64,000 nt of DNA. It comes from Kiloniella laminariae. Lineage in GTDB: Bacteria; Pseudomonadota; Alphaproteobacteria; Kiloniellales; Kiloniellaceae. Both the position numbers and the translations under genes were made by a program. The DNA lies in assembly GCF_027214005.1 (NCBI RefSeq), contig NZ_JAPWGY010000002.1:831860-895859 (forward strand), read 5' to 3'. This document shows, piece by piece, positions 1-64,000 of this stretch; the first letter of the stretch is position 1; every line of letters starts with the position of its first letter. Under the pieces are notes generated by a model. It made no database searches and was not told where the DNA came from. It worked only from the letters and a program-made list of their open reading frames with translations.

Positions 1-83
1 CCTTCCCCCGACAACCCAGGTACAAAGCCACCTGTGTTACAGCTGCCTGTTCATAAAAAACTGAACAAGAAAACTTCCAATGA

Positions 84-109
84 CTTGAAATAGGATTTTT
101 CAATCATAT
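84..109 (+). promoter_or_regulatory. Heat-shock (RpoH-type) promoter of hsp20
   Basis: A perfect CTTGAAA -35 element lies at 84-90. After 12 bases it is followed by ATCATAT at 103-109, which resembles the CCCATNT -10 element of the heat-shock sigma factor. The predicted transcript start, around 116-119, falls just before the structured leader of the small heat-shock gene. The position and the target gene support the call; the start site itself is inferred. Confidence 0.7.
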
Positions 110-117
110 TTCTGATT

Positions 118-217
118 CAGACGAGGAATGCCATTGATGGGTTTCTCTCTAAATCATCGGCTCGACCACAAGGTGAGCCATAGACAAAACAGCCTGTTGC
201 TCAAAGGAGAACACGCA
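118..217 (+). promoter_or_regulatory. ROSE-like RNA thermometer in the hsp20 leader
   Basis: The leader folds into consecutive hairpins: 123-128 pairs with 142-147 (inner stem 131-133/138-140), GGCTC-g-ACC at 159-167 pairs with GGTGAGCC at 172-179, and TTGCT at 197-201 faces the Shine-Dalgarno AGGAG at 205-209. The last pairing gives U-A, C-G, G-G, U-A, U-G, which is the U(U/C)GCU anti-Shine-Dalgarno arrangement with a G-G pair known from ROSE elements. ROSE elements control small heat-shock genes in alphaproteobacteria by masking the ribosome site at low temperature. The terminal loop is only three bases (CAA), so the fold needs testing. Confidence 0.7.
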
Positions 218-676
218 ATGCATCACCGTGACCTTACCCCCCTGCTACGTGCCACCGTTGGCTTTGATCGCATGATGAATATGCTCGACACTGCTGGCCG
301 GATCGAGAGTAGCGCTCCAAGTTACCCGCCCTATAATATTGAGAAAACTGACGAAAATTCCTATCGGATTACCATGGCTGTTGCCGGGTTCTCTGAAGAG
401 GAGCTGGAAATCACCGTGAAAGAAAACTCGCTGCATGTCGGCGGGAACATGGGAAAAACCGAAGATGAGACGGTGACTTACCTGCATCGTGGTATAGCAA
501 CCCGTTCATTTCAGAGAAGCTTCGACCTCGCTGATCACATCAAGATTACAGCGGCCCATCTTGAAAATGGGCTCCTTACAATCGAGCTCGCAAGAGAGAT
601 CCCGGAAGCAAAGAAACCACGCAACATCCCGATAACAAAAATGGCCGATCGTTCTGCCGAATTGCTCGACAGTTAA
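218..676 (+). CDS. Small heat-shock protein, Hsp20/IbpA family
   Basis: The product is a 152-residue Hsp20 (alpha-crystallin) chaperone, expected to hold unfolding cytoplasmic proteins for later refolding by DnaK/ClpB. The alpha-crystallin domain spans about residues 30-130, from the NIEKTDENSYRI strand to the LENGLLTIEL strand (close to the family's GxL-type end motif). It has the IbpA-like N-terminus with a phenylalanine-aspartate-arginine patch and an IPI motif near the C-terminus (NIPIT), typical of oligomer contacts. The start at 218 is chosen because AAAGGAGA lies at 203-210; an in-frame ATG at 128 sits inside the structured leader and has no ribosome site. Regulation is probably dual: an RpoH promoter and a ROSE-like thermometer. 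A strong terminator follows. Confidence 0.95.
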   Translation: MHHRDLTPLLRATVGFDRMMNMLDTAGRIESSAPSYPPYNIEKTDENSYRITMAVAGFSEEELEITVKENSLHVGGNMGKTEDETVTYLHRGIATRSFQRSFDLADHIKITAAHLENGLLTIELAREIPEAKKPRNIPITKMADRSAELLDS

Positions 677-704
677 AATAAACATTTCCTGATTAAAAGC
701 CGAA

Positions 705-740
705 GGCCGAGCTTCGAATAGAAGCTCGGCCCTTATTATT
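705..740 (+). terminator. Rho-independent terminator of hsp20
   Basis: A perfect 11-bp stem (GGCCGAGCTTC at 705-715 with GAAGCTCGGCC at 721-731) with a five-base loop is followed by a T-rich stretch. It lies 29 bases after the hsp20 stop codon. Confidence 0.9.
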
Positions 741-937
741 TGGCAATTTTTAACAAACGCTACGATTATAATCGCGTAGTCTGCTTGTCCACCCTGTCAA
801 CTTGCCTTTGTTAGGCAAGAGGTTATGAAGACTCGAGCCCGGCGTCAAGTTCTTGTTTTCATTTTTGACACTTTTACGACGAAACACTCATTTTTATGAT
901 GCCATCCTGCTTTATTTTGCGAAATATTCTTTCAACC

Positions 938-966
938 AAAAAAAAACCGCCGGACAAATCCGGCGG
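938..966 (-). terminator. Minus-strand terminator with a nine-U tail
   Basis: A perfect 8-bp stem (947-954 with 959-966, loop CAAA on the plus strand) is followed on the minus strand by nine T residues (938-946). It lies about 255 bases past the bdhA stop codon with another hairpin between, so it more likely ends a separate short transcript (see the small RNA candidate) than bdhA. Confidence 0.85.
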
Positions 967-1036
967 CAAGTCAACAGGGAGGCATCATAAAAAGTGTACA
1001 AAAACAATAAACAAACAAAAAATCTGATTTCTTACT
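938..1036 (-). ncRNA. Candidate small RNA (about 99 nt)
   Basis: On the minus strand a perfect TATAAT lies at 1048-1043, preceded by TTAACT 18 bases upstream (4 of 6 matches to TTGACA). A transcript starting near 1036 would end at the strong terminator at 938-966. It has no credible reading frame. Between a U-rich stretch and the terminator it carries an apparently unpaired GCCTCCC segment, complementary to Shine-Dalgarno sequences, a feature of several alphaproteobacterial trans-acting RNAs. Promoter, terminator and C-rich segment are seen; the RNA and its function are inferred. It could instead be the far 3' untranslated region of bdhA. Confidence 0.45.
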
Positions 1037-1129
1037 TACCAGATTATAACACATGAACTAAAAAAGAGTTAATATTACAAATAAACTCTATTGACACTCT
1101 AGATTTGGTGCATCCACCTGACAATTCAA

Positions 1130-1188
1130 GGGGAAAAATGAAGAGATTCATCAGAAATCTCTCCATTTTCGGACAAAACTAATTCCCC
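1130..1188 (-). terminator. Long AT-rich hairpin after bdhA, possible terminator
   Basis: The arms 1135-1140 plus 1142-1148 pair with 1156-1162 plus 1164-1169, giving 13 pairs with one A-C mismatch and a seven-base loop. An outer GGGG/CCCC pair (1130-1133 with 1185-1188) may extend it. On the minus strand the stem runs into TTTTTCCCC, a weak U-tract, so it could end bdhA transcription 50 bases after the stop. It may instead stabilise the 3' end. Confidence 0.4.
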
Positions 1189-1220
1189 AGAAAAAACAGA
1201 CTCCAATAATACCTTTTGTA

Positions 1221-2009
1221 TTACTGGGCCATCCAGCCGCCATCGACTGAAAAAGGTGCCCCTGTCATTTGAGCTGCAGCATCACTACACAAAAAAACAG
1301 CCAGCTTCCCGATCTGCTCTGGTGTTGAGAAGTCCTGGGTTGGTGTTTTTTCCGCAACCAACAGCTTTTTCTCCTCTTCAAAGCTGCGACCACTACTTTT
1401 TGCTCTCGCTTCGATCTGCCCGCGAACCAGATCAGTCAAGACCCACCCGGGGCAGATAGCGTTCGAGGTAATGCCTTGTGTCGCCACCTCCAGAGCTACG
1501 GCTTTGGTCAAACCAACAATTCCGTGCTTGGCGGCAACGTAAGCGGATTTATTGGCTGAAGCACTCAATCCATGAGCAGACGCCACATTAATAATACGTC
1601 CCCACCCCTTCTGCTTCATCATAGGCAAAGCCGCCTTGATCGTATGAAAAGCCGAAGTCAGATTAATCGCGATTACCGCATCCCAGCGATCCACAGGAAA
1701 CTCGTCAATCGGAGAGACGTGCTGAATGCCAGCATTATTAATCACGATATCCAAGGTACCAAAGACGCGCTGAGCCTCCTTGATCATTTCCACAATTTCA
1801 TCCGGCTTCATCATGTCAGCATCTGAATAGGCAACCCGAACGCCGTACTGCTCGGCCAGATTCTGTTCCAGCTGCCGGATTTCCTTCTCATCCCCAAAAC
1901 CATTAAGCATGATATCTGCCCCCTCAGCCGCCAGCTGCTCGGCGATCCCCTTGCCAATACCACTGGTTGATCCTGTAACAACGGCAGCTTTCCCTTTAAG
2001 GATGGACAT
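1221..2009 (-). CDS. bdhA: D-3-hydroxybutyrate dehydrogenase (SDR family)
   Basis: The 262-residue protein is a short-chain dehydrogenase that interconverts 3-hydroxybutyrate and acetoacetate with NAD, linking polyhydroxybutyrate and ketone-body use to acetyl-CoA. The cofactor motif TGSTSGIG is at residues 12-19, NNAG at 91-94, and the catalytic residues are Ser144, Tyr157 and Lys161 in the SAYVAAK block. Length and the C-terminal VDGGWMAQ match BdhA rather than FabG (FabG is about 245 residues). The start is the first ATG, preceded by AGGAGAAAAGG. It appears monocistronic. Substrate is assigned by family resemblance; other hydroxy-acid substrates cannot be excluded. Confidence 0.88.
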   Translation of the reverse strand: MSILKGKAAVVTGSTSGIGKGIAEQLAAEGADIMLNGFGDEKEIRQLEQNLAEQYGVRVAYSDADMMKPDEIVEMIKEAQRVFGTLDIVINNAGIQHVSPIDEFPVDRWDAVIAINLTSAFHTIKAALPMMKQKGWGRIINVASAHGLSASANKSAYVAAKHGIVGLTKAVALEVATQGITSNAICPGWVLTDLVRGQIEARAKSSGRSFEEEKKLLVAEKTPTQDFSTPEQIGKLAVFLCSDAAAQMTGAPFSVDGGWMAQ

Positions 2010-2124
2010 CCTTTTCTCCTGTTCATGTATTACAATAAATATTTCGTGTGATATTTATACTTTCTGGCTCTTCTCCCGAAACCCGCCGAAAGGGCCTCGC
2101 GACAAGACGAAGCAAGATAGAAAA

Positions 2125-3087
2125 TCAATACCCGGGAAGAATACTGACATAATACGCAATTAAAAGCGTAACTGTCACAACAGACAGCGTTGTCGAGGCA
2201 AGAACAATCGAAGCCGCCCTAGCCGTAAAAACACCATACTGTTGCGCCAGAATAAAAACATTCACCCCCGTAGGCTGGGCAGCAAGGATTACAGCAACAG
2301 CCCCCCACAAAGGAGGAACATCAACAAATCCATAGATCAGGAGCGCGACAGCGCCCGGATAGACAAGTGTTTTCAAAACCACGATCAGAAAACTCTGCTT
2401 AAGATCCCCGGCAAGCTTAAACCCGTTCAGAGAAACCCCGAGGGAGAACAGGGCACAGGGAACCACCGCCCCGCCAAGCGTTGAGGTAAAGCGGTCAAGA
2501 ATAAGAAAAAAATCAAATCCGGCAGTTTGATAGAGAGCCCCGGCAACCAAACTCAGGATAATCGGATTGCGGATTACGGACCGAACCAGAGCCTTCCCCA
2601 TAACACGCAAGCCTGGCCCTGCCCCGGCATCTCTGGAAAGGTCGTATTCTGTCAGCATGGATGTCAAAGCCATCAGTATCGGCGCCTGAAACGCGATAAG
2701 GATCGTCAGGGGCACCATGCCTTCATCCCCAAAGGCCGAATATATCAAAGGGAAACCCAGAAGCAGCATGTTGCTATAGGTCGCCCCCATAGACATCAAC
2801 GCCATTTCTTTTAGCTGATAGCCCCAAAAACGACGGCCAAGAAATGCACTAAAAGAAAAAACAATGAGCGCTGCACTATAGAAAGCGACAATAAAAGGCA
2901 GACTGATATCTTCTGACAGGTTCCCTTTCGCCATGGTCCGAAACAGCAGGGCTGGACAGGCAAGATAATAGACAAAAAATGACAGCCCCTTAAGCGCAGC
3001 ATCTGTCACCCACCCCTTTCGCCCGATCTGGTATCCGCAGAGGATGAGTGCAAAAACCGGGAGCACGATAGAAAGGCTGGCGATCAT
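2125..3087 (-). CDS. AEC family (auxin efflux carrier-like) permease
   Basis: This 320-residue integral membrane protein has about ten hydrophobic segments in two halves of five, as in the auxin-efflux-carrier/AEC transporters. Bacterial members carry organic acids such as malate or malonate, but most are unassigned. Visible features are the N-terminal LPVFALILCGY segment, a conserved PALLFRT stretch near residue 47, and the C-terminal block with QPTGVNVFILAQQYG around residue 275, typical of the family. It is upstream of bdhA on the same strand with a 115-base gap, so co-transcription is possible. A carboxylate substrate is an inference. Confidence 0.8.
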   Translation of the reverse strand: MIASLSIVLPVFALILCGYQIGRKGWVTDAALKGLSFFVYYLACPALLFRTMAKGNLSEDISLPFIVAFYSAALIVFSFSAFLGRRFWGYQLKEMALMSMGATYSNMLLLGFPLIYSAFGDEGMVPLTILIAFQAPILMALTSMLTEYDLSRDAGAGPGLRVMGKALVRSVIRNPIILSLVAGALYQTAGFDFFLILDRFTSTLGGAVVPCALFSLGVSLNGFKLAGDLKQSFLIVVLKTLVYPGAVALLIYGFVDVPPLWGAVAVILAAQPTGVNVFILAQQYGVFTARAASIVLASTTLSVVTVTLLIAYYVSILPGY

Positions 3088-3142
3088 TTACCGATCACCC
3101 TTTCCCCATCCAAGATCCTGCTTCTGTCGCACAAGAAAACCT

Positions 3143-3325
3143 TCATGAACGAAACAACCCGTCCAGACCTTTTCTATGTTTCTCCTTGCGGGCTATTTCA
3201 TGGCGCGTTCGTTCAATCTCTGCCTCAAGCTCAATGATATAGTCAGCAAGTTCCTCAAGCCCCAGAGGCTCAAGATCTTTTGCTTTTTGTTTAACCGTTT
3301 TGGGGTCCCAATCATCCAAATTCAT
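3143..3325 (-). CDS. DUF1192 family small protein
   Basis: The product is 60 residues with the DUF1192 signature LEPLGLEELADYI followed by a short helix rich in Glu, Arg and Lys (IELEAEIERTRHEIARKEKHR), predicted to form a coiled coil. The function of the family is unknown; it is widespread in alphaproteobacteria. The start at 3325 is preferred over a longer in-frame ATG at 3385 because GGAGAAAGAA precedes it and the length then matches the family. It faces away from the quinone oxidoreductase gene and is 55 bases upstream of the AEC permease gene on the same strand. Confidence 0.8.
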   Translation of the reverse strand: MNLDDWDPKTVKQKAKDLEPLGLEELADYIIELEAEIERTRHEIARKEKHRKGLDGLFRS

Positions 3326-3474
3326 TTCTTTCTCCGGCAGATCATACGACGTCCTCCAACCGGGATCCCTCGTATTCTCAAACAATCAAGTCTCAGCTAG
3401 AAACACTTGCTTCAGCATACTAGACTGATCAGAGAATAGAAAAACAGAAGAATATCAAACAGCCGAGGTGCCCC

Positions 3475-4482
3475 GTGTCTCCCTCCCTTCCTGCCAGTAT
3501 GTCTGCCATCGAAATATGTGAACCAGGTGGTCCAGACCAGCTCAAGCTCACCACCCGCCCCCTGCCTATACCGAAAGAAAACGAAGTTCTGATCAAGGTT
3601 GCCTATGCCGGAGTCAATCGTCCCGATGTCATCCAGCGGCAGGGGCTCTATCCTCCTCCTCCCGGTGAATCAGACATTCCCGGGCTGGAAGTTTCTGGAA
3701 CCATCGTCGAAACCGGACCGAACACCCCAACCCTGCATATAGGCGACAAGGTTACCGCGCTTGTTGGCGGAGGCGGCTATGCTGAATACTGCCTGGCCCC
3801 AGCACGCCAGTGCCTGCCCATTCCCAACGGTTTAACAATGGAACAGGCAGCTGCCTTGCCAGAAACCTACTTTACCGTCTGGAGCAATGTGTTTGATCGT
3901 TGCCTACTGAAATCGGGAGAAACCTTTCTGGTACACGGCGGCACTTCAGGAATCGGGACGACGGCCATACAGCTGGCCAAGGCCTTTGGCGCCAAGGTCA
4001 TCACGACAGCCGGCAGCTCTGAAAAATGTGAGGTTTGCCTCTCCCTGGGCGCAGATCTGGCGATTAACTACCGGAGTGAGGATTTTGTTGAAAAGTCGAA
4101 GGCCTTTACAGGCAAGAAGGGCGTTGATGTTCTTCTCGACATGGTCGGTGGCGATTACATACAAAAAGATATTTCGGCCCTGGCGACTGAGGGCAGGCTC
4201 TGTTTTATTGCGTTTTTGGGAGGCCCCCAAACAACGGTCAACTTTATGCCTGTGATGCTCAAACGCCTGACAATCACAGGGTCAACCCTGCGCGCCAGGT
4301 CAGGTGATTTCAAATACGATGTGGCCGAAAAGTTGAGAAAACATGTCTGGCCATTACTGGAAACAGGAAAAGTTGCTCCGGTCCTGTATCAGACCCTTCC
4401 TCTGGACCTGGCAGCAGAAGCACATAAATTGATGGAATCCTCTCAACATGTCGGAAAAATCATGTTAAAGGTGGCCAATTGA
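3475..4482 (+). CDS. NAD(P)H quinone oxidoreductase, PIG3/QOR-like
   Basis: This 335-residue zinc-independent medium-chain dehydrogenase resembles the quinone oxidoreductase/TP53I3 (PIG3) group, which reduces quinones or enones with NADPH. The N-terminal GroES-like fold includes AGVNRPDVIQRQGLYPPP near residue 45; the nucleotide-binding motif is VHGGTSGIGTTAIQLAK near residue 152. The start is GTG with GAGG seven bases upstream; an ATG at 3499 lacks a ribosome site. It is divergent from the DUF1192 gene and about 125 bases before trcR. Physiological substrate is unknown. Confidence 0.85.
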   Translation: MSPSLPASMSAIEICEPGGPDQLKLTTRPLPIPKENEVLIKVAYAGVNRPDVIQRQGLYPPPPGESDIPGLEVSGTIVETGPNTPTLHIGDKVTALVGGGGYAEYCLAPARQCLPIPNGLTMEQAAALPETYFTVWSNVFDRCLLKSGETFLVHGGTSGIGTTAIQLAKAFGAKVITTAGSSEKCEVCLSLGADLAINYRSEDFVEKSKAFTGKKGVDVLLDMVGGDYIQKDISALATEGRLCFIAFLGGPQTTVNFMPVMLKRLTITGSTLRARSGDFKYDVAEKLRKHVWPLLETGKVAPVLYQTLPLDLAAEAHKLMESSQHVGKIMLKVAN

Positions 4483-4607
4483 TAAAAAAATTATCTCATC
4501 ACTTTATTTCCTACTTGGCCTAGCGGTATATTCGGGGTATGCCACCAGCAGGGCACGCAATGCCGTAGCCGGAGGAACTATAGCCGTCGGCACGATTAGG
4601 AGAACCA

Positions 4608-5246
4608 ATGTCTCAGCCACTTATGCCAAAAGCGACCGCCGTATGGCTGGTCGAAAATACATCGCTGACCTTTGAACAGATCGCAGAGTTCTGTCACCTT
4701 CACAAGCTGGAGGTTCAGGGCATTGCCGATGGTGAGGTTGCTGTGGGCATCCGGGGCATGGACCCCATTGCCAACTCCCAGCTGACCAAAGCCGAGCTGG
4801 AGCGCTGTGAAAAAGATTCAACCAGATCCTTGCGTCTGTTTAAGCAGGAAGATCTTCCCCTGCCGTCAAAACGCACCAAAGGACCTCGTTACACCCCGAT
4901 TGCAAAACGTCAGGATAAACCGGACGGGATTGCATGGCTGGTTCGACACCACCCAGAACTGACGGATAACGATATCTCGAAGTTGATCGGTACGACCAAA
5001 AAAACCATTCAGGCACTGCGGGATCGTTCGCACTGGAACATGAGCAACATTCGCCCACGCGATCCAGTTCTGCTGGGTCTCTGCAAACAGCTGGATCTCA
5101 ACGCAAGTGTTGAGAAAGCCCGCAAGGAAGCAGAAAAAACAGGGCGGGTTTTCGCACAGCCAGAACCGATCGAGGAAGAAAAACCGGTAGAGGTCAGTGA
5201 TGACCCCTATGCCGCTTTTACGCGCGCATTCAAAGACAACAGCTGA
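4608..5246 (+). CDS. trcR: Cell-cycle transcriptional regulator TrcR (DUF1013)
   Basis: The 212-residue protein matches the DUF1013 family in length and in its conserved start (PLMPKATAVWLVENTSLTF) and central block (DGIAWLVRHHPELTD, then a helix-turn-helix-like IGTTKKTIQALRDRSHWN). In Caulobacter, TrcR associates with transcribing RNA polymerase and influences cell-cycle promoters. The C-terminus is acidic and ends in a short DDPYAAFTRAF motif. AGGAGA is placed well before the ATG. A strong bidirectional terminator follows. The function is taken from the family. Confidence 0.9.
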   Translation: MSQPLMPKATAVWLVENTSLTFEQIAEFCHLHKLEVQGIADGEVAVGIRGMDPIANSQLTKAELERCEKDSTRSLRLFKQEDLPLPSKRTKGPRYTPIAKRQDKPDGIAWLVRHHPELTDNDISKLIGTTKKTIQALRDRSHWNMSNIRPRDPVLLGLCKQLDLNASVEKARKEAEKTGRVFAQPEPIEEEKPVEVSDDPYAAFTRAFKDNS

Positions 5247-5270
5247 TTTCAATTAGCTGAAATCCAATAG

Positions 5271-5299
5271 AAAAGGCCTCTTGTATCAAGAGGCCTTTT
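5271..5299. terminator. Bidirectional terminator between trcR and the haemoglobin gene
   Basis: Arms of 13 bases (5271-5283 with 5287-5299) pair perfectly around a three-base loop, with A-rich and T-rich flanks on the two sides. The genes on either side converge on it. Confidence 0.9.
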
Positions 5300-5340
5300 C
5301 TATTTTTCAATAATTCATCTGCTTACTTAGTCGTCTGGAT

Positions 5341-5757
5341 CTATCCCCGGCTGACAACATCTTCGGGTATTATCGAGCGGGCTCTGATCTGATCCGGGCG
5401 ATAAAACAAACCCAACTGCAGGCTCTCGGCTATGCGCGAAGATTTGACCCTGAGCTCGCTGGCAATCGTTTCCTCGAATAATTCCCCAGCTGTCATATGA
5501 AACAAGGCGAGCCATTGCGTGAAGTGCGCTTTCGACACTCCCGGAATCTCCAGATGCTTTACCATCGGATTTCCCTTGTATCTTCCCGTTCCCAGCATAA
5601 CCGAGGACCAGAAGTCATACATCTTGCCAAGATGGCTCTCCCAGTTTCCCTTGATCACCCCGTCAAAAACAGGCCCAAGCTCTGTATCCTGACGTACCCG
5701 GGCGTAAAAACGGTCCACCAGAATGATAATATTGTCTTCCGTTACTTGCCTAAACAT
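5341..5757 (-). CDS. Group III truncated haemoglobin
   Basis: This 138-residue haem protein belongs to the TrHb3 group. Hallmarks are the FYARVRQDTELGPVF segment (residues 17-31), Trp39, the FWSSVMLGTGRYKGNPM block (49-65) and the probable proximal haem ligand His68. Group III globins are poorly characterised; proposed roles include nitric oxide or peroxide chemistry and microaerobic respiration. It converges with trcR and has no partner gene in the same direction, so the context does not narrow its role. A longer proline-arginine tail than the minimal globin is present. Confidence 0.9.
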   Translation of the reverse strand: MFRQVTEDNIIILVDRFYARVRQDTELGPVFDGVIKGNWESHLGKMYDFWSSVMLGTGRYKGNPMVKHLEIPGVSKAHFTQWLALFHMTAGELFEETIASELRVKSSRIAESLQLGLFYRPDQIRARSIIPEDVVSRG

Positions 5758-5923
5758 CGCTCAAACCTGCTGTGATATTTGACTTCCTTGATACACCAAC
5801 AGATGATCAAAAAGAAATATATAAATTACATCTTATAGTTTTTACAACAAGCCAATCGCCACAGATACCCCTAATCAGACTATTGTCCAAAACCACTGCG
5901 GGAAATATCCGGCATTTCACAGA

Positions 5924-7822
5924 TTACGAAGGTTTGCCATAACCGATTTCCTGCAGGGCAGTTGTGATTTCATCCAGGATTGCCGGATCGTCAATTGTTG
6001 CCGGAATCTTGTAATCTTCACCATCGGCAATCTTGCGCATGGTCGCACGAAGAATTTTACCCGAGCGGGTTTTGGGTAATCGAGATACCACTGCCGCCAG
6101 TTTAAAGGCGGCAACAGGCCCGATTTCCTCCCGGACCTTGCGGATGACTTCAGACACGATCTCAGCAGGGGCCTTTTCAGTGCCGGCACTCAACACCATA
6201 AATCCCAGCGGCAATTGCCCTTTGAGTTTATCTGCCACACCGATCACAGCACACTCTGCAACATCTTCGTGTGCGGCAAGCACCTCCTCCATCGCGCCTG
6301 TCGAAAGCCTGTGCCCCGCAACATTTATAATGTCATCGGTTCTGGACATGACATAGATATAGCCGTCTTCTCCCTTGTAGCCCGCATCCCCGGTTTCATA
6401 ATATCCCGGATAACTGCTGAGATAGGCCTTGTGATGGCGTTCAGGGGCATTCCACAGTGTCGGGAAAGTCCCCGGCGGCAGTGGAAGCTGGCAGACAATC
6501 GCGCCGATCTCGCCCGCGGCCATTTCCTTCTGGTCGTGCCCCAGGATGCGCACATCCCAACCGGGGACCGCTCTTGCGGGTGACCCGGCCACAACGGGCA
6601 ACGGCTCAATTCCCAGACAGTTTGCGGCAATTGACCAGCCTGTTTCTGTTTGCCACCAATGATCAATTACCGGAACCTTGAGCTTGTCCTGGGCCCAGTT
6701 AAGCGTATCAGGGTCACACCGTTCTCCAGCGAGAAACAAGGTACGGAAACAGGAAAGGTCATATTTTTTGATATAGCTTGCCTCGGGATCCTGCTGCCGG
6801 ATTGCCCGAAAAGCCGTCGGGGCGGTAAAAAGCACCGAAACCCTGTGTTGCGAGATGACCCGCCAGAAAGCACCGGGATCAGGCGTTCCTACCGGTTTCC
6901 CCTCGTAGAGTACAGATGTTGCCCCATAAAGAAGAGGTCCGTAGACAATATAGGAGTGTCCAACAACCCAGCCGACATCAGAGGCCGCCCAGAAAACCTC
7001 TCCGGGTTCAACATTATAGATATGCTTCATTGACCAATACAGCGCCACCGCATGACCGCCATTGTCGCGGACAATGCCTTTCGGTTGGCCTGTCGTCCCA
7101 GAAGTGTAGAGAATATAAAGCGGATCGGTTGCCGCAACCGGAACACAGTCTTTTGCCGTGGCCACAGCCTCGGCTTCTTTCCAGTCGACATCTCTTTGGG
7201 GAAGCATTGATGCCTGGGCCTGTGGCCTTTGCCAGATCACACAATGATCCGGTTTATGGCTGGAAAGTTCAATCGCATGATCCAACAGGGGTTTATAGGC
7301 GATGACCTTGCTCACCTCGATACCACAAGACGCAGAGACAATAGCTTTCGGCTGACAGTCATCTATGCGTGTAGCCAGTTCATTCGCCGCGAATCCACCA
7401 AACACAACGGAATGGACAGCTCCAATCCTGGCACAGGCCATCATCGCAATTGCTGCTTCAGGAATCATCGGCATATAGATGATCACCCGATCCCCTTTGC
7501 GGATACCCAGACCATCCAGCACACCGGCAAAACGGGCGACACGATCCAGCAAGGCACTGTAAGAGATATGTTCGACGGTATTCGTTACCGGGCTATCATA
7601 GATGAAAGCCGCCTGCTCTCCCCGACCGGCCTCCACATGTCGATCCAGCAGGTTATAGCAGGTATTCAGCTCTGCTCCTTTAAACCAGCGATAATAGGGA
7701 GAATTACTGCTATCAAGCACCTGTTCGCAGGGTTTTGACCAGTCAATCTTCTCCGCAGCTTCGGACCAGAAGCCTTCTGGATCAGACAAAGAGCGGGCAT
7801 GCACTTCATCAAAACGGCTCAT
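5924..7822 (-). CDS. prpE: Propionyl-CoA synthetase
   Basis: The 632-residue AMP-forming ligase activates propionate (and often acetate) to its CoA ester. The adenylate motif YTSGTTGQPKGIVRDNGGH lies near residues 236-254, followed by the PrpE-type WAASDVGWVVGHSYIVYGPL and APTAFRAIRQQDP stretches that distinguish it from acetyl-CoA synthetase. The C-terminal KTRSGKILR motif near residue 588 contains the catalytic lysine, a known site of regulatory acetylation. AGGGAAG precedes the ATG. No methylcitrate-cycle or propionyl-CoA carboxylase genes are nearby. Confidence 0.93.
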   Translation of the reverse strand: MSRFDEVHARSLSDPEGFWSEAAEKIDWSKPCEQVLDSSNSPYYRWFKGAELNTCYNLLDRHVEAGRGEQAAFIYDSPVTNTVEHISYSALLDRVARFAGVLDGLGIRKGDRVIIYMPMIPEAAIAMMACARIGAVHSVVFGGFAANELATRIDDCQPKAIVSASCGIEVSKVIAYKPLLDHAIELSSHKPDHCVIWQRPQAQASMLPQRDVDWKEAEAVATAKDCVPVAATDPLYILYTSGTTGQPKGIVRDNGGHAVALYWSMKHIYNVEPGEVFWAASDVGWVVGHSYIVYGPLLYGATSVLYEGKPVGTPDPGAFWRVISQHRVSVLFTAPTAFRAIRQQDPEASYIKKYDLSCFRTLFLAGERCDPDTLNWAQDKLKVPVIDHWWQTETGWSIAANCLGIEPLPVVAGSPARAVPGWDVRILGHDQKEMAAGEIGAIVCQLPLPPGTFPTLWNAPERHHKAYLSSYPGYYETGDAGYKGEDGYIYVMSRTDDIINVAGHRLSTGAMEEVLAAHEDVAECAVIGVADKLKGQLPLGFMVLSAGTEKAPAEIVSEVIRKVREEIGPVAAFKLAAVVSRLPKTRSGKILRATMRKIADGEDYKIPATIDDPAILDEITTALQEIGYGKPS

Positions 7823-8093
7823 AAAACTTCCCTATTCTGTCTTATTATTTTTTTATCACGCGGTCTCTTCGGACTTCTGACCAGACTGCGCGAAAGCATC
7901 ACCAGAATCAATCCGGAGCCATACTCGAAAACGGGAAAAGATAATTTTTTTACAAAAAGCGCCTGTCACCGATAAGTCTGTAAACAAAACAAAGGGTTCA
8001 CGCTGTATTCCACACAACGCAAACCCCAAGCTTTGGTATCACCTGTCAGAGATACACTGTTACTGGATTAAAAATGGATTTCTTGTATCGGCC

Positions 8094-8264
8094 TTATTGT
8101 GCCGTCGAAAGATGCTGCAGTTCATCTTTCACTCGTAACTTCTCTTTCTTAAGCGACATCAGTAGGGATTCATCAGGAAGCGGACGGTGATTTTCTCGAT
8201 CAATAGCGTTTTCCAAGGAACCATGTTTCACGCGCAAAGACTCAATGCGTTCAGCTGCGGCCAT
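8094..8264 (-). CDS. DUF465 (YdcH family) small protein
   Basis: A 56-residue reading frame starts at ATG 8264 with GGGAG before it. It has the DUF465 pattern: a helix starting ERIESLRVKHGSLE, a short turn with DRENHRPLPDES, then LKKEKLRVKDEL, giving a helical hairpin. The family is abundant in alphaproteobacteria and has no established function. A paralogue lies at 11063-11269, across ubiX and pfkA. It is too short for many gene finders. Confidence 0.85.
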   Translation of the reverse strand: MAAAERIESLRVKHGSLENAIDRENHRPLPDESLLMSLKKEKLRVKDELQHLSTAQ

Positions 8265-8638
8265 ATTATTCTCCCTCTGGTTACGTCATTACATAGAGCA
8301 ATCTCAACAATACCTGTTTAATCCTGACAGCCTCAAACCTGCATGCCAAAAACCCCCACCGGACAAGCCGTGCGAGAGGAACCTTTGGCAGAATTTGAAA
8401 AGCCGTCATGATTGGGAATAGATACAGCGCTGGCAACTAGCCGACAGGTCGACTTTAGTGTATGGGATATCTTCAAAGCGTCCCAACCGCATATTTCTTG
8501 CCAGTAATGCCCCACCTCAAACCCGTAACATTTTTGATAAGACAGCGTATGATTATGCTAAACCTGTTCAGGGATATTGCCAAGAGGCCGGGAATAAATA
8601 TTTCATTTATTCTTCACGATAGTGAAAGATAGTTACCT
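8265..8638. other. Intergenic region without a recognised gene (374 bp)
   Basis: This lies between the divergent DUF465 and ubiX genes. It contains a 60-codon minus-strand frame (8333-8515) with no ribosome site or family resemblance, and a nine-base direct repeat CCTCAAACC at 8331-8339 and 8515-8523. No tRNA, 6S RNA or terminator signature was recognised. Confidence 0.5.
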
Positions 8639-9226
8639 ATGACCAAAGAGCGGTTAATTATTGGAATCAGTGGTGCCAGCGGTATTACCTATGGCATCAG
8701 GCTCCTGAAAATTTTGCAAAAATTGCCTGTCGAATCCCATCTGGTAATGAGTAAATCTGCCGAGATCACCCTTGCTTATGAAAGCAGCATGAAAGTCGCA
8801 GATGTTAAAGCCCTCGCGGATGTTTCCCACAATATCAACGACATAGCTGCCTGCCTTTCCAGCGGCTCTTATCGGACGCTCGGCATGATCGTTGCGCCTT
8901 GCTCCATCAAGACCCTGTCCGAAATTTCAACGGGCGTGACCTCAAGCCTTTTGACCAGATCTGCTGATGTCATTCTCAAGGAAAGACGGCGCCTGGTCCT
9001 GATGGTTCGGGAAACACCTCTTCATACCGGGCATCTGCGCAGTATGCTCAACGTGTCAGAAATGGGGGCAATCATTGCGCCACCTGTGCCGGCTTTCTAT
9101 GCCCGGCCCGAGTCCCTCGACGAAATGGTCGATTACACTCTTGGGCGGGTTCTGGATCTTTTCGATCTCGAGATTCCCGGAATGAACCGCTGGGACGAGA
9201 ACAGTAAACAGCGCCCAGAGCAATAA
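8639..9226 (+). CDS. ubiX: UbiX flavin prenyltransferase
   Basis: The 195-residue flavoprotein makes prenylated FMN, the cofactor used by the UbiD decarboxylase in ubiquinone synthesis. Signatures are the N-terminal IIGISGASGITYGIRLL (residues 7-23), the APCSIKTLSEISTG stretch near residue 100, and the ERRRLVLMVRETPLHTGHLRSM block typical of UbiX/Pad1 (arginine and glutamate residues that bind the prenyl phosphate). The ribosome site is weak. UbiD is not in this window. COQ9 and an ABC1 kinase, both ubiquinone-related, are encoded elsewhere in the window. Confidence 0.95.
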   Translation: MTKERLIIGISGASGITYGIRLLKILQKLPVESHLVMSKSAEITLAYESSMKVADVKALADVSHNINDIAACLSSGSYRTLGMIVAPCSIKTLSEISTGVTSSLLTRSADVILKERRRLVLMVRETPLHTGHLRSMLNVSEMGAIIAPPVPAFYARPESLDEMVDYTLGRVLDLFDLEIPGMNRWDENSKQRPEQ

Positions 9227-9253
9227 ACGCCTCCCCGAATCCTCACCGGGAAC

Positions 9254-9799
9254 TTACTGGAAAAGCCAGACAGCTTCCAATGGAGGCAATTCGGGGAACC
9301 CTCCGCGGACAATCGCCGCCAGATCGGCACAATCTGCTGTTCCAATCGATGCCACTTCACAAAGTTCAAGATACACAACCAGATTACGGGCTGCGATCTC
9401 GGGGGATGGGCGTTCGGATTGACGCAAGGGCATCTGCAAATGCATATAGTTCTGCTGTAGCGCCTCGGCCCAAAGCTCCAGATCCTTAACCCCCTGTCGC
9501 AGCTCTTCGCTTTGTCGAAAACCCTGGGTGTTTTCCTGTTTGATCCAACGGCGAACATCGCGAAGTGGTTCGATAACCCGATCCCGCCAGGCTTCAACAC
9601 CCGCAATCATCCCGGTGAGTTCAATCGCGGATAGAAGCCGACTGCAAAGACCCGCCCAACAGCAGAACAGCAGCAGATTTACATCAAGATCGTGCTTATC
9701 CTGCAAAACAAGGCAGGCAGGAGCAACACCCGGCTGTTTGTACGACTCCAGGGAGAAATTCCAAAAAGGATTATGCGGCAGTTTATCAGCCTCAATCAT
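9254..9799 (-). CDS. TIGR02444 family protein
   Basis: The roughly 181-residue protein carries the N-terminal pattern NPFWNFSLESYKQPGVAPACL and DVNLLLFCCWAGL that marks the TIGR02444 family of unknown function. The rest is predicted alpha-helical with several conserved Trp and Glu residues and no obvious catalytic motif or signal peptide. The likely start (ATG 9799; GTG 9802 and TTG 9805 are also in frame) lies inside the last codons of pfkA, so translation is probably coupled. The overlap is seen; a functional link with phosphofructokinase is inference. Confidence 0.75.
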   Translation of the reverse strand: MIEADKLPHNPFWNFSLESYKQPGVAPACLVLQDKHDLDVNLLLFCCWAGLCSRLLSAIELTGMIAGVEAWRDRVIEPLRDVRRWIKQENTQGFRQSEELRQGVKDLELWAEALQQNYMHLQMPLRQSERPSPEIAARNLVVYLELCEVASIGTADCADLAAIVRGGFPELPPLEAVWLFQ

Positions 9800-10883
9800 C
9801 ACCAAAACAAATTCCCAAACCTCTTGCCGTTAACATGACCGAGCTGTCCGGCTGCACTGCTCTATAACCCGCGATTGCTTCTTGCAATGGTACATCGAAG
9901 CAATGGCGGCCACTCCAGGCAACAAGTCGGTCAAATTTTCCAGCCGCAACCAGATCAACAGCATGGACACCAAAAGTAGAGCCCATAATCCTGTCCCGGG
10001 CTGAAGGCACTCCACCTCGTTGTAAATGCCCAAGTACCGTAACCCGGGTCTCAGCCCCCGTCTCTTCTGCGATACGATGGCTGATATACTCGCCAATTCC
10101 ACCATAGGTAACCGCGCCACTGGCTTGGGTTTCGGTCACCTTTCGCCCTTCTTCATCGCGCACAGCCTCCGCAACGATCACCAGCGAAAAATTCCGCCCT
10201 TCAGCATAAATTCTTTCAATCTTTCTTTTGATTGAAGCCAGGCTGTATTTCACCTCTGGAATCAGAATAATATCTGCCCCTCCAGCGACACCGGCATTGA
10301 GAGCGATATGACCCGCGTCCCGTCCCATAACCTCCAGGACCATCACACGGGAATGGCTGGCAGCTGTCGGCTGAAGCTGGTCAAGAGCCTGGGTGGCAAT
10401 ATCCACTGCCGTTGCATAGCCAACCGAAACTTCTGTGTGCCCCAAATCATTATCGATGGTCTTGGGCACGCCGATGAAATTTAACCCGCCCTGTTCTGCC
10501 AGCTGACGCAAAATCGCCATACTGCCATCTCCACCAATACCGATCAGGGCGTGAAGCCCCAACTCTCTATAGGCTTCGATAATTTCTTCACTGCGATCCA
10601 GAACCTGTCCATCGGGCATTTCGTAACTGAAGGGGTTTCCTTTGTTGGTCGTGCCAAGAATGGTTCCGCCGCGTCGCAAGATATCCCCGGTAAAGAGAGA
10701 TGGCTCAAGTTCCCGCACCATCACCGGACGCGCCAGCAGTCCAGCAGTTCCCTGTTCAATGCCGACCACTTTCATTCCATAGCCCTGAACAGCCCGATGA
10801 ACGACGGCACGAACGACAGCATTCAGACCGGCACAATCGCCCCCGCTTGTCAGAACGCCGATTCGCTTGCCAGCCAAGTCCAT
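9792..10883 (-). CDS. pfkA: 6-phosphofructokinase (ATP/PPi type mixed)
   Basis: The 363-residue PfkA-family enzyme phosphorylates fructose 6-phosphate. Motifs are LTSGGDCAGLNA (11-22), IGGDGS (116-121) and PKTIDND (140-146, catalytic Asp144), then MGRDAGHIA near residue 188 and HLQRGG near 290. Gly120 is the residue associated with ATP use, while Lys141 is the residue associated with pyrophosphate use, as in the group III enzymes. The phosphate donor therefore cannot be assigned from sequence. It is followed by an overlapping TIGR02444 gene. Confidence 0.92.
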   Translation of the reverse strand: MDLAGKRIGVLTSGGDCAGLNAVVRAVVHRAVQGYGMKVVGIEQGTAGLLARPVMVRELEPSLFTGDILRRGGTILGTTNKGNPFSYEMPDGQVLDRSEEIIEAYRELGLHALIGIGGDGSMAILRQLAEQGGLNFIGVPKTIDNDLGHTEVSVGYATAVDIATQALDQLQPTAASHSRVMVLEVMGRDAGHIALNAGVAGGADIILIPEVKYSLASIKRKIERIYAEGRNFSLVIVAEAVRDEEGRKVTETQASGAVTYGGIGEYISHRIAEETGAETRVTVLGHLQRGGVPSARDRIMGSTFGVHAVDLVAAGKFDRLVAWSGRHCFDVPLQEAIAGYRAVQPDSSVMLTARGLGICFGDD

Positions 10884-11062
10884 AACAATTCACTCCAGAT
10901 CCCTGAAAATACCCCATAAGAGGCCGATTTTATGCTAACTTCATGGTAGATAGTCTATTCAGCTCACTCTTCTCATACAAAAACTATGTTTATTTTCAAA
11001 GAGAGAGTATAACTATCCTCCCTTTCTACAGTGAGTTTGCGAGACGTTTACAATTGTCAGAC

Positions 11063-11269
11063 ATGAACGGAAATAGCCGAAAAGAGCTCATCGAAGATCT
11101 TGAGCGACTAAAACAGGAACACCGCGACATGGATGACGTTATCGCACGCCTGCAAGAGCATGCGCCCTTTGACCAGCTACAGCTTGTACGCCTGAAAAAG
11201 AAAAAGCTTATGCTCAAGGATAACATGAACAAACTCGAGAGTAGACTGCTGCCCGATATTATCGCCTGA
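11063..11269 (+). CDS. DUF465 (YdcH family) small protein, second copy
   Basis: The 68-residue protein is made of two helices: RKELIEDLERLKQEHRDMDDVIARL and LQLVRLKKKKLMLKDNMNKLE, the latter with the DUF465 lysine-rich motif. The function is unknown. The start at 11063 is chosen from family length; a longer frame opens at 10943, but its extra N-terminus does not resemble the family. No strong ribosome site is seen. It is a paralogue of 8094-8264, and precedes a glutathione transferase gene by 74 bases on the same strand. Confidence 0.8.
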   Translation: MNGNSRKELIEDLERLKQEHRDMDDVIARLQEHAPFDQLQLVRLKKKKLMLKDNMNKLESRLLPDIIA

Positions 11270-11343
11270 TCCGTACCACGAACAGGAAAGAGCTTTCGGA
11301 CGAAGCGATCTCTATAAATCTGGACAAATCTGGCATCCCTGGA

Positions 11344-11976
11344 ATGTATAAACTTTACTGGGATCGTGGTGGCGCCAATATGGCAATACACGCTCTTCTT
11401 GAAGAACTTGAATGCACTTACTCTTTGATTGAGATCGACCTCTCACAAGGGATGCAGCATCAACCTGACTATCTTGCGATCAATCCCAATGGACGGGTAC
11501 CAACATTACTTGACGGCCAGACTGTTATTTATGAGTCTGCCGCAATTTTGCTCTATCTGGCAGATAAACACCCTCAAACAGCCTTGGCACCGTCACACCA
11601 CTCCCATGAACGTGCGGTCTACTGTCAGTGGCTTGTCTGGATGACCAACACCCTTCAGGAAACCGCGAATGCCTGGGCGCACCCGGAAATCTGGGCTGAG
11701 ACCCCTGCTGCCCAACAGGATGTAAAAAACACTGCCGCAAGACGCATGGGAAAACAGTGGGACCTGCTCGAAGCTCAACTGGCACGAACATCCTGGTTGG
11801 CTGGCGACAGGATCACAGCTGCTGATCTGCACCTTTTCATGATCAGTTACTGGAGCAGACGCTATCCCGAACGGGCTGAGGATCGGCCCAGGCTCAAACA
11901 ACATGCAACCAGGGTTCTGCAGCGCCCGGCGGTTCAGCGGATGATGGAGCAGGAAGGGCTCAGCTGGACGTTATAA
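11344..11976 (+). CDS. Glutathione S-transferase family protein
   Basis: The 210-residue protein has a thioredoxin-like N-terminal domain (about 1-80) with NPNGRVPTLLD (47-57) and the glutathione-contact YESAAI (61-66), followed by an all-helical C-terminal domain with the buried N-capping motif LAGDRITAADLHLF (about 151-164). It is expected to be cytosolic and to conjugate or reduce electrophiles with glutathione. The exact class and substrate cannot be told. It converges with the diguanylate cyclase gene. Confidence 0.88.
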   Translation: MYKLYWDRGGANMAIHALLEELECTYSLIEIDLSQGMQHQPDYLAINPNGRVPTLLDGQTVIYESAAILLYLADKHPQTALAPSHHSHERAVYCQWLVWMTNTLQETANAWAHPEIWAETPAAQQDVKNTAARRMGKQWDLLEAQLARTSWLAGDRITAADLHLFMISYWSRRYPERAEDRPRLKQHATRVLQRPAVQRMMEQEGLSWTL

Positions 11977-12004
11977 AGCTATTGCCTAAAACCATCTGAT
12001 GGCT

Positions 12005-12751
12005 TCAAGCCCCTTCCGGTGACTTCTTGGCTTTCTTCTGTTCATACATTGCCAGATCTGCAGCCTTGAGAGCCTCATCGGCATCGCCTCCCTGAAAACT
12101 GTGCGCGCCGTATGAAATGCTTACATTTACACTTTGCCCATTATAATCAAATGGTTGACTTGCCACCTTTTGTGCCAGCAGCTGTGCTTTCTCCTGCGCG
12201 ATCTCAGGAGAAGCCTGTAAAAGGATAATCCCGAATTCATCCCCCCCGAGGCGTCCAACAATATCCGAAGACCTGACATTATTTAAAAGTATGGACGCCA
12301 CCTGTTTGATCGCTTCATCGCCCGCCTGGTGGCCAAGATTGTCATTGATCTGTTTCATGCCATTGACGTCGGCATAGATCACACTGCCCGGCACTTCATA
12401 GCGTTCGCTATAGGCCATCATTCGGCCCAGTTCCCGGACGAAGGCACGGCGGTTCAACACAGGTGTAAGCACGTCCTGATCAGCCAGTTTTTCCAGATAA
12501 TCCACCCGCTTTTTGGCTTGATCAAGCTCCTGCCGAACGAGTTGAACCTCTTCCATCAGGCGCTCGATAGCAGCCCTTACCTTGGGAGTAAATTCTGCTT
12601 CGGGAATGCCTATTACTGTCGTGACATCCTTCGGAGCAGAGATTCCTCCTGCCGCATCGACGGGTTGAGCCGGTTTCACCGTTGGTGCAGCTGACACCCG
12701 GCCAACACTGCTGACAGGGTTCCCCCCACCGCTGGGTCTTTGGACCTTCAT
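12005..12751 (-). CDS. Diguanylate cyclase (GGDEF domain), soluble
   Basis: The 248-residue protein has a low-complexity N-terminus (1-50), a probable coiled coil (55-90, RAAIERLMEEVQLVRQEL) and a GGDEF domain from about residue 92. The active-site motif GGDEF is intact at 169-173, and an inhibitory-site RxxD (RSSD, 160-163) lies the usual five residues before it, so product inhibition by cyclic di-GMP is likely. No membrane segment or sensory domain is visible; activation may come through the coiled coil. It is divergent from purE. Confidence 0.92.
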   Translation of the reverse strand: MKVQRPSGGGNPVSSVGRVSAAPTVKPAQPVDAAGGISAPKDVTTVIGIPEAEFTPKVRAAIERLMEEVQLVRQELDQAKKRVDYLEKLADQDVLTPVLNRRAFVRELGRMMAYSERYEVPGSVIYADVNGMKQINDNLGHQAGDEAIKQVASILLNNVRSSDIVGRLGGDEFGIILLQASPEIAQEKAQLLAQKVASQPFDYNGQSVNVSISYGAHSFQGGDADEALKAADLAMYEQKKAKKSPEGA

Positions 12752-12990
12752 ATTACAAGCAATCCCTTTGCTTTATTTATTCCAGCATCCTGCCGGAGTC
12801 ATTCATAGCTTACATCGCACATGGCAAACGAAGCTACGGGCACCTTATACAAAATAATTTTACATTCCGTTACCAAGAAAAGCTATTTTGGTTCTAAAAT
12901 GTGGCGGTTCTCTTTGCTTGCCTTATTGAAAAGCAGGTCTTAATAATGCGCCAACGATCCACTCAGGGATACACAGAGACAGGACACGCC

Positions 12991-13488
12991 ATGCCAGAGA
13001 AGTCACCGCAAGTAGGAATTATCATGGGAAGCCAATCAGACTGGCCGACGATGAAACATGCGGCAGATACTCTTGATGCCCTGGGAGTCGCCTATGAAAA
13101 ACGGATTGTCTCGGCACACAGAACTCCCCAGCGGCTTGTCGAATATGCAACAACAGCCCGTTTACGTGGATTAAAAATCATCATCGCCGGGGCCGGTGGG
13201 GCTGCCCATCTTCCTGGCATGGTCGCCTCGATGACTCCCCTACCTGTCTTTGGGGTGCCAATCGAAAGCAAGAGTCTGAAAGGCCAGGACAGCCTGCTTT
13301 CGATCGTCCAGATGCCCGGTGGTGTTCCAGTCGGGACACTTGCCATAGGAAAAGCCGGGGCAATAAACGCTGCCCTACTTTCTGGATCTGTTCTCGCCTT
13401 GAATGACCAGAAGATTGCCGATGCCCTTGATACCTGGCGCATGCGACAGACCGAAGCCGTCGCAATTGAACCAATAGACGAAGTTTAA
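12991..13488 (+). CDS. purE: N5-carboxyaminoimidazole ribonucleotide mutase
   Basis: The 165-residue class I PurE moves the carboxyl group of N5-CAIR to give CAIR in purine synthesis, acting with PurK. Signatures are [12 protein letters not shown] near the N-terminus, [10 protein letters not shown], the [15 protein letters not shown] loop and [29 protein letters not shown]. The start at 12991 follows CAGGAC and fits family length; the frame is open upstream to 12901, but that extension has no PurE character. It is followed by purK after 42 bases, presumably one operon. Confidence 0.95.
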
Positions 13489-13530
13489 TTCAAGCCTGCT
13501 TTCACCCCGCCTTCAGTGGAGACCTCACCC

Positions 13531-14631
13531 ATGAGCAAGACCCTTACCGCCCCTTTGGCCCCCGGCTCCGTGATTGGCATTCTGGGTGGAGGACAGCTTG
13601 GCCGTATGGCGGCTTCAGCCGCGGCTGAACTCGGATATCATTGTCATATTTTCTGTCCGGAAGAAAACAACCCCGCCAGCGAGGTTTCAAAGTATTATAC
13701 CACCGCAGATTATGATGACGAAGCTGCCCTGGCGAAATTTGCTGAACAGGTTGATGTTGTTACCTACGAATTTGAGAACGTCCCTGCCAGCACGGCGGCC
13801 TTCCTGATTGAAAGAATAGCCGTCAATCCTGGCCCCAAAGTTTTACATATATGCCAGAACCGTTTGAGAGAGAAAGATTTCTGTAATTCAATCAAGGTTC
13901 CGACGACAAAATATGCGGAAGTAACAAACCGTGAAAACCTTGACCGGGTTGTCCGTGATATGGGGCGACCCTGTATTCTGAAAACAACAGAAATGGGATA
14001 TGACGGCAAGGGACAGGTCCTCATCGGTCCCGATACCGACCTCAAGGAAGCCTGGAAAACGGTTGCTGGCGACAGAAAGAAGGCCGAAACCATTCTCGAG
14101 ACTCTGGTTGATTTCCGTATGGAAATATCGGTCATTGTTGCCAGAAGTATCCAGGGCGCCTGCCAGACTTATGTCCCGGTAGAGAACCGACACAAGAACC
14201 ATATTCTGGATCAGACCATCGTGCCGGCACGCATTTCCCAAAAAATCAGTGATCGGGCAGAGGTTATCGCCCGGCACATGGCCGAGGAAATGCAATTGGT
14301 CGGCATGCTTGCCATTGAGATGTTCGTGACGACCGAAGACGAGGTCCTGGTCAATGAAATGGCACCCCGTCCCCATAACTCCGGGCACTGGTCTATGGAT
14401 GCCTGTGTCACGTCACAGTTCGAACAGTTTATCCGTGCTGTGTCCGGTCTCTCGCTTGGATCGGTTTACCGCCATTCCGACGCGGTGATGACCAATCTGC
14501 TCGGTGATGATGTAAACGGGTGGGAGGAAATTCTTTCCGATCCGTCCGCCAAGCTGCATCTCTATGGCAAGTCCGAGGCCAAACCCGGTCGCAAGATGGG
14601 GCATGTTACCCGGGTGATCCCCCGTAAATAA
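13531..14631 (+). CDS. purK: N5-carboxyaminoimidazole ribonucleotide synthase
   Basis: The 366-residue ATP-grasp enzyme makes N5-CAIR from AIR, bicarbonate and ATP, the substrate for PurE just upstream. Motifs are IGILGGGQLGRMAA near the start, the KTTEMGYDGKGQ ATP-grasp loop around residue 150, and the metal-binding NEMAPRPHNSGHW segment near residue 275. GGAG ten bases before the ATG at 13531 supports this start; a GTG at 13516 overlaps that ribosome site. The next gene begins 71 bases later. Confidence 0.95.
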   Translation: MSKTLTAPLAPGSVIGILGGGQLGRMAASAAAELGYHCHIFCPEENNPASEVSKYYTTADYDDEAALAKFAEQVDVVTYEFENVPASTAAFLIERIAVNPGPKVLHICQNRLREKDFCNSIKVPTTKYAEVTNRENLDRVVRDMGRPCILKTTEMGYDGKGQVLIGPDTDLKEAWKTVAGDRKKAETILETLVDFRMEISVIVARSIQGACQTYVPVENRHKNHILDQTIVPARISQKISDRAEVIARHMAEEMQLVGMLAIEMFVTTEDEVLVNEMAPRPHNSGHWSMDACVTSQFEQFIRAVSGLSLGSVYRHSDAVMTNLLGDDVNGWEEILSDPSAKLHLYGKSEAKPGRKMGHVTRVIPRK

Positions 14632-14702
14632 TCCCCCGATCAACGACGGGTTCCGAAAGCTGATAGTATCATGCCCACGGCGACCAGAGGATTGGCAGGC
14701 TC

Positions 14703-15563
14703 ATGCGAATCATCCTCAGCAGAAAAGGCTTTGATTCCCAATATGGGGGTGGTCCAAGCCCCATATTGCCCGATGGACGCATCTGTTCTCTGCCAATTCC
14801 GCATACAGAGGGACCTTTTTGTTATCAGGATCTGGAATCTCCGCTCGGAAATTTAGGTCAACTGCTCAAACAGCTATCGCCCAAGGCTGCAAAACCCGAT
14901 GACAGGGTTCATCTAGATCCGGATCTTTTTCCAGAAAGTCTTCCAAGGCGGGCCAACTGGCGACCCTGTTTTGGTCAGCACGGTGCTGCCCAGCAGCATC
15001 TTGCCAAACAAGGCGTCCAGGCAGGAGATCTCTTTCTCTTTTTTGGCTGGTTCAGATCAGTCGACGCAGAATTCCGTCCCCTTCCAAACAGCCCAGATCT
15101 CCATGTTATTTTTGGCTGGCTTCAGGTTGGTCAGCTTCATTCCCTGACCGGAAATCCCGAAACATCAAATTTTGCTGACCCCGTTTATAAAGACCACCCG
15201 CATTTCCATGGCGAATTTGGCTTAAACAATACACTTTATCTTGCTCGGGATAGCCTCGATTTTTTTTCTCAGAGAGGCAGCGGAACCACAGATCTGCCCG
15301 GTGGAGGTCTGTTCAACAATATCCATCCTCGGCGGATACTCACGCGCCCGGGCGGCACTCGCTCGCGCTGGCAATTGCCCGGGTGGTTCGCCCATCCGAC
15401 ACCCGCTCTTTCCTATCATATGAAGCCAGAGAAATGGCAGCCGGACGGTGAGAACTGGCATCTCACTTCTGCCCCGAAAGGGCAGGAATTTGTCATCAAC
15501 ACCCAAGGGCGTCACACCGCAGCAAAGCGTTGGCTAAAGAAATTGTTTGAAGATCAGCAATAG
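14703..15563 (+). CDS. Nmad3 (nucleotide modification associated domain 3) protein
   Basis: The 286-residue protein starts with MRIILSRKGFDSQYGG followed by SPILPDGRICSLPIP, the signature I associate with the Nmad3 family. It was named from computational work that placed it near enzymes of DNA base modification; its biochemistry is not established. Histidine- and aromatic-rich segments (DHPHFHGEFGLNN near residue 165, WQLPGWFAHP near 222) are candidate active-site regions. No other modification or restriction gene is nearby; the neighbour is purK, same strand, 71 bases upstream. The family call is from memory of the motif. Confidence 0.7.
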   Translation: MRIILSRKGFDSQYGGGPSPILPDGRICSLPIPHTEGPFCYQDLESPLGNLGQLLKQLSPKAAKPDDRVHLDPDLFPESLPRRANWRPCFGQHGAAQQHLAKQGVQAGDLFLFFGWFRSVDAEFRPLPNSPDLHVIFGWLQVGQLHSLTGNPETSNFADPVYKDHPHFHGEFGLNNTLYLARDSLDFFSQRGSGTTDLPGGGLFNNIHPRRILTRPGGTRSRWQLPGWFAHPTPALSYHMKPEKWQPDGENWHLTSAPKGQEFVINTQGRHTAAKRWLKKLFEDQQ

Positions 15564-15641
15564 CCTTCCTGCGGGATCACATATTCATCAAAAGAGGGCC
15601 ATCCAACAGGGTACCCGACAGGAGAAAGGACAGCGAAGAAA

Positions 15642-16277
15642 TTAACAGCGGTGCGTAAAGGATTTCGGAGCAAGCCCTCTGACCGCCCCAGCTATTTTGG
15701 AAAGCTTGCCAATCCCCTTGCCCAACGCTCCGCCAATCTTGAGAACCTCAGTGATGCGACGATCAAGGAAGCTCCAGGTTCTTTCATAGCCTTCTGAACT
15801 GTCTTCCAGCCAGTATAATAATGTCGAGCTGTAAACCCCGGCCAACAGCATACGTTTGCTGTAGAAATTGTAATCCGTCGAACGATCCCCTGCCGCAAGC
15901 CAGATGGAATCCACGGTATCATAAAGATTATGCAGCCCTTCTGAGGCCTTCAGCGGCATCGTAAAGAAGCTGATACCCTTGCGGATGGCTTCACGGTTCG
16001 GCGTCATCAACTCAAGCCGGTAACGAACAGCCAGTGTAATTTTCTCCCGCACCTTAAGATCATCCGAAGCTTCCAGCCGGGCCATAACCTGCTGATCCAG
16101 CTGTTGGTTATAGTAACGCAGGACATCCGTTATTCCCCGTGGAAAAAACAGGGCAGTCTGACTCGTCGTCAAGCCGATATCCCGCGCAGCCTCGGCCAGG
16201 GCTGTTTCACTCCAGCCCTCAAAAGGCACCAGAGGTAACAGGCGCGCCAATAGCTGTTCTTTTTGCTTTTCACTCAT
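15642..16277 (-). CDS. COQ9 family protein
   Basis: The roughly 211-residue protein resembles COQ9, a lipid-binding helical protein with a TetR-like fold that supports ubiquinone synthesis (it binds the COQ7 hydroxylase in mitochondria). Characteristic stretches are LVPFEGWSETALAEAARDIGL near the N-terminus, FFPRGITDVLRYYN, and WLAAGDRSTDYNFYSKRMLLAGVYSSTLLYWLEDSSEG in the C-terminal half. The start at 16277 gives family length; ATG 16358, inside the end of def, gives 27 more residues and would be translationally coupled. Confidence 0.88.
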   Translation of the reverse strand: MSEKQKEQLLARLLPLVPFEGWSETALAEAARDIGLTTSQTALFFPRGITDVLRYYNQQLDQQVMARLEASDDLKVREKITLAVRYRLELMTPNREAIRKGISFFTMPLKASEGLHNLYDTVDSIWLAAGDRSTDYNFYSKRMLLAGVYSSTLLYWLEDSSEGYERTWSFLDRRITEVLKIGGALGKGIGKLSKIAGAVRGLAPKSFTHRC

Positions 16278-16344
16278 TATCTCAGTCTCTGTTTCTACCC
16301 TTGCAGATATCCCCTGATACCCGGGTTTAAATGGATCGACGGGT

Positions 16345-16899
16345 TCAGACCTCATCATATTCCGCCAACTCGGATGCGAAAATCATCTTCCGTGGCGTCT
16401 CAAGACGTTCCGTGTACAGGATACCATCGAGATGATCATATTCATGCTGGACAACCCGGGCGTGGAAGCCCGTAGCCACGGCTTCGATCATCTTACCATC
16501 CAACCCCAAACCACGATAGCGAATCACACGAGATCGTGACACCTTGCCCATCAGACCCGGAATCGAAAGACAGCCCTCCCAGGCTTCGTCTTTTTGCACT
16601 CCAAGCATTTCAATCTCGGGATTAATCAAAACAGTCAAAGGCACATCGCCCTCATCATCCAGCGAAAAGCCAAGACGCTCGGCTTCGGCTTTGGCGCGGG
16701 CAGCCGACACCTGAAAAACAAACATCCGTTTAGAGTGGTAAACCTGTGGCGCCGCGATCCCGGTCCCCCCGGCATCCTGCATGGTTTCGATCATATCGCT
16801 GGCCAGTTGCCGTATTTCGGGTGAGGAGGGATCCTCAACAGCCTGGGCTTTTTGCCAGAGAACCGGATGCCCCATCTTGGAGATTTTCAGCAAGGTCAT
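16345..16899 (-). CDS. def: Peptide deformylase
   Basis: The 184-residue metalloenzyme removes the formyl group from nascent N-termini. All three motifs are intact: GGTGIAAPQ (44-52), EGCLSIPG (108-115, metal-binding Cys110) and HEYDH (152-156, two metal-binding His and catalytic Glu). A somewhat longer insert around residues 63-85 is seen compared with the shortest deformylases. It sits upstream of the COQ9 gene on the same strand, with possible overlap of the reading frames. No methionyl-tRNA formyltransferase gene is adjacent, unlike in many bacteria. Confidence 0.95.
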   Translation of the reverse strand: MTLLKISKMGHPVLWQKAQAVEDPSSPEIRQLASDMIETMQDAGGTGIAAPQVYHSKRMFVFQVSAARAKAEAERLGFSLDDEGDVPLTVLINPEIEMLGVQKDEAWEGCLSIPGLMGKVSRSRVIRYRGLGLDGKMIEAVATGFHARVVQHEYDHLDGILYTERLETPRKMIFASELAEYDEV

Positions 16900-17068
16900 G
16901 CAAATACTGTCTTTTTGTGTCTGATTTCTTACTATGTAGATCAGGAATCATGCGGTCAAAACAAATTCCCCTGCCCTTGTTCCATCCGGGTTCCATCCCG
17001 CTAAAATCGTTAAAACTCCCCGAAAACTGCAGAAACGAATCGACAGTCCCCAAGATTCCTCCTTCACA

Positions 17069-17157
17069 TTATCCACCGCCTGTGATAACACAGCCTCGGA
17101 CCTGCTGTACTTGTAGTGCAGCGGAAGGTCTTTTTGTGTTCAACTCGGGCAACCGAG
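17069..17157 (+). promoter_or_regulatory. Structured leader / possible DnaA-like sites before rpsU
   Basis: TTATCCACC at 17069-17077 (8 of 9 matches to a DnaA box) faces TGTGATAA at 17081-17088 as an imperfect inverted repeat. Further on, GCTG-t-ACT (17104-17111) pairs with AGT-g-CAGC (17115-17122), and CTCGG (17144-17148) pairs with CCGAG (17153-17157) around a GCAA loop of the GNRA type. The rest of the 311-bp def-rpsU gap shows no gene. The transcript start is unknown, so which parts are RNA is uncertain. Confidence 0.35.
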
Positions 17158-17210
17158 AAAACTCAGTCAGGTCGATGTTCGGTCTGACGCTAGAAAGGAG
17201 CTGATCGCCC

Positions 17211-17414
17211 GTGCAAGTACACGTTCGTGATAACAATGTTGATCAGGCTCTTCGCGCGCTCAAGAAAAAATTGCAGCGCGAAGGTGTCTTCCGTGAAATG
17301 AAGTTGCGTCGCAACTTCGAAAAACCATGTGAGCGCAAAAAGCGTGAGCGTGCGGAAGCGGTTCGCCGCTATCGCAAGCTACTGCGTAAGCGTATGGAAC
17401 GCGAAGGCTACTAA
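17211..17414 (+). CDS. rpsU: 30S ribosomal protein S21
   Basis: The 67-residue, very basic protein is ribosomal protein S21, which helps the small subunit engage mRNA. It shows the family N-terminus [23 protein letters not shown] and the basic tail [15 protein letters not shown]. Translation starts at GTG with AAAGGAG ten bases before it. It is followed by a perfect 8-bp hairpin (17424-17431 with 17435-17442) and a terminator. Confidence 0.97.
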
Positions 17415-17475
17415 TAGTCTGATCGACGTTCGCAGAACGTCGCTTAAGGCGAGATATCTTCCCTTGGGAAGAAAG

Positions 17476-17510
17476 ACGGGCTACCTCCCAACTCGGAAGG
17501 TGGCCCGTTT
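17476..17510 (+). terminator. Terminator of rpsU
   Basis: ACGGGC-t-ACCT (17476 onward) pairs with AGGT-g-GCCCGT ending at 17508, then a short T run. It lies about 60 bases after the rpsU stop and just before the convergent Hsp70 gene. Confidence 0.75.
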
Positions 17511-17535
17511 TGCATTCGCAATCAGGCTCCCTAGT

Positions 17536-18852
17536 TCAGACTGTCCAGTTTGACAGGTTTTGATCCAGTCCAACTAGAGCCAGGCCATAGGCCACAGATT
17601 CCAGCTGCTTGCCACTGGCCAACTTTTCCTGGCCGAAATGGCGAGCAAAGAGTTTTTGAACCGCCGGCACGTAGGATGTCCCCCCTGTCAGAAAAACTTT
17701 ATCGATCGCAGAGACAGACAAACCACTGCTGGCGAGAAGCTCTTCAACTTTCTCTTCAATTGCCTTGAGATCCTTCGCAATCCAGTTTTCAAAATCGGAA
17801 CGGGCCACCCGTTTCTCAATCCTGCTGTCACTGAATCTGACAGAAAAATCTGTTTCTTCCTGAAGGGTCAAGTCCATCTTGGTTTTGGAAATGGCCTTGT
17901 AAATGTCCATACTCCAGTCATTGTCGACGACATCGATAAAGGTATCGAGCAACTCCGGCTCCACCGCAGCGGATCTCAGGCTGCGGAGTTCCTTGAGTGT
18001 CGTCGGGCTTTTGAGCACCCCCAGCTCATGCCATTTGCAAAAGCGATTGTAATAATAGGTCGGCATCTCCAGGATTTTTTTATCCAGGGAATAATAACCA
18101 CTGCCCTTACCCAGTGATGGCGAAACGATATGGTCGATCAAACGACTGTCGAAGGTATCTCCCGCAATCCCCAGACCGGCATAACCGAGCGGAATAGAGC
18201 GCAACTCCTGGGCATTGCGTTCAAAGCGGACGATAGAAAAGTCACTGGTACCCCCGCCAAAGTCTGCCACGAGAATGGTCGCTTCCTTTTCAATGCTCTG
18301 GGCATAGTAGTAAGCCGCCCCGACAGGCTCGTAGACATAGTTGACATTCTCCAGCCCAATACTGGCATAAGCCGTGTTGTAGCGACTGGTGGCGAGCTCT
18401 TCATCCGGTGCATGCCCGGCAAAGACAATTGGTCGCCCCGCAACAACCTGCGCCACGCTCAGATCCAGCTGTCCTTCCGCATTTTCAATAAACTGCTGGA
18501 AAAAGTCCGACATGATATCCTGTAGCGTATAACGACGGGCAAAGATCTGGGTTTCCTGAAACAGCTTGCTCGCGACATGGCTTTTGAAAGACTGGAGAAA
18601 ACGTATCTCTCCCCGCGCATTGATATACTGCTCCAGCGCCCAGGGACCACCTGTAACGTCAACCCGCTTTTGTCCGGACTGTATCGTCTCTTCGTAACAC
18701 AACAATGTACGGTATACCTCGTACAGGCTGTCATTGTGATTAAAGCGAAGGGAACGTACCGGCCCGTCCCGCTCTGCCAAGGCAATAACGGTATTGGTCG
18801 TACCAAAATCGATGCCAACGGACAGGTCTTTCTGGTTTGACAGGCTATTCAT
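17536..18852 (-). CDS. Hsp70 family protein (YegD-like)
   Basis: The 438-residue protein has the actin-like ATPase fold of Hsp70: GIDFGTTNT at the N-terminus, the VADFGGGTSDFS phosphate loop near residue 220 and FLTGGTSYVPAVQ near 390. It lacks the substrate-binding domain of DnaK, matching the YegD type, whose role is not established. GGAGG six bases before ATG 18852 supports this start; a longer frame opens at 18918. It converges with rpsU and has no J-protein or GrpE partner nearby. Confidence 0.88.
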   Translation of the reverse strand: MNSLSNQKDLSVGIDFGTTNTVIALAERDGPVRSLRFNHNDSLYEVYRTLLCYEETIQSGQKRVDVTGGPWALEQYINARGEIRFLQSFKSHVASKLFQETQIFARRYTLQDIMSDFFQQFIENAEGQLDLSVAQVVAGRPIVFAGHAPDEELATSRYNTAYASIGLENVNYVYEPVGAAYYYAQSIEKEATILVADFGGGTSDFSIVRFERNAQELRSIPLGYAGLGIAGDTFDSRLIDHIVSPSLGKGSGYYSLDKKILEMPTYYYNRFCKWHELGVLKSPTTLKELRSLRSAAVEPELLDTFIDVVDNDWSMDIYKAISKTKMDLTLQEETDFSVRFSDSRIEKRVARSDFENWIAKDLKAIEEKVEELLASSGLSVSAIDKVFLTGGTSYVPAVQKLFARHFGQEKLASGKQLESVAYGLALVGLDQNLSNWTV

Positions 18853-18971
18853 GGCATCCTCCGCACACTCAACAAAAACAAGGGCGCGATAAATGGTCAG
18901 TTTTGGCTGATTAATCAACCTTTGAATCCGATTTTTCCGTTTAGGTACTTCCCCCCCTCGGTTTCTTCTGT

Positions 18972-19001
18972 AAAAAAAAGGGCACCCGAAGGTGCCCTTT
19001 T
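18972..19001 (-). terminator. Terminator of the pnt operon
   Basis: GGGCACC (18980-18986) pairs with GGTGCCC (18991-18997) around CGAA. On the minus strand it is followed by eight T residues, 35 bases after the pntB stop codon. Confidence 0.9.
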
Positions 19002-19036
19002 ATAACGATTGCTCGTGTGTTTATCAGCGGAACCTC

Positions 19037-20440
19037 TTACAGATGCTCCAATGCCTTGACGATTTTTTCGCACATTGCCTTGGCATCGCCGAACAGCATC
19101 ATGGTGTTATCACGGAAGAACAGTTCGTTCTGCACTCCAGCATAACCTGCAGCCATCCCGCGTTTGACAAACAGAACCGTCTGGGCCTGATCAACCTCGA
19201 GAATTGGCATCCCATAGATTGGCGATTTCGGATCTGTTTTCGCTGCCGGGTTGGTGATGTCGTTTGCACCGATGACAAAGACGACATCAGTGGAACGGAA
19301 ATCGCGGTTGATTTCGTCCATTTCCAGCACTTCGTCATAAGGTACATTGGCTTCAGCCAGCAACACGTTCATATGTCCGGGCATCCGTCCGGCAACAGGA
19401 TGGATCGCATAGCGGACATTCACACCTGAAGATTTCAACAGGTCAACCATTTCACGCAGGACATGCTGGGCCTGGGCCACAGCCATACCGTAACCTGGTA
19501 CAATGATAACCGACTCTGCATTTTTCATCAGGAAGGCTGCGTCGTCTCCTGAACCGGATTTAACAACCCGGTCATCCTGTCCCTCAGAGCCGCCACCGCC
19601 AGCTTCGCTCTCGGCACCAAATCCGCCAAGAATCACACTGATGAACGAACGGTTCATGGCTTTGCACATGATGTAACTCAGAATCGCCCCGGAAGAGCCA
19701 ACCAGCGCACCGGTTACGATCAGCAGGTTGTTCTGCAGGGTAAAGCCGATCCCGCAAGCTGCCCATCCTGAATAGGAATTCAGCATGGAGACCACGACGG
19801 GCATGTCAGCTCCGCCGATTGGCAGAATCAACAGGAAACCAAGCAGAAGTGTTACCGCCACCAGTATCCAGAGATACATCGGGTCCTGTGTTGTACAGAG
19901 CAAAACCAGCAGCAGTACAGAAGCAGCCCCAAGTGCAGCATTCAACGGATGCTGTAACTTGAAGACCAAAGGACGCCCTGTAACCAGTCCCTGGAGCTTT
20001 CCAAAAGCCACAATAGAGCCCGTAAAGGTAATGGCACCAACAGCCGTTCCCAAGGCCATTTCAACAAGGCTCGAGACATTGATATTACCCACTGAGCCAA
20101 TGCCATAGGCTTCAGGTTTGTGGAATGCAGCCAGGGCAACAAACACCGCTGCCAGACCAACCAGACTATGGAAGGCCGCAACCAGTTGTGGCAAGGCCGT
20201 CATCTGGATGCGCAGGGCAATAACTGTCCCGATAGCGCCCCCGATCAACAGCCCGAGCAAGATCGTGCCATAACTGACGACACCCGGCGCTGCGAGGGTC
20301 GTTCCGATGGCAAGAACCATACCGACAATCCCAAAAGCATTGCCCTGACGGCTGGTGGTTGGATGAGAAAGTCCCCGCAATGCCATAATAAAGCATATAG
20401 AGGCGACGAGATATAACAGTGCGGATAGATCCGATGACAT
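19037..20440 (-). CDS. pntB: NAD(P) transhydrogenase subunit beta
   Basis: The 467-residue PntB carries the proton channel and the NADP-binding domain of the transhydrogenase, which uses the proton gradient to make NADPH from NADH. The N-terminal two-thirds has about nine membrane helices; the C-terminal domain III contains the VPGYGMAVAQAQH nucleotide motif near residue 315 and the AIHPVAGRMPGHMNVLLAEA and VIGANDITNPAA segments. It is the last gene of pntAA-pntAB-pntB, 12 bases after pntAB, and ends in a clear terminator. Confidence 0.96.
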   Translation of the reverse strand: MSSDLSALLYLVASICFIMALRGLSHPTTSRQGNAFGIVGMVLAIGTTLAAPGVVSYGTILLGLLIGGAIGTVIALRIQMTALPQLVAAFHSLVGLAAVFVALAAFHKPEAYGIGSVGNINVSSLVEMALGTAVGAITFTGSIVAFGKLQGLVTGRPLVFKLQHPLNAALGAASVLLLVLLCTTQDPMYLWILVAVTLLLGFLLILPIGGADMPVVVSMLNSYSGWAACGIGFTLQNNLLIVTGALVGSSGAILSYIMCKAMNRSFISVILGGFGAESEAGGGGSEGQDDRVVKSGSGDDAAFLMKNAESVIIVPGYGMAVAQAQHVLREMVDLLKSSGVNVRYAIHPVAGRMPGHMNVLLAEANVPYDEVLEMDEINRDFRSTDVVFVIGANDITNPAAKTDPKSPIYGMPILEVDQAQTVLFVKRGMAAGYAGVQNELFFRDNTMMLFGDAKAMCEKIVKALEHL

Positions 20441-20452
20441 TTCCAGTCCCCC

Positions 20453-20866
20453 CTATTTCTTTTTCTTGAACATTTGCAACATGCGCTGCGTGACAATAAA
20501 GCCGCCAAAGATGTTCACCGCAGCCAGAACCACGGCAATGAACCCCATGACTTCACTGAAGCCCATATCGGCGGGCCCGGTCGCTATCAGCGCCCCCACG
20601 ATAATCACAGAGGAAATCGCATTGGTTACCGCCATCAATGGTGAGTGCAATGCAGGGGTGACGTTCCAGACCACGTAATAGCCGACAAAGACAGCCAGCA
20701 CCAAAACGGTCAGCCCCATGATCAGGGGCGAATGCCCGACTGTCTGCCCGGAAGTCTCGACAACCAGCCGGCTGGCTTCAGAAGCCAGCGAAGCGACCTC
20801 GTCAGACAATGCCCGCGCCGCATTTGCTGCATCTGTTGCCTTGTTGATAAACTGCTCGCTCGACAT
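20453..20866 (-). CDS. pntAB: NAD(P) transhydrogenase subunit alpha 2
   Basis: The 137-residue protein is the separate membrane part of the alpha subunit, as in Rhodospirillum-type three-gene transhydrogenases. The first 45 residues are Ala/Ser-rich; three to four helices follow, including [24 protein letters not shown], the family's most conserved segment, and a C-terminal [17 protein letters not shown]. Its ATG overlaps the pntAA stop by one base (TGATG), so translation is coupled. Confidence 0.95.
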
Positions 20867-22113
20867 CAGGCTTTCCCCCCTTCTTTCTCTCCGGTCTCAA
20901 CGGCCGGATCAGCATCTTTGGCTGCATCAGCGCTCGCGGATGTTTTTGTCGCGGGCTTTGCTGGTTCTTTGGCGTGGGCCAAAGCAGGATGCACGATGTT
21001 CTCTTCGTGGGTCACACAGGTGCCCTTGACGATCTCGTCATTCCAGTCGATGGAAAGCGCCTTGTTTTCCTTATCGAAAAGTAATTCGAAGAAATTAAAC
21101 AGGTTTCGTGCGTAAAGATCAGAAGCATCTGTCGCAAGGCGTCCAGGCATATTGAGATGTCCGACGATATTAACCCCGTTTTTGATCACAACCTTGCCAG
21201 GCTGGGACAGTTCACAGTTGCCCCCTGTTTCTACAGCCAGATCAACAACAACCGATCCCGGTTTCATCGACTTGACCATATCAGCCGTAACAAGAACAGG
21301 TGCAGGACGCCCGGGAATAAGGGCCGTCGTGATGACCATATCAACCTTTGCAATGGTCTCTGCAATCAGCGTAGCCTGTTTTTTCTTATAGGCATCCGAC
21401 ATTTCCTTGGCATAGCCACCTGCCGTTTCTGCCTGTTTGAATTCATCATCCTCGACCGCTACGAATTTTCCACCAAGACTTTCGACCTGTTCCTTGGAAG
21501 CTGGGCGAACATCGGTTGCCAGAACCACGGCTCCCAGACGTTTCGCTGTTGCAATCGCCTGCAGCCCTGCAACACCTGCTCCCATGACAAAAACCCGGGC
21601 AGGATTAATCTTGCCTGCGGCTGTCATCATCATCGGAAAAGCCCGGTTGAAAACCGCTGCCCCGTCAAGAACAGCCTTATAGCCTGCAAGGTTCGATTGA
21701 CTCGACAGGACGTCCATTGACTGCGCCCGGGTGATCCGGGGTACAAAATCCATGGCGAAAATTGTCAGGTCAGCCTTGGCATAAGCCTCAATTTCTTTGG
21801 CTGAACGATAGGGGTCCGTAATGGAAATGATGACTGTGCCTTTAGCCAGCTTTCCAATTTCGTCATCCTTGCCGCCGACAATCGGCTTCTGGACTTTGAA
21901 GATAACCGCAGCATCTTTACAAGCTGTCTCGGCATCCTTGGCGATAGTCGCGCCTGCATCCTTAAAAGCCATATCGGTAAAGCTGGCTGCAGTACCTGCG
22001 CCCTTCTCGATCACCACTTCACATCCCAGATTAACCAGTTTCTTGACTGTTTCTGGTGAAGCGGCCACCCGTGTTTCATGGGGGCGGCGCTCCTTGGGAA
22101 TAGCTATTCTCAT
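20866..22113 (-). CDS. pntAA: NAD(P) transhydrogenase subunit alpha 1
   Basis: The 415-residue soluble subunit binds NAD(H) (domain I). It shows the alanine dehydrogenase/PntA fold: [19 protein letters not shown] at the N-terminus, the [20 protein letters not shown] segment near residue 130, the [20 protein letters not shown] Rossmann motif near 172, and the mobile [11 protein letters not shown] loop region. The Ala/Lys-rich C-terminal 35 residues are a linker. It is the first gene of the operon; two inverted repeats lie about 95-118 bases upstream. Confidence 0.96.
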
Positions 22114-22206
22114 TTTGTCTCCCGGTTGTGTTTCCCGATCGGCTCTTGCAGACCGACTGTACCCTGAGTTTTTGATGTTTTTCTTTTATTTAAACGGTTT
22201 TATTGG

Positions 22207-22231
22207 TTGCTGCGCAAGTGTGCAGTGCACA
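22207..22231. promoter_or_regulatory. Paired dyads upstream of pntAA, possible operator
   Basis: TTGCtgcGCAA (22207-22217) is followed by TGTGCAgTGCACA (22219-22231); both are perfect inverted repeats, of odd length. The second has the TGCA-rich character of PhaR-type sites described in alphaproteobacteria, but this is only a resemblance. They lie in the 247-bp gap between pntAA and the ABC1 kinase gene, about 95-118 bases before the pntAA start. Confidence 0.4.
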
Positions 22232-22360
22232 AAAACATACTAAAACAGTCATACTTTACGGAGTAAGATATTTTCTGATAAGGAAAAAATCCATCATCAG
22301 AAATCTTGATACCTAAACTTAGAATACTGAATGATACCGATTCGCCCGATAAATGGCGTC

Positions 22361-23770
22361 TTACTCGGTCAGAGATGGTGGAAACAGATCACACTGCTGC
22401 AAAGCAACAGACTGACGTGCCTGTAGAGCAGCATAATCGAAATCACCGATCAAGTCATGAAACAGTTGATGCCAGTTGACCTCGGCCTTTAAATGCATAA
22501 ACACGGACCCCAGGCCAACGGCGGCCCGGTCCATCAGCACAAACTCACGGGGCGGTTTCACACCTCCGATCCGCCGCAATTCCTGATGTACCTTATAGGC
22601 GATTCCTGCACCGTAAGCTCCCCCCTTGTGGTCATCAACGATGGTTCGCTTTCGGTCCTGTAATAGCGGCCCATAGAGAAACTGGGCCCAGATATTGAGA
22701 ATATCGAGCATCTCTCTATTCGAGAGATCAAACCCCCAGCTTTCATAGGCCTGTACAGCCAGCGCCTCATCGTTCTGTTCCAGGGCATAGTAAAGGTCGA
22801 TCACACCTTTGACAAAAGAGGGATCAAAAACACGGATGCAGCCAAAATCCAGCAGGTTCACATCACCGTTTTTCCGGATCGAGTAATTGCCAAGATGCGG
22901 ATCACCATGAATCACACCATAATCATAGAAGGGAACATACCAGGCCCGGAACATATTCATCGCAACCTGGTTTCTGGCATCCTGATCAGACTCGTGGTTC
23001 TGAATAAAATCAAGCAAAGGCTCTCCTTCAAGCCAGTTCATGGTCAAGAGACGCCGGGTGGTCAGCTCAGGCACATCTTTCGGGATAAATACTTTTTTTT
23101 CGTCCTGAAGCATATGCCTGTAGAGCTTCATGTTTTGCGCTTCACGCAGATAGTCCAGCTCTTCACGCAGCCGTTCGGCTAATTCCTTATGAACATTTGA
23201 AGGGTCAATCGCCTTGTCATATCGACGGTAGATCCCAAACAAGATCCCCAGTTGCGTCAGGTCAGCTTCCACAGCAGAAATCATATCCGGATACTGCAGC
23301 TTGCAGGCAAGTCTGGCACCATCGTGACTTTCTGCTTCGTGGACCTGACCCAATGAAGCTGCAGCCGCAGCTTTTTGCTCAAACCGGGCAAACTTCTTTT
23401 GCCAGCCCGGGCCGAGTTCGTTCTGCATCCGGCGTTTGACAAACAGCCATCCCATTTCAGGAGCATTGGATTGAAGTTGCCTGAGTTCCTCTGCATACTC
23501 CTTTGGCAAGGCATCCGGGATCGTCGCCAGAATTTGCGCAGCCTTCATCAAAGGCCCCTTCAAACCTCCAAGAGCATTTTTTAATTCCGATGAATGTCGG
23601 CCCCGATCCAGGCCAAGACCAAACACGCGACTTCCGACCACTTGAGCCGCCAGACCTCCAACCGAGGTCCCCACCTTGGCATAGCGTTTCAAACGACCAG
23701 AAAAGCGGGAACTGTCATCATTGAAAGAGTTATCAACCCGGGGATCTGCCGGGTCATCATCATGGGTCAC
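22361..23770 (-). CDS. ABC1/UbiB-family atypical kinase
   Basis: The 469-residue protein belongs to the ABC1 (AarF/UbiB/ADCK) atypical kinase family, linked to ubiquinone synthesis and lipid handling. The KxxQ motif appears as LMKAAQILATIPDALP (from about residue 74), the Ala-rich loop as KAAAAASLGQVHEAE (133-147), then ELDYLREAQN, the catalytic GVIHGDPHLGNY near residue 290 and the metal-binding NLLDFGCIRVFD near 310. No C-terminal membrane anchor is evident, unlike UbiB. The specific role is not known. Confidence 0.9.
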   Translation of the reverse strand: MTHDDDPADPRVDNSFNDDSSRFSGRLKRYAKVGTSVGGLAAQVVGSRVFGLGLDRGRHSSELKNALGGLKGPLMKAAQILATIPDALPKEYAEELRQLQSNAPEMGWLFVKRRMQNELGPGWQKKFARFEQKAAAAASLGQVHEAESHDGARLACKLQYPDMISAVEADLTQLGILFGIYRRYDKAIDPSNVHKELAERLREELDYLREAQNMKLYRHMLQDEKKVFIPKDVPELTTRRLLTMNWLEGEPLLDFIQNHESDQDARNQVAMNMFRAWYVPFYDYGVIHGDPHLGNYSIRKNGDVNLLDFGCIRVFDPSFVKGVIDLYYALEQNDEALAVQAYESWGFDLSNREMLDILNIWAQFLYGPLLQDRKRTIVDDHKGGAYGAGIAYKVHQELRRIGGVKPPREFVLMDRAAVGLGSVFMHLKAEVNWHQLFHDLIGDFDYAALQARQSVALQQCDLFPPSLTE

Positions 23771-24104
23771 GGAAATACCTTTCGGGTCAAAGCTCGCAAC
23801 AGGATAAAATCAGAGAGGCTTATCTTTTCATGCTTGCTCTTTGTACTTCTCCTGCTCTCATAACTATATGGTCCATTCCTTCGATAGTACCAGTATTGAA
23901 GCCAAGAACCATTCCCTCGGCAAAGAAGAACATTCATGTTTGAGAAAATATCCCAAAATCATGTCATAACGCGCATCTTTTTGAGATAAAATAGCCAAGA
24001 CGAGGCTTTATAAACGCGAAACCATAATCAAAACAGACAGCTATTCACTCATGGTATGCTAGCTGGATGATACACGCCCTGAACCAGACCGGACGGACAA
24101 AAAA
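23771..24104. other. Intergenic region between divergent genes (334 bp)
   Basis: The region separates the ABC1 kinase gene (minus) from the PLP-enzyme gene (plus) and must hold both promoters. It is AT-richer than its surroundings. No convincing hexamer pair, hairpin or small reading frame was recognised. Confidence 0.5.
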
Positions 24105-25193
24105 ATGCGCGATGCAGAAAAAAGACAATGGGTTCGTGACGCTGTCAAAAAAATCGAAGCCGACTATAACCGTTCTTCGGACACACACCTGATCAAACTT
24201 AACCTGGATACCTGTCATGGTGTCGAACTCTATTTCAAAGATGAGTCCACCCATCCCACTGGCAGCTTGAAACACCGCCTGGCAAGGTCTCTGTTTCTCT
24301 ATGCTCTTTGTAATGGCTGGATCTGCAAGGACACTCCGATTGTCGAGGCTTCTTCCGGCAGTACGGCTATTTCCGAAGCGTACTTTGCCCGCTTGCTGGG
24401 TTTACGTTTTATTGCCGTGGTTCCCAAAACAACCGCCAAGGGGAAAATAGCACTGATCGAATTCTATGGCGGCGAATGCCATCTGGTCGAACCCAAAGAT
24501 ATCTATGGAGAATCCCAGCGCCTGGCTGATGAGCTGGGGGGGCATTACATGGACCAGTTCACCTATGCCGAACGAGCAACAGACTGGCGCGGCAATAACA
24601 ATATTGCCCAGTCGATCTTTTCCCAGATGGCACTGGAAAGCTATCCCGATCCACAATGGGTTGTTGCCAGCGCAGGTACCGGAGGCACTTCCGCTACCAT
24701 CGGACGCTATATCCGCTATGAAAGCAACTGCACCACCAACACCAAGCTCTGTATTGTTGATCCAGAACATTCAGTGTTTCTCGACTACTTCAAATCCCGT
24801 GATGCAAGTCTGACAGGCCCCCGTGGCTCCCGGATCGAAGGCATTGGTCGCCCCCGGGTCGAACCTTCATTTGTTCCTTCTGTAATTGACCGGATGATCC
24901 GGGTACCTGATGCCGCCTCTATCGCCGCCATTCATCTGCTTGAAGAGCTGCTCGGGCGAAAATGCGGCGCTTCAACAGGGACCAATCTCTGCGGTGCCTT
25001 TCACCTGATGTCAGAAATGAAAAGCCGGAATGAGCAGGGCAGCATTGTCACCCTGATCTGTGATTCAGGTGATCGCTATCTTGATACTTATTACAACGAG
25101 AGCTGGCGGCGGGAACAAAACCTGCTGATTGAACCAGAGCTGAAACGTCTACGCCAGTTCCTTGATTGCGGAAGCTATTCTCTCGAGGAGTGA
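24105..25193 (+). CDS. PLP-dependent cysteine synthase family protein (Cds1-like)
   Basis: The 362-residue fold-type II PLP enzyme resembles the cysteine synthase/L-cysteine desulfhydrase (Cds1) group. The PLP lysine is Lys56 in [11 protein letters not shown], the substrate-binding loop is [19 protein letters not shown] (about 86-104), the phosphate-binding glycine loop is [12 protein letters not shown] near residue 190, and [13 protein letters not shown] near 325 closes the active site. Members either make cysteine from O-acetylserine or degrade cysteine to H2S and pyruvate; sequence alone does not decide. It is monocistronic with a very strong terminator. Confidence 0.85.
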
Positions 25194-25200
25194 TCCACCC

Positions 25201-25246
25201 CAAACAAACAGCCCGGAATGAATAGTCATTCCGGGCTGTTTGTTTG
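25201..25246. terminator. Bidirectional terminator, 21-bp perfect stem
   Basis: Bases 25201-25221 pair without mismatch with 25226-25246 around the loop ATAG. It lies between convergent genes, 7 bases after one stop and 24 bases after the other. The GC core (GCCCGGAATGA) is flanked by A/C-rich and T/G-rich arms, so it can act in both directions. Confidence 0.9.
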
Positions 25247-25270
25247 GGCAGCATATATTGCAAGGACGAC

Positions 25271-27076
25271 TTAGCTTTCCATGGCTTCAAGCTGGTCGAT
25301 AAACCCGGACACCACTTTCAGCCCCTGTTTCCAGAAATCCGGATCGCTAGCATCCAGACCAAAGGGGGCCAAAAGCTCCTGATGGCGCTTGCTGCCCCCG
25401 GCTGACAACATTTCCAGATACTTTTCAGCAAAGCCTGCTTCACTCTGTTGATAAACCGCATAAAGCGAGTTCACCAGACAATCCCCAAAGGCATAAGCAT
25501 AAACATAGAAAGGAGAGTGAACAAAATGGGGAATGTAGGACCAGTAACTCGCATATTCCTCTTCGAAACGGATTGCTGATCCCAGGCCCTCTTTTTGGCA
25601 CTCCATCCAGATTTCGCCCAGTTGTTCTGGCAGCAGTTCGCCTTTGCGGCGTTCGTCGTGAACACGGGTTTCGAACTGGTGCATCGAGATCTGCCGCACC
25701 ACAGTGTTGAGCATGTCCTCAACTTTTGAGGCCAGCATGATCCGGCGTTTATTAGGATCATCCTGCTGTTTCAACAAAGACTGGAATGTCAGCATTTCCC
25801 CAAATACCGACGCGGTTTCGGCCAGAGTCAGGGGAGTATCTGCCTTCAGAAGTCCCTGAGTTCCAGCCAGAATCTGATGTACACCGTGCCCGAGTTCGTG
25901 GGCCAGTGTCATAACATCACGGGTCCGCCCCTGATAGTTCACCAGAAGATAAGGGTGCGCCGAAGGGACAACCGGGTGCGCAAAAGCCCCGGGCGCTTTT
26001 CCTGGCCTGACCGGTGCATCGATCCAGGGATTGTCAAAAAACCGTTTCCCGACTGCGGCAAGTTCCGGAGAGAACCCGGCATAAGCCGTCAGGACAGTAT
26101 CGCGGGCCTTATCCCAGGGAATGATCGTATCATCATCATCCGGCAGGGGGGCATTGCGATCCCAGTAAGGTAATTGCTCTACCCCGAACCATTTGGCTTT
26201 AAGTTTGTAATACCGGTGGGACAGATCGCCATAAGCCCCCGTTACAGAGCTCACCAGCGCCTCAACGACTTCATCCTCCACGACATTCGCCAGATTGCGC
26301 GAAGAAACGGGGCGGGCAAAACCACGCCATTGGTCTTCGGTTTCTTTGTCCTTGGCCAGGGTATTGGTGATATGTGCAAAAAGCCGTTGATTTTGCCCGA
26401 GCACCTTCCCCAGTGACTGAGCCGCTTCCTGTCGGACCGCCGGGTCACGGTTACTCAGTTTGTTGAGGATTTCAGCTGAACCAAGATCTCCATTCCCAAA
26501 GGGGAAACGCAGAGCAGCCATGGTTTCATCAAACAAGCGCACCCACGCTGACCTACCGGAAACACGTTTTTCCAATAGCAACTCTTCGAGATCATCTGAA
26601 AGCTGGTAATCTTTCTGGGCGCGAAGGTCCCGGATCCAGGGCGCGTATTCACTCAAACGCCCATCTTTGATCTTCTCCTGCAACGCAGTATCTTCGAGTT
26701 TGTTCAATTCAAGCGAGAAAAACAGGGTATGGGTAGAGATTGACGTGATGCGTTCTTGCATGGACTGAAAGAACTTGCCAATTCCGGGATCACTCATATC
26801 GCCAGCATAGACCAGATAGGCATAGCTCATCACCTTGCCCATGATTTCCTGAAGCTGCTCGTACTCTTCGATCGCGGTACAGAGCTTGTCTCCTGTTAAC
26901 TGAGAAAGCATCCCGGCGTAGGTTTTTTTAAAAGAAACAGCTTTTACTTCCAGGGCAGACAAATCATCTCTCAGTTCGGCAGAATCGGGGCCGGGGTAGA
27001 GGTCAGCAAGATTCCAGGCCGGGAGTGTGCCCAGCTTTTCATCAACAACATCTTTCGGGTGGGCGGCTTCAGTCAT
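25271..27076 (-). CDS. pepF: Oligoendopeptidase F (M3 family)
   Basis: The 601-residue zinc metallopeptidase cuts short peptides in the cytoplasm. The active-site HExGH motif appears as LAHELGHGVHQIL at about residues 385-397, with the downstream glutamate ligand in the LAETASVFGEML segment. The N-terminal half is the helical PepF domain (LYPGPDSAELRDDL near residue 25). The start at 27076 follows GAGAGGA; a longer frame from 27112 lacks support. It is divergent from the acyl-CoA ligase gene. Confidence 0.93.
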   Translation of the reverse strand: MTEAAHPKDVVDEKLGTLPAWNLADLYPGPDSAELRDDLSALEVKAVSFKKTYAGMLSQLTGDKLCTAIEEYEQLQEIMGKVMSYAYLVYAGDMSDPGIGKFFQSMQERITSISTHTLFFSLELNKLEDTALQEKIKDGRLSEYAPWIRDLRAQKDYQLSDDLEELLLEKRVSGRSAWVRLFDETMAALRFPFGNGDLGSAEILNKLSNRDPAVRQEAAQSLGKVLGQNQRLFAHITNTLAKDKETEDQWRGFARPVSSRNLANVVEDEVVEALVSSVTGAYGDLSHRYYKLKAKWFGVEQLPYWDRNAPLPDDDDTIIPWDKARDTVLTAYAGFSPELAAVGKRFFDNPWIDAPVRPGKAPGAFAHPVVPSAHPYLLVNYQGRTRDVMTLAHELGHGVHQILAGTQGLLKADTPLTLAETASVFGEMLTFQSLLKQQDDPNKRRIMLASKVEDMLNTVVRQISMHQFETRVHDERRKGELLPEQLGEIWMECQKEGLGSAIRFEEEYASYWSYIPHFVHSPFYVYAYAFGDCLVNSLYAVYQQSEAGFAEKYLEMLSAGGSKRHQELLAPFGLDASDPDFWKQGLKVVSGFIDQLEAMES

Positions 27077-27234
27077 AAAAGTCCTCTCGTTCCGTCGTGA
27101 GACGGTCAGCAAAAATAGATTTGGTTGCCCTATAAACGTATGAGCCCTTTGGCAAAAACAAGATAAAAAAGTTCAGGCCAAGGGGAAAACAATGCTACTA
27201 AGGCTAAGATACAGGCAAAAGGCTATCAGGGACA

Positions 27235-29043
27235 ATGCAGCAACTAAAAACAATGCCTAAGGCAAAAAACCTCGTCAGTCTCTTCTATGAGCAGGCAAAG
27301 GAACGGGGAGACACACCTTTTCTCTGGTTCAAGGATAACAAGGTTTACACGCCAGTCAGCTGGACAGAAACCGCAAGGCGGGTATCAGCCCTGGCCCATA
27401 ACCTGAAAATGCTGGGACTGGAAAAAGGAGAACGGGTCGTTCTGGTCTCGGAAAACAGACCAGAATGGTTTATCGCCGATCTGGCTATCATGGCTGCTGG
27501 TGGTATCACTGTTCCGGCCTATACCACCAACAATACCCTCGACCATCAGTATATCCTCGGCCATTCCGGTGCTGCGGGCATCATCGTCTCGACTTCGGCC
27601 CTGGCCCAAAAAGCCATCCCAGCTGCCATTGATGCTTCGGAATGTCGCTGGGTTATTGGTATGGAACGTTTCGGCCAGGGGCAGGAAAGTGCCCTGCCCA
27701 TCCACAGTTGGGACAAGCTGGTTTCTGAAGTGGACCCACAGAATGATAACACCCCTGATATAATCAATGAGCTGAACAGAACAGATCAAGCCTGTATTAT
27801 TTACACCTCCGGTACTGGCGGAGCTCCCAAAGGCGTCATGCTGAGCCATGGCGCAATCCTTTGCAACTGTGAAGGTGCCTGGGATGTTCTTGAAGATCTG
27901 GGGCTGGGCGAAGAAGTCTTCCTGTCATTTCTTCCCCTTTCCCACGCCTATGAACACAGCGCCGGACAGTTTTTTCCACTGCTGCTTGGTGCCCAGATAT
28001 ATTACGGAGAAGGGGCAGAACACCTGCTGCGTAATCTTGCCGAAGCCAAACCGACCATCATGACGGCAGTCCCCCGGCTTTACGAAACCATGCATATCCG
28101 GATCACGCGCGGCCTGGAAAAAGAGAAACCTCTCAAACAGAAGCTCTTCTACAAAGCCGAGGCACTGGGGCGCAAAAAATACCATAATCCAGGCTCGCTA
28201 TCGGCACTCGAAAGGTTGCTTGATCCGGTACTGGAAAAACTCGTTCGTGACAAATTGCGTCAGCGCTTCGGTGGTCGGTTAAAAGCAATGGTTTCCGGTG
28301 GCGCTGCTCTGAATGAAGACATCGGTCTGTTTTTCCACGCTCTTGGCCTCCCTGTCCTTCAGGGTTACGGTCAGACCGAAGCGGCCCCTGTCGTTGCGGT
28401 AAACCGCCCCGGGAAAATCGACATGGCTACGGTCGGCACTCCCCTCAAAGGCGTTCAGGTCAAGATCGGGGAGGAAAATGAAATTCTGGTTTCAGGTGAA
28501 CTGTTGATGTCCGGCTACTGGAAAGACCCTCGCAACACGGCAGCAACAATCAAGGATGGCTGGCTACACACTGGTGATATCGGAGAATTTGATTCAGAAG
28601 GCCGTCTCAAGATTACTGATCGAAAAAAAGACATCATCGTTCTTTCGGGCGGCGATAACGTTTCACCAGCTAGAATTGAAAGCCTGCTGACCCTTCACTC
28701 TACAATTAATCAGGCCATGGTTTACGGCAACAAACGGGCGCATCTTGTCGCCATCATTGTACCCGATGAAGACTTTCTCGATCGCTGGGGTGAAGCCAAC
28801 AAGATTCCCGGTGTTCTGGCATCGGTTTATGACAACGCATCTTTGAAGATCTCCATCGCCAAAGCGATTGACCAGGTCAACCGACAGCTTTCGTCGCTAG
28901 AAAAAATCAGAAAATTTGTCGTGGCTCGTGAAGCCTTCACCATCGACAATGCCATGATGACGCCGACATTAAAAATTCGCCGGCACAAAATAATTGAAAC
29001 CTATGCTGAGGAAATCGAAGGGCTATATCGCAAGTCTCTTTGA
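27235..29043 (+). CDS. Long-chain acyl-CoA synthetase (AMP-forming)
   Basis: The 602-residue ligase activates fatty acids. The AMP-binding motif IIYTSGTGGAPKGVMLSHG lies near residues 185-203; LQGYGQTEAAPVVAVNRPG near 378 and TGDIGEFDSEGRLKITDRKKDIIVLSGG near 445-472 are typical of FACL/FadD15-type long-chain enzymes, and the C-terminal domain carries the LSSLEKIRKFVV segment. AGGGAC precedes the ATG. A second acyl ligase domain is encoded at 31043-34474 in the same direction, on the far side of the BCCT gene. Chain-length preference is not predictable here. Confidence 0.9.
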   Translation: MQQLKTMPKAKNLVSLFYEQAKERGDTPFLWFKDNKVYTPVSWTETARRVSALAHNLKMLGLEKGERVVLVSENRPEWFIADLAIMAAGGITVPAYTTNNTLDHQYILGHSGAAGIIVSTSALAQKAIPAAIDASECRWVIGMERFGQGQESALPIHSWDKLVSEVDPQNDNTPDIINELNRTDQACIIYTSGTGGAPKGVMLSHGAILCNCEGAWDVLEDLGLGEEVFLSFLPLSHAYEHSAGQFFPLLLGAQIYYGEGAEHLLRNLAEAKPTIMTAVPRLYETMHIRITRGLEKEKPLKQKLFYKAEALGRKKYHNPGSLSALERLLDPVLEKLVRDKLRQRFGGRLKAMVSGGAALNEDIGLFFHALGLPVLQGYGQTEAAPVVAVNRPGKIDMATVGTPLKGVQVKIGEENEILVSGELLMSGYWKDPRNTAATIKDGWLHTGDIGEFDSEGRLKITDRKKDIIVLSGGDNVSPARIESLLTLHSTINQAMVYGNKRAHLVAIIVPDEDFLDRWGEANKIPGVLASVYDNASLKISIAKAIDQVNRQLSSLEKIRKFVVAREAFTIDNAMMTPTLKIRRHKIIETYAEEIEGLYRKSL

Positions 29044-29059
29044 AACCAAACCCCAGATA

Positions 29060-29089
29060 AAAACGGCTCCGAAAAATCGGAGCCGTTTT
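29060..29089. terminator. Bidirectional terminator
   Basis: AAAACGGCTCCGA (29060-29072) pairs perfectly with 29077-29089 around AAAA, flanked by A and T runs. It separates the convergent acyl-CoA synthetase and BCCT transporter genes. Confidence 0.9.
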
Positions 29090-29094
29090 CGTTT

Positions 29095-30714
29095 CTAGCG
29101 CCCGTCCAGACTGCCCCGGACTTTTTCGCCACTCAGGGCATAGGCTTGCCCCAGGTCCTCTTGCCGAAGCGCCTTGACCAGGCCAATCATCATAAAAATC
29201 ATAATGATTGAAAATGGGAGTGCCGCAGCGATTGCCGCTGCCTGCAAGGCCTCGAGCCCACCGACATACAACAGGGCCGCGGCAACGAAGCCTTCACCAA
29301 GACCCCAGATCACACGGTGAACTGTTGGCGGTTCTTCATCACCCATCGACAAAAGGGTGTTCACCACCAGCGTCCCCGAGTCTGAAGAAGTAATAAAGTA
29401 GGTCGCGATCAACAGCGTTGCGACGATGGAAGCAAGCGTGCCGATAAAACCTGCATTCATCTTGTCAATCGTCACATAGAGTGCTGATGTCAGATCTGCG
29501 CCCACGGCTTCAACAATCCCGCCGTCTCCGAAGAGTTCGATATGCAAGGCTGTACCACCAAAGGCTGTCAACCAGACTGCCCCAAGCAATGTCGGCACCA
29601 GCAGAACCCCGAGGATAAATTCCCGAATGGTCCGTCCACGGGAAATCCGCGCGATGAACATGCCAACAAATGGTGCCCAGGAAATCCACCAGCCCCAATA
29701 GAAAGCCGTCCAGCCGCCCTGCCATTTGCTGGTTTCATCATTGGCATTGGTCCAGAGACTGAGCGGCACCACTTGCCCCAGGTAATCCCCGATATTCTGC
29801 AAGAAAGCACCCAGCAGATACCGCGTGGGACCAAAGGCAAAGAAAAAGGCCAGGATGGCGATGGAAAGCCAGAGATTGACTTCAGACAAGATCTTGACGC
29901 CCCGCCCGACACCGGAAACCACAGATACAGTTGCCAATGTTGAGACCACAGCAATCAGCAGCATCATAGCGGCAAGAGCAGGCTCAACCTTGGTAACTCC
30001 ATCCACAACGGTTTCTGTAATCCAGAAAGACCAGCCTGTGATTTCATAAAGCCCGGTGGCCATCTGTTGCACACCAAGCCCCAAAGATGTAGCGACACCA
30101 AACACCGTGCCGTAGACCGCCAGCAAATCAGCAATATGCCCCAAGGGACCATAGATCCGCTCCCCGATCAGGGGGTATAGCGATGAACGGATCGTCAAGG
30201 GCAGGTCTTTTCGATAGGCAAAGTAAGCCAGTGTCAATCCTACGATGACGTAGATCGCCCAGGGATGTAGCCCCCAGTGAAACAGGGTAATGCGCATGGC
30301 GACTTGTGCCGCTTCTGGAGATTGCGACATTTCCGCTGTAATAAAGGGGTTGGACTGGAAGTGATAGATCGGCTCGGCAATTGACCAGAACACCAGACCA
30401 ATTCCCATGCCTGCACCAAATAGCATGGCAAACCATGAGAAATAGCTGAATTCGGGGCGGTCACTATCCTTGCCCAGACGTAAGTTCCCGTATCGGCTGA
30501 ACAAAAGCCATACGACAAAGAACAGAAAACAGGCAACAATGCCCAGATAGTACCATTTCATGGTACCGACGAGGAAACTGTTGATCCCCGTAAAAAAATC
30601 TCCCACATCCTTGGTGGCGACAAACGCCAGAATAACCAAGGCGAAGACCAGGAACTTCGACCAGATTGCCATGGTCGGGTTCAGGCCTTTTAAGAAGCCT
30701 GACTTGGCTCTCAT
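29095..30714 (-). CDS. BCCT family betaine/choline/carnitine transporter
   Basis: The 539-residue secondary transporter has twelve predicted membrane helices and the BCCT signatures GMGIGLVFWSIAEPIYHF (about 90-107) and the central WTAFYWGWWISWAPFVGMFIARISRGR (about 334-360), whose tryptophans form the binding site for trimethylammonium compounds. BCCT proteins import osmoprotectants such as glycine betaine, choline, carnitine or DMSP, driven by Na or H. The start at 30714 follows GAGGGAGG; the longer frame begins with TTG inside that ribosome site. The 328 bp upstream hold the divergent promoter of the acyltransferase fusion. Confidence 0.93.
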   Translation of the reverse strand: MRAKSGFLKGLNPTMAIWSKFLVFALVILAFVATKDVGDFFTGINSFLVGTMKWYYLGIVACFLFFVVWLLFSRYGNLRLGKDSDRPEFSYFSWFAMLFGAGMGIGLVFWSIAEPIYHFQSNPFITAEMSQSPEAAQVAMRITLFHWGLHPWAIYVIVGLTLAYFAYRKDLPLTIRSSLYPLIGERIYGPLGHIADLLAVYGTVFGVATSLGLGVQQMATGLYEITGWSFWITETVVDGVTKVEPALAAMMLLIAVVSTLATVSVVSGVGRGVKILSEVNLWLSIAILAFFFAFGPTRYLLGAFLQNIGDYLGQVVPLSLWTNANDETSKWQGGWTAFYWGWWISWAPFVGMFIARISRGRTIREFILGVLLVPTLLGAVWLTAFGGTALHIELFGDGGIVEAVGADLTSALYVTIDKMNAGFIGTLASIVATLLIATYFITSSDSGTLVVNTLLSMGDEEPPTVHRVIWGLGEGFVAAALLYVGGLEALQAAAIAAALPFSIIMIFMMIGLVKALRQEDLGQAYALSGEKVRGSLDGR

Positions 30715-30909
30715 TATTATACCCTCCCTCAAATGGCCCGGATTGGGCCAAGGATATAATGGCGATGCAGGCAGATTTCTTATGATGATTTACGACGCCC
30801 TAGCTGTCATTCCCGACCCGAATGTCACTTTTATCGTTTTCTGGTCGCATATGAACAAATAAGACAACTGCGACACGAAACCCGGATTACTTGGATCGAA
30901 GACCCGTGC

Positions 30910-30949
30910 TTGACAGAATGGATAAAAATCATATATGAGTGATTACTCA
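30910..30949 (+). promoter_or_regulatory. Promoter with overlapping palindromic operator
   Basis: TTGACA at 30910-30915 and TATATG at 30932-30937 (spacer 16) form a sigma70-type promoter about 94 bases before the fusion gene. The inverted repeat TGAGT-GATT-ACTCA (30936-30949) overlaps the -10 element and start region. TGAGTGA-type dyads are common operators of TetR-family repressors of lipid metabolism genes, so repression by such a protein, released by an acyl-CoA-like ligand, is inferred. No TetR gene is in the window. Confidence 0.6.
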
Positions 30950-31042
30950 CTTATTATGAAAAAAGAAAACCGATCAACCAGTTCCACTCACCCTGTCTTT
31001 AAGGCATGATGCCGACACAGGATATACCGGGGGAAGAAAGCC

Positions 31043-34000
31043 ATGTCGCAGGAAAACAACAATCTTTTACATCTCTTGAAGAGCAGGCGCTTCCTGCCGC
31101 TTTTCCTGACCCAGGCATTGGGAGCGCTGAACGACAACGTTTTCAAAAATGCTCTGGTCATCCTGATCACCTATCAGGTTGCCGCAAACACCGATACCAA
31201 TGCCCAGGTAATGGTTACCCTTGCCGCAGGCCTTTTCATCCTGCCCTTCTTTCTTTTCTCGGCCTTTGCCGGACAATTGGCAGACAAATATGAAAAATCC
31301 CGCCTGATCCGCATTATCAAACTCTGCGAGATCCCGATTATGGGTCTGGCCGCAGTAGGTTTCATCACCGAAGCGCCGAACTATCTGATGCTGGTTCTCT
31401 TTCTGATGGGCAGCCAGTCCACCTTTTTTGGCCCCTTGAAATACGGCATCCTTCCAGATCACATGGAGGAACAGGAACTGATCGGCGCCAATGGTCTGAT
31501 CGAAGCAGGAACCTTTCTCTCCATTCTCATCGGCACGATCATTGGCGGCATCGTAATCCTGTTCGACAACGGCAGTGTTGTGATCTCGGGTCTGATTATC
31601 TCCCTGGCTATCATCGGGGCCATCACATCCTATGGCATCCCCAAAGCCAAGGCTGGTGTCCCCGATCTGAAAATCAATCCGAACTTTGTCGGCGAGACCT
31701 GGAACCTGATCAAGCACAGTGCCGGAAACCGTCCGGTATTTTTATCAATCCTTGGCATTTCCTGGTTCTGGCTGATCGGAGCCACCTTTCTCACCCAGTT
31801 TCCAAATTTTGCCAAAGTCGTCATTGGCGGCGATGAGTACATCGTCACCCTGTTCCTGACGGTATTTTCTGTCGGGATCGCGATTGGTTCCCTGCTGTGC
31901 AACAAGCTTTTAAAGGGCGAGATCTCGGCACGTTATGTTCCCTTCGGTGCGATTGGTCTTTCGCTTTTTACCTTTGATCTCTTTGCTGCCAGTTCCGGAA
32001 TTGCTCCTGCCCACACCGCCCTGATCGGTCTGGAAGAGTTTTTTACCAGCCCCATGCGATTGCGGGTCCTGGTAGATCTTCTCCTGATTTCCATCAGTGG
32101 CGGTATCTATATTGTCCCCCTTTATGCCATCCTCCAGAGCGAGAGTCAGGAGAGTCACCGCGCCAGGAATGTTGCCAGCAATAATATCCTCAACTCCCTC
32201 TTTATGGTTGCCTCGGCAATCGTCACTCTTGGTCTCTTCAGCATGGGAGTGAACATTCCCCAGGTTTTTCTGATTATCGGCCTGCTCAATCTGCCGATCG
32301 TATTCTACATCTGTACCTTGCTGCCTGAAGCCCCGATGAAACTGCTGTTCCGCATCCTGTTAAAACTCTGCTTCCGGGTTGAGGTCAAAGGGATCGAGAA
32401 CATGGATGATCTCGGCCCCAAAGCCGTGATTGTGGTCAACCACGTCTCCTTCCTCGATGGAATTCTGCTTGCCTCCTTCCTGCCTGGACGCTCAACCTTT
32501 GCCATAGATACCCATGTTGCCCAGCGCTGGTGGGTCAAACCTTTCCTCGCCGTGGTTGATGCCTATCCCATCGACCCGACCAACCCCATGGCAACAAAAA
32601 CCATGATCCGGGTGGTAAAAGACGGCAAACGCTGTGTCATTTTTCCTGAAGGAAGGATTACGGTCACAGGCGGTATGATGAAGATCTATGAAGGTCCTGG
32701 CATGATCGCGGATCATGCCGATGCGCCCTTGCTACCCGTACATATCGAAGGCGCCCAGTACAGCACCTTTTCTCGCCTGAAAGGAAAAGTCCGTCGCCGC
32801 TGGTTCCCCAAAATCACAATTACTGTGCATCCACCGCGTCGGATTACTGTGGATCAGGAAGTCAAAGGCCGGGATCGCCGCGCCGCCATTGGCCGCGAGC
32901 TGCACGATATCATGAGCGAAACCGCTTTTGTTTCAAGCCACCTAAGTGGCGGCCTGTTCAATGCCCTGCTTGATGCCCGCGACATTCACGGTGGTGACTG
33001 CAAAGTTGTCGAAGATGTTGAACGCCGTCCGCTCAATTATGACAGGCTGATCGCCGCAAGCTTTGTCCTTGGTAAGAAGTTTGCCAGCTTCACCAGCCAT
33101 CAGGAAATTGTCGGTTTGCTCCTGCCCAATTCCTGCGCCACCACAGCCGCCTTTTTTGCCTTGCAATCCCAGGGTCGGATTGCCGCCATGCTCAACTTCA
33201 CCATGGGCGAAAAAAATCTGCTGTCCTGCTGTAGTACAGGCAAGATCAAGACCATTATTACCTCGCGCCGTTTTATCGAACTTGGACGCCTTGACCAGTT
33301 GGCAGAAGCGCTGGAAACCCGGTGTAAGCTGGTCTATCTCGAAGATATCAAACAGGAGGTTACCCTTCTGGACAAGCTGACTGGTGCAATCAAAGGAACT
33401 TTCGCCCGCCTGGTGCACCGCAAGCTTGCTCCGTCTTTTGATGATGCCGCCGTCGTCCTCTTTACTTCTGGTTCAGAAGGTGTGCCCAAGGGCGTTATGC
33501 TCAGCCATGGCAACCTCCTGTCCAACCGTCATCAGCTTGCCTCGGTGATCGATTTCAATTCCACCGATACGGTTTTCAATGCCCTGCCGGTCTTCCATTC
33601 CTTTGGCCTGACGGGCGGGCTGATCCTGCCGGTCCTGTCCGGGATCAAAAGCTTCCTCTATCCCTCGCCGTTGCATTACCGGATTGTTCCTGCACTGGTC
33701 TATGACTGTAACGCCACCATTATATTTGGGACCGATACCTTCTTGTCCGGTTATGCCCGCGTCGCCCACCCCTATGACTTTTACTCAATCCGCTACATCT
33801 TCGCCGGTGCAGAAAAGGTCAAGGAAAGCACCCGTAAAACCTGGGCAGACAAATTCGGGCTGCGCATTCTCGAAGGCTATGGCGCGACAGAAACCTCACC
33901 AGTGCTTTCAACCAACACCCCGCTTCAGTTCAAAGCCGGAACTGTCGGACGGTTCCTGCCCGGATTGGAAATCCGTCTTGAAGAAGTGCCCGGCATAACA

Positions 34001-34474
34001 GACGGCAGACGGCTTTTTGTAAAAGGCCCCAATATCATGAAGGGTTATCTGCGCTCTGATGCCCCCGGCGAACTCCAGCCCCCTGAGGATGGATGGTACG
34101 ATACCGGGGATATTGTCGCACTGGACGAAGATGATTTCATCTCAATCAAGGGTCGGGCCAAGCGCTTTGCCAAAATTGCGGGTGAAATGGTTTCCCTTAC
34201 CGCAGCAGAAGATCTCGCCAGCAAGATCTGGCCCGGCTTCCAGCACGCCGTCATCACCCGTCCGGATGCGCGCAAAGGGGAACAGTTGATCCTCGCCACC
34301 GATTGCCCGAAGGCAACAAGGTCCATCCTGCTTGCCATGGCACAGGAACAGGGCATCAGCGAACTGATGATACCGCGTGAAGTCGAAATCCTCGACAAGC
34401 TGCCTGTTCTGGGAACTGGCAAAACAGACTATCAGAGTCTGCAGCAACAACTGGTTTCCGAAACAGCAAGCTGA
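31043..34474 (+). CDS. LplT-Aas-type fusion: MFS transporter, acyltransferase, acyl-ACP ligase
   Basis: The 1143-residue protein joins three domains. Residues about 1-410 form a major-facilitator transporter of the lysophospholipid flippase (LplT) type (start: LTQALGALNDNVFKNAL). Residues about 440-620 form a PlsC-type acyltransferase with NHVSFLD near 466 and FPEGR near 533. Residues about 650-1143 form an AMP-binding acyl-ACP synthetase with LFTSGSEGVPKGVMLSHG near 806. In E. coli, LplT imports lysophospholipid and Aas (2-acyl-GPE acyltransferase plus acyl-ACP synthetase) re-acylates it; here all steps are in one chain. The operator-bearing promoter suggests lipid-responsive control. Confidence 0.92.
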   Translation: MSQENNNLLHLLKSRRFLPLFLTQALGALNDNVFKNALVILITYQVAANTDTNAQVMVTLAAGLFILPFFLFSAFAGQLADKYEKSRLIRIIKLCEIPIMGLAAVGFITEAPNYLMLVLFLMGSQSTFFGPLKYGILPDHMEEQELIGANGLIEAGTFLSILIGTIIGGIVILFDNGSVVISGLIISLAIIGAITSYGIPKAKAGVPDLKINPNFVGETWNLIKHSAGNRPVFLSILGISWFWLIGATFLTQFPNFAKVVIGGDEYIVTLFLTVFSVGIAIGSLLCNKLLKGEISARYVPFGAIGLSLFTFDLFAASSGIAPAHTALIGLEEFFTSPMRLRVLVDLLLISISGGIYIVPLYAILQSESQESHRARNVASNNILNSLFMVASAIVTLGLFSMGVNIPQVFLIIGLLNLPIVFYICTLLPEAPMKLLFRILLKLCFRVEVKGIENMDDLGPKAVIVVNHVSFLDGILLASFLPGRSTFAIDTHVAQRWWVKPFLAVVDAYPIDPTNPMATKTMIRVVKDGKRCVIFPEGRITVTGGMMKIYEGPGMIADHADAPLLPVHIEGAQYSTFSRLKGKVRRRWFPKITITVHPPRRITVDQEVKGRDRRAAIGRELHDIMSETAFVSSHLSGGLFNALLDARDIHGGDCKVVEDVERRPLNYDRLIAASFVLGKKFASFTSHQEIVGLLLPNSCATTAAFFALQSQGRIAAMLNFTMGEKNLLSCCSTGKIKTIITSRRFIELGRLDQLAEALETRCKLVYLEDIKQEVTLLDKLTGAIKGTFARLVHRKLAPSFDDAAVVLFTSGSEGVPKGVMLSHGNLLSNRHQLASVIDFNSTDTVFNALPVFHSFGLTGGLILPVLSGIKSFLYPSPLHYRIVPALVYDCNATIIFGTDTFLSGYARVAHPYDFYSIRYIFAGAEKVKESTRKTWADKFGLRILEGYGATETSPVLSTNTPLQFKAGTVGRFLPGLEIRLEEVPGITDGRRLFVKGPNIMKGYLRSDAPGELQPPEDGWYDTGDIVALDEDDFISIKGRAKRFAKIAGEMVSLTAAEDLASKIWPGFQHAVITRPDARKGEQLILATDCPKATRSILLAMAQEQGISELMIPREVEILDKLPVLGTGKTDYQSLQQQLVSETAS

Positions 34475-34488
34475 GCTTCACAACCAAA

Positions 34489-34524
34489 CAAGAAAGGGCC
34501 GTCGCGAACGACGGCCCTTTCTTG
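34489..34524. terminator. Bidirectional terminator
   Basis: A perfect 16-bp stem (34489-34504 with 34509-34524) with a CGAA loop lies between the fusion gene and convergent gapR. Each arm ends in an A/T-rich segment. Confidence 0.9.
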
Positions 34525-34553
34525 TTAAATGCGTAACGGCTGGGACCTATTGA

Positions 34554-34886
34554 TCACCCCATACCGAGGGCATGTTTATAGACCTCGATCAGCTCTTCTT
34601 GTTCCATGCGTTCCTGGGTTTCCAGTTTCCGCAGGGAGACAATCTTGCGCATGATCTTGGTATCAAAGCCCAGAGATTTGGATTCGGCATAGATTTCCTT
34701 GATGTCGTCGGAAAGGCCTTTTTTCTCTTCTTCCAGACGTTCGATCCGCTCGATAAAACCACGCAGGCGATCTGCAGTCACACCGGCGATTTCCCCAGGC
34801 ACTGGCGCGGCGTCTGAATTGCTGACATCGCTGTCAAAGCTGTTGTCAGAAACGTCTTCATCAAAATCGGATTCAAAATCGCTCAT
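34554..34886 (-). CDS. gapR: GapR family nucleoid-associated protein (DUF2312)
   Basis: The 110-residue protein has an acidic, Ser/Asp-rich N-terminus (1-35) and the DUF2312 core: [39 protein letters not shown] and [23 protein letters not shown]. GapR forms a tetrameric clamp that recognises overtwisted DNA and is essential for normal cell cycle in Caulobacter. The long acidic leader is unusual compared with the roughly 80-90-residue form. The start at 34886 follows AAGGGA; TTG 34892 lies between. Confidence 0.92.
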
Positions 34887-35041
34887 GCACAAGATCCCTT
34901 GTCATACATTCTGGAGATATAAGTTGAGGCGGAAATTACCCGTCTGATCCCCACTTGGCAATGCCTGAGAAGATCACCCGGCCTCTATTTCACGAAGAGA
35001 ACACAGGAAGCTGTAACCAAGTCCCTGATAGCAAGAGCAGA

Positions 35042-35338
35042 TCAGTGCGAAGGTTTATTTTTTTCGAAAGCCGCGATTTGTTCGCTCGAGGCTTCCTTCT
35101 GATGCAATTTTTTCCAGTCGTCATAGGGCATACCATAAACCCGTTCACGAGCCTGATCGTAATTTACGGCTTCACCTTTTTCTTCAGCAGCGGCCATAAA
35201 CCATTTGGACAAGCAGTTCCGGCAAAACCCGGCCAGATTCATCATATCAATATTCTGAACATCGCTACGCTCTTGCAGGTGCGCGACCAGACGCCGGAAG
35301 GCCGCGGCTTCCAGTTCCAGCTCGGTTTGTTTATCCAT
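35042..35338 (-). CDS. DUF1244 family protein
   Basis: The 98-residue protein matches DUF1244: AAAFRRLVAHLQERSDVQNIDMMNLAGFCRNCLSKW, with the conserved Cys pair in GFCRNCL, then YDQARERVYGMPYDDWK. The family is small, helical and of unknown function; the FCxxC pattern hints at metal or redox chemistry, an inference only. The start at 35338 follows GAGGGAA and fits the family; an upstream in-frame ATG at 35365 adds nine residues. It is 86 bases downstream of the carboxylate-amine ligase gene on the same strand. Confidence 0.85.
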   Translation of the reverse strand: MDKQTELELEAAAFRRLVAHLQERSDVQNIDMMNLAGFCRNCLSKWFMAAAEEKGEAVNYDQARERVYGMPYDDWKKLHQKEASSEQIAAFEKNKPSH

Positions 35339-35424
35339 TGTGTCTATTCCCTCTTTCCTGCACAAAACAAGCCTGGCGGCTCTCCAGGGGAAAGCCGCTT
35401 GATTTTTATCTTTCCTGTCCTGTT

Positions 35425-36561
35425 CTACAGCCCGGAAAGTGTTTCATCAATCAGGAAGTCGACCACTTTACACAAGGCTTTTTCCCTGGTGTCTCCAGCC
35501 GTCAAAGCCCTGTCAAAGACAGCAACCTGCTGATGCGCGCTGGACCCGCGTGAGAGAATGGTCCGGGCATGGAACAGTTCATCACGGCACCCCAAGGCCA
35601 CGGCATGTTCCTCCAGCATTCCCAGAAGCTCTTCAAGCAGTTCGCTGTAAGGGACAACCTCCCCCCGGCCAAGATCGATCAATCCTTCATCCGTGCCATA
35701 GCGCTGTGCCCGCCAGCGGTTTTCATCAATCAAAAGATTACTATAGACCCGCCAGCGCTGGTTTTTCCGCTTGAGGGTATATAGCAGACGCAAAAGACTT
35801 GCATAAAAGGCCGCAACACAAAGTGTGTCTTTGAGGTTGGTGCAGCTGTCAGCAATCCGCATTTCCAGTGTGGGGAAGCGTACCGATGGTCGAACATCCC
35901 ACCAGACCATACTGGCATCCTGGATAATTCCGGCATTGACCATAATATCCAGATTTCGCTGGTACTCACCATAGCTGTCAAAGCGCTCTGGCAAACCTGA
36001 TCTTGGCAACTCCTTGAACACCGACAAGCGATAGGACTTCAGGCCGGTGTTCTGACCATGCCAGAAAGGCGAGGAAGTGGTCAGGGCCAGAATGTGCGGC
36101 AGGAAATAGCTGACCTGTCCCATCAGGTCATTGCGCAGTTCATCATCGTCCAGACCAACGTGCACATGCATGCCACAAATGAGCAGACGCCGGACAACAC
36201 CCTGCATTTTTTCGGCAAAAGCATCATAACGTTGCCGTGGTGTGTGTTTTTGCTCAGCCCAGGTCGCAAAGGGGTGGGTCGAGGCAGAGATAATAGCCAG
36301 ACCATACCCTGCACAGATTTCTGCCAGGATCAAGCGTAGCTCAGCCAACTCCTTGGCAGCAGCTGTAATCCCCTTACACTTTGATGTACCGATTTCAATC
36401 TGGCACTGCATAAACTCGTGCGAGACCCGGGAGCCCAGTCGATCTTTGCATTTTTCCATCAACTCCTTGGGAGGTTCTCTGACAAGGTCACGTGTTACCT
36501 TGTCAACCACCCAGTATTCTTCTTCGATACCAATGGAAAAGCTCGGATCTTTTTGGCTCAT
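35425..36561 (-). CDS. Carboxylate-amine ligase (YbdK / GCS2 family)
   Basis: The 378-residue ATP-dependent ligase belongs to the glutamate-cysteine-ligase-type 2 family. Visible motifs are GIEEEYWVVD (11-20, the nucleotide/metal-binding glutamates), ICGMHVHVGLDDDE near residue 130 and LEMRIADSCTNL near 235. E. coli YbdK has weak glutamate-cysteine ligase activity; the natural substrate is generally unknown. Its ATG overlaps the stop of the N-formylglutamate amidohydrolase gene by four bases (ATGA), so the two are translationally coupled, pointing to a common pathway around a glutamyl compound. Confidence 0.88.
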   Translation of the reverse strand: MSQKDPSFSIGIEEEYWVVDKVTRDLVREPPKELMEKCKDRLGSRVSHEFMQCQIEIGTSKCKGITAAAKELAELRLILAEICAGYGLAIISASTHPFATWAEQKHTPRQRYDAFAEKMQGVVRRLLICGMHVHVGLDDDELRNDLMGQVSYFLPHILALTTSSPFWHGQNTGLKSYRLSVFKELPRSGLPERFDSYGEYQRNLDIMVNAGIIQDASMVWWDVRPSVRFPTLEMRIADSCTNLKDTLCVAAFYASLLRLLYTLKRKNQRWRVYSNLLIDENRWRAQRYGTDEGLIDLGRGEVVPYSELLEELLGMLEEHAVALGCRDELFHARTILSRGSSAHQQVAVFDRALTAGDTREKALCKVVDFLIDETLSGL

Positions 36562-37346
36562 GCCGTGCGTCGGACCTCTTGCAGTGTCGGGCAGTGCAGA
36601 ACTTCATCAAAGGCATCGATCAATATATCAGTCCACTGGGCGATACCGCTCTGGTCAGAAATAAGGTCCTGGCGTACCTCGATCAGGATATTGGGCAACC
36701 CGCGCAAATCAGCATGGGTTGCCATAGTATAACCATGACCATCCCGTCCTGAATAGGGCTCATTATCCCCGCAGAGTATTCCCGCTTCCCGAATCCTGGT
36801 CATAAAAGGCTGCGCCAGCCGCGGATCTTGGTTCCAAAGCACAGAAATCGGCCAGGGTCGTGGCACACCAGCCATTTCATGGGTCATGCTGTGCATGGAG
36901 AGAATGACCGGGACCTGCCCCTTATCAAGCATGTCATCAATAGTTCTGGTGATCGTATTGTGATACGGCCAGTAGAATGTATCCAGCCGGGCCTGACGAT
37001 CTTCCCCGGAAAGCGCCTTGTTCCAAGGAACGACACAGCCATCACTGGCCACAGGCATCAGCGCGTCACTCTCAAGCTTGCGATTGGGATCGACAATCAA
37101 ACGGGAAAAATTGCTGAAAACTGCCCGGGACCCGAAATGAGCCGCCAGCCCTTCAGTCACACCTTTGATACCGATATCATAGGCAACGTGACGTTTCATG
37201 TGATGCTCTTCAACCCCCAGACCTTCCAGAGATCTCGGGATAAAAGCCGTTGCATGATCACAGAGAAACAAAAACGGGTTTTCTGAATCCGGATTGATTA
37301 TTTCAACCGGGGCCGGCTCATCCAGAGCCAGAAGCTGGGTTCGCAT
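36558..37346 (-). CDS. N-formylglutamate amidohydrolase family protein
   Basis: The 262-residue hydrolase belongs to the FGase family, which cleaves N-formyl-L-glutamate (histidine degradation) or related amides. Family landmarks are FLFLCDHATAFIP, RHVAYDIGIKGVTEGLAAHFG, FSNFSRLIVDPNR and SMHSMTHEMAG, which hold the probable metal-binding Asp/His residues. The start at 37346 follows AGGA; the frame is open to 37505 without a better start. No hut genes are near. The four-base overlap with the YbdK-type ligase suggests a function other than histidine use. A paralogue is at 52073-53038. Confidence 0.88.
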   Translation of the reverse strand: MRTQLLALDEPAPVEIINPDSENPFLFLCDHATAFIPRSLEGLGVEEHHMKRHVAYDIGIKGVTEGLAAHFGSRAVFSNFSRLIVDPNRKLESDALMPVASDGCVVPWNKALSGEDRQARLDTFYWPYHNTITRTIDDMLDKGQVPVILSMHSMTHEMAGVPRPWPISVLWNQDPRLAQPFMTRIREAGILCGDNEPYSGRDGHGYTMATHADLRGLPNILIEVRQDLISDQSGIAQWTDILIDAFDEVLHCPTLQEVRRTA

Positions 37347-37635
37347 ATTTTTCCTACGGGTATTTTGTTCTTCAAACTGGGCAGTTTCAAACACAGGAAA
37401 CTCCAAATGACATATAATCGTATTCGGGCAAGATACCAAGATGCTTCCCGAAGTAATGCGCAAATGGCAAATAACCTGTGCCGCACTTTCTAACAGGTCA
37501 GGCAAAGACCGACCAGATCTTTCGTTTCAGCGCCAAGCTTGGGAAATTTTCTATCCGCTGGCTTGACGAAGGCTTTACAATCTTTTCATAAAAGGTCACC
37601 AAATAAGCAGATCATCCCATACGAGGGCCTTATTG

Positions 37636-38922
37636 ATGCGTGACACCAATTCCAGACAGCTACTTCGCGACCTGTTTCAGGCTGGCCTTGATGCCGCCAA
37701 CCCCCGACTGGCTGTCCCCGGTTTTCTCCCCTCTCTGCCCAAAGGCCGGACCATTGTTATCGGTGCGGGCAAAGCTGCCGCCGCCATGGCCAAAGCCGTT
37801 GAGGAGAACTGGGCAGGAGCGATTGATGGCCTGGTTGTCACCCGTTATGATCACGACCTTCCCGAAGGGGAAAAATGCAGCCGTATTGAAGTGGTCGAAG
37901 CTGCCCACCCTGTGCCGGATGCCGCCGGAAGGCAGGCCGCCCAGCGTATTTTTGAAAAAGTCCAGGGACTCACCAGTGATGATCTGGTCCTTTGTCTGAT
38001 TTCCGGGGGAGGTTCCGCACTGCTTGCTCTTCCTGTTGAAGGTGTATCGCTTGAAGACAAGCAGGCCCTGAACAAAGCCCTGCTTAAATCAGGCGCAAAC
38101 ATTTCTGAAATGAACACCGTGCGCAAACACCTCTCCGCCGTAAAAGGGGGGCAACTTGCCGCAGCTGCAGCACCTGCCAGGGTCGTCAGCCTGTTGATTT
38201 CAGACGTTCCCGGCGATGACCCCGACGTTATCGCCTCGGGCCCCACCGTCCCTGATCCGACCACTTTTGCCGATACCCGCGCCATTCTGAAAAAGTATAA
38301 CATCACCCCGCCACCGGCCATTGCCGCTCACATCGACCGCGGCGAAGGCGAAACCCCCAAACCCGGCGACGCCTGTTTTGACAACTGCAGCATGTTCATG
38401 ATTTCCCGTCCTCAAGCCTCGCTAGAGGCTGCTGCTGAAGTCGCTCGCTCCCAAGGCATCACCCCTGTTATTCTGGGGGATTCTCTCGAAGGTGAATCCC
38501 GTGAGGTCGCCAAGGTTATGGCAGGCATTGCCCGACAGGTGGCCAATCATGAGCAGCCTGCCCAGGCTCCCTGCGTTCTGCTTTCCGGTGGCGAAACCAC
38601 CGTTACCGTTCGTGGCAACGGGCGCGGAGGACGCAACGCCGAATTTCTTCTGGCTCTGGCTGTCGAACTGGACGGCGCAGCAGATATCTATGCCATTGCC
38701 TGCGACACCGACGGCATTGATGGCAGCGAAGATAACGCCGGAGCCATCATGACACCGGATACACTTGAACGTGCCAGGAAAGCCGGAACAGATGCAAAAG
38801 CCCGGCTGGCCAACAATGATGGGTATGGTTTTTTTGAAAGTATCGGTGATCTGGTCATGACGGGTCCGACCCTGACCAACGTCAATGACTTCAGAGCAAT
38901 CCTGATCCTGCCAAAGGGGTGA
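37636..38922 (+). CDS. Glycerate 2-kinase (TtuD/GckA type, DUF4147)
   Basis: The 428-residue protein is a class II glycerate kinase, making 2-phosphoglycerate from glycerate; close relatives were named hydroxypyruvate reductase TtuD. Motifs are IVIGAGKAAAAMAKAVE near residue 40, LCLISGGGSALLALP near 120, MNTVRKHLSAVKGGQLA near 158 and LLSGGETTVTVRGNGRGGRNAEF near 320. The start at 37636 (ATG) has GAGGG eight bases upstream; a TTG precedes it. The glycolate oxidase operon lies 3 kb further on, so it may serve the glycolate-to-glycerate route. Confidence 0.9.
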   Translation: MRDTNSRQLLRDLFQAGLDAANPRLAVPGFLPSLPKGRTIVIGAGKAAAAMAKAVEENWAGAIDGLVVTRYDHDLPEGEKCSRIEVVEAAHPVPDAAGRQAAQRIFEKVQGLTSDDLVLCLISGGGSALLALPVEGVSLEDKQALNKALLKSGANISEMNTVRKHLSAVKGGQLAAAAAPARVVSLLISDVPGDDPDVIASGPTVPDPTTFADTRAILKKYNITPPPAIAAHIDRGEGETPKPGDACFDNCSMFMISRPQASLEAAAEVARSQGITPVILGDSLEGESREVAKVMAGIARQVANHEQPAQAPCVLLSGGETTVTVRGNGRGGRNAEFLLALAVELDGAADIYAIACDTDGIDGSEDNAGAIMTPDTLERARKAGTDAKARLANNDGYGFFESIGDLVMTGPTLTNVNDFRAILILPKG

Positions 38923-38944
38923 TCTTACCCGAATAAAACAAGCC

Positions 38945-38973
38945 AAACAGGTCGCCTAGAGAGCGACCTGTTT
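38945..38973. terminator. Bidirectional terminator overlapping the rarD stop
   Basis: AAACAGGTCGC (38945-38955) pairs with 38963-38973 around a seven-base loop that contains the rarD stop codon (38956-38958). T runs follow on both strands. One arm therefore encodes the last residues of RarD. Confidence 0.85.
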
Positions 38974-39855
38974 TCTTATGCGCTTCATTTCCATTAAAGA
39001 CTGGCTGCTGTAAAGCAGCACGGCCAGCCAGATCAGGCCAAAGGTGACGGCGTGCACCCAGGTGAAGATTTCGCCAAACAGGAAAACTGCAATCAACAGG
39101 TTCACAGTCGGCGAGACATACTGGATCATGCCAATGGTCGAATAATTCAAACGCCTTGCTGCAGCCGCGAAGCAGACAAGCGGCAAGGTTGTGACCGCGC
39201 CAGCCAGAAAAAGCAACAGATCCAGATCCCAACTGATTGACAGGAAGGCTGCTTCTCCCCGAACTGAACTCCAGACCAAAAACCCGATCGCAACAGGCGC
39301 CAGCATCACTGTCTCAACAAAAAGCCCGTCCTGCGCACCCACCGGCAGTCGTTTCCGTATGAGGCCATAAATCCCGAACGTAAAAGCAAGAGTCAGAGCA
39401 ATCCAGGGAAACTGCCCCCCCTGAAAAGCCAGAAAAGCCACAGCAACAGCTGCAAGAGCCACCGCTGCCCCTTGTAAGAGCCTGAGCTTTTCTTTCAAGA
39501 CCAATACACCCAAAAGCACATTCACCAGGGGGTTGATATAATAGCCCAAGCTGGATTCAACCAGCCGGTCTACCGAAATGGACCAGATAAAAATCAGCCA
39601 GTTGGTTGATACCAGTAACGCGCTTAGCAGAAGCCAGCCCCAGATCTTCGGAGAGCTAAAGGTTTCTTTGACCTGTGGCCACTTGCCACGCAGGCTCAGT
39701 ATCACAGCCAGCAAAACAACAGACCAGATCACCCGGTGGCTCAGGACTTCCTGAGGGTCAGCCGCACTTACCACCTTGAAATAGAGCGGTGATAAACCCC
39801 ACCAGAGATAGGCCGTCAAAGCCAGATAGAAACCGTGAATTTGGTCGCGTGTCAT
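38956..39855 (-). CDS. rarD: EamA family transporter RarD
   Basis: The 299-residue membrane protein has about ten helices and matches RarD of the drug/metabolite transporter superfamily: LTAYLWWGLSPLYFK at the N-terminus, HRVIWSVVLLAVILS near 42, NWLIFIWSISVDRLVESSLGYYINPLVNVLLGVLVLKEKL near 85-125, and IQYVSPTVNLLIAVFLFGE near 245. The substrate is not known; a chloramphenicol-sensitivity role was noted historically. It converges with the glycerate kinase gene. Confidence 0.92.
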   Translation of the reverse strand: MTRDQIHGFYLALTAYLWWGLSPLYFKVVSAADPQEVLSHRVIWSVVLLAVILSLRGKWPQVKETFSSPKIWGWLLLSALLVSTNWLIFIWSISVDRLVESSLGYYINPLVNVLLGVLVLKEKLRLLQGAAVALAAVAVAFLAFQGGQFPWIALTLAFTFGIYGLIRKRLPVGAQDGLFVETVMLAPVAIGFLVWSSVRGEAAFLSISWDLDLLLFLAGAVTTLPLVCFAAAARRLNYSTIGMIQYVSPTVNLLIAVFLFGEIFTWVHAVTFGLIWLAVLLYSSQSLMEMKRIRKQVAL

Positions 39856-39977
39856 CGCCTATTCCCCAACCAGAACAAGCAGGCAGCCTACGCGTCCTCC
39901 CCCCGCTTGAATAGACCGAAAGCGACCTCATTTGAAGAATTTATAAAATATGCGAAGCCCTTAACCCTTTATCAGGC

Positions 39978-41588
39978 TTACGCATCTGACAGAATAAAAT
40001 CCGCCCCGCGTTGCCCGACCATTATCGAGGGGGCATTGGTATTGCCGGAAGTCACTGTCGGGAAAACTGACGCATCAACCACGCGCAGCCCCTCAACCCC
40101 ATATACCTTGAGCCGGTTATCGACCACGGCCGTCTTTTCATCCGGCCCCATCATACAGGTGCTGACAGGATGAAAATTCGATCCGCCTCTTTGACGGAAA
40201 TCCTCGACAATTTCTGCATCCGACATCTTGCGCAGGTCCGGTTCTATAACTTCTGTCACCAGATCCCGGATACTTGGCGTGTTCATCAACTCCCGTATCA
40301 GGTGCCCGCCTTCAATCACATTCTCGATATCCTCGTTGGTCGAGAGATAATTCGGGTGGATAACCGGGGCATCCTCCGGATCGCGTGAGCGAATCTCCAG
40401 ATAACCTCTGCTTGTTGGCCGACAGGGTTGATGCGCAATAATAAACCCGGAATAGGGATCGGGATTCATCAGGGGGCGAGTACCTGCTGGTGCCGTCGTA
40501 TAGGTCACAGGATTAAAGTATAGCTGCACATTTGCACGCGCGAGATCCGGGCGAGTTTTGACAAAACCTCCCCCCTGATTCACGCTGAGGCTTAAAGGTC
40601 CCTTACGCAGCAAAACATATTTCATCCCGGCCCAGAGCTTGCCCCACCAGGGATAGAGTTCATCGTTCAAAGTCGGAACACGGGACTTGTAATAATAGTT
40701 GATCCCCAGGTGATCCTGAAGATTACGCCCAACCGCCGATTTTTCATGCACGATGTTAATACCGTGCTGCTGCAGAAGCGCCCCCGGACCTATCCCGGAA
40801 AGCTGCAGTATTTTAGGCGTGTTGATCGAACCACCACTGAGAATGACTTCCTTTTGCGCCAGGACGCGGCAGAGCCTTCCATTTTTGCGATAGGTTACTC
40901 CGGTGGCTCGTTTCCCTTCAAAGAGAACACGTGAGACTGTCGCCCCTGTAATCAACTGGACATTTTGCCGTTTCAAAGCCGGGCGCAAAAACGCATCCGC
41001 CGAAGAGCAACGAAAACCATTTTGCGTGGTAATCTGGAAAAATCCGGCGCCTTCAGGGTCTTCACCATTCATATCTTCACAGATGGGAAGCGACATTTCC
41101 TGGGCTGCACGCATGTAAAAATGCTTCAGGGGATGCATGTCATTATAGGGGTCCGTGACGTGGAGCTTGCCTGTGCCCCGCCGCTGCCCATCACGTCCGA
41201 TAAAACATTCCGAGCGTTTGAAGGCGGGCAGCACATCATCCCACCCCCAGCCAATATTCCCCAGATCCCGCCAGTCCTGATAATCTCCCGGCAGTCCCCG
41301 GACATAAACCATGGCATTGATCGAGCTGGACCCGCCAAGGACCTTGCCCCGAGGCCAGTAACTGGTCCGGCCGTTCAGGCCCGCATCTGTTTCCGTCTCG
41401 TATTGCCAGTTTACTGCAGGATCATAAAATGTCCGGCCATATCCGATTGGCACTTTGATCCAGAACTTTCGGTCCGATCCTCCGGCCTCAAGCACAAGAA
41501 CATTGTAGCGACCATCTTCGCTCAGGCGGTCCGCCAAAACACAACCGGCTGAACCCGCGCCGACGACAACAAAATCAAACTGATCCAT
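39978..41588 (-). CDS. GMC family FAD-dependent oxidoreductase (choline/alcohol dehydrogenase-like)
   Basis: The 536-residue flavoenzyme has the N-terminal FAD motif VVVGAGSAGCVLADRLSED (7-25), the GMC signature PRGKVLGGSSSINAMVYVRG near residue 80, the second signature LSGGSINTPKILQLSGIGP near 250, and the catalytic His pair region FHPVSTCMMGP (about 466) and GNTNAPSIM (about 517). It resembles choline dehydrogenase (BetA) and related alcohol dehydrogenases, but BetB and BetI are not adjacent, so choline is not assured. A BCCT transporter is encoded 9 kb away. Confidence 0.88.
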   Translation of the reverse strand: MDQFDFVVVGAGSAGCVLADRLSEDGRYNVLVLEAGGSDRKFWIKVPIGYGRTFYDPAVNWQYETETDAGLNGRTSYWPRGKVLGGSSSINAMVYVRGLPGDYQDWRDLGNIGWGWDDVLPAFKRSECFIGRDGQRRGTGKLHVTDPYNDMHPLKHFYMRAAQEMSLPICEDMNGEDPEGAGFFQITTQNGFRCSSADAFLRPALKRQNVQLITGATVSRVLFEGKRATGVTYRKNGRLCRVLAQKEVILSGGSINTPKILQLSGIGPGALLQQHGINIVHEKSAVGRNLQDHLGINYYYKSRVPTLNDELYPWWGKLWAGMKYVLLRKGPLSLSVNQGGGFVKTRPDLARANVQLYFNPVTYTTAPAGTRPLMNPDPYSGFIIAHQPCRPTSRGYLEIRSRDPEDAPVIHPNYLSTNEDIENVIEGGHLIRELMNTPSIRDLVTEVIEPDLRKMSDAEIVEDFRQRGGSNFHPVSTCMMGPDEKTAVVDNRLKVYGVEGLRVVDASVFPTVTSGNTNAPSIMVGQRGADFILSDA

Positions 41589-41774
41589 ATCAGGTACAAA
41601 CCAAGGTGCTGTTACTGGTAATCCTGCGAGCAGTAAAAGTCAGGACCGCCTGAGTGACAAATGAATTAAACCACCCAACTCCCCTGCTTTTTTTTGTACC
41701 TGGTTCAGACTGAAAAATTGCCTCTGGATATCCGATCAGATCTTTAGAGAAATAACCGTGCAGGCGAATAAATC

Positions 41775-41825
41775 TAGGGGCTGTCCTAGATAACCCGAAC
41801 AGGTGTTAGAATTGGACAGCCCCTA
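41775..41825. repeat. TA-flanked 51-bp dyad, possible MITE or IS remnant
   Basis: TAGGGGCTGTCC (41775-41786) and GGACAGCCCCTA (41814-41825) are perfect 12-base inverted repeats; the interior continues as an imperfect palindrome (TAG..AACC / GGT..TTAG). The outermost TA on each side would fit target duplication by an IS630/mariner-type transposase. It lies 10 bases after the glcF stop, but no T run follows on the minus strand, so it is not a classic terminator. No transposase gene is seen. Confidence 0.5.
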
Positions 41826-41834
41826 AATCTATCT

Positions 41835-43133
41835 TTAGTTCAGACCGACTGGCTTTGGCCCTCCCGTGGCCCAGTCAAGCAATTCGACTGTATGGACCAC
41901 AGGAATCCCGGTTCCGCCGGAGATCTGGCACTGACATCCAATATTTCCTGTTGCTATAATGTCAGGCTGAAGGCTCTCGATGTTTCGGACCTTGCGATCC
42001 CGCAGTTTGCTGGCCAGTTCTGGTTGCATGATGTTATATGTCCCAGCCGAACCACAACAAAGATGTCCTTCGGGCACATCGCGAACCTCAAATCCCGCTT
42101 TGGTTAACAGGGATCTGGGCTGTTTGACAATTTTCTGACCATGCTGGATAGAGCAAGGTGCGTGATAGGCGACGATCTGGGCTGGCTTCTCATCACCTTC
42201 GGCCCGGTCAATCCCCTCGATTGTTTCAAGGTACTCTGTAATATCACAAGCCAGTTCTGAGATTTTTGCTGCATTGCCTGACCAGTCAGGATCGTTGCGC
42301 AACATAAAGCCATAGTCTTTCACCGTTGTGCCGCAACCAGAAGCATTCGTGATAATCGCATCCAGCCCCCCTCCTTCAATTTCGGCCATCCATCCGGTGA
42401 TTGCCTGTTTGATCTGATGCTCCGCGGCCTCTTCCTTGCCCATATGGTGAACCAGCGAACCACAGCAGCCCACGCCCTTGGCGATAACAACTTCAATTCC
42501 CAAGCGCGTCAGCAAACGGATAGTGGCTTCATTAATAGAAGGTGCCAGAACTGTTTGTGCACAGCCGGACAATAGGGCAACTCTTGCACGCCTTTCGCCT
42601 TTGGCGGCAAAGGTCTGTGGGCGGTCAACCACACTGGCAGCAGGCAGGCTCTTCGGAGCCAGATCAAGCAGGGCACGAAGACGTCCGCGAACAAACCTGC
42701 GGACAAACGGGGCTGAAATCGAGGCAATATTCAAGGCCCCCCTGAACCAGAAGGGTCTCGGAATTAACTCTGCCAGTACATTACGCAACAGACGTTCATG
42801 CCATGGGCGTCGAAAAGTTGCCTCAACATGATTCCGGGCATGATCAACCAGATGCATGTAGTTCACACCCGAGGGGCAGGTCGTCATGCAGGAAAGACAG
42901 GAGAGGCAGCGGTCAAGATGCTTTGCCACCTCGGCAGTGGCTGGCTTTTCCTCTTCCAGCATTCCCTTGATCAGATAGATCCTCCCCCTTGGACTATCGA
43001 GTTCATCCCCGAGAAGAACATAGGTCGGGCAGGTTGCTGTACAGAACCCACAATGCACACATTTGCGCAGGATATCTTCTGCTTCGGCGATGGCCGGATC
43101 CGCAAGCTGGGCGAGAGAGAAGTTTGTTTGCAT
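41835..43133 (-). CDS. glcF: Glycolate oxidase iron-sulfur subunit
   Basis: The 432-residue subunit passes electrons from the flavoprotein to the respiratory chain. Two ferredoxin-type clusters are visible: CVHCGFCTATCP (Cys25, 28, 31, 35) and CLSCLSCMTTCP near residues 81-92. Two CCG-type domains follow, with GVGCCGSLVHHMG near 230 and GHLCCGSAGTYN near 365. It is the last gene of glcD-glcE-glcF, 10 bases after glcE. The product converts glycolate to glyoxylate together with GlcD and GlcE. Confidence 0.95.
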   Translation of the reverse strand: MQTNFSLAQLADPAIAEAEDILRKCVHCGFCTATCPTYVLLGDELDSPRGRIYLIKGMLEEEKPATAEVAKHLDRCLSCLSCMTTCPSGVNYMHLVDHARNHVEATFRRPWHERLLRNVLAELIPRPFWFRGALNIASISAPFVRRFVRGRLRALLDLAPKSLPAASVVDRPQTFAAKGERRARVALLSGCAQTVLAPSINEATIRLLTRLGIEVVIAKGVGCCGSLVHHMGKEEAAEHQIKQAITGWMAEIEGGGLDAIITNASGCGTTVKDYGFMLRNDPDWSGNAAKISELACDITEYLETIEGIDRAEGDEKPAQIVAYHAPCSIQHGQKIVKQPRSLLTKAGFEVRDVPEGHLCCGSAGTYNIMQPELASKLRDRKVRNIESLQPDIIATGNIGCQCQISGGTGIPVVHTVELLDWATGGPKPVGLN

Positions 43134-43143
43134 TCAATGGCCC

Positions 43144-44355
43144 CTACAGATCGTCATATAACCGGCCCGGATTGAGAATTCCTTCCGGATCAAAGTTCTG
43201 TTTTATTCTTTTGAACAGCAGATGTTCTCCCGCGCCCAGAGGCTGGGTAGGGATTTTCCGGTCCGGAGCATCCACAGGTGCACGAACCAATGATGCATGA
43301 CCAGAGATTTTCTCAAGTAGCTCCCTGACTTTGACAGCATTGTTCCCCCCCTTGAGAGACAACCAGATCAGCCCCCCGCCCCAGTCATAAAAACAGCGTT
43401 CTTCCGGGCCAAGGTTTAAAGCTTCAACATAACGCCATCCCTGGGCAGGAGAAACTGATACCCGCCAGATAGAGTGCAAACTGCTTCCCTCATCCTGGAG
43501 AGGTGTGGCATCCCTTAAAGAACTCCAGAGTACCCGGCTTTCTGTTGTCGCTGTGATGCGGCCTTTACCAAAGCTTTCAAGCAATTTCTCCAACCTGTCC
43601 AGACGGTAACGCACAGAAGGTGCATGCCCCTCAAGCCGGAAAGCCGTGACCGATTTTTCACCTGCACACCCCTTTAGGTCTCGGGCAACAGAAACAGGCA
43701 CATGAGCCGCCGAAGAGACCTCGCAGGCACTGTTGAGTGCCAGGATCATGGCCCGGGATGCCTCCGCATCAGATAGGCCGGCAAGCAGGTAACTCTTCTC
43801 TTCCGGCGGTGCGGGCAATACCTTGAAAGTGACATCACTCATAACAGCGAGTGTCCCGAAAGACCCGGCCAACAATTTCATCAAATCATAGCCAGTGACA
43901 TTCTTGACGACTCGCCCGCCGGACTTGAAGGTCTCCCCGCGGCCTGAAACTGCAGAAAACCCCAGAAAATGATCCCGGGCTGCCCCGGCTTTCAAACGGC
44001 GCGGGCCTGAAAGGTTACTCGCAATCATGCCGCCAACCGTCCCGGTGTCGCTTTGCCCTTTCAGCAAGGGACCATAATCCAGCGGCTCAAAGGCAAGATA
44101 TTGATTTTCTGCTCTCAGCGTTTCTATCACCTCCTGCAAAGGTGTTCCCGCCCGGGCCGAAAGAACCAACTCTGCCGGCTCATAAAGGGTGATCCCTCGT
44201 AGCCCCGACAGATCGAGCTGGCAGCTACAATCGACCTCGCGCCCCAAAGCCTTTTTGCTTCCACTACCGAGGATCTCCAGCGTCGAGCCGGAAGAGAGTG
44301 CCCACTTAACAGTATCTTCAAGTTGTTGGGCGTTTTCAGGTTTGAGGCGGTTCAT
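43144..44355 (-). CDS. glcE: Glycolate oxidase subunit, FAD-binding
   Basis: The 403-residue protein has the PCMH-type FAD-binding fold of GlcE: LEILGSGSKKALGR near residue 28, YEPAELVLSARAGTPLQEV near 60, and the GTVGGMIASNLSGPRRLKAGAARDHFLGF stretch (about 106-134) that contacts FAD. The C-terminus KQNFDPEGILNPGRLYDDL is typical of the family. It is needed with GlcD and GlcF for membrane glycolate oxidase activity. There is a 54-base gap from glcD and 10 bases to glcF. Confidence 0.95.
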   Translation of the reverse strand: MNRLKPENAQQLEDTVKWALSSGSTLEILGSGSKKALGREVDCSCQLDLSGLRGITLYEPAELVLSARAGTPLQEVIETLRAENQYLAFEPLDYGPLLKGQSDTGTVGGMIASNLSGPRRLKAGAARDHFLGFSAVSGRGETFKSGGRVVKNVTGYDLMKLLAGSFGTLAVMSDVTFKVLPAPPEEKSYLLAGLSDAEASRAMILALNSACEVSSAAHVPVSVARDLKGCAGEKSVTAFRLEGHAPSVRYRLDRLEKLLESFGKGRITATTESRVLWSSLRDATPLQDEGSSLHSIWRVSVSPAQGWRYVEALNLGPEERCFYDWGGGLIWLSLKGGNNAVKVRELLEKISGHASLVRAPVDAPDRKIPTQPLGAGEHLLFKRIKQNFDPEGILNPGRLYDDL

Positions 44356-44409
44356 AAGGGTCTCTTGGATAAAAGGTGTCGGTCAAGATCAGGAACTATT
44401 CAACGAGGA

Positions 44410-45897
44410 TCAGAAGCGGGGAATGTCCGGAAATGGTAACTTTCCCTTGTGAATATGCATACGCCCCAGCTCTGCACAGCGGTGCAATTCCGGGAAAACT
44501 TTCCCGGGGTTGAGCAGCGCTTTACTGTCAAACGCACACTTGACCCTCAATTGCTGCTTCAGGTCGATCTCTGTAAACATTTCAGACATCAGGTCGCGTT
44601 TCTCGACGCCAACGCCATGTTCCCCGGTTAGAACACCGCCAACCTCGACACAGAGCCTGAGAATATCCGAACCGAAATCTTCCGCTCTTTCCAGCTCTCC
44701 CGGATTATTGGCATCGTACATAATCAGAGGATGGAGATTACCGTCCCCTGCATGGAAAACATTGGCAACACGCAAACCGTAATCTGTGCTCATCTCCCGC
44801 ATGCGCCTCAGGACATGCGGGAGCTTGTTGCGTGGAATTGTTCCATCCATACAGTAATAATCAGGTGACAGGCGGCCGATCGCCGGAAAAGCAGCTTTGC
44901 GACCAGCCCAGAAAAGCTGACGCTCTTCTTCGTTCTGGCTGGTTCGACTGGTCTGGGCGCCACAATTGCCGGAGATCTCGGAGACACGCCCAATCAGATG
45001 GTCTACCTCCGCCTGTGGGCCATCAAGTTCAACAATCAGCAGCGCCTCAACATCAAGAGGATATCCCGCCTGTACAAAAGCTTCGGCTGCCTCAATCGCG
45101 GGTTTGTCCATCATTTCCATACCACCGGGGATGATCCCCTCGGAAATAATTGCGGCAACACAATCACCTGCCTGCTCGGAAGAAGGAAAACCCAACAGAA
45201 GCGCACGCGCTGTCTCGGGCTTGGGCAAAATACGGACAGTAACTTCGGTAACCACGCCCAGCAAACCCTCGGAACCCGTCATCAGCCCCAACAGATCATA
45301 TCCGGGGCTATCCAGATGTTTCCCGCCAAAGCGCAAAATAGAGCCATCAATCAAAACCATTTCGATGCCCAAAAGGTTATTGGTCGTCAGCCCATATTTG
45401 AGGCAATGCACACCCCCGGCGTTTTCAGCAACATTCCCGCCAATCGAGCAGGCAATCTGGCTGGAAGGATCCGGGGCATAATAAAAACTGTCCTGTTCGA
45501 CTGCTTTAGTAATACCTAAATTGGTCACTCCTGGTTGAACCACCACGCAACGATTGTCATAATCGACATCAAGCACACGGTTAAACTTACCCATACAAAG
45601 CAATATACCATCAGCCAGAGGCAATGCTCCACCCGACAGAGAGGTTCCGGACCCACGCGGGACAACCTTGATACCTTCGGCATGGCAATAGGCAAGGATC
45701 TCACTGACTTGTTGGGCTGTCTCCGGGAGAATCGCAAGCAAAGGAGGCTGACGATATGCCGTGAGGCCATCTGATTCGTAGACCCGGAGCTCCTGGGGGC
45801 TTACCACCACCCCTTCGCCCGGAACGATTGTTCTCAAATGGTTGGCAATTTCTTCTCGCCGGGCCAGAATTGTCTGGTCGGGATCAGGCATTTGCAT
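44410..45897 (-). CDS. glcD: Glycolate oxidase subunit GlcD
   Basis: The 495-residue flavoprotein is the catalytic subunit that oxidises glycolate. FAD-binding motifs are VVPRGSGTSLSGGALPLADG near residue 78 and SSQIACSIGGNVAENAGGVHCLKYG near 150; the C-terminal domain has FHAGDGNLHPLIMYD near 385 and GVLTGEHGVGVEKRDLM near 425. The start at 45897 is set by GGAG seven bases upstream; the frame is open to 46149, but that part overlaps rpmJ. A perfect palindrome 22 bases upstream probably controls the operon. Confidence 0.95.
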   Translation of the reverse strand: MQMPDPDQTILARREEIANHLRTIVPGEGVVVSPQELRVYESDGLTAYRQPPLLAILPETAQQVSEILAYCHAEGIKVVPRGSGTSLSGGALPLADGILLCMGKFNRVLDVDYDNRCVVVQPGVTNLGITKAVEQDSFYYAPDPSSQIACSIGGNVAENAGGVHCLKYGLTTNNLLGIEMVLIDGSILRFGGKHLDSPGYDLLGLMTGSEGLLGVVTEVTVRILPKPETARALLLGFPSSEQAGDCVAAIISEGIIPGGMEMMDKPAIEAAEAFVQAGYPLDVEALLIVELDGPQAEVDHLIGRVSEISGNCGAQTSRTSQNEEERQLFWAGRKAAFPAIGRLSPDYYCMDGTIPRNKLPHVLRRMREMSTDYGLRVANVFHAGDGNLHPLIMYDANNPGELERAEDFGSDILRLCVEVGGVLTGEHGVGVEKRDLMSEMFTEIDLKQQLRVKCAFDSKALLNPGKVFPELHRCAELGRMHIHKGKLPFPDIPRF

Positions 45898-45918
45898 CAG
45901 ATATCTCCGGGATTCTAA

Positions 45919-45936
45919 AAACTGGTATACCAGTTT
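45919..45936. promoter_or_regulatory. Perfect 18-bp palindrome, probable GntR-type operator of glcDEF
   Basis: AAACTGGTATACCAGTTT is an exact palindrome 22 bases before the glcD start. Its TGGT-xx-ACCA core is the form bound by FadR-subfamily GntR regulators, which include GlcC and LldR. Its place in the leader or promoter end suggests repression released by glycolate or a related acid. The regulator gene is not in the window. Confidence 0.65.
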
Positions 45937-46004
45937 GACGTAAGATCCCTTTGATGACAAGTGAAGCAGATACAATATTTGTGGAAAAGACTGATAACAA
46001 AAAA

Positions 46005-46041
46005 GAAAAAACCGCTCTCTCTTGCGAGAGGCGGTTTTTTT
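46005..46041 (-). terminator. Terminator of rpmJ
   Basis: CCGC-t-CTCT (46012-46020) pairs with AGAGGCGG (46027-46034) around a six-base loop. The minus strand continues with TTTTTTCTTTT, and the plus strand is also T-rich, so it may work both ways. It separates rpmJ from the glc promoter. Confidence 0.85.
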
Positions 46042-46075
46042 CTTTTCAGACCCGGCCGAAGCCAGACTGACAAGA

Positions 46076-46201
46076 TTAGCCCTGGCGTGCTTTGAAGCGA
46101 GGGTTCTTCTTGTTGATGACATAAACCCGGCCGCGACGACGAACAACACGGCAGTTCTTATCGCGCAGCTTGGCAGTCTTCAGAGAGTTTACAACTTTCA
46201 T
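46076..46201 (-). CDS. rpmJ: 50S ribosomal protein L36 (non-zinc type)
   Basis: The 41-residue protein [17 protein letters not shown]... is ribosomal protein L36 of the form with only one cysteine, lacking the zinc ribbon; this variant is usual in alphaproteobacteria. It ends in [13 protein letters not shown]. The ATG at 46201 follows TAGGA; the frame is open upstream to 46258 but the extra residues are not conserved. It stands alone rather than in the spc operon. Confidence 0.95.
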
Positions 46202-46374
46202 GGTCCTACCTTTGGCAAAATGGTGCCCGCTGACCGGGCTGTCGAGAAGCCCGGACAATATGCAAGGGCCTCGTTGATGTCAACCGCCTGATCGAGCAGT
46301 GTGAAAACTGAGCGCTTCTATACGCAACTTTTATGGGGAAAAAAAGCAAAAAGAGTCTTTGAGGACTGTTTTTC

Positions 46375-47313
46375 TTACCAATCGGACATCATCTGGGTCT
46401 GGGACTGGCGAATAGCCAGGAATCTATAGAGTCGAATCACACCGGATTCCAGCGCAACAGTTCGTTCGGCCCAGAGCTCCATCTCATTGACGAGAACATC
46501 TTCCATCTTTTTATCCGTACTTCCGGCCTTCAAGCGCTCGAGATACTCAGCCCACCCACGCTTGACCATTTCCAGATACCGATCGGTAATATCTTCCGCG
46601 ACACGTTTTTGTACATTACCCGCTGTGAAGCCTTTTTCATAATCCAGCGAGGTCCAAACCTGCACCGGAACACCTTCAGCTTTTTTCCAGGCCTCCAGAG
46701 CCTGTGGATCAGCCTTGTCAGAGGCAATGAAATCAGTGAACAGGAATTGCCCCCCGTCCTTGAGGGCACGACAGGTGTCCTTGAAAAACTGTTCCTTGTT
46801 CTGAATGGTGTAAAATGCTTCTTTCGAAAAAATACAATCAAACGATTTGGGGCGAAATTCGAATTTTTCTGGATCGAAAGCCATAACGGGAGCTTTTTTA
46901 GCCATCCCCGCCATCGTCGATATTTCCATGCCCGCTTCCACCAGTTCGTGTCCACGCTCCATGGCCGTAACCCAGACTCCAAAGGTATTGGACATGATCC
47001 GTCCAACCCCGCCAAGCCCGGCACCGATATCCAGGATATTTTTCGAAGGATCCAGGCCGAAAGGTTTAATCAGTTCCTGGATATACTCTTCGTCTCCAGG
47101 AGACGAATTTCCCGCGCCCCAAACATCTTGCAAAAGCTGAATTCTGAGATTTTCCCACTGATGGGTATCAGCTCGAACATCGTGCTTCTTTATTGCGGGC
47201 ATAACAGGTGCCTTGGGAACAACCCTAAGCTCATACCCGTACCACCAGGCACGCAAACGATCGAGGAGCGAAATCTGCCCCTTCTTGCCCTCTGTTCCTG
47301 ACGCCTTCGCCAT
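46375..47313 (-). CDS. SAM-dependent methyltransferase (small-molecule type)
   Basis: The 312-residue protein has a class I methyltransferase core at about 80-210: NILDIGAGLGGVGRIMS (motif I, near 92), a VTAMERG acidic loop, FDCIFSKEAFYTIQNKEQFFKD (motif IV region) and GGQFLFTDFI (motif V/VI). The arrangement resembles phosphoethanolamine or sarcosine/dimethylglycine methyltransferases and other ubiE-like enzymes, but the acceptor is not evident. The N-terminal 60 residues (with WWYGYELRVVP) and the C-terminal helical 100 residues are distinctive. It lies upstream of rpmJ on the same strand, 173 bases away. Confidence 0.8.
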   Translation of the reverse strand: MAKASGTEGKKGQISLLDRLRAWWYGYELRVVPKAPVMPAIKKHDVRADTHQWENLRIQLLQDVWGAGNSSPGDEEYIQELIKPFGLDPSKNILDIGAGLGGVGRIMSNTFGVWVTAMERGHELVEAGMEISTMAGMAKKAPVMAFDPEKFEFRPKSFDCIFSKEAFYTIQNKEQFFKDTCRALKDGGQFLFTDFIASDKADPQALEAWKKAEGVPVQVWTSLDYEKGFTAGNVQKRVAEDITDRYLEMVKRGWAEYLERLKAGSTDKKMEDVLVNEMELWAERTVALESGVIRLYRFLAIRQSQTQMMSDW

Positions 47314-47515
47314 TTAAGTACCGTTCCTCATTCCCGAAGGCTATTGCAAACTAACTTGACCGACAACAAAATTCCCCCGCCCATTAGGCCAATTCATTTA
47401 TAAAACAAATTTCATCGCGCGAAAAGTATTCAACCTGTTTCTACTCATTAAAGAGGAGATCCCGTTTCAAACGGTGCAAGAGGCAGGTAAAAGGAAAGAT
47501 TTAAACAGAGTTTTC

Positions 47516-48142
47516 TCAACAGCCGTCAGATTGGCCAGCGTCTCTCAGGATAGAGATCAGGGAACGTATCCGCGGGCTATGGACAGCAACACGAGACAAG
47601 CGTGTCTCTTCAACCACACTGTCAAAGATCAGGGGTTTATATTCGTAATATACTTCCGTAATAATGATGTTATCCAGAGGGTCCAGAACCAATCCGTTCG
47701 GAATATTGGCATCACTTCCTGCCAGCCCGACACTGCCGGCGACTGAAAGAGAACCTGCTCCGCACTGGCGCCAGTTGACCTGGGGGGGATTGGCTCCAGT
47801 TCCACTGACAGATGAAACAATGATAAGCGAATCAGCTCCCATCTCAAAAGGCCTCATCACGTATTCTGAAGCCTCGAATATAACATTCATCTCATTTGCA
47901 GACATACCGGGAGATTGGGAAACAAGATCATTCACTTCTGCCGACAAGCGCAGGATTTTGTGATTGACCCAGATATAGCGGGTCATCTCGATCACACCAG
48001 CCAGCAACGTCAGCAAGACCGGCAAAATCAAGGCAAACTCGACGAGAGCAAGCCCTCTCTCACAGCGGCCAAAACGCTTAAGCAGAGACGATCGGCCGGA
48101 TGTAATTTTCTTCCTCTCCAGTTTTTTCGAGATGATCAACAC
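47516..48142 (-). CDS. TadE-like pseudopilin protein
   Basis: The 208-residue protein starts with a basic segment, then GLALVEFALILPVLLTLLAGVIEMTRY (about 30-56), the TadE-type prepilin-like helix with the conserved Glu, followed by an extracytoplasmic domain with two Cys. TadE proteins are minor pseudopilins of the Tad (Flp) pilus. The GTG start at 48142 overlaps the previous gene by seven bases and has GGGGGAA before it. It is the last of three Tad-like genes; no TadA, TadB, TadC or Flp pilin gene is in the window. Confidence 0.82.
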   Translation of the reverse strand: MLIISKKLERKKITSGRSSLLKRFGRCERGLALVEFALILPVLLTLLAGVIEMTRYIWVNHKILRLSAEVNDLVSQSPGMSANEMNVIFEASEYVMRPFEMGADSLIIVSSVSGTGANPPQVNWRQCGAGSLSVAGSVGLAGSDANIPNGLVLDPLDNIIITEVYYEYKPLIFDSVVEETRLSRVAVHSPRIRSLISILRDAGQSDGC

Positions 48143-48738
48143 GAACTTCCCCCGCCATAAGGTTCGTTTCTGACAGCAACACTGGCTGCGAGTGTGTACT
48201 TGCCATCCTGACCAATAAGGGACGCCATATATCCGGTAATCAATTGCATTTCATGCTCAACAGTATAGAGAACAACCTCCCCGCCACTCCCGGCACCGTT
48301 CAAACCCGCATCAGCATCCCAGCTACCGTTGCAGTTCAGGTCAGTAAAGCTTTCTCCCGTATCGTAGCTACTATTGCCGTTGGCATCGACAAAGGGTTCA
48401 GGGTCGCCGATCATGTCGAAGTCTTTGTAAACAAGCGTTTTCAATTCATCTGCTGTTATTTTGACATAACCTGCACCGTGCGCATTGAGCACATCCAGAA
48501 TTTGCTGTTCCCGACTGATTCCTCCCCCGGAAGAATAGCCCGTAATACCGTAACGCGCCGCCTCGCGCAGCCCGCCTTCCAGCAAAGCGGTGCCGAAGAA
48601 GATGCCAGCAAGGTCAAATGTTCCAAGAATAAAGGTGAGAAAAACCGGTAGAATAAAGGCAAATTCAAGGGCCGTTGCCCCCCTGTCACAACGCAACAGT
48701 TTTCGGTTACGGCTTTTCCTGGTCATGCGTATTGTCAT
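48136..48738 (-). CDS. TadE-like pseudopilin protein
   Basis: The 200-residue protein has a basic N-terminus and the TadE helix GATALEFAFILPVFLTFILGTFDLAGIFF, then an extracytoplasmic domain with a GNSSYDTGESFTDLNCNGSWD stretch resembling a calcium-binding EF-hand-like loop (Asp-x-Asn-x-x pattern). The start at 48738 follows AGAGG; ATG 48753 overlaps the TadG stop (ATGA) and is possible too. It lies between TadG and the second TadE gene with overlaps, so the three are one operon. The calcium idea is inference from the Asp/Asn spacing. Confidence 0.8.
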   Translation of the reverse strand: MTIRMTRKSRNRKLLRCDRGATALEFAFILPVFLTFILGTFDLAGIFFGTALLEGGLREAARYGITGYSSGGGISREQQILDVLNAHGAGYVKITADELKTLVYKDFDMIGDPEPFVDANGNSSYDTGESFTDLNCNGSWDADAGLNGAGSGGEVVLYTVEHEMQLITGYMASLIGQDGKYTLAASVAVRNEPYGGGSSC

Positions 48739-48749
48739 ACCACCACCTC

Positions 48750-50132
48750 TCATCGCGAAACCCGTAGCTCCGAGAGCTCCGTCCCGATCTTGTCAAAAGC
48801 CTTTTCCAGCTCATCAGAGTTACTTGCATGGAAGTAAAAAGGGGCCGTAGGGGCACTGGCAACGCTTTTCATCAGGTTGGTTTCAACGTGATATTCCACC
48901 ACATAAACATCAACACCGCTTGCCTTGACCTGCGCTGCCACCGCCTCAAGACGATCATCCATCTCGCCTGTATTCAGATGGCCTCTATAGGAATCCCTGT
49001 AAGAAGTAGTATTCATCCCGTCGGTCATGATGACGATTGCCCGTCGAAGATTACTTTTGCTGCTGGCCTCGTTAAAGGGATTACCAGGCATAAGAACCCG
49101 CCAGCTCCACACCAGACCCTGGGCAATGTTGGTTGTCCCGTTTGGTGTTGTCAGCGCATTAACCGCAGAGGTTGTTATTGATTTTGTCCCAGACAAGGCA
49201 GAGAGACCCCAGCTTGGACAGGTCGCGGTTTGCAAGGACCCATTATACGGGTTGATAACCCTGCGCGGCATTGGATCCCAGGAGTTCCAGTTCACGCCGC
49301 CAACGGAGGCATCATAGAGAAGGTGGTCAGCATCATCCGCAATGCCATTGTCTGTGTAGCGGGCATAGGAACAACCCTGCCAGTCATTATCAGGTCTTGT
49401 TCTGAATGGGACCGGAGAATTGTTGGTATACCAAAGTCCCCCGATCTGTTGGTTCAGGGCAGAGTTATAGGACACCCCCCGATAGGACACATTGACCGAG
49501 GCCGACCAGGGCACCAGGGCAACCTGAAGGTTTTCACTGACGGTTTCTTCACCAAAGAGTTTGTCGATGAGCAGATGAGATGCTGCCCGGGCAGAACTCA
49601 GACGAGTCCCGCCACCATCAGCAGCGCCCATGGACCCCGTTGTATCGATAGAAATCACCACATCCAGAGGCGTAATCAAACGTGTTACCTCGGCACTGGC
49701 GGCAACCTCCATGTCCTCAATCCCCAGCACATGCATCAAAGTGGTGCCGACCACTGCTGATGCAGTTACACTGACCTTGGTCTTCTGGGCACCGACTACG
49801 GGTGTGCCGAGTGTAATTTCGGCACCCATAAAATCTTTAGGGAAATTCGCATAGAAATAGTTCTCAAACTCTTGCTTGAGTCTGGTCGTATCGTTCACAT
49901 AGGGCGCTGATGCCAAAGCAGCAGCATCAAGAGCCTGGCTCAGGCGCGCTTTAACCACATACCCGCGTCCGGCATCAACTCCCAGCCCGACCATGCCAAC
50001 CAGGGGAATAACCATCAGGCCAAAGTTGACCAGAATGGCTCCGCGATCACAGGCACAAAAAGCCCGGAAAAACCTTCGGCTTTTATACACGTTATCCAGA
50101 ATTTTGTTGGCAACTGCCGGAACGGATCTCAT
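48750..50132 (-). CDS. TadG-like protein with von Willebrand A domain
   Basis: The roughly 460-residue protein has a TadG N-terminus (CDRGAILVNFGLMVIPLVGMVGLGVDAGRGYVVKARL) with one membrane helix, then a von Willebrand A domain from about residue 155 with the metal-site VVISIDTTGSMG and, later, RRAIVIMTDGMNT. A Cys-containing insert (about 225-310) separates the domain halves. TadG anchors or regulates Tad pili at the cell surface. Start choice is uncertain: 50132 or an upstream ATG at 50168. A perfect CtrA-type box lies 92 bases upstream of 50132. Confidence 0.82.
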   Translation of the reverse strand: MRSVPAVANKILDNVYKSRRFFRAFCACDRGAILVNFGLMVIPLVGMVGLGVDAGRGYVVKARLSQALDAAALASAPYVNDTTRLKQEFENYFYANFPKDFMGAEITLGTPVVGAQKTKVSVTASAVVGTTLMHVLGIEDMEVAASAEVTRLITPLDVVISIDTTGSMGAADGGGTRLSSARAASHLLIDKLFGEETVSENLQVALVPWSASVNVSYRGVSYNSALNQQIGGLWYTNNSPVPFRTRPDNDWQGCSYARYTDNGIADDADHLLYDASVGGVNWNSWDPMPRRVINPYNGSLQTATCPSWGLSALSGTKSITTSAVNALTTPNGTTNIAQGLVWSWRVLMPGNPFNEASSKSNLRRAIVIMTDGMNTTSYRDSYRGHLNTGEMDDRLEAVAAQVKASGVDVYVVEYHVETNLMKSVASAPTAPFYFHASNSDELEKAFDKIGTELSELRVSR

Positions 50133-50223
50133 CTCATCTCGCGCCTTTATCCCTCTCTGGAAACCCATAGGGGTTTTTCCGGCATTTCTTGCCTGGAGGT
50201 ATCTGCAGGATGCGCTTGATTAA

Positions 50224-50238
50224 TTAAGAAAAAATTAA
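50224..50238. promoter_or_regulatory. CtrA-type box upstream of the Tad operon
   Basis: TTAA-gaaaaaa-TTAA is an exact TTAA-N7-TTAA match at 50224-50238, inside a cluster of further TTAA sequences (50220-50254). CtrA is the master cell-cycle regulator in alphaproteobacteria and commonly controls Flp/Tad pilus genes. The site is 92 bases before the likely tadG start. The rest of this AT-rich 335-bp gap (50169-50503) also carries the promoter of the divergent TauE gene; no gene was seen in it. Confidence 0.6.
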
Positions 50239-50503
50239 ATTTAACTCCTTAAAAAACAACAACAAATTAGGTAAAATTTACTCTAATTTTTCCTCACCAT
50301 CAGAAGAATATGTTTTTCAACAGCCTATGGTGTAAGGATCATATTTTCTTGATGAAACAATCGAAGTCACAATTATTTTTTTATGTTACAAGAGGATAAA
50401 ATTTAGGGCCTTCCCTCATTTCCACGAGTAAACAAAACAGATATTTCCGGCCCTTTGACAAAGACGACGTCAGTTCAAACCCAACCAGGCTGCAGACCAA
50501 TTC

Positions 50504-51217
50504 ATGGACTACGTTTACTTCCTCATCATTGCCCTCTTCGGCTCCATGATTTCTGCTGTTTTTGGGTTTGGCAGTGGCTTCATTGTTCTCTCGTTCGGTG
50601 CTTTCCTGCTCCCCCTGAAAGACTGCATCGCGCTGACGTCCATACTTTTCGCTGCAGCCACCCTGACCAAGGCCTTCTTGTACCGGAAAGAAATCGATTG
50701 GGAACTGGCCATGACGATAGCGCTGGTGAGTGTTCCCTTTGCCTGGCTCGGCGCTGAAGCCCTTGCCCGGATAGACCCAGAACCTCTACGGCCATTGCTT
50801 GCCGGATTTATTATTTTCAGTGCCGGAGTGAATTTGACCGGCTACCGTGTGACTTTACCATCAACTTTCCTGGTAACTTTTCTGGTGTCAGCCCTTTATG
50901 GTTTTGTTTCAGGCTTTCTGAGCAGTGGAAACCCTGTAAAGGCCGTTGCCATGGAAAAGATGGGGTTCGAAAGGCAGGCTTTTATCGGCGTCATGGCTGC
51001 CACCGGGATCGGGGTGAACCTGACCAAGATTAGCAGTTATGCCGACAATGGCATATTACAGCCAGACCACTTGCCAGTCGGGCTTGCCCTCTTCGTCATC
51101 GCAATCATTACTGCGGTCCTGGGCAAACGTCTTGTCCTGAAAATGCCAGGAGAACAGCACAAGAAAGGGTTATCCTTTATTCTCCTGATTGCGGCTGGCG
51201 CCTTACTCTTTAAGTAA
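50504..51217 (+). CDS. TauE/SafE family membrane transporter
   Basis: The 237-residue protein has about seven to eight membrane helices and the duplicated TauE/SafE motif: FGFGSGFIVLSFGAFLLPLKDCIALTSILFAAATL (about 21-55) and GFVSGFLSSGNPVKAVAMEKMGF (about 132-154). The family exports sulfite, sulfoacetate or other small anions, or imports them. The start follows a weak ribosome site. A terminator shared with the convergent tRNA gene follows. The substrate is unknown. Confidence 0.88.
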   Translation: MDYVYFLIIALFGSMISAVFGFGSGFIVLSFGAFLLPLKDCIALTSILFAAATLTKAFLYRKEIDWELAMTIALVSVPFAWLGAEALARIDPEPLRPLLAGFIIFSAGVNLTGYRVTLPSTFLVTFLVSALYGFVSGFLSSGNPVKAVAMEKMGFERQAFIGVMAATGIGVNLTKISSYADNGILQPDHLPVGLALFVIAIITAVLGKRLVLKMPGEQHKKGLSFILLIAAGALLFK

Positions 51218-51252
51218 TTTAAGTATTTTTTTGCGAAAGACATTCAAAAAGA

Positions 51253-51282
51253 CAAAACCCCAAGGTTTCCCTTGGGGTTTTG
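51253..51282. terminator. Bidirectional terminator between tauE and tRNA-Val
   Basis: CAAAACCCCAAGG (51253-51265) pairs with 51270-51282 around TTTC. The GC core is flanked by AAAA and TTTT, so it can serve both convergent transcripts; it abuts the tRNA 3' end. Confidence 0.85.
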
Positions 51283-51283
51283 A

Positions 51284-51358
51284 TGGTGGGCGTAACTGGG
51301 ATTGAACCAGTGACCCCTTCGATGTCAACGAAGTGCTCTCCCGCTGAGCTATACGCCC
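51284..51358 (-). tRNA. tRNA-Val (anticodon GAC)
   Basis: On the minus strand the 75-nt sequence begins GGGCGTATAGCTCAGC and folds as a full cloverleaf: acceptor GGGCG../..CGCCC, D arm with AGCTCAGCGGGAGAGC, anticodon loop TTGACAT with anticodon GAC, T arm with GGTTCAATCC, and an encoded CCA end at 51284-51286. It lies between convergent TauE and upstream cpdR. Confidence 0.97.
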
Positions 51359-51497
51359 TCTGCCTGATGAGTAACCTCATCTGGTGAAACAGGGAATTAT
51401 CAAACTGACCGAAGTTTGACAAGCCCAAAAAAAAGTTTTGGGCAAATGCCTCAAATTGTTGCAACCAAATAAAATCATCCCCTCTGGTCAAAACAGT

Positions 51498-51857
51498 TTA
51501 TTCAAGCAACACCCGCTCTACCTGCTCAACCAGATCTTTTAGATGAAATGGCTTCGACAAAACCATGGAAGGGGCGAAGCCTCCCTCTTGATCTTCCAGA
51601 ATAATCCCGGAAAATCCCGTGATAAACATCACTTTTATATCCGGTTGTCTTTGTCGGGCAGACCGGGCCAGCTCAATGCCATCTTTTTCCGGCATGACCA
51701 CATCACTCAAAACCAGATCAAATCGATTACAGATGAGCATCTCTTCCGCAACAGCACCATTTTCGGCAGAAATAACCATATGGCCAACTGCTTCAAGAGC
51801 ACGATGCAGATAAAACCGCATGCTCTCATCGTCTTCCGCGAGTAATATATTTGCCAT
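51498..51857 (-). CDS. cpdR: Cell-cycle response regulator CpdR
   Basis: The 119-residue single-domain receiver has Glu8-Asp9-Asp10 at the acidic pocket, phospho-acceptor Asp52 in LVLSDVVMPEKDGIELAR, and the CpdR-type segments VMFITGFSG and VLSKPFHLKDLVEQVERVL. In Caulobacter, unphosphorylated CpdR primes the ClpXP protease for cell-cycle substrates including CtrA-pathway proteins. The start at 51857 gives the family's usual length; a longer frame extends to 52052 without resemblance. A divergent N-formylglutamate amidohydrolase gene is adjacent. Confidence 0.9.
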   Translation of the reverse strand: MANILLAEDDESMRFYLHRALEAVGHMVISAENGAVAEEMLICNRFDLVLSDVVMPEKDGIELARSARQRQPDIKVMFITGFSGIILEDQEGGFAPSMVLSKPFHLKDLVEQVERVLLE

Positions 51858-52072
51858 GCTCACTCTCTGCCCGCTGATCTGTTCCATTGACCACATCAGG
51901 AGTTTTCGCCAAGATCTAATCAGGTTTGAGTCGCAGCCCGAATACTGTCCCGCCAGACTAACGCGATGATCAGAATAACACACGATCTCATCCTGATCAG
52001 GCAGGATTCGTACTGGGTATAAATTTGAAAAATGATATAGGCAATCCCACAATTTTAAAGTGCACCACTAGA

Positions 52073-53038
52073 ATGACACTCGATTTCGACAAACTTGCGA
52101 GCAAACTCCACTCTTCCAGGCAAACAACCGGGACAGCTCCTCTGTCTGCGTCCTCAACCGACAGCAACACAGAATCCTATCAGCTCCACCTTCCCGATGA
52201 ACAAACACTTCCTGTGGTACTTTCCTCTCCCCATAGCGGAAGCAATTATCCGACGTCCTTTATTGAAGGCTCCCGACTCGATCACCATAACCTGCGCCGG
52301 TCTGAAGACAGTTTTGTTGATGAGCTGCTCCGTAATGCGCCTAGACTTGGCGCCCCGCTTCTTTGCGCCCTGTTCCCGAGGGCTTTTGTCGACGCAAACA
52401 GAGAACCTTTTGAGCTTGATCCCCAGATGTTTGAAGATGAGCTCCCCAGTTATGTCAACACCAGTTCACCTCGCGTCGCCGTCGGTCTGGGGACCATCGC
52501 CAGAAACGTGACCAGCGACAAGCCCATCTACAAAGACAAACTGACTTTTGCAGAGGCGAAAGACCGCATCGAGCGTTTCTACTGGCCCTATCACCAGGTT
52601 CTTCGCCAGTTGGTCGACAGCACAAAAAGAAAATTTGGGTACTGTATCCTGATCGACTGCCACTCCATGCCCCGCCTTTCGACCATAGCTCAGCCAGGAA
52701 ATTCCGGCATAAAGAACAAGCGGTCAAAAGTGGATTTTGTTCTGGGCGACCGTTTTGGAAAGTCTTCCTCTTCGGCCGTTACACGCCGTGTTGAGAGCAT
52801 TCTCAAGCAAAAGGACTTTCGAGTCCTCAACAACAATCCCTATCCAGGCGGTTTTATCACCCAGCACTACGGTGAACCTGCTTTGGGAATACACTGCTTA
52901 CAGATCGAAATTTCCCGGCACCTCTATATGGATGAAGACAAGATAGAACGGAACCCCGAGCTGGCAACCATTACAGCCCTGATGGATGAGATCATCCTCG
53001 CTGTGGGCGCGATTGAACAGGCATCACTGGATTACTGA
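52073..53038 (+). CDS. N-formylglutamate amidohydrolase family protein, second copy
   Basis: The 321-residue protein belongs to the FGase family: VVLSSPHSGSNYP near residue 50, RRSEDSFVDELLRNAPRLGAPLL, ALFPRAFVDANREPFELD and LIDCHSMP near 190 mark the metal-binding and active-site regions. It is longer than the paralogue at 36558-37346 and has a Ser/Thr-rich N-terminus. The start at 52073 (ATG) lacks a clear ribosome site; TTG 52025 is in frame. It is divergent from cpdR. Whether it degrades formylglutamate or another amide is not known. Confidence 0.87.
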   Translation: MTLDFDKLASKLHSSRQTTGTAPLSASSTDSNTESYQLHLPDEQTLPVVLSSPHSGSNYPTSFIEGSRLDHHNLRRSEDSFVDELLRNAPRLGAPLLCALFPRAFVDANREPFELDPQMFEDELPSYVNTSSPRVAVGLGTIARNVTSDKPIYKDKLTFAEAKDRIERFYWPYHQVLRQLVDSTKRKFGYCILIDCHSMPRLSTIAQPGNSGIKNKRSKVDFVLGDRFGKSSSSAVTRRVESILKQKDFRVLNNNPYPGGFITQHYGEPALGIHCLQIEISRHLYMDEDKIERNPELATITALMDEIILAVGAIEQASLDY

Positions 53039-53207
53039 ACCAGTCTGAAAGACTTTTCTCATCATGTGAGAACAGGTCAGGCCCCCTGCCAGCCCTGTGC
53101 AATCTCTATTGCTCGACAGCTACGAACACAACGGCACCGGGCATCTGTTGGCAATACGTCAGAGTCGTTACAATATTTAGGAAACATCATATAGAGGTTG
53201 TAAAGCC

Positions 53208-53612
53208 ATGGTCGCCATAGCTGTCGAACTCCGAAACATTGAAGGTACTGAAGCCGCCATGGGCTGGGCGGGATATCACACCATAATCGTCGACAGACCG
53301 GAAGGTAAAGCTGGGGGCCTTGGATTGGGATTTAACGGCGCCCAATTACTCGCCCTGGCAATAGGAGGCTGCTTTTGTAATGACTTGCGTTATGTTGCCG
53401 AGAGCATGGGTGTGCAAATCAGGTCTCTGGCAGTCATGGTGTCTGTTGACCTCAGCGGTACACCCCTGATTGCCACTTCCGCCGCGATGAAAGTCAACTG
53501 CACACTCCTGGACGGCTCGGATCCTGCGCCTCTCATCAAACAAGCAAAAGAAAGCTGCATGGTCAGCAACTCCCTCTCCCGGGGCATCCCTGTCTCAATA
53601 GAAAACGCCTGA
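53208..53612 (+). CDS. OsmC family protein
   Basis: The 134-residue protein has the OsmC/Ohr fold: a beta-rich N-terminus, then the helix GFNGAQLLALAIGGCFCNDLRYVAESMG containing the family's first active-site Cys region (here Cys55 or Cys57), and the C-terminal helix IKQAKESCMVSNSLSRGIPV with the second Cys. OsmC/Ohr proteins reduce organic hydroperoxides through a Cys pair; both Cys positions are present, so peroxidase activity is plausible. The GGLGLGFNG loop is typical. No ohrR-type regulator gene is adjacent. Confidence 0.85.
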   Translation: MVAIAVELRNIEGTEAAMGWAGYHTIIVDRPEGKAGGLGLGFNGAQLLALAIGGCFCNDLRYVAESMGVQIRSLAVMVSVDLSGTPLIATSAAMKVNCTLLDGSDPAPLIKQAKESCMVSNSLSRGIPVSIENA

Positions 53613-53733
53613 AGCTACATATCCCAAAGACGTAATTTCATTCTGACCTCTCTCCCGAATGTCCATCAGCCCGTCTGTACCCTTTTCTGGCATGGCATTT
53701 GCTTTTCTGTATAGAAGATCACGGAGAGTATTC

Positions 53734-54591
53734 ATGCGTTTTGTTCTTTTCATCTTTGTACTTTGTCTGACTTCAGCAGGGCTTTCCCTTAAAAGCCGGA
53801 GTGCGCTTGCTTCGCAAATCACCGGGAACAGCGATGTTTGCGCAAGTATCATTTCCTCGGCAGAACAGCGTGAAACTATTCCCCTTCATCTTCTCCGTGC
53901 GATCTCTCTTGTCGAATCTGGAAAGTGGGACAAGGAAAAAGGGGCAAGAGTTGCCTGGCCCTGGACAGTCATGGCAGAAGGCAAAGGGAGATATCTACCT
54001 ACCAAACAGGCTGCTATTGCAGAAGTAGAAAAGCTAAAAGCCAAAGGTGTCCGCAACATTGATGTCGGTTGCATGCAGGTTAACCTGCATCACCATGCCA
54101 AGGCCTTTCCCTCACTCGAAGATGCTTTTGATCCCCACAAGAATGTCGCCTATGCCGCCCAATTCCTGACCCGGCTACGACAGGATTCACCTTCCTGGAC
54201 CGCCGCTGTCGGTCGATATCACTCTAACAACCAAAAATTCAGTACACCTTACCGCAAGAAAGTTCTGACCGCCTGGCGTGATGAAAAACATCGTCTGAAC
54301 AAGGAAGCCAGACGCCAGGAACTGGCCCAAAGAGTTGAAAACAAGGCCGATATTAAAAAAGCCCGCAATCCCGGTGGTATTGCAACATCCCACATCAAGT
54401 CAGAGACGACTGCCAGACTGGTCGACAAGGTGCCCTCGAGCATTCCGTCCAACAGTCCCCGCAAAACGGAGGTCGCGACTTCTTCCGCATCGATACCTGA
54501 AGCAACAAATACTTCCTCACACTCCTTGTCACGTTCTGGCCCTGCCAACAGATCCATTGCAACGCGGTTACTTATGGCTCCCAAAGGCTGA
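53734..54591 (+). CDS. Secreted lytic-transglycosylase-like (SLT domain) protein
   Basis: The 285-residue protein starts with a signal peptide (RFVLFIFVLCLTSAGLSL), then an SLT lysozyme-like domain from about residue 35 to 180: PLHLLRAISLVESGKW carries the probable catalytic Glu (ES), and VGCMQVNLHHHAKAFP and VAYAAQFLTRLRQD follow the family pattern. The last 90 residues are Lys/Arg- then Ser/Pro-rich and look disordered. GGAG seven bases before ATG 53734 supports the start. It probably cleaves peptidoglycan in the periplasm. Confidence 0.85.
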   Translation: MRFVLFIFVLCLTSAGLSLKSRSALASQITGNSDVCASIISSAEQRETIPLHLLRAISLVESGKWDKEKGARVAWPWTVMAEGKGRYLPTKQAAIAEVEKLKAKGVRNIDVGCMQVNLHHHAKAFPSLEDAFDPHKNVAYAAQFLTRLRQDSPSWTAAVGRYHSNNQKFSTPYRKKVLTAWRDEKHRLNKEARRQELAQRVENKADIKKARNPGGIATSHIKSETTARLVDKVPSSIPSNSPRKTEVATSSASIPEATNTSSHSLSRSGPANRSIATRLLMAPKG

Positions 54592-54739
54592 AGCCATCCT
54601 GGTTTTGTACAAAGAAAAAAGTAAAAATACATAAAGGCGACAGTTCTTGTTGCGAACAAGACACCAGTACAGATCTTGTCTTTCCTGTTCGATTCAGTCG
54701 ATTGACAAGCACATAAATTCTCAAGTACCTTTGGTTAAA

Positions 54740-54915
54740 TCGTGTGGTTCCCATCCGGGATGAAAAGGGAATTTGGTGCGATCCGTCAGGATTAATTCCA
54801 AAGCTGCCCCCGCAACTGTAAGTGGTTAGATACTGTCAGATAACCCACTGATCCTTCGCCAGGATTGGGAAGGGTGACAGATATTGATAAGCCACGAGCC
54901 AGGAGACCTGCCACG
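54740..54915 (+). promoter_or_regulatory. Cobalamin (adenosylcobalamin) riboswitch
   Basis: The conserved B12-box elements are all present in order: TTTGGTGCGATCC at about 54774, GCTGCCCCCGCAACTGTAAG near 54811, CCACTGATCC near 54845, GGGAAGGGTGA near 54867 and the terminal AGCCAGGAGACCTGCC at 54897-54912. The expression platform includes CCGG repeats around the ribosome site GGAGGGAGG (54950-54958) of the next gene, suggesting translational control, with repression when cobalamin is abundant. A TTGACA at 54702-54707 may be its promoter, but the -10 element is poor. Confidence 0.95.
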
Positions 54916-54965
54916 CTCATTTCAACTTACGACCCGGGCGGGGTGCACCGGAGGGAGGAATTGCC

Positions 54966-55307
54966 ATGGCAATTACGACTTCAGATTTCCAGTCTCATGA
55001 TACCGTTAACACGACCAGCCGCAGTGATGATCCCAAATTCATCATTCATCGCATGATTCTAAGCGACGAATTCAACCATACTCCTGCAGAACACGCCATT
55101 ATGGCCTGGCTGATCAGTCTGCCTTCAGAACTTGATCCAGCTCTTGCAGCCAAACGGCTGGTAAACAAATACGCAGACGACGAAGCCTGCTTTCGCGACG
55201 ATGCCGTCAAAACCCTCAATTTCCTGAGGCAAACAGCAGAGTTCCCGCATGCGCGTCTTTCTTTGTGTAGAAGTAATCACAGAAAGCGGCGACGGTATAA
55301 CGCCTGA
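54966..55307 (+). CDS. Unrecognised small protein downstream of the cobalamin riboswitch
   Basis: The 113-residue frame has an excellent ribosome site (GGAGGGAGG) set eight bases before its ATG and directly follows the riboswitch. I do not recognise a family. The N-terminal 20 residues are Ser/Thr/Asp-rich; the middle, about residues 28-90, looks like a soluble helical domain (FNHTPAEHAIMAWLISLP, then a DPALAAKRLVNKYADDE helix). The C-terminal CRSNHRKRRRYNA turns abruptly basic and could reflect a frameshift or truncation. No signal peptide or membrane helix is evident. It could be a small cobalamin-repressed protein, or a remnant of a longer gene. Confidence 0.55.
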   Translation: MAITTSDFQSHDTVNTTSRSDDPKFIIHRMILSDEFNHTPAEHAIMAWLISLPSELDPALAAKRLVNKYADDEACFRDDAVKTLNFLRQTAEFPHARLSLCRSNHRKRRRYNA

Positions 55308-55548
55308 ACATCACCAACAAGCGGGAGCAGTCTTTTTTCAGCCAAAGCATGAAAGACAACTGCTCCCGTTCTTACCATCTTTGAACAACAGGAAGACGGT
55401 GTTTCTGCTTCTTTTTGGGCGAGGTTCGACAAGGGGAAGAAAATCAAGATAGCTGTTGGGCATTTCTATATCTTTGGCTATACCGGAAGGTCTAACGATC
55501 TCTCGATGATGGATCGGTTCCAGTGACACTCTAGTCGAAGAGATCCTC

Positions 55549-56853
55549 TTGCCAGAACATTACAGGCGTATCTTACTGCTCACCACTCCCCTCATCCTCT
55601 CAAATCTGACCGTTCCCCTGCTTGGCGCTGTCGATACTGCGGTAATGGGGCATCTGCCTGACCCGGCCTACATAGGAGGGGTAGCGATTGGTGGAACCGT
55701 GTTCAGTTTCCTTTTCTGGGGTTTCGGCTTCCTTAAAATGGGGACTGTAGGATTTGCGGCCCAGGCTTTCGGAGCCGGGAACGTCGCAGAACAACGCGCC
55801 GTGTTTCTCCGTCCTCTTGTCCTGGCTCTCATCTTGGGTAGCTTGCTGGTTCTGCTTCAGGTTCCCTTGCTCAAACTCTGCATTGGCCTGCTTGACGGCA
55901 GTAAACAGGTTCAGGACCTGGCTCTGGAATACAGTTTGATCAGAATCTGGAGCGCTCCGGTTTCTCTGGCCAACTATGCGATTATCGGCTGGCTTCTAGG
56001 CAAGGGCGAACCCAAACTCACCTTTGTCCTTCAACTCGTCATCAACAGTGTTAACATCCTGCTGGATCTGGTTTTTGTCGTTGGATTAGGCTGGGGCGTA
56101 GAAGGAGTTGCCCTGGCCACCGTTATTGCCGAGGTCGTCGGCTTTGCCAGCGGCCTAGCCATCATTCTTTCACATCCCCTTTCTATCAGAAACAGACAGG
56201 ACTGGGCAGGAGTTCTGAACCCGGAAAAACTAAAGTCTCTTTTCAAAGTGAACAGGGATATTTTCATCCGTACACTCTGCCTGATCTTCGCCTTTGCCTA
56301 CTTCACCAGAATCAGTGCCAGTTTCGGCGATACAATTCTAGCTGCCAATGCTGTGCTCATTCATTTTCTGTATTTCGCTTCATATGGCCTGGATGGTTTC
56401 GCACATGCGGCCGAGATCACGACAGGGCAGGCAAAGGGCCAAAACAACAACATGGCCTTCCGCTCGGCAGTTAAGGCCAGTTCGCTTCTGGCCATTCTCT
56501 CCGCTGTGATTTTTGCCCTGATTTTTCTTATCTCTGGCCCTTATATCATCAATCTTTTCACGGATATTCCTGAAGTACGTGAGCAGTCCAGACACTATAT
56601 GATCTGGCTTGTCCTTATACCGATAGCAGGTGTGGGGGGATTCCAATTCGATGGTATTTTTATTGGCACGACACAAACGCGCGAACTGCGTAACGCCATG
56701 ATCCAGTCATTACTGATCTTTCTGGGCGCCATCACATTGCTGGTGCCCTTGTGGCAGAATAACGGGCTATGGCTTTCGATGTTGCTCTACATGTCGGCCA
56801 GAGGCCTTACCCTTTGGCGCTATTACCCCGGGTTGGCCAAATCAATCGGGTAA
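55549..56853 (+). CDS. MATE family exporter (DinF-like)
   Basis: The 434-residue membrane protein has twelve predicted helices in two halves and resembles the DinF branch of multidrug and toxin extrusion exporters: LLLTTPLILSNLTVPLLGAVDTAVMGHLPDPAYIGGVAIGG at the N-terminus, the GFGFLKMGTVGFAAQAFGAG loop near residue 62 and SYGLDGFAHAAEITTGQAKG near 280. The TTG start is the only in-frame candidate and has a weak ribosome site. It is 240 bases downstream of the riboswitch-controlled frame on the same strand and could share its control; a hairpin at about 55322-55370 lies between. The substrate is unknown. Confidence 0.88.
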   Translation: MPEHYRRILLLTTPLILSNLTVPLLGAVDTAVMGHLPDPAYIGGVAIGGTVFSFLFWGFGFLKMGTVGFAAQAFGAGNVAEQRAVFLRPLVLALILGSLLVLLQVPLLKLCIGLLDGSKQVQDLALEYSLIRIWSAPVSLANYAIIGWLLGKGEPKLTFVLQLVINSVNILLDLVFVVGLGWGVEGVALATVIAEVVGFASGLAIILSHPLSIRNRQDWAGVLNPEKLKSLFKVNRDIFIRTLCLIFAFAYFTRISASFGDTILAANAVLIHFLYFASYGLDGFAHAAEITTGQAKGQNNNMAFRSAVKASSLLAILSAVIFALIFLISGPYIINLFTDIPEVREQSRHYMIWLVLIPIAGVGGFQFDGIFIGTTQTRELRNAMIQSLLIFLGAITLLVPLWQNNGLWLSMLLYMSARGLTLWRYYPGLAKSIG

Positions 56854-56856
56854 TAC

Positions 56857-58413
56857 CTAGTCATCTGACTGCGGCAGAGAAACAACCAGGGAAAGACCTC
56901 CATCTCCCCGATTTTCAGCACGAACAAAACCACCAATAGCCTCGACATTTCGGCGAACAATCCACAGCCCGATGCCCATGTGGTTCCCCGGGTTGTCTTC
57001 CCCGTCGGCCATGGGTTTACGTTCGCGATAAGATACATAACGCTCAAAGATTCGCTCAAGCTCGCTGCCCGGAACTCCTGGTCCCCGGTCTCGAACAGCC
57101 AATTCAGCCGTTTTCTTTCCGTTCATCAACTCGACTGAAACGGTCGTTCCACGAGGTGAGGCTTCCAGGGCATTGTCGATAATGTTTTCGATAATGGTCT
57201 CCAGAACTTCCTCACCTGCAAGTACGGTTATTCCATGGTCGATTGCACTTTGCAGGATCAGTCCGCGGGCATTAAAACTCCCGCTATAAGCCTCAAGCAT
57301 ACGTAGCAACAAAGCGGAAAGATCAATTTTTTCCCGCGGAGGGTTCAGCAACTCTGCCGAAGTGTGTTCCAGCTGTCGCGCCGTGGACACAAGGTTCTCC
57401 AGCCGGTCGAGTGCTTCCTCCACCACCTGCAAAGCCCGGCGTCCCCGCTTGTTGTCCAGATCAACCGTGCGGTTGAGCGGTTCCAGTGCTTGCCGGATAA
57501 TTGCCAGGGGCGTTTTAAACGCATGTGCGTTGTCTTCTGCCGCCCGCCTGATGGAATCAGAGGATTCCTGCAGGGTTTGTGTCATCTTGTCAAACTCATG
57601 CGCAACAGGTTCGAGTTCAGGCACTCTGTTCTCAACAGAAAAACTGCTCTTCCCTGCCCGCCCCTCTCTGATTCCTCTGGCCAGATCGCGAAAACGGGTC
57701 AGGTCGCGCCATACGGTGAAAACGAGAAAGGTGAGGATCAAAGCCATACCCAGATAGATCCCGGCAGCGATCTGCACCTCCAGGGTTTTCCAATAGGGTT
57801 GGCCGATAGAAGAACCGAGAAAGGCTTCTGCTGACTGGGTCGCAATAACCACCCAACAACCTGCTTCGGTTTGAATAGCTGTCATCGAAGTAAGCAGCTC
57901 TTCAATTCCGCTGGGGCGTAGATGGCGCAAGGCCATGGGGCGCTCTATCAAACAGCTGGCTGTCAGGTTATCAAAAACCCCCTGCTCGATCAGTGTTTCC
58001 TTTTCCTTTCGGAGAGCATCCGTCGAAAGGCGAGGTTCAGAAGCGACAAAGAAGACTCCCTGGCTTCCCTGTTCCCCTATCGGTCGGAAGAGAATCTTGA
58101 TGCCGTTGTTCTTTGTCGCAAGACGCTGAATTTCTTCCGGCAATTCCAGTAGCGTGGAAGGTCCGGCACTCTCAAGCATCGGGCGCAGGCTTTCGGCCAT
58201 GAGCCGCCCCTGTTCACGCACAGCATTGAGAACGATGTGCTGACGATCCAGATCTGCCTGGCGAAATTCCTGATAGAGCAACGCTGGAACAGCAAAGAAC
58301 ACCAGCACCATAATCACAAACTTGGCAAAGAGCGAATGCACTGCCCGATTCAGGGGCGATCGCCTGACCTTGTATCCAGCTGCTGTTTGGCTCAATGCAC
58401 TCTTTGTGTTCAC
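56857..58413 (-). CDS. chvG: Sensor histidine kinase (ChvG-like)
   Basis: The 518-residue membrane kinase has two membrane helices (about 30-47 and 218-240) bounding a periplasmic sensor, a HAMP segment, the H-box NAHAFKTPLAIIRQALEPL with the phospho-histidine near residue 295, N-box ENIIDNALEASP, G1 DRGPGVP and G2 MGIGLWIV. With the ChvI-type regulator just upstream (15 bases) it forms a pair related to the ChvG-ChvI/BatS-type systems, which sense envelope or acid stress. The kinase call is certain; the ChvG assignment rests on the regulator. It converges with the MATE gene with a 3-base gap. Confidence 0.85.
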   Translation of the reverse strand: MNTKSALSQTAAGYKVRRSPLNRAVHSLFAKFVIMVLVFFAVPALLYQEFRQADLDRQHIVLNAVREQGRLMAESLRPMLESAGPSTLLELPEEIQRLATKNNGIKILFRPIGEQGSQGVFFVASEPRLSTDALRKEKETLIEQGVFDNLTASCLIERPMALRHLRPSGIEELLTSMTAIQTEAGCWVVIATQSAEAFLGSSIGQPYWKTLEVQIAAGIYLGMALILTFLVFTVWRDLTRFRDLARGIREGRAGKSSFSVENRVPELEPVAHEFDKMTQTLQESSDSIRRAAEDNAHAFKTPLAIIRQALEPLNRTVDLDNKRGRRALQVVEEALDRLENLVSTARQLEHTSAELLNPPREKIDLSALLLRMLEAYSGSFNARGLILQSAIDHGITVLAGEEVLETIIENIIDNALEASPRGTTVSVELMNGKKTAELAVRDRGPGVPGSELERIFERYVSYRERKPMADGEDNPGNHMGIGLWIVRRNVEAIGGFVRAENRGDGGLSLVVSLPQSDD

Positions 58414-58428
58414 GTTATCGCTGCCAGA

Positions 58429-59211
58429 CTATTCCGGTGTTCCGGTAGCCCCGGCAGGACGCCAGCGATACCCAAATCCGGGATAATTCTCGATCTGCTC
58501 AAAGCTGTCGTCGAGCTCTCGAAATTTCTTGCGGATACGTTTGATAAAAGAGCGAACGTTCGCTTTGTACCCATCAGAACCATATCCCGCGACAAAGTCC
58601 TTGCCGTGAACAAGGTCATATATCTGCCTGTAGCTGATATCATTTCCTTCATTACCAGCTAGAAAGCAGACAATGGCAAACTCGGTCAGGGTCAGATCAA
58701 GCTGCTCTCCTTTCCAATAGGCCCGTCTGATGTCTTCACGAATTTCAAGGCCACCGACCTTGGCGCTAGAAGGCGAATTCGGCAGAGAATCATCTTCATG
58801 CGTAGAAAGTATACCTTTCGTCCCTTCGGAAATCAGCCGAAGGCGCTGTAAAATAATCGGCAGTCGGCGTGACTTGTCTATAAAATCTACCGCGCCCCAT
58901 CGCAGGGCAGCCTCTTCATAGATTTCATCACTCAGCATGGTCAGAAAAATGACGGGATTATCCATGCGGGCTTCGCGCAAGCGACGCAACACAGCCAAGC
59001 CGTCCAGACCAGGCATCCGCCAGTCCAGAAGAATGGGGTCGAGAGAAGGCTCATTTAACAGAAAGCTCAAGACATCTGACCCATTGTCAAAGTCCACAAC
59101 ATCGAAGCCTTCTTCAGCCAGATTTAGCCCAAGCGACTCACGAAAAAGGTCATCATCATCGACCAAGATCACTCGTGGGCTGGCGATTTCTTTTACTGCA
59201 TTAGCCAACAT
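58429..59211 (-). CDS. chvI: Response regulator (ChvI-like, OmpR family)
   Basis: The 260-residue regulator has a receiver domain (acidic residues Asp18-Asp20, phospho-acceptor Asp63, Lys near 113) and a winged-helix DNA-binding domain with the ChvI hallmarks LDLTLTEFAIVCFLAGNEG, ISYRQIYDLVHGKDFVAGYG and RSFIKRIRKKFRELDDSFEQIENYPGFGYRW. In related bacteria ChvI controls envelope, exopolysaccharide and acid-response genes. It is the middle gene of a lipoprotein-regulator-kinase set. Confidence 0.88.
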   Translation of the reverse strand: MLANAVKEIASPRVILVDDDDLFRESLGLNLAEEGFDVVDFDNGSDVLSFLLNEPSLDPILLDWRMPGLDGLAVLRRLREARMDNPVIFLTMLSDEIYEEAALRWGAVDFIDKSRRLPIILQRLRLISEGTKGILSTHEDDSLPNSPSSAKVGGLEIREDIRRAYWKGEQLDLTLTEFAIVCFLAGNEGNDISYRQIYDLVHGKDFVAGYGSDGYKANVRSFIKRIRKKFRELDDSFEQIENYPGFGYRWRPAGATGTPE

Positions 59212-59256
59212 CGTTTTCTCCCGCGAATAAAAAACATCTCAATTTCATTGTCTGCG

Positions 59257-59997
59257 CTATCTCTGGTCCGGAATGACCAGTAAAGTACCATTTTTGTTCA
59301 AATGAGGCTGTCTTGCCTGTTTTCCATTACTTGCTGGCAACTCGCGCAACAGGGACGCCTTATTGACCAGCTGAAGGAAACAAGCCTGAATTTCTTCTGG
59401 CCCCAATGCGTTTGGCTTACTCGGTTCCCCGCCCCCGGATAGTGCCGGCACTTTCTGAGAAGCCGGCTCATCAGAGGAGGTCTCTTTCTGATCAAGTCTG
59501 GCGCCTTCATAGGTCAGCACTCTGTAATCCCCTGCCTGATCCAGCTTGGGATAGAAGAAAACCTGCAAGCTGCAGCTCTGTGTATCATATCCCCAGACCC
59601 GTGCAGGATACACGTCCCTGATCCACACCGGCTGCCCGAGTTCCTGTTTCACTTCAAGGAATGTCTTTCCCAATAGCAATTGCACATCAGCATCCCTCTC
59701 GCCTGTAAGATCCGTATTTTCTGTATGCAAACCAAGATTCGCAATTTGCGGCGGAAGGGCAGGAACAGTCGCCGGGCGCCATTTGGGTTTTGGATAGGGA
59801 AGATCGGGAACAGCTTCCGGCTCGAACGGCTGATTGCCTCGTGTGGCGATCTGGGACGCGGTCAAACTGGTTTGCGCCTCTGCCCCTGCCTCGGAACCAG
59901 AAGGATCGCGGCCAGACAACAAGGTGCTACAGCCTGCAAGCAACAACAGGAGCGCCGAAAGCCACAGAAATCGTAACGCCTCCCCCGGATTGCCCAT
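59257..59997 (-). CDS. Predicted lipoprotein upstream of chvI
   Basis: The roughly 246-residue protein has a lipoprotein signal (LWLSALLLLLAGC, lipidated Cys at residue 23), a Pro-rich linker, and a conserved-looking middle domain (about 105-160): VQLLLGKTFLEVKQELGQPVWIRDVYPARVWGYDTQSC, reminiscent of the SmpA/OmlA (BamE) fold, where a short helix precedes a hydrophobic strand. The Ser/Pro-rich C-terminus is probably disordered. It lies 45 bases before chvI and is probably co-transcribed. Starts at 60033 or 60030 add 11-12 residues and are possible. The function is unknown. Confidence 0.78.
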   Translation of the reverse strand: MGNPGEALRFLWLSALLLLLAGCSTLLSGRDPSGSEAGAEAQTSLTASQIATRGNQPFEPEAVPDLPYPKPKWRPATVPALPPQIANLGLHTENTDLTGERDADVQLLLGKTFLEVKQELGQPVWIRDVYPARVWGYDTQSCSLQVFFYPKLDQAGDYRVLTYEGARLDQKETSSDEPASQKVPALSGGGEPSKPNALGPEEIQACFLQLVNKASLLRELPASNGKQARQPHLNKNGTLLVIPDQR

Positions 59998-60258
59998 ACC
60001 TCGAAAATATCCCGCTATTAAGTGTCTCATCACGTGTGCACTGGTTATCCCATATCGACACGAGCCCCTCAGGGCTTGTGTTTATTTTGTGGCCGAAAGG
60101 CACATCAAACGGTCCTTAAGGTGGCAACAGCCCCTGCTCGGCAGATCCAGAGCCGGGTTCTCTTGCCTCTGTGAATATGACGAGTCAGCAGTCTTGAGAA
60201 AAAACAGGACCATAATAAGGCATTTTGCCCAGAAGACTGGAAAAAACCACTCAAAACA

Positions 60259-60284
60259 AAATCAGGAGCCTGAAGCTCCTGATT
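60259..60284 (-). terminator. Terminator of the epimerase gene
   Basis: AATCAGGAGC (60260-60269) pairs with GCTCCTGATT (60275-60284). On the minus strand it is followed by TTTGTTTTG, 22 bases after the epimerase stop codon. Confidence 0.8.
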
Positions 60285-60306
60285 CCAATCTCTTTTTTTG
60301 CTGGGC

Positions 60307-61290
60307 TTAAACCTTGTGATACTCACGATACCACTGAACAAACCTTGGCAAGCCTTCACGAATTTTCACCTTGGGTTCAAACCCCAGCTCCTTTTGCGAT
60401 ATATCAATATCCGCATAGGTCTCTTTGACATCACCGGGTTGCATTTCCCTGAAATTCTTGATGGCCTCTCGTCCGCAGGCCTCTTCGATCACCCCGATAT
60501 AATCCATCAGGGTCTCGGTATTGTTATTTCCCAGATTGTAGACCTTGTGGGGCCGGCCCGGTACCGGTGCGACAGGCACTCTGTCCAGAGCCGAAATGAC
60601 ACCACTTACGATATCATCAATATAGGTAAAATCCCTGCGCATCTCGCCATTATTGAATACATCAATCGGCTTTCCCTCAAGAATAGCCTTGGTGAAGAGG
60701 TAGGCCGCCATATCCGGACGCCCCCAGGGTCCATAGACCGTAAAGAACCGCAAACCGGTCATCGGCATCCGATAAAGATGTGCATAACAATCCGACATCA
60801 ACTCACAAGAACGCTTGGTCGCGGCATAAAGAGAAACCGGGTTATCAACAGGATCTTCAACAGAAAATGGCATCTTTGTATTGCCGCCATAAACCGAAGA
60901 CGAACTGGCATAGACAAGATGCTGGAAATTGGGAAGGCGTCGACAAGCCTCCATAACCACCAGATGTCCCATGGAGTTTGCTTCGATATAGGCAAAGGGA
61001 TTGGTCAGGGAATACCGAACACCGGCTTGAGCGGCAAGATGTACTGCGCCTGTAATATCAGGGTTTGCTTCACAAAGCGTAGGAAGAGCTTCCCGGTCAG
61101 AAATATCGAGTTTGTGAAAGCTGAAATCACTCTCACGATCTTCCAGACGCTTCAACCGGGCTTTCTTCAGATTTACATCATAATAGTCATTAAGGTTATC
61201 AACCCCGACCACGCGTTCACCCCGGTCCAGCAAGGCATGAATAAGCGTCGACCCAATAAATCCGGCAGCTCCAGTTACAAGTACAGCCAC
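60307..61290 (-). CDS. NAD-dependent sugar epimerase (UDP-glucuronate 4-epimerase-like)
   Basis: The 327-residue extended-SDR protein has the NAD motif VLVTGAAGFIGSTLIHALL near the start (TGAAGFIG at 6-13), AVHLAAQAGVRYSL near residue 84, YASSSSVYGGNTKMPF near 126 and the catalytic Tyr-Lys in LYAATKRSCELM near 153, plus GRPDMAAYLFTKAI. The GVDNLNDYYDVNLKKARLKRL segment is characteristic of the UDP-glucuronate 4-epimerase group, giving UDP-galacturonate for surface polysaccharide. It is divergent from a glycosyltransferase gene. Confidence 0.88.
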   Translation of the reverse strand: MAVLVTGAAGFIGSTLIHALLDRGERVVGVDNLNDYYDVNLKKARLKRLEDRESDFSFHKLDISDREALPTLCEANPDITGAVHLAAQAGVRYSLTNPFAYIEANSMGHLVVMEACRRLPNFQHLVYASSSSVYGGNTKMPFSVEDPVDNPVSLYAATKRSCELMSDCYAHLYRMPMTGLRFFTVYGPWGRPDMAAYLFTKAILEGKPIDVFNNGEMRRDFTYIDDIVSGVISALDRVPVAPVPGRPHKVYNLGNNNTETLMDYIGVIEEACGREAIKNFREMQPGDVKETYADIDISQKELGFEPKVKIREGLPRFVQWYREYHKV

Positions 61291-61532
61291 AAAATCGCTC
61301 CGTTTTTCCTGATTTCTTTGCCCAGATATACGTCTGTGATGGAATTATCGCAAGTCAAGAAACTATCGCCCTGGAGACATTGCAAGCGGGGGGATAAATC
61401 GTTATGGAGGGGGGAGAGAATGCGGAAAAAACAACTAACACGTTTTCGTCCTCGCCGGATGGCTATATGCTGTCCCAAATCCGGTGCGTCTCTTCCAAAA
61501 CAATAGCCAAGACACAACCCAGCAGGACCCGA

Positions 61533-62660
61533 ATGAAAATCTGCCAAATCTGCGCTGTAGACTTCTCCCTCTATCATATGCTCTTGCCCTTGATGAAAGG
61601 GATGAGAGAAGCCGGACACGATGTTGTGGGGGTCTGCAGCGAAGGACCGCTCGTCGAAAAGATCAGGGCAGAAGGTTTTCAGGTTGAGACCGTCGAGATC
61701 GAGCGCAGCATGAATCTCCTGTCTCATGCAAAATCTTTCCAGCAATTGACAGCCCTCTTCAAAAACGAGAAATTCGACCTTGTTCACGCCCATACACCAG
61801 TTGCCTCACTGATCGCACGTTTTGCCGCAAAAGCTGCCAGGGTCCCGAACATAGCCTATACGGCGCATGGCTTTTACTTCCATGACAACATGCCACCCCT
61901 GAAGCGCAACCTCTTCCTGAGCCTGGAGTGGCTTGCCGGACGTCAGACCAACGCCTTGATGACACAGGCACAAGAAGATGCTGAAACGGCAAAGCGATAC
62001 AATCTCTGCCCGAAGGGAACGATCACAGCCATTGGCAACGGTGTTGACACGACCCGTTTTTATCCTGCAACCCCGAAATCCTATCGAAAAGCCTTGCGCA
62101 CGGAATTTGGGGCACAAGAAGATGAAACAGTCATTCTGATGGTCGGGCGACTGGTCCGGGAGAAAGGCTATGTCGAACTAGTCCAGGCGATGCGCAAGGT
62201 TGATGCCACACTCTGGATTGTCGGAAGCCGTCTGGACAGCGATCATGCGTCAGACATCAACGAAGCTATTTCACTTGCAGAAACAGATCCCAAGCTCAAA
62301 AAACGCATCCGTTTCCTCGGCTACCGGACAGACGTAAACCAGATCATGCGGGCCTGTGATATTTTCACCCTTCCCTCGCACCGCGAAGGCATGCCACGCT
62401 CCATTATCGAGGCAATGATGACTGGCCTGCCCGTTGTCGCAACGGACATCCGGGGATCCCGCGAAGAAGTACTCGATGGGACGACCGGCATCCTGGTCCC
62501 TGTCCAGTCCCCTGACAAGCTTGCAGATGCACTATGCCGTCTGGTCAACAGCCCCAAACTTCGGGAGAATATGGGCAATGCCGGGCGCGAACGTGCCCTT
62601 GAGCTTTATGACGAGCAAAAGGTGATTGCTCGTCAGCTTGAAATTCTGCAGTTGGGGTAA
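61533..62660 (+). CDS. Glycosyltransferase family 4 protein
   Basis: The 375-residue enzyme has the GT-B fold: a Rossmann-like N-terminal half with FDLVHAHTPVASLIARFAAKAARVPNIAYTAHGFYFHD (about 85-125) and a C-terminal donor-binding half with LMVGRLVREKGYVELVQAM near 205 and EGMPRSIIEAMMTGLPVVATDIRGSREEV near 285, the E-x7-E region binding the nucleotide sugar. The start at 61533 follows CAGGAC; the frame is open to 61404. It is followed by waaA after 10 bases. The sugar and acceptor are not predictable. Confidence 0.9.
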   Translation: MKICQICAVDFSLYHMLLPLMKGMREAGHDVVGVCSEGPLVEKIRAEGFQVETVEIERSMNLLSHAKSFQQLTALFKNEKFDLVHAHTPVASLIARFAAKAARVPNIAYTAHGFYFHDNMPPLKRNLFLSLEWLAGRQTNALMTQAQEDAETAKRYNLCPKGTITAIGNGVDTTRFYPATPKSYRKALRTEFGAQEDETVILMVGRLVREKGYVELVQAMRKVDATLWIVGSRLDSDHASDINEAISLAETDPKLKKRIRFLGYRTDVNQIMRACDIFTLPSHREGMPRSIIEAMMTGLPVVATDIRGSREEVLDGTTGILVPVQSPDKLADALCRLVNSPKLRENMGNAGRERALELYDEQKVIARQLEILQLG

Positions 62661-62670
62661 AAACGTCTCG

Positions 62671-63957
62671 ATGACCTCGTTTTTGACCAAAATCACTGTC
62701 GGAATTTACGGTTGCACAGCCAGTTTTCTGACACCTGTGGTTAAACATCATCTCAGAAAAAGAAGAACCCGCGGGAAGGAACACCCGCAACGCCACAACG
62801 AGCGGCTGGGGTATGCTGGCGAGCCCCGCCCGACAGGAAAGCTGATCTGGATTCATGGTGCATCTGTCGGAGAGTCTCTTTCAATTCTGCCTCTGATTGA
62901 AGAACTGAACAAACAACAGTCTGATCTGAACTTTCTGGTAACAACCGGCACGCTAACCTCTGCACAACTCATGGCGCAACGACTGCCAACAAATGCGCGA
63001 CATCAATTTATTCCGGTCGATCTGCCTGCTGCCGTTGAACGTTTTATAACGCATTGGAAACCTGATCTGGGTCTCATCGTTGAATCAGAACTTTGGCCAC
63101 AACTGATCTTTCGCGCCTGCCAGCACAAGGTTCCCCTGCTTCTGGTCAACGGACGCATGTCTGGGAAATCCCTGCGATCATGGCTACGAGTACCCTTTTT
63201 CATACGTGATCTTCTTGGATGCTTTCGGTTGATCCTGGCACAATCCCGGCAGGATGCCCGACACTTTGAACAGCTCGGTGCCCCGCGTGTAAAAGACAGC
63301 GGGAATTTGAAATTCGCAGCACTTCCCCTGTTAAAGAGTCAAGACGATCTAGAGGAACTGCGCAAGCACATCGCCAACAGACCGATCTGGTTCGCCAGCT
63401 CAACCCACAGAACCGAAGAGATCTTCCTCGCAAAAGTCCAACAAAAACTCCAAAAGAGACTCCCCGGACTTCTCTGCATCATCGCCCCACGTCATCCCGA
63501 GCGTGGAGAGGAAATCCTGACAGAAATTCGGGCCGAGAGCTTAACGATCAGCTCTCGCAGCAAAAAAGAAGATATCACAGATAAAACCGATATCTATCTT
63601 GCCGACACACTCGGCGAGCTCGGCCTCTTTTATGAACTGTCCCCCGTGGTTGTCATCGGCGGGTCCCTGTTGCGTAAAGGAGGACAAAACCTCCTTGAAC
63701 CAGCCCGGCAAAACTGTGCTGTGGTCTGTGGTCCGGAAATGCAAAATTTTCAGGAAATCAGTGATGCGATGGTCTCCGCCGGGGCGGTAATCAAGCTCCA
63801 GTCAATTGATGAGCTCGAAAACTGCCTTTTCTCACTTTTAAATAATCCTGAAAGATGTCAGGCCCTCGCTGGCACAGCAAAAAATTATATGGAAAGCAAA
63901 GGCCGGGAAATTCATCAGATCGCCCAAGCTGTTCTCCAGGAACTACCACGCTCCTGA
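62671..63957 (+). CDS. waaA: 3-deoxy-D-manno-octulosonic acid (Kdo) transferase
   Basis: The 428-residue enzyme attaches Kdo to lipid A in LPS core synthesis. Hallmarks are the N-terminal membrane anchor, NERLGYAGEPRPTGKLIWIHGASVGESLSILPLIEEL near residue 45 (with the HGASVGE motif), VESELWPQLI near 133, LAQSRQDARHFEQLGA, and the C-terminal GGSLLRKGGQNLLEPA near 335. The start at 62671 has a weak ribosome site; a longer frame opens at 62626 inside the previous gene. LPS genes such as lpxK may continue beyond the window, which is inference. Confidence 0.93.
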   Translation: MTSFLTKITVGIYGCTASFLTPVVKHHLRKRRTRGKEHPQRHNERLGYAGEPRPTGKLIWIHGASVGESLSILPLIEELNKQQSDLNFLVTTGTLTSAQLMAQRLPTNARHQFIPVDLPAAVERFITHWKPDLGLIVESELWPQLIFRACQHKVPLLLVNGRMSGKSLRSWLRVPFFIRDLLGCFRLILAQSRQDARHFEQLGAPRVKDSGNLKFAALPLLKSQDDLEELRKHIANRPIWFASSTHRTEEIFLAKVQQKLQKRLPGLLCIIAPRHPERGEEILTEIRAESLTISSRSKKEDITDKTDIYLADTLGELGLFYELSPVVVIGGSLLRKGGQNLLEPARQNCAVVCGPEMQNFQEISDAMVSAGAVIKLQSIDELENCLFSLLNNPERCQALAGTAKNYMESKGREIHQIAQAVLQELPRS

Positions 63958-64000
63958 ACCAGTCGGACCGTCCATCTCTCTGACAAGCCCCTGGAGTTCT

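Follow-up and report, generated by a model that had tools for sequence, protein, structure and literature searches.

What does a cobalamin riboswitch control when the gene behind it belongs to no recognised protein family? Few gene switches have been studied as thoroughly as cobalamin riboswitches. The target classes given for them in excerpts of PMC3766115 are B12 synthesis, the uptake of B12 and of cobalt, and B12-free isoenzymes. In the window (the whole 64-kb stretch of DNA analysed here) a riboswitch of this type directly precedes a gene for a small protein, which the initial annotation had taken for either a new member of the cobalamin regulon or a degraded one, leaving truncation open. 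To decide between these readings we consider in turn the riboswitch and its expression platform, the coding status of the gene, the distribution of its homologues and the genes with which they share their surroundings.

The covariance-model scan with RF00174 matched the model over its full length (positions 1–189) with 118.3 bits against a gathering score of 31.5 (E 4.8e-29 in the 64-kb window), and this is the only cobalamin riboswitch in the window over that score (Table 1). A complete B12 riboswitch and a strong ribosome site before the small gene had thus been correctly recognised from the letters, whereas the riboswitch had been taken to start at 54740, 12 bases too late. Its 3′ end is separated from the small gene by 36 bases. 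Within the L5 stretch, CCCCGC (54808–54813) is perfectly complementary to GCGGGG (54938–54943) in the loop of the downstream element CCGGGCGGGGTGCACCGG, and the two constitute a candidate L5–L13 kissing loop, a contact described in part of PMC9600662 as sensing ligand binding. Most loci with the riboswitch-gene pair have an element like this one; the loop is a variant one in six loci of family f44 (genus g64) and in G036. No covariation for the L5–L13 pairing was found across the riboswitch loci, because the letters of both L5 and L13 are nearly invariant over them. In a local fold of bases 54926–54975 the ribosome site is partly paired, so that translational control is the natural reading; in the minimum-energy fold of this short stretch the pairing differs from the CCGG stem. 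We propose a cobalamin OFF-switch that would control how the small, helical protein is translated. Scarcity of B12 would leave the ribosome site free, and the protein would be made; with B12 bound, the L5–L13 kissing loop would make the 3′ hairpin close over that site, a direction of control that we infer from the sequence and from published cobalamin riboswitches. The start codon itself lies within a perfect palindrome, AATTGCCATGGCAATT (54959–54974), which is also present in Kiloniella laminariae DSM 19542 and absent from the other seven genomes of the genus.

Table 1. Features of the riboswitch and small-gene locus (positions in the window)
Feature	Position	Strand	Basis or remark
Cobalamin riboswitch aptamer, RF00174, complete	54728..54929	+	Covariance-model scan
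Conserved L5/B12-box region GCTGCCCCCGCAACTGTAA	54803..54821	+	Sequence
Expression-platform element CCGGGCGGGGTGCACCGG, candidate P13–L13	54934..54951	+	3′ arm runs into the ribosome site
Shine-Dalgarno-like GGAGGGAGG	54950..54958	+	Sequence, before ATG 54966
Gene of the uncharacterised 113-aa protein	54966..55307	+	ORF, homologues, dN/dS, model
Strong hairpin 3′ of the small gene	55322..55368	+	19-nt arms, 84% complementary, without a long T run

The gene starts at the first start codon past the preceding in-frame stop, and its frame is intact in all nine searched genomes of the window's genus. Comparison with the nearest named relative, that of K. laminariae DSM 19542 (93% identical protein), gave a dS of 0.52 and a dN of 0.033 (Nei-Gojobori). 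The resulting dN/dS of about 0.06 comes from the sole unsaturated pair, synonymous change being saturated in the other pairs with the window gene. These substitution counts indicate that the small gene is under purifying selection, which argues against a degraded gene and equally against the reservation that codon statistics might reveal a frame that is not translated. Homologues measure 96–125 aa (first set, with the fragment L057 left out) and end at about the same place, so that the frame is not the broken start of a longer gene. Conserved features include D-P near residue 22, A-W-L, D-P-A-x-A-A, L-L-x-x-A-x-x-P-x-x-R-L and an Arg-rich tail. The basic tail, which had raised the suspicion of truncation, is real and conserved: in the first riboswitch-type alignment all 14 sequences end in an Arg-rich stretch. 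Among those columns of alignments A1 (made without L057) and A5 that are invariant or nearly so there is no Cys or His, and a metal-binding protein or chaperone is unsupported for lack of such ligands. An AlphaFold2 model of moderate confidence (mean pLDDT 71.9), built from nine close sequences, is all helical, with helices predicted from residue 23 onwards and a pLDDT below 50 for residues 1–19. A B12-independent isoenzyme was also considered, and a helical protein of 113 residues with no family match gives it no support. Downstream, the strong hairpin is perhaps the transcript end of the small gene; a scan for consensus promoters and terminators on the plus strand of this region returned nothing.

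Sequence comparisons indicate that the small protein is a new conserved family, unrecognised by Pfam and NCBIfam, in line with the earlier failure to place it in any known one. The window protein itself had no match in either collection. With 22 riboswitch-type members, Pfam yielded single-member matches at E 0.086 or worse and NCBIfam none; with 40 mixed members the best Pfam match, of one member, had an E of 0.023. Profile A5 matched no PDB sequence at E up to 1, and a Foldseek search of the model against the PDB gave no match at E up to 0.001 (best 2.4). When the window protein served as the query, 41 of 98 related genomes, its own included, proved to have a homologue at E up to 0.001. At the same threshold, a mixed profile found one in 20 of 385 genomes drawn across the class, and a phylum-wide draw in 7 of 398, all of the same class. 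A riboswitch-type profile found homologues in 15/17, 12/43 and 13/31 genomes of three other orders. Every matching genome in the window-protein, mixed-profile and three-order searches had a single match (E up to 0.001), and no match for two of the homologues was found among plasmid records. Distant relatives in family f30 (L089, L090 and L091; E 5e-6 to 2e-5) lack a riboswitch and follow a glnE-like gene, with an rRNA-methyltransferase-like gene downstream in two of the three (both names assigned by eye). No description of the small gene was found in the open-access literature, and it may stand unnamed in the operon lists that supplement PMC3766115 and PMC2770081. It is likewise undescribed in the excerpted text of PMC9549626, PMC3766115, PMC9600662, PMC8123684, PMC7689651 and PMC2770081.

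The association of riboswitch and gene is recurrent. Of 87 homologous loci compared, 48 have a cobalamin riboswitch ahead of the gene in the same orientation. These come from 48 different genomes in six families of Alphaproteobacteria (13/20, 9/16, 14/20 and 11/15 loci by set, plus G044), and the share is overstated because the profile of the three-order search was built from riboswitch-type sequences. Less biased searches gave 16/41 with the window protein, itself a riboswitch-type query, and 12/20 with the mixed profile, 16 of whose 40 rows are riboswitch-type. The pair is present in all nine genomes of the window's genus and all four of genus g4, and also in members of families f8, f44, f112, f138 and f182. 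For the 39 loci without a riboswitch, 24 were scanned with Rfam (7, 7, 6 and 4 by set) and the other 15 were covered by a motif test and a search with a stricter filter, among the matches listed. Neighbouring genes were called in this analysis and many were named by eye. Together with the cobalt genes that accompany the small gene elsewhere (see below), this recurrence bears out the earlier proposal of a new regulon member, and the family almost certainly belongs to the cobalamin regulon, as judged from conserved gene arrangement. Other RNA elements adjoin some of the pairs. Three f112 genomes have a manganese (yybP-ykoY) riboswitch (L084:1816-1975, L119:1303-1461 and L121:1839-2002) immediately behind the small gene and in the same orientation, and in one of the three (read as L148) it is followed by a gene that we take to be of the TMEM165/UPF0016 family. 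In six f44 genomes (genus g64; L078, L079, L081, L087, L103 and L105) the pair and a serC leader (RF00517) point away from each other.

We regard the position of the small gene, first before both cobW and cbtBA, as the best clue to its function. In family f138 (order of G291), 13 genomes carry the gene. The downstream side was examined in 12 of these, and in 11 of them cobW comes next, with −4 to +28 bases between the stop and the nearest plausible cobW start. A match to TIGR02475 over the cut-off stands beside the small gene in all 11; that of G509, with 519.4 bits against a cut-off of 332.1, is a true CobW. The riboswitch is present in ten of these 11 loci and absent from that of G506, where gene and cobW stand together. 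The genome of the twelfth locus (G497) has cobW beside cobN elsewhere, and in the thirteenth genome (G496), where the small gene lies near a contig end, cobW also stands beside cobN. In three genomes of another family (G441, G450 and G451) the small gene stands before cbtB, with −4 to +1 bases between the two, and cbtA comes after cbtB; in G450 cbtB and cbtA exceed the cut-offs of TIGR02459 and TIGR02458, respectively. By distance and strand, the small gene is thus judged to share operons with cobW in 11 loci and with cbtBA in three; the neighbours running from L151 into L158 were taken from the search that gave the CobW, CbtB and CbtA matches. No match to these three proteins was found in the examined regions outside the 14 loci, the window included. 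Both cobW and cbtBA, genes of the cobalt branch of B12 synthesis, appear in excerpts of PMC8123684 and PMC2770081 as B12-riboswitch targets, and CobW is presented in part of PMC7689651 as a cobalt supplier. Since its relatives share operons with such cobalt-handling genes, the small protein is probably an unrecognised part of B12 making. We incline, if only slightly, to a role in cobalt or corrin supply; that it acts through CobW in particular seems rather doubtful.

The wider genomic context was examined through CobN and CobW. CobN exceeds its family cut-off in 44 of the 48 riboswitch-type genomes. Its co-occurrence hardly discriminates, because within the same orders it is found in 31 of 41 genomes without the gene as compared with 29 of 33 riboswitch-type genomes. 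Neither CobN nor CobW exceeds the cut-offs in G459 and G485, two near-complete genomes that have the pair. G044, also with the pair, has CobN and no CobW over the cut-off, and G518 and G519 have CobN fragments only (these genomes being 82% and 86% complete).

A substantial group of homologues is associated with a different neighbour. A class-I SAM methyltransferase gene lies upstream of the small gene in 28 loci, 23 without a riboswitch and five with one. In many of the 23 it ends within a few bases of the small gene, and in the five (four of genus g4, and G044) methyltransferase gene, riboswitch and small gene follow one another in that order. The tree of 87 rows, in which L106 replaces the duplicate L065 and whose few columns leave the deep forks unsettled, places 32 rows without a riboswitch on one branch (support 82/98), 23 of them with the methyltransferase upstream. 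Riboswitch-type rows occupy several branches, with seven further riboswitch-less rows among them. Profile comparison shows the methyltransferase-coupled proteins to be homologous to those of the riboswitch type (hhalign probability 99.6), and both have the conserved pattern of D-P, A-W-L, D-P-A-x-A-A and basic tail. The former differ in the methyltransferase gene upstream, in DPGG and FPGPAED motifs and in having no riboswitch. The two were not found together in one genome (E up to 0.001), and since each matching genome has one match, both kinds look like one gene under two controls, a view which the five loci with methyltransferase gene, riboswitch and small gene also fit.

These relatives suggest an alternative in which the small protein would assist or regulate a SAM-dependent methyltransferase, or act more broadly on methylation or RNA through its Arg-rich tail, and would stand under the riboswitch in lineages whose need for it grows once B12-dependent methyl transfer (by methionine synthase) breaks down. 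The upstream methyltransferase of 28 loci and the homology of two protein types that were never found in the same genome are what it would explain. We nevertheless think it unlikely: the methyltransferase is absent from all nine genomes of the window's genus, every one of which keeps the small gene (one query, E up to 1e-15), it is present, too, in genomes in which no small gene was detected, and 14 loci couple the small gene to cobW or cbtBA instead. The methyltransferase-coupled type bears on the preferred reading as well, being found also in genomes without CobN over the cut-off (G010, G024, G032 and G045). Because this form occurs without CobN, and because G459 and G485 keep the pair without CobN or a true CobW, the role in cobalt supply is one that we infer.

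The genome of the marine bacterium from which the window comes has seven cobalamin riboswitches, and that of the window is the only one on its contig. Among the other targets are a CbiM-type cobalt transporter and BluB, both over cut-off, as well as CbtBA and a BtuFCD-like ABC importer, which were named by eye. A further cobalamin riboswitch, on contig C33 (L071:6477-6708, minus strand), stands before a glycine betaine monooxygenase-like gene, whose match to NF058607 (662.3 bits) is just under the cut-off of 670. Methionine synthesis is connected with betaine demethylation in marine bacteria in an excerpt of PMC12478193 (2025), and betaine demethylation under B12 control might provide a link to B12-free methionine synthesis. 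None of the seven riboswitches adjoins the cobW-cobN genes of this genome (G000, C22:713334-718160); cob clusters with cobW and without a B12 riboswitch are recorded for three Rhodospirillaceae in part of PMC2770081. An arrangement of this kind would suit a second alternative, that the small protein is a regulator, binding RNA or DNA with its basic tail, which relays the B12 signal of the riboswitch to unlinked genes such as a riboswitch-less cob cluster. The solitary riboswitch on the window's contig, the Arg-rich C-terminal tail and the all-helical model are also consistent with it. However, matches to DNA- or RNA-binding families among the members are confined to isolated, weak, single-member ones, and in the gene-cobW loci a relay would be needless because the small gene and cobW lie in one operon. 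We consider such a relay quite improbable.

Finally, it is most improbable that the riboswitch mainly serves the MATE transporter gene, with the small frame as a leader or remnant: although MATE is next on the same strand in all nine genomes of the genus, 154–254 bases downstream (241 in the window, where its ORF begins with TTG at 55549, agreeing with the gap of some 240 bases in the initial annotation), an opposite-strand gene is next in all four g4 and both f8 loci, cobW or cbtB is next in 13 riboswitch loci, a strong hairpin separates the two genes in the window and the small protein is under purifying selection, the other next genes and the hairpin being what rules out MATE as the main target.

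The best reading overall, which we hold to be a little better than evenly probable, is that of a new family switched off by B12 and acting as an accessory of cobalt or corrin supply. The small protein would serve a mostly aerobic, CobN-type B12 pathway, most likely as an adaptor or regulator beside CobW and CbtBA rather than as a metal binder. According to PMC7689651, a specific protein interaction between CobW and CobNST, the target expected for it, has not been demonstrated; because of this, and of the close coupling of the small gene to cobW, the small gene offers a testable partner for CobW. A more specific proposal, which we put forward as a speculation with little likelihood of being right in full, is that it represents a missing component of late cobalt insertion in Alphaproteobacteria. 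It would be a B12-repressed adaptor that hands cobalt, whether bound by CobW or imported by CbtBA, to the machinery that makes corrin, and the methyltransferase-coupled branch would have been freed from B12 control and recruited elsewhere. Because it recurs behind this switch in six alphaproteobacterial families, and in some of them stands before cobW and cbtBA, the small gene is a concrete candidate for a step of cobalt supply that has so far gone unrecognised.

How does this locus compare with known systems? In the B12-riboswitch operons of cobW and cbtBA, the small gene stands directly before the cobalt genes in eleven (ten with the riboswitch) and three genomes, respectively, whereas the window locus has no adjoining cobalt gene; no such small gene is named for the published operons in the excerpts of PMC8123684 and PMC2770081. 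With other cobalamin riboswitches of RF00174 it has in common a complete aptamer, a candidate L5–L13 pairing and a ribosome site within the expression platform, and it differs from them in a target gene that belongs to no Pfam or NCBIfam family. What is new here is a new target family behind a known switch.
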